This document shows positions 1 through 23,507 of a stretch of 23,507 nt of DNA, one piece after another. A program made the position numbers and the translations under genes. The notes under the pieces were generated by a model. It saw nothing but the letters and a program-made list of their open reading frames with translations, did not search any database and was not told where the DNA came from. The DNA comes from a virus: IMG/VR virus record IMGVR_UViG_3300030105_001121, positions 1 to 23,507 of that record; one strand, 5' to 3'. Positions within the stretch are counted from its first letter, which is position 1, and every line of letters begins with the position of its first letter.

Positions 1-1
1 C

Positions 2-58
2 CTTGTAGCAAGTGGAGCTGGAGCAGCAATATCAACAATAATGAATAAGTGGTTTTAA
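2..58 (+). CDS. C-terminal end of an upstream virion-region gene (5' truncated by window)
   Basis: An open frame enters from the left edge and ends in TAA at 56-58, giving 18 residues ending in NKWF. The tail is small and hydrophobic, with Gly-Ala-Gly-Ala-Ala. It lies 3 nt before the next gene in the same direction, so it is probably the end of another gene in the same late operon. Too little remains to assign a function. Confidence 0.55.
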   Translation, partial: LVASGAGAAISTIMNKWF

Positions 59-61
59 AAA

Positions 62-1555
62 ATGGCAAGATTACCTAATTTACCGATAAGAAGATTTGCA
101 GAAGGAGGAGCTGCTACAGAGGATATAGCTGCCACTACAGGAGGGGCTGGTACTTTTCCCGGAGTTGCAGAAATGGATGAGAACAATGTACCTATTGTAA
201 AACCTTTAAGTGGCTTTACTCCTGATCAAAAAATAGGATTAACAGCTGGAGAAAAACTTACTCCTCAACAAATGTCTTTGCAAACTGGAGAAGATGTGCA
301 AGGTGTTTCTGTAGCCACACAGGCAGCAGCACCTACTATATCAACAGGACAAGCTTCATCAACAGGGTTAGACGTAGCTGTGCCGGGGCAAACAGCTGCT
401 ACTAACTTTAAACAATCAGCTGAAAACTATTCTGCTTATGTAGATCAAAATTCACCTACAGCAACAGCAGCACAGGGAAATTTATCTGCACAGTCTATAA
501 TAGGTGATCCTTCTACTATGGCATACACTAATGCTATACAGGGAACAGTGTCTGACGGGTCTCAGGCTACAGCTGCACAAGGGCAAGTATCCACTTTAGG
601 AACAGTAAAAGGCCAGCTTGAGTCTATGTTTGAAGCTATAAAAACAGGAGATGAATTACCTCCTTGGGCTGCACCTGCTGTACGTAAAGTAAATGCAATC
701 ATGCAACAAAGGGGGCTTGGTGCTTCTTCCATGGCTGCAGCTGCTATAACACAAGCTGTATATGAATCAGCCATACCGATAGCTGCTCAAGATGCTAAAA
801 CATATGCCACTGTAGATTTACAAAATTTAAATAATCAACAACAATCTGCTTTACAAAATGCAACAGTGTATGCTGCTATGGACAAACAAAACCTTGATGC
901 TAGATTACAATCTGCCGTAAACAATGCTCGTTCATTCCTTTCTATAGATGCAGCTAACTTGACAAATGAACAGACAGCACAGACAATTACCCATCAATCA
1001 AACACACAGAAACTGTTTAACGACCAAGCTGCTGAAAATGCTGAAAGACAATTTAATGCTAAATCCAACAATCAAGTTATGGAGTTCTTTTCAGAGCTAG
1101 GTACACAAGTAGAGAATGCTAATGCTACTAGAGTAGCAGCTATGAGACAGTTTAACACAGATCAAGGAAATGCTACAGGAAGATTTGCAGCACAGATGGA
1201 AGATTCTAGACAAAAGTTTAATGCAAACATGTCTGTACAAATAGACCAAAGCAATGCTGATTGGAGAAGAAACATAAATACAGCAAATACTTCTTTAGTA
1301 AATGAAACAAACAGAGTAAACACACAAAACCTATTAGGGCTAGGTGCAACAGCACAAAATCAGATGTGGCAAAGATACAGAGATGAAGCATCTTGGGTTT
1401 TACAAAAAGGAGAATCAGCAGCTGCAAGAGCACATGCTTTTGCTATAACTTCTCAACAGAATGATTTTTCAAGAGAGCAATACGAACAAGAATTTAAAGA
1501 CAATTTGTACTCAGAGATGGGTTCAGCTGTTTTGTTTAAAATATTTGGTATTTAA
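62..1555 (+). CDS. Q/N-rich repeat virion structural protein (497 aa)
   Basis: Probable virion protein. The N-terminus (MARLPNLP, then RRFAEGG) is followed by a low-complexity Ala/Thr/Gln/Gly stretch to about residue 185. Next comes a conserved-looking block at 185-245 with QQRGLGASSMAAAAI. Three tandem 22-residue repeats follow at 251-272, 273-294 and 295-316, each with a (V/M/I)D-x-x-NL core. Residues 317-420 are Asn/Gln-rich with recurring QFN or KFN and the segment IDQSNADWRR; this is probably a long helix or coiled coil. From family memory this resembles a repeat-rich structural protein of marine phages and cyanophages whose exact virion position I cannot assign. The T7 gp14 slot or a fibre-like role is possible. 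The Shine-Dalgarno is weak; the ATG is the first after the upstream stop. Confidence 0.7.
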   Translation: MARLPNLPIRRFAEGGAATEDIAATTGGAGTFPGVAEMDENNVPIVKPLSGFTPDQKIGLTAGEKLTPQQMSLQTGEDVQGVSVATQAAAPTISTGQASSTGLDVAVPGQTAATNFKQSAENYSAYVDQNSPTATAAQGNLSAQSIIGDPSTMAYTNAIQGTVSDGSQATAAQGQVSTLGTVKGQLESMFEAIKTGDELPPWAAPAVRKVNAIMQQRGLGASSMAAAAITQAVYESAIPIAAQDAKTYATVDLQNLNNQQQSALQNATVYAAMDKQNLDARLQSAVNNARSFLSIDAANLTNEQTAQTITHQSNTQKLFNDQAAENAERQFNAKSNNQVMEFFSELGTQVENANATRVAAMRQFNTDQGNATGRFAAQMEDSRQKFNANMSVQIDQSNADWRRNINTANTSLVNETNRVNTQNLLGLGATAQNQMWQRYRDEASWVLQKGESAAARAHAFAITSQQNDFSREQYEQEFKDNLYSEMGSAVLFKIFGI

Positions 1556-1570
1556 TTTAGGAGAAAATAT

Positions 1571-2362
1571 ATGAGTAAGTTATCAGATTTATGGAGAGGT
1601 ATCCAAAGTGGTTTTGATATCAATAAAATGAAAAGAGATCCTTTAGGATCAATTGGTAAAATAGCTGCAATTTATGGAATAGGAGCTAGTGCTTATGGTC
1701 TATATGATCCAGCTGGTGCCCAACGTACTGCTAAATGGATGAAGGGAGGGTTTGGTCTGTATAACACTGGGCCTACGGGTGCTCCTAGGGCTCCTTCAGG
1801 TAAGTATGGTCCGGGAGTAAATAATAGTAGAGCAGCTTATGGAAGTTTTTCTCCTCCTCCTAAATCTTCTTCTTCTAAATCTAAATATGGAGGTTTTCTT
1901 GAAAGGGGAATAAAAAGCATTGGAGATGTAGCATCTAAACCTTTTGATTTAGGATCAGATGTAAGAAAATGGATAAGAGGAGATATTGATTGGAGTACAG
2001 TAAAGAAAAATAACTTTGGTTTTATAGACTCAAAAAGGGCTGGGCAAGCAGCTAATCTTCTAATGGAAGGAAGAGGAAAGGGTGGAGGAGGAAACCCTCG
2101 TGCAAGAAAAACAGTTCAGCACAAAGATTTTAAAGGAAATGTAGGAGCACCTATATCAGCCAGTATTTCAAATTTAAGTGCTGGAAAAACACCTGCTTTT
2201 GCTCCGGGAGGAATAAGTCAAGCTCTTATAACAGGTGGAATTACAGCTGAAACTTTACGAAAATTAGGATACGGAGCAGGATCAGTTTCATCCCGACCAC
2301 AAAATATAAATTTAGCCGACAAAAACACAATTAAAACAACATTAACATCAGCAATAGGATAA
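1571..2362 (+). CDS. Hypothetical virion-associated protein (263 aa)
   Basis: Function not recognised. The protein is basic and rich in Gly, Ser and Lys, with a Pro/Ser/Lys linker (PPPKSSSSKSK) near residue 100. A small hydrophobic Gly/Ala stretch at about 30-45 (IAAIYGIGASAYGLY) could touch membrane. A strong ribosome site (AGGAGA, 8 nt before the ATG) and a 15-nt gap after the preceding gene place it in the same late operon. Its position between the repeat protein and the 696/1640-aa pair suggests a minor virion or ejection component, which is inferred from context only. Confidence 0.6.
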   Translation: MSKLSDLWRGIQSGFDINKMKRDPLGSIGKIAAIYGIGASAYGLYDPAGAQRTAKWMKGGFGLYNTGPTGAPRAPSGKYGPGVNNSRAAYGSFSPPPKSSSSKSKYGGFLERGIKSIGDVASKPFDLGSDVRKWIRGDIDWSTVKKNNFGFIDSKRAGQAANLLMEGRGKGGGGNPRARKTVQHKDFKGNVGAPISASISNLSAGKTPAFAPGGISQALITGGITAETLRKLGYGAGSVSSRPQNINLADKNTIKTTLTSAIG

Positions 2363-2366
2363 AAAT

Positions 2367-2978
2367 ATGCTACTAAAACCAAAAAAAGAAGGATCAGGTG
2401 TTGCACCAAAGGGTTCTGTTGAATCTTTAGATGCCTTTGACCATCCTATTCCCGGACAATCTTTAACAGACGAACCGGGTAAATGGGCTTTTGAAAGACC
2501 TCCAGAATTTTCAGACGTTGATGAGGCTGTGGCTTTTGTTGTAAGTAAAATAGAAAATGATGTTGAAGGAAAACAAGAATTTCAAAAACATATGATGGCA
2601 GGTATGCCTATAGAAAGCATTATAAACACTATATCTTTTGCAGGATTTAGTGATGGGCAATGGAATCCTGATGTAGCAGAAATGATTAAATTACCATTGT
2701 CTGCTTACTTTATGATGATGGCTGACGAAGAAAATATTCCAGCTATTATGTTTAATCAAGATCCAAATAAAGATCAAGGATTATCAGACGATGCAGTTAT
2801 GGCTAGTATGCAAGAAGGTAATCCAGAAGCATATGCTCATCTACAACAGCAAGCAGCTATGCCTCCGATGGAAGAAGAACAAATGATGCCTGAAGAAGGA
2901 TTTTTATCTATGGCTCCAGAAGAAGACCTTATGGAACTTGAACAACAACCGATGATTGAAGGGGAGGGAATGATATAA
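2367..2978 (+). CDS. Acidic conserved phage protein with PIPGQSLT motif (203 aa)
   Basis: Function unknown, but recognisable as a type recurring in marine phage genomes: an N-terminal segment with DHPIPGQSLTDEPGKWAFERPPEF (residues 27-50, read as PIPGQSLT then ERPPEF), followed by a compact helical domain to about residue 145. The C-terminal third is strongly acidic and Met/Glu/Gln-rich (repeated MPPMEEEQMMPEE-like patches). Such acidic tails are seen in chaperone- or scaffold-like phage proteins, but nothing proves that here. It starts 4 nt after the previous stop with AGGA upstream. It ends in TAATG, coupling it to the 696-aa gene. Confidence 0.65.
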   Translation: MLLKPKKEGSGVAPKGSVESLDAFDHPIPGQSLTDEPGKWAFERPPEFSDVDEAVAFVVSKIENDVEGKQEFQKHMMAGMPIESIINTISFAGFSDGQWNPDVAEMIKLPLSAYFMMMADEENIPAIMFNQDPNKDQGLSDDAVMASMQEGNPEAYAHLQQQAAMPPMEEEQMMPEEGFLSMAPEEDLMELEQQPMIEGEGMI

Positions 2979-5068
2979 TGGGTATATCTCCGTTTATGGC
3001 TTTTGCTAAAGGTGCTTTTGAAGGGTACAACGAGATACAAAGAGAAGAAAGAGCAAAGACTTCTGCAATGGATCTAGAAAGATATAAAAAAAATATAACC
3101 CCTGATGATACAAGATATTTTCAAGCTATGGGTAGTCATGGGCCAGTTAATTTATTTCCTTTATCTAAGGCAGGAGACTATACTGAAAAAGAACTTTTTC
3201 GAAATGACATGGCTATAATAGGAGAAAACCTTACTAAAAATAACAGATATTATCAAAATCAACTTGGGATGAGGGTTGCGATTGATGAAGATCCTGTACT
3301 AGCTAATAATGTAGACACACGAGTGCATGGGTATATGCGTAAATGGATGGATGATAATACAAAAGAAATAGGGGGAGAAAATAATAGAATGACACAACTT
3401 CCCTATAGTGATCAAAATGCTTATTTTTATAACCATGATTACTATGGAAATACGTGGGAACAAATAGTAAACACCGGTATGGTAGAAACTTTAGATATGA
3501 AAAACCAACCTCCTAATAGTGTTGCTGTAGTTAGTGTAGATGGAAACGACAATATTAATGCAAGCACTGTTATATACAACAACCAAACAATAGGTAAGAT
3601 ATACGATCCTGACACTCAAACTATGATAGACATGAATCGAAATGTATTTAACAATAAACTTATTCCAAAGCTTAATTCAATAAAAGGCAATAGAAGTGCT
3701 GCAGGTGACATTACTGTAGCTTATGGTGTAAATTCTATTCGTTTTCATACACAACCGGTAATTGTTGCTGATTTACAAGATAATGAGTATTTACAGGACA
3801 GGTTTGCTAATGTACTAAGACCAAATGAACCTGTTACTCATGGCCTTATAATGTCTACCTTTGTTAAAAATCGTGTTGTAGACCCTAGAATGGTAGACAT
3901 ATTTAATAGAAGTGTAACAGGGTACAATGAAGTAGCAATTGATTCTCAAAAGTTATCTTTAACAGATATTTATTATGCTTTTAAGTTAGCTGCACCTGTT
4001 AAAATGGAACAATATTCTCAAGCTGGAAGAACAGTATACACTGATTCAAAAAGTTTTATCAATGCTACATTTAACATAGATTTAGAAAAGTTAACATTAC
4101 GTGCTGATGCAGGAGAAAGTGTTGTAAGAACTGTTGGATACATAAGAGATAATATAAAAACTTTTGAAGATGAAAATGGTTATTTTCCTCCAATTATGCA
4201 AGTATTATCAGGACCTATACAATTTTTTGCTGGCCTATCAGGAGAAGCAGGCCTTGTAGCACAATCTAAAAGTTTTTTTAACACTGTAGGAGACAAGTTT
4301 GAACTAAAAAAAGATGCTAAAATACTTGGTAAATTAGAAAAATATGCTGGAGAAGCTGAGGCTGAGTCAAACGACAGCCCTCTTATAAGTGCTGCTTCAA
4401 CAACTGCTAGACATAGATATTTTAAATATATGTTAGCTTATCAGCTTGCTGTAGCTATTCAAGGAGGCACAGGAGGTAGAACTGTTTCTGACCAAGATGT
4501 AGAAAATATGTTAGAGGCTATAGGAGACACTTTGTTTGCCAATGGAAGAGTTCAATTATCTGTATTAGACACTATAGGATCATTTGCTCAAGATATTGTT
4601 ACTAAAAATCAATTTTGGAAAGACTCAGGTATGTCTGTAGATGCTGCTTATGCTGCTGATGCTATGGATAGATTTATGTATGGAGGTGTTTCTGTAGGTA
4701 AAAAGGTTGGAACTGAACGTACACAATATGCAGGTGCTATGCTAAAAGGAAAACTATCTCAAATTTCACCTAATGAATTAGAAGAAGAAATGTCTGGTTT
4801 AAGAGATCCTGTTTTAAATACTTTGTTAATAGAGAAAGGTATTATTACAGAAGGAGAAAGAGTAAGCTACAGCAGAGGAACAGATTTTAATAAAAATCTA
4901 ACTGATCATATAAAGGTAGATGATAGATTATCTAAAGAAGAATATGAAATGCTTGTAGACAGGCATTATACAGGCACTGTAAAAGCTAATGTTTTACAAT
5001 CATATAAAACTACTAGAGCTTATAGAAATTATTTAATATCACATGATCAGTATAATAAAAAGGATTAA
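2978..5068 (+). CDS. Large virion protein, gp15-like in position (696 aa)
   Basis: Probable internal virion or DNA-ejection protein, by analogy. At 696 aa and directly before a 1640-aa protein, it mirrors the T7 order gp15 (about 750 aa) then gp16 (about 1320 aa). No enzyme motif stands out. The start MGISPFMAFAKGAFEGYNEI is followed by a charged helix, and the rest looks mixed alpha/beta with no signal peptide. The start codon overlaps the upstream stop (TAATG), so the two are translationally coupled. The gp15-like role is inferred from size and order, not from visible homology; a tail-tube or nozzle role is not excluded. Confidence 0.6.
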   Translation: MGISPFMAFAKGAFEGYNEIQREERAKTSAMDLERYKKNITPDDTRYFQAMGSHGPVNLFPLSKAGDYTEKELFRNDMAIIGENLTKNNRYYQNQLGMRVAIDEDPVLANNVDTRVHGYMRKWMDDNTKEIGGENNRMTQLPYSDQNAYFYNHDYYGNTWEQIVNTGMVETLDMKNQPPNSVAVVSVDGNDNINASTVIYNNQTIGKIYDPDTQTMIDMNRNVFNNKLIPKLNSIKGNRSAAGDITVAYGVNSIRFHTQPVIVADLQDNEYLQDRFANVLRPNEPVTHGLIMSTFVKNRVVDPRMVDIFNRSVTGYNEVAIDSQKLSLTDIYYAFKLAAPVKMEQYSQAGRTVYTDSKSFINATFNIDLEKLTLRADAGESVVRTVGYIRDNIKTFEDENGYFPPIMQVLSGPIQFFAGLSGEAGLVAQSKSFFNTVGDKFELKKDAKILGKLEKYAGEAEAESNDSPLISAASTTARHRYFKYMLAYQLAVAIQGGTGGRTVSDQDVENMLEAIGDTLFANGRVQLSVLDTIGSFAQDIVTKNQFWKDSGMSVDAAYAADAMDRFMYGGVSVGKKVGTERTQYAGAMLKGKLSQISPNELEEEMSGLRDPVLNTLLIEKGIITEGERVSYSRGTDFNKNLTDHIKVDDRLSKEEYEMLVDRHYTGTVKANVLQSYKTTRAYRNYLISHDQYNKKD

Positions 5069-5070
5069 AA

Positions 5071-8000
5071 ATGGCTGAACAAACATTAACAGATGGAAAT
5101 AATCAACCAATAGCAAAGGATGATTCAGCTGTGAAAGGAAAAATTCTTGTAGGCAATCCTGCAGAAGGGTTTAGATGGGTAGATGAATCTCAGTACAACA
5201 TGACAGGAGCTGTAGAAGGATTACCTGTAGAGTCTAGTACTATCACCTCTTCATTAAATCAAAAGTACGTTCCTCCAGTAGATATTTATGGTGAGCCTAA
5301 TGTAGCTTTACAAAGAGCACAACAATATGCTGCAAGTAACCCAGAACAAGGTACAGCTATGTTTTCTGCACCAGCAGTACAAGAAAAAATGCGAATACAA
5401 ATTCAGGAAAGAGATAAAGAGATAGAGACTACAGAAAGTTTTGTAGAATCTTTAACTAGAAAACGAGACTATGAAATATTTATGCCAGATGACGTAGAAG
5501 ACAATTTTCTCAAAGATGCAGATGGAAAAATTCGTTATAAAACTGTTACAATAAAACATCCTTGGAAGCCCGGTAAAGAAAGTACAGTGAGTGAACCTAT
5601 ATATAAGAGAGTAGTATTTAGAAATTTTGTAGGATCAGCAGGGGGTGCTGATGAAGGTATGCCTGAAGGTTTTACTTCTCCAGAAAAAGGAGAAGACATT
5701 GTTTTAGATGGAGTAACAAAATCAGAAGCTCAAAGAGCAGCTTTTCTATACACTGATATAATTAAAAAAACAGGAATGACTAGACCTCCTTGGGCTAGAG
5801 GTAGATGGTGGGAACGTATTCCCGGATATACAGAAGAAGGAGTAGGCAGTATGTCTAACACGTCTGGGGAAGACCTTAGTGTAATAGAAGCTCTTTATGG
5901 TACTCCTATAATTGGAGATGTAGTAACAGGAATAACAGCTATTCCTCGTATTCTTTCTGATAAAGGAACTACTAATCTTTTAACATATGCTATGAATAAA
6001 GAAAAAGAATTTACTGATTGGCTTCGTACAGGTGGAGATGAAGAAGGTTATTATCAAGATCAATTAGCTTCAAACAAAAAATTTAAATGGTCAAGAAAGC
6101 TTACGGCAAGACAAGTTAAATACATGTTAGATAAACCTGAAGCTGAAGGCCTTGATAAGTATGTGCATTTATTAGGAGAAAATGTTGCATTTACTCTTGG
6201 TGCTTTAAGGGCTACTAGATTTATAGGAAAATCAAAAGGGTATTTTAAAAAAGTAAATGATCAAGTTTTTAAAAACTATGAAACAAAAATTATAGCAGAT
6301 TTAAAAAAGAATAATATAACACCTACTCGAAAAAGAATTGATGCTGAGTTAGATAAGATAAGTGCAACTCAGTTTCAAGTAGATGCTAATAGTCATATTA
6401 AACGTACAGTTATGGGAGAATTAGATGCTAAAAAATTATCTGGTTTACAAAAATTAGATCTATTCTATAAAAATGCTAAATATAAAACAGGTGCAAGACC
6501 GGGTATTTTTGCTAGAGATACAGTACTTCAAGAAGGCACATTTACGTATGGTCAATTGTGGGGTCAGGATATAAGTGGAGATGATAGTTTTTTTACTCCA
6601 ATGGGATTAGGTTTAGGATTTGCTGTTGCTACTCCAAGTGTATTAAACATTGCTATTAGAACGGGTCAATTCATAGGATTACTAGGTATAGATGTTATTG
6701 ATGATGGTTTAAGTTTATTAGGTACACATTGGGAATTTGGCAATAAAATGGCTAAGGCAATATCAGAGTCAGGAGATAGTGGCTTTTTACAAAACCTATT
6801 AGTACAGAAAAAAATAACATCAAAACAATATAAAAGTGGATTAAAATTTTTTACAGCATTACAAGACATGCCTGTTCAATTTAGAGACAAAGCTATACAA
6901 TCTTTAAAAAATACATCTAAAATTAAACAAGAATTAGATGGTATTGTAAGATCTTTATCTACACAAGGTTTAGATGGTAAACCATTAAAAGTTGGACAAA
7001 GTTTAAAAGACAGTAAATTTTCTCAACAATTTAAAATAGATCCTAATTTATCTGATGAAGTAAATTTAGATAATGTTTTGAAAAGCTTTAATCAATCACT
7101 AGGGCAATCATTAGAATTAAAACTTATGACTCAGGCTGAGGCTGGTTTAATACAGCAGACTGAAGCAGGCCTTACATTAGATTATAATTTTTTAATGGCT
7201 GCAAAGTTACAAGAAGATAAATTTATAACAGCTACAAATTTAAATAAACTTTTAGATTCATTAAATGCTGTATATCCAAAAAATTTAGTTTCAAAAGAAT
7301 TAGAAAGTTTTATGAAAGAAGCAAAAACTCAAATAAATTCTGTAATGGGAGAGTCTGCAGAGAATATAAAAATAATAAAAAATGTAGGAGCACATGCTTT
7401 AGCAACAGCAATATTAAATAATTCTACAGATGTGGCTAGGCTTGATGCTTTAGTAGATAATTACGCAAGCCTAGAGATACTAGAGTTAAAAATGGGTGGT
7501 GCAACTATAGAAGATATAGCTAAAGTACAGAAAGAAGCATCTAGAGATAAGTACATAATACGTAGAGATATTATTGCAAAAGAAATGAAAGCTACTCATT
7601 CTAAAGATGCAAATATATTTACTGCTTCTGAGAGTAGTGGTGCATTATATGTTAATTCTTGGGAAGATATAAAATCAATTGCTAGTAAAAAATATGATGC
7701 TGCATTTGAAGGGATTGATGATGCTATATCTGAAGATGCTTACCCTCTTCTTAAAGAATTAGTAGAAGAAACAAAAGCAAGTCCTTCTGAATTATTTACA
7801 GGAGAAGCAGCCACGGACGTAGGAGCTGTATTAAATAGGATTATAGATCCTGTAGTAAATAAAAGAATGGGTCAATTTTATTCTACTCTTGTAGGAAAAG
7901 AAATAGACGGTTTAACTTTTAAAAATGCTGATGAAGTTAAAAACTTTTTTGAAACAGAAATTTTTCCTGACCTTGGAGCATACTCAGGTTTACAAAAATT

Positions 8001-9993
8001 TGAAAAGGTTAAAGAAAAACTACCTGCAATTTTAGATGAATTAGGTATAGACATAGGAGAGTTTGGTTTACAGCTTCGTATGGATGATTTTGATAATCTT
8101 GTACAAGGAATAAATAGTAGGATTTATTCAAAGATAGGTAGTAATAGTTACATTAGTTCTGATCCTGCAACAACTAATCAAGTTAGAAAATTAGTTTCTA
8201 TAAAAAGTATTCTTGATCAACGGTTAACAGACGGTGAAAATTTTATAAAAACAGAATATAAAAACAATTGGAAATTATACCAAGAAGCAAAAGCTTTTTA
8301 TGCAGACAATGCAGTTGCAGTTTTGTATCAAAACGATTTTACTGATTGGGTAATGAAAGTTGACTCTCCGGGAAAAGGAAAAGTATCTGCAAATAACCCG
8401 ACTGGGTATAAACATTCCAACTCTTTAAAAGGATCAGGAACTAAAGATGGGTTTTTAGATTACGTATGGAAATCATTTCAAGAAGATCCTGATAGAGCTA
8501 TGAAAAATGTAAACAAAACTTTTGGTGTTTGGGATGGTGTGAAAGGTAGTGATAACTTTATTCCTGTAACAGATGAAATGATTACAAAAGCAGAGATGGG
8601 ATCATCAGGTTTCAATGCTGATGAATTAAGAACAATAAAACTTAGAAGAGAAACTTTTTCTTCAAACCTTATGGATTACTACGTAGGAAAATTTCAAGAT
8701 AATGTAGCAAAAGCTGGAGAACAAGCAGGTATTCCTAGAAGTGAGCTTAAAAGAGTAGCTTTGATAGATGAACTTACTGGCAAAAAAACAGGTGAGACTG
8801 TTATAGATTGGGATCATTATATAGATGCTATAGATAGTGTTAGAGCAGGAGACGAATCTGCAGATATTGTATATCTAGGTTTAAAAGCACAAAGGCAGTT
8901 ATTTACAGATGCTAAAGTATTAGACGATATGAACTCTGATATTTTTAATTCAACAAATGCTTTACAGTTAAGAAAAAAATTAGATGCAGTTGATTTTAAA
9001 AATAAACAAATAACAAAAAAATTAAAAGATTCTGATCAAGCTATAAAACAATCTCAGAAAAACTTAACTAATGTAGAGACTATTGTAAGGCATCAAGGTA
9101 TAATAGAAAAAGCTGTGCAGGACATAACTGGTGGGGCAGGCAATGTAGATAACTTGTTTGACTATTTTATAGAAGCAGCTCCGGGAGCAGATAGAATACA
9201 GAAATTAAAAGACTTTTTAGTTTTTGGAAAAGTATCTGAAGAGATAAGAATACCAATAGGTCCTAGAGGAACTAAAACAATAGGTAAAGACTATAAAACT
9301 TTAACCGGTGGTAAAATGACAGAAAAAGCATTTGATGCAGCTATGTCAAAAATTATTGCAGCTGGTATTAGAAGGGCTTCTACATCTCAGATTTCTAAAG
9401 CAAACAATGTGAATATAGGGATTGGAAGAATTAGAAGACAAGATAGTAATTTACAAACAGTTACTGACCATGTAGCTATGATGAGAATTTTAGAAGAAAA
9501 TGAAAAAGCCTTATCTCCGTATATAAATATGAAAGCTATGAAAGTAATTGCTAGTATGGGGTTAGTATTAGATCCTACAGCTACATCAGGTGGAATAAAT
9601 CTTGCATCTAGTGGAGGCTTGGCTAAATTTACTCCAGCTTCTTGGATTAGTAGATTCTATGCAGCCCAATCTGGAAGAACATCTTACAGGTACATTGGTG
9701 CAGAAGCTATGGTAGCTGCTTTATTACGAAATAGACATAGTGTAACTTTAGCTCTATTAGAAAATAAAGGGGCCCAAGAAGCTTTAGCTGAAATGCTTAT
9801 TACAGGAAGAGTACCTCACCAGATGATTGGTCATGCAACATATGCTTGGCTACCAGACTTAGTGGCTAGATCTGCACAGATAATTGATATAGGAGATACT
9901 ATATATACAAAAGCAGTAGAGGCTGAAGATTATAGAGGCAGTAGAACAAATCCTACAGAAGAACAAATGAGAGATTTACGCATGTTAAATTAA
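5071..9993 (+). CDS. Giant virion protein, gp16-like DNA-ejection candidate (1640 aa)
   Basis: Largest gene in the window (4.9 kb), probably an internal virion protein released with the DNA. Mostly alpha-helical and Lys/Glu/Asp-rich. Hydrophobic Gly-rich segments at about 270-295 (around IIGDVVTGITAIP) and 507-545 (from FFTPMGLGLGF to LSLLG) could insert in membrane. A long helical middle runs from about 560 to 1400. The C-terminal domain (about 1480-1640, with FTPASWISRFYAAQSGRTS and YIGAEAMVAALL) resembles C-terminal segments I associate with large phage ejection proteins. I see no N-terminal lytic transglycosylase motif of the kind found in T7 gp16. It begins 2 nt after the preceding stop, with AAAGGA as ribosome site. 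It is the last large gene before the small late genes. Confidence 0.65.
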   Translation: MAEQTLTDGNNQPIAKDDSAVKGKILVGNPAEGFRWVDESQYNMTGAVEGLPVESSTITSSLNQKYVPPVDIYGEPNVALQRAQQYAASNPEQGTAMFSAPAVQEKMRIQIQERDKEIETTESFVESLTRKRDYEIFMPDDVEDNFLKDADGKIRYKTVTIKHPWKPGKESTVSEPIYKRVVFRNFVGSAGGADEGMPEGFTSPEKGEDIVLDGVTKSEAQRAAFLYTDIIKKTGMTRPPWARGRWWERIPGYTEEGVGSMSNTSGEDLSVIEALYGTPIIGDVVTGITAIPRILSDKGTTNLLTYAMNKEKEFTDWLRTGGDEEGYYQDQLASNKKFKWSRKLTARQVKYMLDKPEAEGLDKYVHLLGENVAFTLGALRATRFIGKSKGYFKKVNDQVFKNYETKIIADLKKNNITPTRKRIDAELDKISATQFQVDANSHIKRTVMGELDAKKLSGLQKLDLFYKNAKYKTGARPGIFARDTVLQEGTFTYGQLWGQDISGDDSFFTPMGLGLGFAVATPSVLNIAIRTGQFIGLLGIDVIDDGLSLLGTHWEFGNKMAKAISESGDSGFLQNLLVQKKITSKQYKSGLKFFTALQDMPVQFRDKAIQSLKNTSKIKQELDGIVRSLSTQGLDGKPLKVGQSLKDSKFSQQFKIDPNLSDEVNLDNVLKSFNQSLGQSLELKLMTQAEAGLIQQTEAGLTLDYNFLMAAKLQEDKFITATNLNKLLDSLNAVYPKNLVSKELESFMKEAKTQINSVMGESAENIKIIKNVGAHALATAILNNSTDVARLDALVDNYASLEILELKMGGATIEDIAKVQKEASRDKYIIRRDIIAKEMKATHSKDANIFTASESSGALYVNSWEDIKSIASKKYDAAFEGIDDAISEDAYPLLKELVEETKASPSELFTGEAATDVGAVLNRIIDPVVNKRMGQFYSTLVGKEIDGLTFKNADEVKNFFETEIFPDLGAYSGLQKFEKVKEKLPAILDELGIDIGEFGLQLRMDDFDNLVQGINSRIYSKIGSNSYISSDPATTNQVRKLVSIKSILDQRLTDGENFIKTEYKNNWKLYQEAKAFYADNAVAVLYQNDFTDWVMKVDSPGKGKVSANNPTGYKHSNSLKGSGTKDGFLDYVWKSFQEDPDRAMKNVNKTFGVWDGVKGSDNFIPVTDEMITKAEMGSSGFNADELRTIKLRRETFSSNLMDYYVGKFQDNVAKAGEQAGIPRSELKRVALIDELTGKKTGETVIDWDHYIDAIDSVRAGDESADIVYLGLKAQRQLFTDAKVLDDMNSDIFNSTNALQLRKKLDAVDFKNKQITKKLKDSDQAIKQSQKNLTNVETIVRHQGIIEKAVQDITGGAGNVDNLFDYFIEAAPGADRIQKLKDFLVFGKVSEEIRIPIGPRGTKTIGKDYKTLTGGKMTEKAFDAAMSKIIAAGIRRASTSQISKANNVNIGIGRIRRQDSNLQTVTDHVAMMRILEENEKALSPYINMKAMKVIASMGLVLDPTATSGGINLASSGGLAKFTPASWISRFYAAQSGRTSYRYIGAEAMVAALLRNRHSVTLALLENKGAQEALAEMLITGRVPHQMIGHATYAWLPDLVARSAQIIDIGDTIYTKAVEAEDYRGSRTNPTEEQMRDLRMLN

Positions 9994-10057
9994 AGAGGCT
10001 CAAAGTAAGAGCATAAAATAAGTAACTTCCAACAACAACTTATAAAGGAGTAAAATA

Positions 10058-10258
10058 ATGGAAGAAGTAAGCATGATGACGTATATAATGAGTAACTGGC
10101 AAGCATGGTTAGCAGCAGCTACAAGTGTAGTGGGTTCTGCAGCTATAATTGCTACACTCACACCTAATAAATCTGATGATAAAATAGTACAAAAGATACT
10201 AGGTATTATTAATTTTATAGGAGCTAACGTAGGAAAGGCTAAAAACAACGATGGCTAA
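10058..10258 (+). CDS. Small holin-like membrane protein (66 aa)
   Basis: A short protein with one clear membrane helix at about residues 14-34 (WQAWLAAATSVVGSAAIIATL). A TPNKSDD turn and an amphipathic or partly hydrophobic helix at 43-58 follow, and the tail is basic. Small proteins built as NWQ..helix..TPx(K)xDD..helix are common in marine phages and often labelled holin-like; holin activity is not demonstrated. A strong ribosome site (AAGGAG, 8 nt spacer) supports this start over the internal ATGs at residues 6, 7 and 11. It overlaps the next gene by 8 nt. The late-operon location suits a holin, with spanin-like genes about 11 kb away. Confidence 0.6.
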   Translation: MEEVSMMTYIMSNWQAWLAAATSVVGSAAIIATLTPNKSDDKIVQKILGIINFIGANVGKAKNNDG

Positions 10259-10481
10259 TCCTTATGAAGAAAAAAACAAAAGCAACGACAACAAAAGTAT
10301 GGTGTCCAATATAGGGGGGGCAACATCTTCCCCAACACCTGTAACTGATGCAATGAATATGGAGTCTTTACGTAAACCTACCCAAATTCTTGAAGAGGGA
10401 AATCAGCCTCCGAAGATGTATGGTGGTGGCATGGTTAAAAAGTATGCCAGAGGTGGTGGTACAAGACCAGTTAGGAGATAG
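10251..10481 (+). CDS. Small basic protein with KKYA-x-GGG tail (76 aa)
   Basis: Function unknown. Its first 55 residues are polar and probably disordered (Asn/Ser/Lys/Pro-rich). The C-terminus holds MYGGGMVKKYARGGG, a Gly-Gly/Lys-Lys-Tyr-Ala element repeated in nearly the same form at the end of the next gene. The ATG overlaps the previous stop by 8 nt (ATGGCTAA), implying coupled translation. Proteins ending in such GG-KKYA-GG peptides are frequent in marine viral sequences, usually without a function. The adjacency of two suggests duplication of a short tail module or a shared signal. Confidence 0.6.
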   Translation: MANPYEEKNKSNDNKSMVSNIGGATSSPTPVTDAMNMESLRKPTQILEEGNQPPKMYGGGMVKKYARGGGTRPVRR

Positions 10482-10484
10482 ACT

Positions 10485-11198
10485 ATGGCAAGAAAACCTG
10501 CACAACATAGAGGAACAGGACCTTCTTCTGTAAAGAACCAACCTAAAAAAATAACTATTGGAGATGGATCAATTCGTGATCTGGCTTATTGGTTAATGGG
10601 GGGAGATGTTTCTACAAAACAAGGAAAGAAAAAAGTTTCTTCAAGTAAAGTAAGAGCTGAAGCTTATAGTTTAGCAAGAGCACAGATGCAAGGAAACAGT
10701 CCTTACGTTCCGGATTATGCAGCTAGAGAAGCTGAATTTGACAGAGTAGTGCAACGTAATCGTTCAGACCCTAAACCTGAAGCAACACTTCCTTTAGCAC
10801 CTAATCAAAACTCTCCATACACAGGAGTTAGAGGGTATAGTAATACTGATGGGCAAAGAGGTATGGGTATGAATAGACCTAATGATGCTTATGCTTCACC
10901 TGTTAAACAAAATGTTCCTTTAATGCAACCTAATTATGACCGTAGGAGAATGCTGTTTGATCAAGCTAAAGATACAAGGTATGAAAAACCTATTGGCCCT
11001 AACAGGGCAGAGCCTGATCTAAGTGCTTATGAGGATGGGGGTGGTGATCCTGAATTTTTTGGAGAAGGCCAAGTAGGATTCAACATGGGAGGCTACGTAC
11101 AGCCAAAGAAAAAGAAGAAGAAAAAGAAGATGATGTACGGAGGTAAGATGAAGAAATATGCTAAGGGTGGTGGTGTTCGTAAACCTAAGTACTCTTAG
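10485..11198 (+). CDS. Basic late protein with poly-Lys and KKYA-x-GGG tail (237 aa)
   Basis: Function unknown. Residues 1-80 are basic and include a short helical segment (SIRDLAYWLMGG). The middle is Pro/Asn/Arg-rich and probably disordered, with a short acidic patch at about 180-195 (DLSAYEDGGGDPEFFGEGQ). The C-terminus runs VQPKKKKKKKKMMYGGKMKK then YAKGGG and a final basic PKYS. The tail matches the end of the preceding gene and suggests nucleic-acid contact or a packaging/assembly signal (inference). AGGAG lies 8 nt before the ATG, and the gene starts 3 nt after the previous stop. It is the last gene of the rightward late block; its stop overlaps the stop of the convergent minus-strand gene by 4 nt. 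Confidence 0.6.
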   Translation: MARKPAQHRGTGPSSVKNQPKKITIGDGSIRDLAYWLMGGDVSTKQGKKKVSSSKVRAEAYSLARAQMQGNSPYVPDYAAREAEFDRVVQRNRSDPKPEATLPLAPNQNSPYTGVRGYSNTDGQRGMGMNRPNDAYASPVKQNVPLMQPNYDRRRMLFDQAKDTRYEKPIGPNRAEPDLSAYEDGGGDPEFFGEGQVGFNMGGYVQPKKKKKKKKMMYGGKMKKYAKGGGVRKPKYS

Positions 11199-11218
11199 TT
11201 AAGAATCTTACGAATATC
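11172..11218 (+). other. Hairpin spanning the convergent gene junction
   Basis: In the rightward transcript the arms 11172-11182 and 11208-11218 can pair over 11 bp, with a perfect TTCGTAA/TTACGAA core and two G-U pairs outside it. Inside lies a second perfect 5-bp stem, CTAAG (11185-11189) with CTTAG (11194-11198), and a TACT loop. Both stop codons of the converging genes lie in it. No T tract follows on either side, so it is not a classical terminator. It may slow polymerase, protect 3' ends or be coincidental. Confidence 0.35.
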
Positions 11219-11419
11219 TCTTTCTATATCAGAAACGTGTGTGGACAAGTAATCTAACAAAGATACAAAAACTTCTGTATTCTCATAGTTTTTATTCCAC
11301 TTGTCCATAACGTCTTTAAATTCTTCTGGCTTGATGTGGCTATGGTCTACAGAAATGTGTCCTTCTTGTGTAAGCTTGACGTTGAAGTTAAATAGTAAAC
11401 TGTGATCTCTGCTAGTCAT
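11195..11419 (-). CDS. Hypothetical small protein (74 aa)
   Basis: Not recognised. A compact protein, with an apparent beta segment first (SLLFNFNVKLTQEGHISVDHS) and then two charged helices, one ending in RDIRKIL. No cysteines and no membrane segment. Its ATG overlaps the end of the upstream 50-aa gene by 8 nt, so it is the last gene of the leftward replication operon. Its stop overlaps the stop of the converging late gene by 4 nt (11195-11198), which leaves no room for a separate terminator. Confidence 0.6.
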   Translation of the reverse strand: MTSRDHSLLFNFNVKLTQEGHISVDHSHIKPEEFKDVMDKWNKNYENTEVFVSLLDYLSTHVSDIERDIRKILN

Positions 11420-11564
11420 TTAGCCTGCCTAATCTGTGAAATAAGTTTAGAAGTTTTTCCTCTAACTCTTTATTAGGAGGAGATGCATACTTAATGTAGT
11501 AAGATATAACTTTTCTTATTAACCCAGCATCCTCTGGGGCTATTATGGGTCTAGCACATTTCAT
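11412..11564 (-). CDS. Short conserved-type protein (50 aa)
   Basis: A short frame from ATG 11564 to TAG 11412, reading MKCARPIIAPEDAGLIRKVI and onward to a helical tail rich in Leu, Lys and Glu that ends in GRLND. Support comes from arrangement. Its ATG overlaps the RNR stop as TAATG, and its stop overlaps the next start by 8 nt, the same coupling used through the operon. The composition (RPIIAPEDAGLI then an amphipathic helix) looks like a real small folded protein. Function unknown. It sits directly downstream of RNR, so a nucleotide-related or regulatory role is conceivable but unsupported. Confidence 0.6.
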   Translation of the reverse strand: MKCARPIIAPEDAGLIRKVISYYIKYASPPNKELEEKLLNLFHRLGRLND

Positions 11565-13486
11565 TATATATCTACCAATTCACACACTCCGGCTGTACAA
11601 GCCAACTCCTGTGATCCCTTCGTATTATCTTCCTTCTCAAAATCTTGTAACTTTTGCCAGTCTATTGAAGCTGGCATTTTTTTTGCCAACTTTGTATAGG
11701 TAGCTCTGTCTATATCTTGATAAGGTGCCTGTTGATACGTGTGGTCGGAAAAAGGAAGAAAGGAAACACCACTTAAATGGTTGAAATTTTCCCAACACCA
11801 AGCACCGACAGGTACCCACTCTTCCTCTTTAACGGATATAGTTACAGAGGGTTTGTGTTCACACCAATGATCTGCATAAAGTTTCCATAACTCTAGCTGT
11901 TCAATAGCAGTCATATCATTCCTACACACAGAGCCTATAGGGGCTTTCATTGGAAATGAGAACACGGTTGTATGCTCTGGTTTCATAACGTCTGGTTCGT
12001 TAGGTATTCCAGAAGCAATCATAAATTCAGTAAGAGGGTCTTTAGTATCTCCCCGTACTGTTCTTATATAATAAGGGTTGTGTCTTGCATGTATACCACT
12101 AGCACTGTCTACCAATTGACTAACAGTACCGGAAGGTTTAACACAAGTAATAGCTGTGCTTTGGTTTATACCAAACTTATCTGCCCAGTATTTATTAGTC
12201 TCTACAGCAACTCCTCTTAAAATTTGTAGTCGTTCTTCTAGGCCACTCTCTTTACCATTCATTAGAGTACTGTCCATAATGCCTGTAAGAGATACACCGA
12301 GTAACCTCTCTTCTTCAGTATTATCCTGCCATCTCTTTCTTATATAGCCAAAGTTGGTAAAGGTAGACTGTATAGTACCCAACAACGTAGCAATTTGTAT
12401 TTTCTTTATAAGAGTAGCCATAGTATCACCAGCACGTACTACTATCTCTGTTAAGTTACAGAATTGATTAGGCCTAAGTATGATCTCTGAGCAAGGATTA
12501 GTACCAAAATCCCAATCAGATTCTCTCCTACCATTCTCAGCAGCTTTTGCCTGTGCAGAAGACCTATTAAACATACCTCTCTCACCTGATTTACTCTCGT
12601 ACAAAGATAACCATTCTTTCATAAAGATACCTGCATCAGGCTTTTCTGTATAAGCAACGGAGTTATTAGCCAATGCTCTTTCTGGATTTGTTTCCCACCA
12701 AGCACCCGATTTAGCAGCACGTATTCTCTGATCAGATAGGTTTGATAGGGAAATAAGAGCTGATCTACGTACACCACCAACTACTACTACCTCTCCTGTC
12801 TTACAAACTATATCATGGCATTCCATAGAGGAAAGCTTTCTGCCTTTAGCCCCTTTAAATTTCTCTACAGCAAAGTCAAATAGGTCTACTAATGGCTGTG
12901 GGCCACTAGCTCTACCACCAAATGTTTTAAGCCTTGCACCTGCAGGTCGTATCTTTGATACATTTATTTTAGGAACTCTTCCTGTGTACAGGTAAGATAT
13001 CAAGTCTCTGAAAGCTTTAGCCCAACCTTCTTTAGAATCTACAACAGATACTACATCTTCTGTATGCTCAAATGCTACGTCTGGCACAGTAGGCAGTTTA
13101 TCAACATACTGTCTCTCTACAGAGAACCCTACTCCTGTACCATTCATAAGTATATACAGAACTTCATCAAAGGCCCTTGGGCTGTCTATCGGTATATACG
13201 AACAGTTATAACCGGCAATATTTTCTCTCTCTAAAGCTTTACCAGCAGTCATAAGTGCTCTCATACTAGGCATAACCTGCAATGACAGTATTGCCTCTTC
13301 TACATCCTCCCAAGACTTTTCATCAACTCCTTCTACATTCTTACGGAAAAAAGTTATAAGCCTGTCTACAGTCTCTCCCCAATTCTCTCTTCTTCCTTCA
13401 GTCTCTAGCCATCTAGAGTAACGAGACATATGTATAAATGCCTGATATTCTGTTGGTAAGTAATTGCCTCCCATTAATGATGCCAT
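11564..13486 (-). CDS. Adenosylcobalamin-dependent (class II) ribonucleotide reductase
   Basis: Makes deoxynucleotides for phage DNA synthesis using a cobalamin-generated thiyl radical, so no separate beta subunit is needed. Key residues are visible. N330-P-C332-S-E334 holds the catalytic thiyl cysteine and its Asn/Glu partners. C95 (in NCSY) and C343 (in FCNLTE) are the expected redox pair. C630 and C635 in the final LACTAGVCELVDI are the swinging reducing cysteines. MNGTGVGFS at 114-122 and KPSGTVSQL at 450-458 are typical of the fold. At 640 aa it is shorter than Lactobacillus RTPR (739 aa), and I see no N-terminal ATP cone. The start is set by GGAGAAG 7 nt upstream, inside the end of the DUF3310 gene. 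No RNR beta subunit gene is in the window. The monomeric RTPR-like subtype is inferred from the single-chain layout. Confidence 0.93.
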   Translation of the reverse strand: MASLMGGNYLPTEYQAFIHMSRYSRWLETEGRRENWGETVDRLITFFRKNVEGVDEKSWEDVEEAILSLQVMPSMRALMTAGKALERENIAGYNCSYIPIDSPRAFDEVLYILMNGTGVGFSVERQYVDKLPTVPDVAFEHTEDVVSVVDSKEGWAKAFRDLISYLYTGRVPKINVSKIRPAGARLKTFGGRASGPQPLVDLFDFAVEKFKGAKGRKLSSMECHDIVCKTGEVVVVGGVRRSALISLSNLSDQRIRAAKSGAWWETNPERALANNSVAYTEKPDAGIFMKEWLSLYESKSGERGMFNRSSAQAKAAENGRRESDWDFGTNPCSEIILRPNQFCNLTEIVVRAGDTMATLIKKIQIATLLGTIQSTFTNFGYIRKRWQDNTEEERLLGVSLTGIMDSTLMNGKESGLEERLQILRGVAVETNKYWADKFGINQSTAITCVKPSGTVSQLVDSASGIHARHNPYYIRTVRGDTKDPLTEFMIASGIPNEPDVMKPEHTTVFSFPMKAPIGSVCRNDMTAIEQLELWKLYADHWCEHKPSVTISVKEEEWVPVGAWCWENFNHLSGVSFLPFSDHTYQQAPYQDIDRATYTKLAKKMPASIDWQKLQDFEKEDNTKGSQELACTAGVCELVDI

Positions 13487-13798
13487 CTATTCTTCTCCAT
13501 ATTCTAATTCTAATATTAATTTTGCATAGTGTATAATTTTTTTTATGTCCTCAGCACCATTTTTGTTTCTATGCCGAGAAACGTATTTTACAATGTTTCC
13601 TTCAAGGAAGTCAAGATTATTCTTTGAAATATATTCAATAGGCATAATCTTAAAATCTTTATAATGATTACCTCCTACCTGAGTATCTGTTGCTCTTGAT
13701 CCTTTTAACATTTTTATTTCTGCATCCCTCTTAGCATCTCTGCTCATCCTAGCCATAAATTCTTCATGGGTCTCTCTCTTAGAATCACTACTTACCAT
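13487..13798 (-). CDS. DUF3310 domain protein (103 aa)
   Basis: Small protein with the DUF3310 signature: VGGNHYKDFKIMPIEYI at residues 41-57, then NNLDFLEGNIVKYVSRHRNK and GAEDIKKIIHYAKLILE. The family is common in phages, often labelled a nucleotide kinase-like or SaV-like protein; the biochemical role is not settled. The N-terminal 35 residues are charged and probably helical. I chose the ATG at 13798. An upstream TTG (13804) would add two residues but has no clear ribosome site. It overlaps the end of the upstream gene by 11 nt and is followed directly by RNR, so it belongs to the nucleotide-metabolism end of the operon. Confidence 0.85.
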   Translation of the reverse strand: MVSSDSKRETHEEFMARMSRDAKRDAEIKMLKGSRATDTQVGGNHYKDFKIMPIEYISKNNLDFLEGNIVKYVSRHRNKNGAEDIKKIIHYAKLILELEYGEE

Positions 13799-14108
13799 TA
13801 TCAAAATCCAAAACAGTTATATTATTTTTATTGTACATCTTATCTTTTACTTCTGGTTTTATAATTTCTACATCTTTAAATATTGCAGATTGTCCTTGAG
13901 TAATAATGCTCTCTGTCTGTGTTTCTAACATAGCCATAAATCCTCTCAGTATTGTATAAGCTGTTGTTACTCCTTGTTCATCTGTAGTATCGTAGGACAT
14001 AAGATCTATCGTACCTTCCTCTGAATCTTGCATTATTATACAAAGTGAGTTCTTTGGTAGTGTATCTTTATACCCTTCAAACTTATTTTTAGTTTTGCCT
14101 GTTATCAT
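13788..14108 (-). CDS. Conserved hypothetical phage protein (106 aa)
   Basis: Function unknown. The middle, around LPKNSLCIIMQDSEEGTIDL followed by a helix with ILRGFMAML, resembles small phage proteins I recall of the form SLCIxM-x-D-x-xGxIDxMSY, none with an assigned role. I placed the start at ATG 14108, not at upstream in-frame starts. That ATG forms an ATGA overlap with the endonuclease stop, and AAAGGA lies about 9 nt before it; the ATG at 14117 would sit right on that ribosome site. Context: between the resolvase and DUF3310 genes in the replication operon. Confidence 0.7.
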   Translation of the reverse strand: MITGKTKNKFEGYKDTLPKNSLCIIMQDSEEGTIDLMSYDTTDEQGVTTAYTILRGFMAMLETQTESIITQGQSAIFKDVEIIKPEVKDKMYNKNNITVLDFDNGK

Positions 14109-14470
14109 TTTAACCATTCCTTTGGTATAAACCCTTGACACCACTCTATATCATGTCTTTCACACCACCCACCGTAGGTAGTCTTTGATCCTTTGTACAG
14201 CCTGTTGTTAGCATTCATAAACAGGAACCGTAAGTCTAGATCCGGATATTGTTTTTTAATTAGTAAATGTTTTCCTCTATCCTGTGACGTAAATAAACCT
14301 TTTGCCTCTATATAAAAATCTTGTTCTTTTAGATAGAAGTCGGGTGTGTACTTACTATTTCTCACATAAGCAAATGCCTCCTTTTCATAGGAGAAAGGAA
14401 CTTTGTTCTTTGCTAACTGATTAGCTATATCCAATTCAAAATTAGATCTATACCCATGGGCTCTTTTCAT
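14105..14470 (-). CDS. T7 endonuclease I-like Holliday junction resolvase
   Basis: Probably cuts branched DNA and Holliday junctions during recombination and before packaging, like T7 gp3. The PD-(D/E)XK catalytic set is visible with T7-like spacing. E12 lies in the first helix (SNFELDIA), D44 in YTPDFYL, and E55-A-K57 in FYIEAKG; these correspond to E20, D55, E65 and K67 of T7 endonuclease I. Length (121 aa) is close to T7 gp3 (149 aa). The C-terminal half carries basic residues and GGWCERHDIEW. The ATG overlaps the zinc-ribbon gene stop and the stop overlaps the next ATG, both as ATGA. Confidence 0.85.
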   Translation of the reverse strand: MKRAHGYRSNFELDIANQLAKNKVPFSYEKEAFAYVRNSKYTPDFYLKEQDFYIEAKGLFTSQDRGKHLLIKKQYPDLDLRFLFMNANNRLYKGSKTTYGGWCERHDIEWCQGFIPKEWLK

Positions 14471-14625
14471 TTATTTTCTTTCTTATCTTTTGGTAAGTAA
14501 ACTATATAGAACGAATTACATTTAGGACAAGATAAATTTGTGGACATACAATAGTCTTCTTCCTCTTCTTCCATATCGTGATCCCCTCCCCAAACCACCT
14601 CTGTACCACAGTGCCAACAGTTCAC
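14467..14625 (-). CDS. Small zinc-ribbon protein (52 aa, GTG start)
   Basis: A short frame starting at GTG 14625 and ending in TGA at 14467. It reads MNCWHCGTEVVWGGDHDMEE, an acidic run, then LSCPKCNSFYIVYLPKDKK. Two CxxC knuckles, C3/C6 and C33/C36, should bind one zinc; C26 is extra. The GTG overlaps the upstream stop (GTGA) and the stop overlaps the resolvase ATG (ATGA), which strongly supports the start. Small phage proteins of this CWHCxTE...GGDHD...LSCPxC type recur in marine phages, role unknown. Its position between replication genes suggests a nucleic-acid or protein adaptor. Confidence 0.8.
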   Translation of the reverse strand: MNCWHCGTEVVWGGDHDMEEEEEDYCMSTNLSCPKCNSFYIVYLPKDKKENK

Positions 14626-15038
14626 TCTTCTGTCTTTCTTAATTTAATATCTTTTGGAGGGTAGGCATCAAACAAAGACCCTGATTGCTCTACAGCAAAC
14701 TCAAATATCTTAGGACAATCTTTTTTCATCTTCTCAAGATGCTCTGTCCATTCAGCCATGTAGAAACAAACTAAACCTCCTCTGTTCAAAACTCTTTGTA
14801 CTTTAAGTAGATCTGAGGACAGCAAAGCTATTCTCTCATCATAGTCTATATCTTTCCATCTACCATCTTCATAGTGACTTTTACATACACTTATAGGTAT
14901 GGCTGAAAAGTTGTTTCTTAATTCTCTTATTATGTCAGAACCTCCTTTTCTATCTTCAGAATCAGGATAAGCATACCACGTATTATCATTCATATAAATA
15001 TCTGAAAAACTCACATCCGTCTGAAAATAGATAGGCAT
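14622..15038 (-). CDS. Hypothetical protein, possibly DUF7831-like (138 aa)
   Basis: Function unknown. The segment IYMNDNTWYAYPDSEDRKGGSDIIRELRNNFSAIPI (residues 14-49; key part DRKGGSDIIRELRN then AIPI) recalls a family of small phage/bacterial proteins (DUF7831) with a GDN..R.G.GGQA..R...NA.GIPT pattern; this is a weak, by-eye resemblance. A later helix, SSDLLKVQRVLNRGGLVCF, fits the second half of such a domain. The C-terminal 40 residues are charged. TAATG overlap with the nuclease gene and GTGA overlap with the zinc ribbon fix both ends. Confidence 0.6.
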   Translation of the reverse strand: MPIYFQTDVSFSDIYMNDNTWYAYPDSEDRKGGSDIIRELRNNFSAIPISVCKSHYEDGRWKDIDYDERIALLSSDLLKVQRVLNRGGLVCFYMAEWTEHLEKMKKDCPKIFEFAVEQSGSLFDAYPPKDIKLRKTEE

Positions 15039-15922
15039 TATACTTCCCTTTTTTTAAGTTTGCTATACCATACAGACTTTGGAAAACGAGCAGTAGATCC
15101 TACTTTTTTATGCATAATAACATTAGGCCAACAGGTTTTTTTAAAATCACAAAAGCCACAAATGCTTGCTAGAACTCTGTTCCCTGTTTTCTTAACATTC
15201 TTGTCTTTATCTTTGTACGTTTCTTCTACATCAGTAAAACATCTTTTAAACTTCTCTCCACCTAACAAAGCTTTTAAATTCTTTTCTGCTAGGGCAAGAG
15301 CTTCCTTCTTGTCTTCTTCTTGTAGCTCAGGAGCTTCACACACCACCCACTCACCACTTGCTTTATTAATAACTATCCATCCACCAAAATCTTTATCTCT
15401 AGACTTACTGTACAGGTAGCCCTGTGATATATAACCAAAGACATCATCTTGTTTTATCTTTTTATAACCACCCATATCTCCAAACTTTTGCTCAAAAGCA
15501 TAAGGGCTTGCAGATTTAATGTCCCACACTTTGCCATCTATCTCAACGTCTAGTGTACCAGAAACAGAGTTTTCACCTAGCTGTAATTTTACAGGCTCTT
15601 GTTCTGCTTCTATATCTATTCCTGCAGATTTCATTATTAGTATGCTGATAGCCTCTACAAGATCACCAAACATAAAACGAACTAAAGAGTTATACTCAAA
15701 GTTCTTTTCTGCTCCATCTCTTTCCATCTTTTGCTGACACAAAGGCCTGCCTAAAGAGGACATACGAGGCCTCCACTTACCTCTGTTATTAGAGAACTGC
15801 CGTACTACAGACTTAGTACATGCCTCTGTAAATTCTTCTATAAGTTTGGGATCTAGATCGGTCCCTTCTCTTGAAACACGATCTAGAAATCCCTGTACCT
15901 TATGTAGTATAAGGTTATTCAT
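15038..15922 (-). CDS. Cas4/RecB-like PD-(D/E)XK exonuclease with Fe-S-type cysteines
   Basis: Probable DNA exonuclease for recombination or host DNA processing, the role T7 gives to gp6. The RecB/Cas4 catalytic order is visible: acidic residue E90 in FGDLVEAI, D125 in GTLDVEIDG, D134-I-K136 in WDIKSAS, and QxxxY as Q167-GYL-Y171. Four cysteines are placed as in Cas4 and AddB iron-sulfur nucleases. C62 lies before the nuclease core (LGRPLCQQK), with C255, C258 and C264 after it (CGFCDFKKTCW, a C-x2-C-x5-C pattern). A [4Fe-4S] cluster is therefore likely, by family knowledge. There are no CRISPR genes nearby, so this is a phage replication/recombination enzyme, not an adaptation protein. It overlaps the SSB-like gene by 8 nt. 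Confidence 0.85.
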   Translation of the reverse strand: MNNLILHKVQGFLDRVSREGTDLDPKLIEEFTEACTKSVVRQFSNNRGKWRPRMSSLGRPLCQQKMERDGAEKNFEYNSLVRFMFGDLVEAISILIMKSAGIDIEAEQEPVKLQLGENSVSGTLDVEIDGKVWDIKSASPYAFEQKFGDMGGYKKIKQDDVFGYISQGYLYSKSRDKDFGGWIVINKASGEWVVCEAPELQEEDKKEALALAEKNLKALLGGEKFKRCFTDVEETYKDKDKNVKKTGNRVLASICGFCDFKKTCWPNVIMHKKVGSTARFPKSVWYSKLKKREV

Positions 15923-16739
15923 TAACTACGGAGTCAAACTGTATTTTATCATCAGTAGCAGAATGATATGTTTTCATTACATTATCATTATACCCTTTGA
16001 CGTACTCCATAAATGACCTCATTCTAGCATCATCCTCTTCTGCCCAAGCTACAGGTTTCTGAGGTGTTAGTTCTGCATGGAAGTAGATGTTTCCACCTTT
16101 CTTCTTTTTCACTGAGGTTAGCCCAAGATCCATAAGCCACATAGGTTGCTTCTGTCTACTCAGACTTTTTAAGCAGTCTGCCACCGGTGAAAAGTTTGCT
16201 CCTTTTGCATACCATATACAAGGAACATCCTTAACAACAGCCTTACTGCCATCTTTGTTAACAGCATTCTCAAAGGATACTAATCCATAAAGATTCTGAC
16301 TGCACTTAATACTCTTCTGTACAGCCCACTCTGGACTATCTTTTGGTAATGCTTCTATAGTTTTATAGTCTAACTTACCACACTTTAAGCCTCCTTCAGT
16401 ATCATAAAAGTCACTACTGAAAGAAGGAGCCTGTACAGTTTGGCAAGAGAAAGCACCAGCTTCATTATCCCAAACAAAATAGGAATAAGTACGCATAAAT
16501 ACTCGCATAGTAGCTTTCTCACCATATACAGGCCCTTCCGGGGGGGTAGTCAGACTAAAATGGCCTCTTGGAAGAGCATTGCCATCAAAGTCTTCAGTAG
16601 CATGGTTGATAGCCAACCTACTTACAGATGCTTTAGTGACAGTGTGATCCAATTGTCCAGTTAGTCTCATCATATCCTCTGTAGAGAGCTTATCTAAGTT
16701 CTCTGGCAGAGAAGTGTTCATCGTGGTTACTTCGGTCAT
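15915..16739 (-). CDS. Candidate single-stranded DNA-binding protein (274 aa)
   Basis: Not assigned by a clear motif. Position between DNA polymerase and exonuclease, high expected beta content, and several exposed aromatics (MRVFMRTYSYFVWDN; IWYAKGANFSPVADCL) suit an ssDNA-binding protein, the slot of T7 gp2.5. A basic patch, VKKKKGGNIYFHAEL, lies at about 210-224. The C-terminus (ATDDKIQFDSVVNE) is acidic with one Phe, loosely like the acidic tails that SSBs use to recruit partners. Cysteines at about 119, 145, 174 and 188 show no clean finger pattern. The start at 16739 overlaps the polymerase stop (ATGA); Met7 is an alternative. SSB is an inference. Confidence 0.6.
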   Translation of the reverse strand: MTEVTTMNTSLPENLDKLSTEDMMRLTGQLDHTVTKASVSRLAINHATEDFDGNALPRGHFSLTTPPEGPVYGEKATMRVFMRTYSYFVWDNEAGAFSCQTVQAPSFSSDFYDTEGGLKCGKLDYKTIEALPKDSPEWAVQKSIKCSQNLYGLVSFENAVNKDGSKAVVKDVPCIWYAKGANFSPVADCLKSLSRQKQPMWLMDLGLTSVKKKKGGNIYFHAELTPQKPVAWAEEDDARMRSFMEYVKGYNDNVMKTYHSATDDKIQFDSVVNE

Positions 16740-18790
16740 GATTTATATATCTCCTTCATATCTAACCAATTGTTACCTATTTTTATCTCGATTCCTATCG
16801 GCATATCATAATCTACATTGTATCTTTTCTTACATTCTTCAGGTAGAGAAAACATTGCTTCTTTCATTGTCTCTACAGCTAAGTCCTGTTCGTCTGGATG
16901 CACGTCTATTACAATGGAATCGTGAACCGTATTACAGATAATACTTTGCATTCTTCTATCTGTCAACAACCTTTTTAATTTTATTAATGCAATAGGAAGA
17001 AGATCAGCAGTAGCAAACCCTTGTACAGGATAATTTTTAATTGCTGTAGCATTAGAAACTCCTCCGTACCTCATTCTAAATACATTTTTAAAGTTGTAGT
17101 ACCTACCAGATGGAAGCACAATACGATTAAAAGAGATAGCATCATTCTGTAAAGTCTCATGCCACTCTGCAATCTGTTTGTACTTTTGTTTAAATGCTCG
17201 GTAGTACTGCATCTGTTTTGGTGTACCTAGAAACCCTCCATACAAAGGCTTAAACGTATCGGCCTTTGCTTCTTGTCTAGATACCCCCAGTACAGAAGCT
17301 GTAAACGAGTGTACATCAACGTCATTTCTGACATCTTCATACACCTTATCATCCTTAGCTAGAAAACCGGCAACTCTAAATTCTAGCTGGGCATAATCTC
17401 CTTCAAGTATGTGTCCACCTTCCCATCTACTAACTACTACTTTACGTACAGGGAAAGTTCCACCTCTAGGCATGTTCTGAAAGTTAGGATTCCTTGATGA
17501 TAACCTTCCTGTAGAGGTAACACATTGCATATAATGAGGGTGTATCCTACGTCTATCATCTAGCCCTCTCTCTATACCATCAATAAAAGTTTTTAAGTAT
17601 GTCTTAATTGCATTGTATCTTATATAGCTTTCCATAAAAGTCTTTTGTTCTGGCCTTGATGTAACTACTAAACCTTCTAGGGTAGGTCTGTCTGTTTTAA
17701 AACCATGTACCGTAAGATCAATAGGGCCTCTAGGGTTCATGCCTAATCCAGCAAACTCTCTAGTTGGCCTGTATATAACACCCTTCTTATCACAAGATTT
17801 GCAAATACGTTTTTGTTTACCTACAGTACCATCTCTTTTTAAAGCAAGTTTATATCCTCTACCATTACAAGAGGAGCACCTTTGCATAACAGTTTTAAAT
17901 AAAGGTTTTGTCAACCTAACTATACCTTGTTGAAAAGCTTGTGTACTCATAGTAGGCAATCGTTTTTTCTTTCTAGTATTACCTCTCACTTCATAGCCTA
18001 AGTTAAAGTGACTAGCCCACTGTTTCTTATTCAACACAGCCCTTGAAAATATGATCTTTGACCTGTCCTCTGGGCTATCTAAGTTAACAGGAGTGTCTCC
18101 CATTAAAGTCTTAACTTCTAAGGTTAAGTACTTCTCTAAATCTTTTACTTCTTTTGTATAGGTAGTCTTAATCTCTAATAAATTTTCATAACTAATTTGT
18201 AAGCCATTGTTCTCTACATCACACAGCACATCACAAAACTCATTCATCAATTCATTTGTAGCTTTAAGAGAATCAGGCATGTTACTTATCTGAGCATCAT
18301 ATAATTCTTTCGTTACCTGTACATCAGCTTCACCATATTCTTTGACTGTAGCCCAAGGTATGCTCTCAAACGACACATTTTTTTTCATATATTCTTCTAT
18401 TAAACTAGATTTCTTAGGAGACAGTGCATATCGTTCACAACACTTAGCTAAGGATAAAGGCACTTTCTCTCCACCATGTATAATGTACTCAGCTATCATA
18501 GTGTCATAAACTTTACCTGTATAAATAAAGCCACAAGATCGTAACCATTTCAAATCAAACTTAATATTATGTCCTACTAACAGATCTGTACCATCTAAAG
18601 CACTCTGTAGAGTATCCCTAGCATTTGGTGTAGGGTCTTGCTCTTTATGATAGAAGCACAGATACGTATGTTCCTGTCCATCTGTATAACCAACAGACAC
18701 CATCATGTTTCCTGTATAAGGATCAGCATCTGTTTTCTTATCCTCATTTACTTTATAAGTTGTTTCTATGTCCAACCAAGTTATTTTCAT
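16736..18790 (-). CDS. polA: Family A DNA polymerase with inserted DnaJ-like zinc module
   Basis: Replicative polymerase with proofreading. The 3'-5' exonuclease residues are D7/E9 (LDIET), D79 (NIKFD) and Y152/D156 (YGEAD). Polymerase motif A is D465-YAQLE. Motif B is R505, K509, F513 and Y517 in KADTFKPLYGG. Motif C is H623-D624 in VHDSIV. The residue matching E. coli Pol I F762 is Phe (F513). A zinc module sits at 305-337: C305-SSC308-NGRG, then C330-KSC333-DKKG, matching one half of the DnaJ cysteine-rich domain. This exo/DnaJ/pol order is a known feature of HMO-2011-type marine phages. At 684 aa it is close to T7 gp5 (704 aa). The ATG overlaps the helicase stop (ATGA) and the stop overlaps the next ATG. 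Confidence 0.95.
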   Translation of the reverse strand: MKITWLDIETTYKVNEDKKTDADPYTGNMMVSVGYTDGQEHTYLCFYHKEQDPTPNARDTLQSALDGTDLLVGHNIKFDLKWLRSCGFIYTGKVYDTMIAEYIIHGGEKVPLSLAKCCERYALSPKKSSLIEEYMKKNVSFESIPWATVKEYGEADVQVTKELYDAQISNMPDSLKATNELMNEFCDVLCDVENNGLQISYENLLEIKTTYTKEVKDLEKYLTLEVKTLMGDTPVNLDSPEDRSKIIFSRAVLNKKQWASHFNLGYEVRGNTRKKKRLPTMSTQAFQQGIVRLTKPLFKTVMQRCSSCNGRGYKLALKRDGTVGKQKRICKSCDKKGVIYRPTREFAGLGMNPRGPIDLTVHGFKTDRPTLEGLVVTSRPEQKTFMESYIRYNAIKTYLKTFIDGIERGLDDRRRIHPHYMQCVTSTGRLSSRNPNFQNMPRGGTFPVRKVVVSRWEGGHILEGDYAQLEFRVAGFLAKDDKVYEDVRNDVDVHSFTASVLGVSRQEAKADTFKPLYGGFLGTPKQMQYYRAFKQKYKQIAEWHETLQNDAISFNRIVLPSGRYYNFKNVFRMRYGGVSNATAIKNYPVQGFATADLLPIALIKLKRLLTDRRMQSIICNTVHDSIVIDVHPDEQDLAVETMKEAMFSLPEECKKRYNVDYDMPIGIEIKIGNNWLDMKEIYKS

Positions 18791-19998
18791 GGTAGATACC
18801 TAGCTTTCTGTATATCTATTCGGCAAGTAATAGTACCATGCCAACCAGATAACTTATTTTTAGACACACAAAGATGACGAATGTAATCCTCCTCATCCCC
18901 AAAGTTTTTACCTATTCCTATTATGATGTCTGCTTCGGCTGCCTTTCCTGTCTTACTATTCTCTAACATACTAAAATCTATCTCCTGTCTATTATGTGCA
19001 TCATAAGATGCTTGTGATACAGCCCAAACCATACAGCCATGTCTTTTTGCCACAGCTCTTGAACTTTCATATAATGCTCTTAACTTTTCATCTACCCTTG
19101 AGTATGTTCCATTTACAGCAACCTTATCTAGCTGATCTACAAAAACTATATCTGGCTTATTTATCTCTATAAACTTATCTATTTCACGAATTGAAATCTC
19201 TCTACCTTCAAGCATAAACAAATTATCTTTTATTTTTTTGTTGTATACTTCATTGTATACCTCAATATTATCTTTTAACTCACTGACAGTCTTGCCTAAA
19301 TAAGCACAGAAAACTCTGCCCTTGACCAGACGGCCCGGTTCCTCATTTGCAAAGTATGCAACTTTAAATCCTTGTTTTAGATATTCGGCTACTAAGTAAG
19401 AACAGAATGTTGTCTTACCTGTTTCTGGCCTAGCAAAGATAATACCAAGATTGCCCCTGCCCACACCTCCCACTCTGCTCTGTAGAGAAGGCAACTCAAA
19501 GTGGAACTCAAAACCTTTCTCATGGGTCTCTAGATAGTCAGCAACATCATCCTCTACTCGGCTGTAGTTTGTGCTGTCCTCTGGCTGTTTGTTAACAAGC
19601 TGATCTACAAGTATTCGTAAACCCTCATAGTCTCCTTCATTACCTAGCCAAATGTCAGTAGCTTTAGAACCAATCTTCTGTGCCCTATCTCTTCTCCAGA
19701 AATTTACAATAAGATCTTGCATCATCTCAGGGTTATCCTGTACATGATTTGTCAGATCTTTTATAACAAGCTCTATAGAATCTCTAGAAGAGTCAGGCAT
19801 AGAAGGAAATCTATCCCTGTGTAATTGTAACAACATATCCGTTGTCAAATCCTCACCATATTTGTCATGTGCAAAGCAAATAGTGTCAAACACTGTACCT
19901 ACACCGTTGGCAAACATGTCTTTGCCTACAACATCACTGGCCTTTTTATAAAAGGTGTTGTTGAGACATTGTGCTAATATTTGTTTCTCTATCGTCAT
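18787..19998 (-). CDS. Replicative DNA helicase, DnaB/T7 gp4-type RecA fold
   Basis: Hexameric helicase that unwinds DNA ahead of the polymerase. An N-terminal helical region (1-165) precedes a RecA-like core. Walker A is A189-RPETGKT196-T, with the catalytic Lys at 195. Walker B is PDIVFVDQLD, with D288. A conserved-type WAVSQAS carries Q329, and an ENSKTGKAAEAD stretch (346-357) holds the region expected to contact nucleotide and DNA. The C-terminus closes on KNKLSGWHGTITC, a pattern seen in phage DnaB-like helicases. Unlike T7, primase and helicase are separate genes here, with a 28-nt gap holding a hairpin. The Shine-Dalgarno is weak (GGGGT). The stop overlaps the polymerase ATG (ATGA). 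Confidence 0.9.
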   Translation of the reverse strand: MTIEKQILAQCLNNTFYKKASDVVGKDMFANGVGTVFDTICFAHDKYGEDLTTDMLLQLHRDRFPSMPDSSRDSIELVIKDLTNHVQDNPEMMQDLIVNFWRRDRAQKIGSKATDIWLGNEGDYEGLRILVDQLVNKQPEDSTNYSRVEDDVADYLETHEKGFEFHFELPSLQSRVGGVGRGNLGIIFARPETGKTTFCSYLVAEYLKQGFKVAYFANEEPGRLVKGRVFCAYLGKTVSELKDNIEVYNEVYNKKIKDNLFMLEGREISIREIDKFIEINKPDIVFVDQLDKVAVNGTYSRVDEKLRALYESSRAVAKRHGCMVWAVSQASYDAHNRQEIDFSMLENSKTGKAAEADIIIGIGKNFGDEEDYIRHLCVSKNKLSGWHGTITCRIDIQKARYLP

Positions 19999-20011
19999 TT
20001 TCTACCCCATT

Positions 20012-20025
20012 ACACTAAAAAGTGT
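20012..20025 (-). other. Short hairpin between primase and helicase genes
   Basis: A perfect 5-bp inverted repeat, ACACT/AGTGT with a 4-nt loop, lies between the primase stop (20027-20029) and the helicase start (19998). It is one of the few places in this operon where genes do not overlap. On the transcribed strand the loop is TTTT and no T tract follows, so it is unlikely to terminate. It might be an RNA processing site or control helicase initiation, or be chance. Confidence 0.3.
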
Positions 20026-20026
20026 T

Positions 20027-20782
20027 CTACGTTAACTCAGTTAGTATTTTCTCCTTTGACCAAGTTTTAATGTCATTGTCTAAAAACTTAATGTTCGTCT
20101 GCATATGTACACTCAACTCCTTAGCAATGTCAATAGATTTTTTTGTAGCATCTTTGTCAAGGGCTACCACAGCCAACTTAAAGTTGTTTACTATCTCTGG
20201 AATATGTTCCTGTAGAAGGTTAGTTCCCATGAGAGCAACACCTGCATGTCCTGCTATCGTTACTGCACAGGCAGAAGCACAATCCTCTACAATCACAGCC
20301 ACATCACTTTTGTTCTTAGTGATAAATGGTAGTTTAGAAGAGGCATATCGTTTCCACTTAGGCTTTCTATTTTTTAAGCTACGACCTACAGCATCAACAA
20401 TAGTGCTTTCTTTGTATATAGAAAATACACACCTATCTTCTTTAACATCGTACTGTATATTACAGAACCTATTCTGGTAAGCATGGAATATATTATTATC
20501 ACGAATGTAATCCATAGACAGTAGGCTCCTCTCTACAGGAACCCACGTTGCTGTCTCTAAACTAAAGCCTATCTCTTGTTTTTTACTCTGACTAGACCTG
20601 TGTACCATGCCTTGCACTTTTCCACTAATGTTACAACTAGCATAGAAACAATTATACAACAGTACGTTATGCTCGTTACTAACAGAAAAAGAATTGTTAT
20701 GGCCACATACAGGGCAGTTGCTCCTATGAGAGACACCTTCTGGTACAGCCATTGCTTCAATGTATCCTTGGATGTCAACCAT
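20027..20782 (-). CDS. DNA primase with zinc finger and TOPRIM domain
   Basis: Synthesises RNA primers for lagging-strand replication. The N-terminal zinc domain has C23-PVC26 and C45-x4-C50 (LLYNCFYASC), as in bacterial and T7-type primases. A basic stretch, RSLKNRKPKWKRY at 134-146, suits the catalytic RNA polymerase region. TOPRIM motifs follow: VIVEDCASACAV with E166, and VALDKDAT with D209 and D211. At 251 aa it is about the size of the primase half of T7 gp4 and stops before any helicase Walker motif; the helicase is the next gene. The ATG overlaps the upstream gene by 8 nt (ATGGTTGA). Confidence 0.9.
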   Translation of the reverse strand: MVDIQGYIEAMAVPEGVSHRSNCPVCGHNNSFSVSNEHNVLLYNCFYASCNISGKVQGMVHRSSQSKKQEIGFSLETATWVPVERSLLSMDYIRDNNIFHAYQNRFCNIQYDVKEDRCVFSIYKESTIVDAVGRSLKNRKPKWKRYASSKLPFITKNKSDVAVIVEDCASACAVTIAGHAGVALMGTNLLQEHIPEIVNNFKLAVVALDKDATKKSIDIAKELSVHMQTNIKFLDNDIKTWSKEKILTELT

Positions 20783-21302
20783 CTTTACTCTCTATTATCT
20801 GTACAAGCTCTGCTTTGTCTAAAGGTATATGAAAGAAAGGCTCTGTAAGATGAGGGGCACTGGTAAACCTACTGTTCTGTATAGTACCAATAGGTGATTG
20901 CTCTACATCTTCAGCATTTATAAACCATGCGTTTTTTAAATCATAATCAAATACTACAAATTTAAAAATGTGGTTAGGATATTTCTCTCTCCATATATTT
21001 ATTAATCTTTGTTTTCTTTCAGGTATTCTTATTTCTTTCCATGAGGGATTCCATGTACCTTTCCATTGTGTTTTTATTTCAACTTCAAAGAAATGTTCTT
21101 TGTCTTCACTAATATTAGATTTGTCAAAGCTGTTAATAACCTCTTTCTTTGCAGACACATCAAAATTATAATTTTCTATACTTACTATATCTTCATAGTT
21201 ATGTTCTTTTAAATAGTTTATCATAGCATTTTTAGCTTTTTTGTCATACATAATATATGATAGTCTATCAAATGAACGGTTTTTGTTAACATGCTTTTTC
21301 AT
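20775..21302 (-). CDS. Hypothetical protein, candidate PD-(D/E)XK fold (175 aa)
   Basis: First gene of the leftward operon. Function not recognised. A nuclease-like pattern is visible: D48 (YNFDVSAKKE), then E73/E75-I-K77 (FFEVEIKTQW), which is D...ExK, followed by two helices and IFKFVVFDYD, a strand-rich stretch. This is the order expected of PD-(D/E)XK enzymes, but sequence alone is not enough. PERKQRLINIWREKYPNH resembles the helix after the core in such folds. RNA leader: about 27 nt from the expected promoter start to the ATG, with AAGGA about 8 nt upstream. It overlaps primase by 8 nt. Restriction-type nuclease, recombination factor or host-DNA degradation enzyme are all possible. Confidence 0.65.
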   Translation of the reverse strand: MKKHVNKNRSFDRLSYIMYDKKAKNAMINYLKEHNYEDIVSIENYNFDVSAKKEVINSFDKSNISEDKEHFFEVEIKTQWKGTWNPSWKEIRIPERKQRLINIWREKYPNHIFKFVVFDYDLKNAWFINAEDVEQSPIGTIQNSRFTSAPHLTEPFFHIPLDKAELVQIIESKDG

Positions 21303-21335
21303 TAAGTAATCCTTGTTAAGTTAATAATATTAACT

Positions 21336-21363
21336 ATTATATGAATGAAAAACAGGCTGTCAA
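21336..21363 (-). promoter_or_regulatory. Leftward promoter of the replication operon
   Basis: On the minus strand a perfect -35 box TTGACA (21363-21358), a 16-bp spacer and a perfect -10 box TATAAT (21341-21336) precede the 20775-21302 gene. The expected start is near 21329, leaving a leader of about 27 nt with an AAGGA ribosome site. This is a strong host sigma-70-type promoter and would drive the whole 10-kb leftward operon, since no other clear promoter is seen within it. Confidence 0.85.
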
Positions 21364-21383
21364 CAAATCTTTTTACTTGACAG
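21357..21383. promoter_or_regulatory. Inverted repeat between the divergent promoters, possible operator
   Basis: CTGTCAA (21357-21363) and TTGACAG (21377-21383) form a perfect 7-bp inverted repeat around a 13-bp AT-rich centre. The arms contain the two -35 boxes, so part of the symmetry follows simply from back-to-back promoters; the extra C/G pair is additional. The arm contains TGTCA, the same core that is over-represented around this region. It could be an operator covering both promoters. Confidence 0.45.
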
Positions 21384-21404
21384 GATATTGCTCAACTGTA
21401 TAAT
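21377..21404 (+). promoter_or_regulatory. Rightward promoter of the small-gene cluster
   Basis: Perfect -35 box TTGACA (21377-21382), 16-bp spacer, perfect -10 box TATAAT (21399-21404). The expected transcription start falls at about 21411, exactly at the ATG of the next gene. Strength and form match the leftward promoter, so both units are likely read by unmodified host RNA polymerase early in infection. Confidence 0.85.
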
Positions 21405-21410
21405 GGTTCT

Positions 21411-21656
21411 ATGGATGATTTACAAAATGATTTTGAACAAGATGTATTAGACTTAATTGATACGTATAATAAAGAAGGTTTAGGAACACATGATCAAGTT
21501 TCTATACTATCTTATTTATGCTTTGAACTCTGTAATAAGTTATTCATGGATGTAAGACTTGGTTACACTCATATATTATCTGTGCTTATGCAGAGAATGG
21601 TATACGATATGCATGATGATCAAGAAAACAAAGAAGACAAAAAAATACTACATTAA
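21411..21656 (+). CDS. First early gene, acidic hypothetical protein (81 aa), probably leaderless
   Basis: Function unknown. Acidic and helical; starts MDDLQNDFEQDVLDLIDTYN and ends in a charged tail (HDDQENKEDKK). A central helix with SILSYLCFELCNKLFMDV and a second amphipathic helix look well folded. The ATG lies 6 nt after the -10 box, so the message probably begins at the start codon with no room for a ribosome site. There is no other in-frame Met until residue 46, and the frame has no Shine-Dalgarno, so leaderless translation is the simplest reading. Small acidic first-expressed phage proteins often take over host factors, but nothing here shows a target. Confidence 0.65.
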   Translation: MDDLQNDFEQDVLDLIDTYNKEGLGTHDQVSILSYLCFELCNKLFMDVRLGYTHILSVLMQRMVYDMHDDQENKEDKKILH

Positions 21657-21667
21657 AGGAATACATT

Positions 21668-21880
21668 ATGTTTAGTTTTTTATCAGGTATAATTACAGGA
21701 ATTATTAAGAATGGATTTCTGTTTTTATTTATTAGAGATAGTGGCAAAAAAGCCGAAAGGAGTAAAAATCTTGAAGAATCAAATAAATTACTTAAAGAGT
21801 ATGAAAAAGTCAATTCTCGTAGTAGGGATGTCAAGTCTGTTATTGGTAGGTTGCGTAGGAAGTCTAACAAGGATAAGTGA
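21668..21880 (+). CDS. i-spanin-like (Rz-type) small membrane protein (70 aa)
   Basis: One N-terminal membrane helix (residues 3-22, FSFLSGIITGIIKNGFLFLF) is followed by a charged helical domain (about 24-64; KKAERSKNLEESNKLLKEYE then VIGRLRRK). This is the layout of an inner-membrane spanin subunit. Its 3' third contains, in another frame, the start of a lipoprotein gene (21801), the embedded arrangement typical of Rz/Rz1 pairs that fuse inner and outer membranes at lysis. At 70 aa it is short for Rz (T7 gp18.5 is about 143 aa). AAAGGA lies 9 nt upstream. A membrane-anchored exclusion or takeover factor is the main alternative. Confidence 0.6.
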   Translation: MFSFLSGIITGIIKNGFLFLFIRDSGKKAERSKNLEESNKLLKEYEKVNSRSRDVKSVIGRLRRKSNKDK

Positions 21881-22025
21881 TTGCCCAACCTTTCCTTGGC
21901 CACCAGAAGCAGTTGTCAACACTTTAGAAGCAGAAGCCTATGCTAATGCAGAATTTTCTGTATGGTTAGCAGAGATAACAGCACATGGAGAGAAAATAGA
22001 AATTTGTCAGGGTGAAAACGAATGA
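21801..22025 (+). CDS. o-spanin-like (Rz1-type) lipoprotein (74 aa)
   Basis: Starts MKKSILVVGMSSLLLVGC: a short basic N-terminus, hydrophobic core and lipobox LLVGC, so signal peptidase II should cut before C18 and leave a 57-residue lipoprotein. The mature part begins with Ser/Thr/Arg, then CPTFPWPPEAVVNTLEAEAY, a Pro-rich CPxFPxP segment like small phage o-spanins. The rest is helical and acidic. I chose this ATG because only it gives a proper signal sequence; an upstream in-frame start (21711) would bury it. It overlaps the i-spanin-like gene by 80 nt in a different frame and the next gene by ATGA. An outer-membrane exclusion lipoprotein is an alternative. Confidence 0.7.
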   Translation: MKKSILVVGMSSLLLVGCVGSLTRISDCPTFPWPPEAVVNTLEAEAYANAEFSVWLAEITAHGEKIEICQGENE

Positions 22026-22183
22026 AATACTATGTCAAAGTTATTGACGAAGACGACAACGTAGTTTTGTCAGTTGGTGTACATAGTATTGATTTGGCAA
22101 AACGATCTGACCAGAAGATGCTATGTCAGAAGATACAAGAAGTTTGTCAGCATGATGATGATACACAAATGGAAATGTTTTAA
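22022..22183 (+). CDS. Small hypothetical protein (53 aa)
   Basis: A short frame from ATG 22022 to TAA 22181-22183, reading MKYYVKVIDEDDNVVLSVGV and on to an acidic, Met-rich end (DDDTQMEMF). The first 20 residues look like a beta hairpin, the rest a helix with two cysteines. Support: ATGA overlap with the lipoprotein stop, AGGGTG about 9 nt upstream, and regular codon structure. Function unknown. It contains TTTGTCA twice, once as T-TTG-TCA and once as TT-TGT-CA. Confidence 0.65.
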   Translation: MKYYVKVIDEDDNVVLSVGVHSIDLAKRSDQKMLCQKIQEVCQHDDDTQMEMF

Positions 22184-22201
22184 CTTGACAAGGAGGATAT
22201 T

Positions 22202-22561
22202 ATGTCAGACAGTACTTTTATTAGTTGGTTAGAAACCGAATTAACAATAAAGGAGAAAGAAGATATGACCAAAAAGAAAAAGTTAGAAGTGCCTATGATT
22301 ACAGATACTCAGTTAAAATTTGTCAACCGAGTAAAAACTCTTGTATCAGACATACAAGATAGTGGAGTAGAGCATCTTACCTATTCTGATATCAGCAAAC
22401 TTGATAGAGCTTATGATGCTGTAGTGGAAGAGTCTAATCTAATGCATCAAAGTCAAACTGTAGAGTACGGAGAAAGTAAAGGAGATGTTATACGAGCCTA
22501 CTACAAGGATTTAGTCAGACCAGATGACCCTAATGCTTGGAAGGAAAAAGATGATGAGTAA
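22202..22561 (+). CDS. Hypothetical early protein with possible second start (119 aa)
   Basis: Function unknown. Residues 1-21 (MSDSTFISWLETELTIKEKE) precede a second Met (residue 22, ATG 22265) followed by the Lys-rich MTKKKKLEVPMITDTQLKF. The rest is a helical, charged domain with VNRVKTLVSDIQDSGVEHL and an acidic end. Both starts have good ribosome sites: AAGGAGG 6 nt before 22202, AAGGAG 9 nt before 22265. Two products, of 119 and 98 aa, are possible. The N-terminal FISWLET resembles FMDWLDT at the start of the last, partial gene. It overlaps the next gene by 8 nt. Confidence 0.65.
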   Translation: MSDSTFISWLETELTIKEKEDMTKKKKLEVPMITDTQLKFVNRVKTLVSDIQDSGVEHLTYSDISKLDRAYDAVVEESNLMHQSQTVEYGESKGDVIRAYYKDLVRPDDPNAWKEKDDE

Positions 22562-22877
22562 TTATCTCATTATAAAAAAGGAAGATTTGTCAGAAGTTTT
22601 ACCTTCTTGTATACAGGGTAAAATATTTACTGCAAAATTTGTCAAGAAAGATGGAGAGTTCCGTACTATGAATTGTCGTCTTGGTGTAAAAAAACATTTA
22701 AAGGGAGGAAAAGATTATAATGATGCTACTAATGTCAATATTACTGTTTTTGATTTAAAGAGTAAAGGGTATAGAAATATTCCTGTACATAGACTAGTGG
22801 AAATAAATTGTGGTAATTTGTCAATCCGTAATTGGAATACAGATACAAGCAATGTTATTATGACTGTTGCTGTATAG
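22554..22877 (+). CDS. DUF2693 (Sm/SH3-like beta-barrel) protein (107 aa)
   Basis: Small protein of a widespread phage family (DUF2693, also called WYL_2). The typical block is KDGEFRTMNCRLGVKKHLKGG at residues 32-52 (seen as FRTMNCRLGV then KKHLKGG), followed by VNITVFDLKSKGYRNIPVHRLVEINCG. Predicted as a five-stranded Sm/SH3-like barrel, it is thought to bind nucleic acid or protein; its exact role is unknown. The start is ATG 22554, which overlaps the previous stop by 8 nt and has AAGGA 8 nt upstream; ATG 22551 is equally in frame but closer to that site. A terminator follows at 22911. Confidence 0.75.
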   Translation: MSNYLIIKKEDLSEVLPSCIQGKIFTAKFVKKDGEFRTMNCRLGVKKHLKGGKDYNDATNVNITVFDLKSKGYRNIPVHRLVEINCGNLSIRNWNTDTSNVIMTVAV

Positions 22878-22910
22878 GAAGTAGTGCCTAGTAAAAACAG
22901 GTACGAATAG

Positions 22911-22951
22911 AAGGAGTAGTTCATGGTTAAATTGGGCTACTCTTTTTTTTT
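22911..22951 (+). terminator. Rho-independent-type terminator containing a ribosome site
   Basis: A 13-pair hairpin (22911-22923 with 22933-22945; perfect core GAGTAG/CTACTC, three G-U pairs, 9-nt loop) is followed by nine T residues (22943-22951). It would end the rightward transcript after the DUF2693 gene. The 5' arm includes AAGGAG, spaced 6 nt before an ATG (22923) that opens an in-frame N-terminal extension of the next gene. The structure could therefore hide that ribosome site. Confidence 0.7.
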
Positions 22952-22979
22952 GTCTAAGGGGTTGACAATGTTTTATAAC
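22950..22979 (+). promoter_or_regulatory. Possible weak promoter after the terminator
   Basis: TTGTCT (22950-22955), an 18-bp spacer and TATAAC (22974-22979) could restart transcription for the following genes, giving a start near 22986 and a leader with AAGGAG. A perfect TTGACA is also present at 22962-22967 but has no good -10 at 16-18 bp. The match is modest, so this is tentative. Confidence 0.25.
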
Positions 22980-23012
22980 TGTGAAAGGATTATTGTAGAA
23001 AAGGAGAACACT

Positions 23013-23174
23013 ATGAAAAGAACTAAAATACATGAAGTCATTGCTGTACAGACTGAACAGGATATGATTAAGATGAACAAAAAAATTGGCCACTATTTAA
23101 GCTTAGGAAAAAGAATAGACGTTAAGATAAAGAATGGTTCTGTACATATAACCGAACAGAAGAGGAAGGCATGA
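23013..23174 (+). CDS. Small basic hypothetical protein (53 aa)
   Basis: Reads MKRTKIHEVIAVQTEQDMIK, then MNKKIGHYLSLGKRIDVKIK and a basic end. It looks like a small alpha/beta protein; function unknown. The start is ATG 23013, with AAGGAG 6 nt upstream. An upstream in-frame ATG at 22923 would add 30 residues but runs through the terminator T tract and encodes FFFL-type residues from it. That long form is not excluded, because it has its own ribosome site. The stop overlaps the next ATG (ATGA). Confidence 0.65.
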   Translation: MKRTKIHEVIAVQTEQDMIKMNKKIGHYLSLGKRIDVKIKNGSVHITEQKRKA

Positions 23175-23434
23175 TGAGAGGTAATCCAGATGACCTAGCT
23201 AACCAAGACCTTGAAGAAATCTACGAAGCATTAGTAGGTGCTGATGGTATGGAGAGATACACCCATGCAGAATTGATTGAATACATACGTCAGTTAAAAA
23301 CAATAGAAGAAGAACAAGGAACTGTCTATACAGGAGATGCACCTTCTACAGAAGCTTCGTTCTATAAGAAGGGTCAAGAGGAGGATTTAAACAATCAGTC
23401 CTATAGTGAAGGGGAGGAGTATGACAATGAGTAG
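23171..23434 (+). CDS. Acidic hypothetical protein (87 aa)
   Basis: Function unknown. Strongly acidic and helical: NPDDLANQDLEEIYEALVGA and YTHAELIEYIRQLKTIEEEQ, then a disordered Ser/Glu-rich tail (EASFYKKGQEEDL, then SEGEEYDNE). The start is ATG 23171 (ATGA overlap with the preceding stop) or the adjacent in-frame ATG 23174. AGAGGA lies just upstream. It is the penultimate early gene of the window; the next ATG lies inside its final codons. Confidence 0.6.
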   Translation: MMRGNPDDLANQDLEEIYEALVGADGMERYTHAELIEYIRQLKTIEEEQGTVYTGDAPSTEASFYKKGQEEDLNNQSYSEGEEYDNE

Positions 23435-23507
23435 AGATGCACAGAAAACATTTATGGATTGGCTTGACACTTGCCCTGTAGTAGAATTTAGAGATATAGT
23501 AGAGAAG
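23427..23507 (+). CDS. Start of an early gene, truncated by window end
   Basis: Open frame MSRDAQKTFMDWLDTCPVVE followed by FRDIVEK to the last base; no stop within the window. A GGAGG site lies 9 nt upstream; an in-frame ATG six bases earlier (23421) is only 3 nt from it and less likely. The FxxWL(D/E)TCPV start looks like small phage proteins of unknown role, and FMDWLDT resembles FISWLET in the 22202 gene. Confidence 0.6.
   Translation, partial: MSRDAQKTFMDWLDTCPVVEFRDIVEK

Follow-up and report, generated by a model that had tools for sequence, protein, structure and literature searches.

The DNA around the divergent early promoters of an HMO-2011-type phage carries many copies of the word TTTGTCA on a single strand, and this array is real and evolutionarily maintained; what is conserved is the presence of many one-orientation copies within ~5 kb of the early promoters, more than the individual sites. 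We analyzed a stretch of 23,507 nt (positions 1 to 23,507 of IMG/VR record IMGVR_UViG_3300030105_001121; hereafter, the window) together with related viral genomes. Phages of the HMO-2011 type rank among the most abundant viruses in the ocean; in the literature we found no description of their replication start and no paper describing the TTTGTCA word or an array of this kind. A word that is conserved, polar, and position-free near early promoters provides a specific and cheap-to-test handle on replication start, and its signature (top of 210 permutations, one strand, early-promoter-centred) is searchable in any phage genome.

The TTTGTCA array in the window

An earlier note on this DNA had reported 12 exact heptamers and about 25 TGTCA cores on one strand between positions 19653 and 22823, and only one + strand TGTCA across the 11-kb virion block. 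Our counts and coordinates agree: the region holds 12 TTTGTCA on the + strand and 0 on the - strand, with 25 TGTCA cores against 2, and the first 11 kb contains a single + strand TGTCA, at 9344. In the remaining 20.3 kb of the window TTTGTCA occurs once on each strand. The whole-window total of 14 was reached in 0/100 dinucleotide shuffles (5.8 ± 2.7), the chance expectation being ~6 for the whole window and both strands. Among the 210 permutations of its letters, TTTGTCA ranks first in the array region (12 copies; mean 0.49), followed by ATTTGTC (8 copies), which is in a frame overlapping TTTGTCA, and it ranks 116th outside the array region of the same window. These ranks, along with the single-substitution neighbours of the word, rule out base composition as an explanation.

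All 12 array sites lie within called genes, as irregularly spaced single words spread over kilobases (Table 1). Five are antisense in leftward genes and seven are sense in rightward genes, where the reading phases are TTT-GTC-A (2), T-TTG-TCA (3), and TT-TGT-CA (2), and where 7/8 GTC codons precede AA, all as previously described. A codon-preserving shuffle (5,000 trials) gave 2.7 expected copies and a maximum of 7, never 12; for the leftward genes alone, 5 copies were observed against 1.05 expected (p 0.0002), and for the rightward genes 7 against 1.63, with 0/5000 trials reaching 7. The shuffle and the use of all three phases rule out a coding explanation. Together with the turnover of positions at constant polarity and the excess retention of sites described below, the shuffle bears out the claim that the bias tracks the DNA strand and not transcription or coding. 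An Rfam search gave no match, and a PDB search by sequence gave no useful one. In relatives, the array continues several kb further right, beyond the point where the window ends.

Table 1. Coordinates of the array, its sites, and neighbouring features in the window.
Feature	Position	Strand	Remarks
Polar array, 12 exact TTTGTCA and 25 TGTCA cores	19653..22823	+	
TTTGTCA site	19748..19754	+	antisense in helicase gene
TTTGTCA site	19861..19867	+	antisense in helicase gene
TTTGTCA site	20153..20159	+	antisense in primase gene
TTTGTCA site	21120..21126	+	antisense in 175-aa gene
TTTGTCA site	21240..21246	+	antisense in 175-aa gene
TTTGTCA site	22003..22009	+	sense
TTTGTCA site	22066..22072	+	sense
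TTTGTCA site	22143..22149	+	sense
TTTGTCA site	22319..22325	+	sense
TTTGTCA site	22586..22592	+	sense
TTTGTCA site	22638..22644	+	sense
TTTGTCA site	22817..22823	+	sense
Outlying TTTGTCA in polymerase gene	17907..17913	+	array strand; gene has sites in some relatives too
Leftward sigma-70-type promoter	21336..21363	-	consensus 12/12, spacer 16 nt
Rightward sigma-70-type promoter	21377..21404	+	consensus 12/12, spacer 16 nt; array centre in relatives
DNA primase, proposed site reader	20027..20782	-	PHROG_47 2e-14
DnaB-like replicative helicase	18787..19998	-	PHROG_19 1e-57; Pfam DnaB_C

Conservation and distribution of the array

The divergent promoter arrangement was also found in four relatives (G002, L016, L017, and L020). 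Averaged over nine genomes, TTTGTCA density is highest at the divergent early promoters, extends ~5 kb to each side, and is near zero elsewhere, the word being slightly avoided outside these flanks. Between relatives the positions of the sites differ largely while copy number and strand are kept, which rules out inheritance of fixed positions alone. Neither outcome that the earlier note had named as speaking against the array, similar counts in a codon-preserving shuffle or positions kept only as codons of homologous proteins, was seen. Existing TTTGTCA sites nevertheless show higher retention between relatives than other 7-mers do. The pooled strand bias across 14 related regions is 187:12. 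Within the motif the 3' part, TGTCA, is strict, and stringency at the 5' T side is graded. Both promoter -35 boxes include TGTCA, on one or the other strand; the sites show no consistent overlap with the promoters, and we rejected them as operators of these promoters.

Polarity is uniform within each genome, does not flip at the divergent promoters, and is unrelated to gene direction in the window and in relatives. The chosen strand differs between lineages: it is opposite to that of the window in G009, L167, L190, L206, and L235, and L250, which lies inside the opposite-strand clade, has the window polarity. In the L167 group the array is reversed relative to the arm genes, and TTTGTCA is embedded in a longer motif, TTTAGYGTSGnnnTTTGTCA. 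Tandem 7-bp doublets recur across divergent lineages, and unit-like spacing of ~24 bp is seen in parts of G009, L167, L209, and L235.

An unbiased scan of viral contigs recovered further HMO-2011-type phages, at 35-53% GC. A scan for DNA dense in TTTGTCA led to loci with the window-type primase (6 strong HMM matches), compared with 0 strong and 1 weak match in the reversed-word control. One such locus, L273, has the array and the primase and lacks a helicase match in its 5.9 kb. In a primase-helicase tree the array-bearing phages form one clade (SH-aLRT 99), and HTVC033P, HMO-2011, and CRP phages that fall outside it lack the array; among isolates, it is absent from the examined parts of HTVC033P, HMO-2011, CRP-1, -2, -3, -207, -212, -235, -345, and -738, and the collections searched yielded no isolate that carries it. 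L077 lies inside the clade yet has no array. Two scans of bacterial genomes for the host yielded distant helicase matches in metagenome bins and nothing closely related. Several triple-word matches (L217, L239, and L246) are low-complexity repeats, some apparently coding.

The primase and helicase as candidate readers

Position-free polar density motifs are normally read by a machine tracking along DNA. As a tentative leading guess, we propose that the sites are recognition sites of the phage's T7/DnaG-type primase and form a local replication-start zone. The reader would be the primase together with its DnaB-like helicase, acting on the array strand in a single-stranded state, either as lagging-strand template or as displaced strand. 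The first primer nucleotide would pair with the T of GTC in TTTGTCA, yielding pppACAAA primers, and the array may thus serve as the zone where primosomes load and priming begins at a replication origin within the early region. The earlier note had listed primase recognition among its suggestions, and this role is compatible with our results: the array tracks the primase-helicase clade, and TTGTC within TTTGTCA is a T7 pentanucleotide. T7 primase recognises 5'-(G/T)2GTC-3', of which TTGTC is one version, and makes ACAA primers (PMC12839067). In the alignment, the N-terminus of the phage primase has a zinc-finger-like CPxC...CxxxxC pattern followed by an RNA-polymerase/Toprim domain, the combination known from T7-type primases, and its predicted model adopts a DnaG/T7 primase fold (Z 14.9-16.5 over residues 64-251; 14.9 to 1nui). 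A motif strict at its 3' side and graded at its 5' side is what one would predict if the 5' side were the part that is copied.

The likeness to T7 gp4 primase sites extends to the word, to strand-specific use, and to a phage primase of the same fold, and candidate T7 primase sites are also clustered on one strand at 230-423 (PMC12839067, Table 1). T7 sites, however, serve as lagging-template sites genome-wide and switch strand at the origin, whereas the array occupies ~10 kb, keeps to one strand, and requires a 3' A. Since polarity stays the same across the divergent promoters, an origin there would need half of the array to lie on the wrong strand, and since strand choice differs between lineages, reading by primase would require a lineage-specific fork direction. 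The rarity of TTTGTCA outside the array argues against the need for a site at every Okazaki fragment. The tree does not point to the primase in particular, since other replication proteins probably have the same history. No selection for an unpaired single strand was seen at the sites (structure versus shuffled flanks, p 0.13). The 3' A of TTTGTCA is absent from the T7 rule, which speaks against the primase reading. If the sites are read by primase, strong priming sites would be gathered in a single zone of the phage genome rather than spread along it.

More broadly, and with greater doubt, the array could be a one-strand density code, in which a seven-base word over ~10 kb is read by a moving replisome or nuclease and defines an origin or loading zone free of fixed sites, the strand having switched in the course of evolution. 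A code of this sort would represent a novel type of origin or polarity element. The earlier suggestion of a polar mark is too broad to reject, and we regard the interpretation in the earlier note as partly supported overall.

Alternative readers

It is unlikely, in our judgment, that the array consists of sites for a protein (repressor, silencer, or partition protein) that binds double-stranded DNA asymmetrically and coats the early region, in the way that the repressor of mycobacteriophage L5 occupies its stoperators. The L5 (cluster A) operators and stoperators are likewise asymmetric, have a TGTCA core, and occur in many copies, and a protein of this kind would suit the centring on early promoters, the TGTCA within each -35 box, the tandem doublets in divergent lineages, and the longer motif of the L167 group. 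However, L5-type stoperators are oriented with transcription and fail to repress when reversed (PMC9283540), whereas array polarity is constant across divergent genes and flips, even relative to the arm genes, between lineages, which disfavours the stoperator role raised in the earlier note. Most sites are also intragenic instead of in short intergenic stretches, promoters are not systematically covered, and 7-8 bp is short for a repressor site. The window, which is a fragment, yielded neither an integrase nor a clear repressor, the early proteins scanned include no clear HTH repressor, and subgroups IV-X of this phage group are reported to lack lysogeny genes (PMC9038755).

Less probable still is recognition by a putative phage nickase, producing localized single-strand interruptions as in T5, phiKMV-like phages, and Pseudomonas phage tf, the last of which has 14 top-strand nicks at TACT/RTGMC (PMC3517423). 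Like these interruptions, the array is a short asymmetric word, uneven, independent of genes, and restricted to one strand (12:0 in the window; 187:12 pooled), and recognition by a nickase would lead one to expect that strand choice varies arbitrarily between lineages. Against this, the array, known here from sequence, is far denser than known nick maps (3-4 sites per kb), its positions turn over, and the word shows no visible depletion below background on the opposite strand. We found no enzyme family that tracks the array: no protein family is exclusive to array phages across both polarity groups, and the 175-aa ORF beside the primase is not supported as cognate enzyme because its family also occurs in SIO1-like phages without the array. 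If a nickase or nuclease reads the sites, an old unexplained phenomenon would prove to occur in marine phages as well.

Chi and KOPS-type bacterial sequences are polar, position-free density motifs like the array, which differs from them in being local to a few kb of a phage and centred on early promoters. It is improbable that the sites are Chi-like signals that stop or switch a RecBCD/AddAB-type nuclease that enters at a DNA end created during packaging or injection. The strand used in the window's group would suit protection from an enzyme entering at the TerS side, but with the reversed polarity of the L167 group the enzyme would have to enter from an end on the opposite side; moreover, the same motif occurs at 35-53% GC, where hosts probably differ, and is absent from related SAR11-type phages.

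Least probable is an iteron-like origin bound by a putative initiator: TGACA-type cores do occur in plasmid iterons, and same-direction repeats with the ~24 bp spacing fit, but the window sites are single and irregular over kilobases, with no tandem array of one regularly spaced unit, and no initiator gene was found beyond one weak PHROG match (E 0.015; 83-aa protein).

Two further features of the relatives were noted. The ends of G012 overlap by ~100 bp, so that it looks like a complete circular assembly, which locates no genome end. At the TerS side of G001, G002, and G003 lies a 0.7-0.9 kb stretch without a long called gene.

A polar TTTGTCA array and its maintenance

The window is a fragment (23.5 kb) of an HMO-2011-type podovirus with Pelagibacter phage HTVC033P as its top isolate match (helicase identity 40%). 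Its divergent promoter pair is also present in the related records G002, L016, L017, and L020, and the family of its 175-aa protein is common to SIO1, P12053L, CRP-1, CRP-4, and CRP-345. At 21668-22025 (+), 70-aa and 104-aa ORFs overlap, the second with a lipobox-like MKKSILVVGMSSLLLVGC; judging by sequence they look like a nested spanin pair, oddly located in the early arm.

Layout of the window, and arrays in four related phage records (G001, G002, G011, G012)
Feature	Location or extent	Direction or strand counts	Detail
Structural genes	up to ~11 kb of window	rightward	
Replication genes	window	leftward	RNR, endonuclease I, exonuclease-like, polymerase, helicase, primase
Early arm	from 21.4 kb of window	rightward	
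Back-to-back promoter pair	window 21336-21404	divergent	both 12/12 vs sigma-70 consensus, 16-nt spacers
175-aa protein	window 20775-21302	-	EVEIK stretch reminiscent of PD-(D/E)XK nucleases
G001 array	8.5 kb	24:2	first of 210
G002 array		16:2	first of 210
G011 array		23:1	first of 210
G012 array		12:1	first of 210

Between 19653 and 22823, TTTGTCA occurs 12 times on the plus strand and never on the minus strand (core TGTCA: 25 vs. 2), confirming the one-strand count of the earlier note; a recount also agreed with its codon phases and GTC-codon contexts. The excess proposed there held when synonymous codons were shuffled within each gene (expected 2.7, maximum 7 in 5000 trials), in leftward and rightward genes alike. 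Among 210 orderings of its letters the word ranks first in the array, and it is unremarkable across the remaining window. When 14 related regions were pooled, which are not independent, TTTGTCA was counted 187 times on one strand and 12 times on the other, with a far smaller strand bias for its one-base variants; the pooled motif profile has a strict 3' TGTCA, a graded T-rich 5' side, and a purine preferred after the word. The literature searched yielded no paper describing a TTTGTCA array.

In relatives retrieved by helicase the same-strand cluster is kept, many sites lying at positions unlike those of the window; the earlier note had named such persistence as a check. Longer records carry a single cluster each, and beyond it TTTGTCA falls to 0-0.18 per kb per strand (G001, G002, G011, G012). 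With the genomes aligned on the divergent promoters, sites number 2-3 per kb in the nearest 1-2 kb, thin out over ~5 kb each side and are almost absent farther out, the strand being unchanged across the centre. In late genes outside the array the word is slightly rarer than the codon shuffle predicts (10 vs. 19.7, both orientations). Pairwise alignments, counted in both directions with overlapping pairs, retained 308 of 455 sites against ~200-214 expected from flank identity or other 7-mers, indicating that existing sites are constrained; new sites also arise. The two ends of the 55,186-base G012 contig (L285-L287) overlap by ~100 bp with one mismatch seen, so the contig, despite its classification as linear, probably represents the whole genome, ~55.1 kb long.

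Clade restriction and strand choice

In the primase-helicase tree every array phage falls within one clade (SH-aLRT 99), of which only L077 lacks an array; HTVC033P (for which the codon test was also run), HMO-2011, CRP phages, and a 31% GC group lie outside and have none. Strand choice varies within this clade: the helicase-/primase-sense strand reads TGACAAA in the window, G001, G002, G011, G012, L250, and L273, and TTTGTCA in G009, L167, L190, L206, and (weakly) L235. In the latter group the early arm holds the sites; many have TTTAGYGTSGnnn just upstream, form tandem 7-bp doublets, or cover TGA stop codons. An extended motif, TTTAGYGTSGnnnTTTGTCA, is found in L284, L167, L206, L190, L209, and L235, with repeats often ~24 bp apart and at stop codons. 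In the G001 lineage, a Dam-type adenine methyltransferase gene (L052:8992-9414, minus strand; Pfam PF05869, 1e-27) adjoins the primase.

An IMG/VR scan that required three like-oriented copies of TTTGTCA separated by no more than 30 bases gave at least 118 new loci, at least 6 of them, among the matches listed, with strong HMM scores for this primase; L074 and L158, obtained before, also matched. The phages recovered in this way span 35-53% GC. A reversed-word control gave 120 loci with no strong and one weak (36.7 bits) primase score (by Fisher's test, 8 vs. 0 gives p = 0.007 and 6 vs. 0 gives p = 0.014, among the matches listed). Dense TTTGTC(A/G) runs also occur in viral contigs L269 (63% GC) and L227 (55% GC), in whose fetched stretches no HMO-type primase was found.

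Candidate readers of the array

Signals of uniform polarity and free position are typically read by machines moving along DNA. Computation shows the array and its maintenance; what the array does, which protein reads it, where replication starts, and which way the forks travel are inferred. The phage primase may read TTTGTCA within a special local zone, the favoured reading, which fits the array's confinement to a primase clade and its strict 3' and graded 5' profile. The predicted primase structure (mean pLDDT 85) matches DnaG (Foldseek E 4e-9 to 2au3) and T7 primase (Z 14.9 to 1nui). T7 primase recognizes 5'-(G/T)2GTC-3' and has ACAA among its primers (PMC12839067), corresponding to TTGTC, which the array word contains. 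The TTGTC rule, fold, and clade restriction speak for the primase role suggested earlier. Three facts speak against it: the strand does not switch along the array, sister lineages carry the word in opposite polarity, and the rest of the genome has almost none of it. Because these counterpoints would require both a special local zone and a lineage-specific fork direction, we hold the model only tentatively, as possible rather than probable.

Sites cut by a nickase, of the kind described for phage tf (PMC3517423), would fit the sequence pattern too. It would account for one-strand words and an arbitrary strand choice, but no candidate enzyme tracking array presence was found. Evasion of type III restriction, known for T7, would explain the strand bias but leaves the enrichment without account. 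Chi-like use has trouble accommodating the opposite-polarity group. The L5-type stoperator role raised in the earlier note, with the sites as a repressor binding array, does not obey the orientation rule of such sites (PMC9283540), and no lysogeny genes were found in the window; iterons fail on site spacing in the window.
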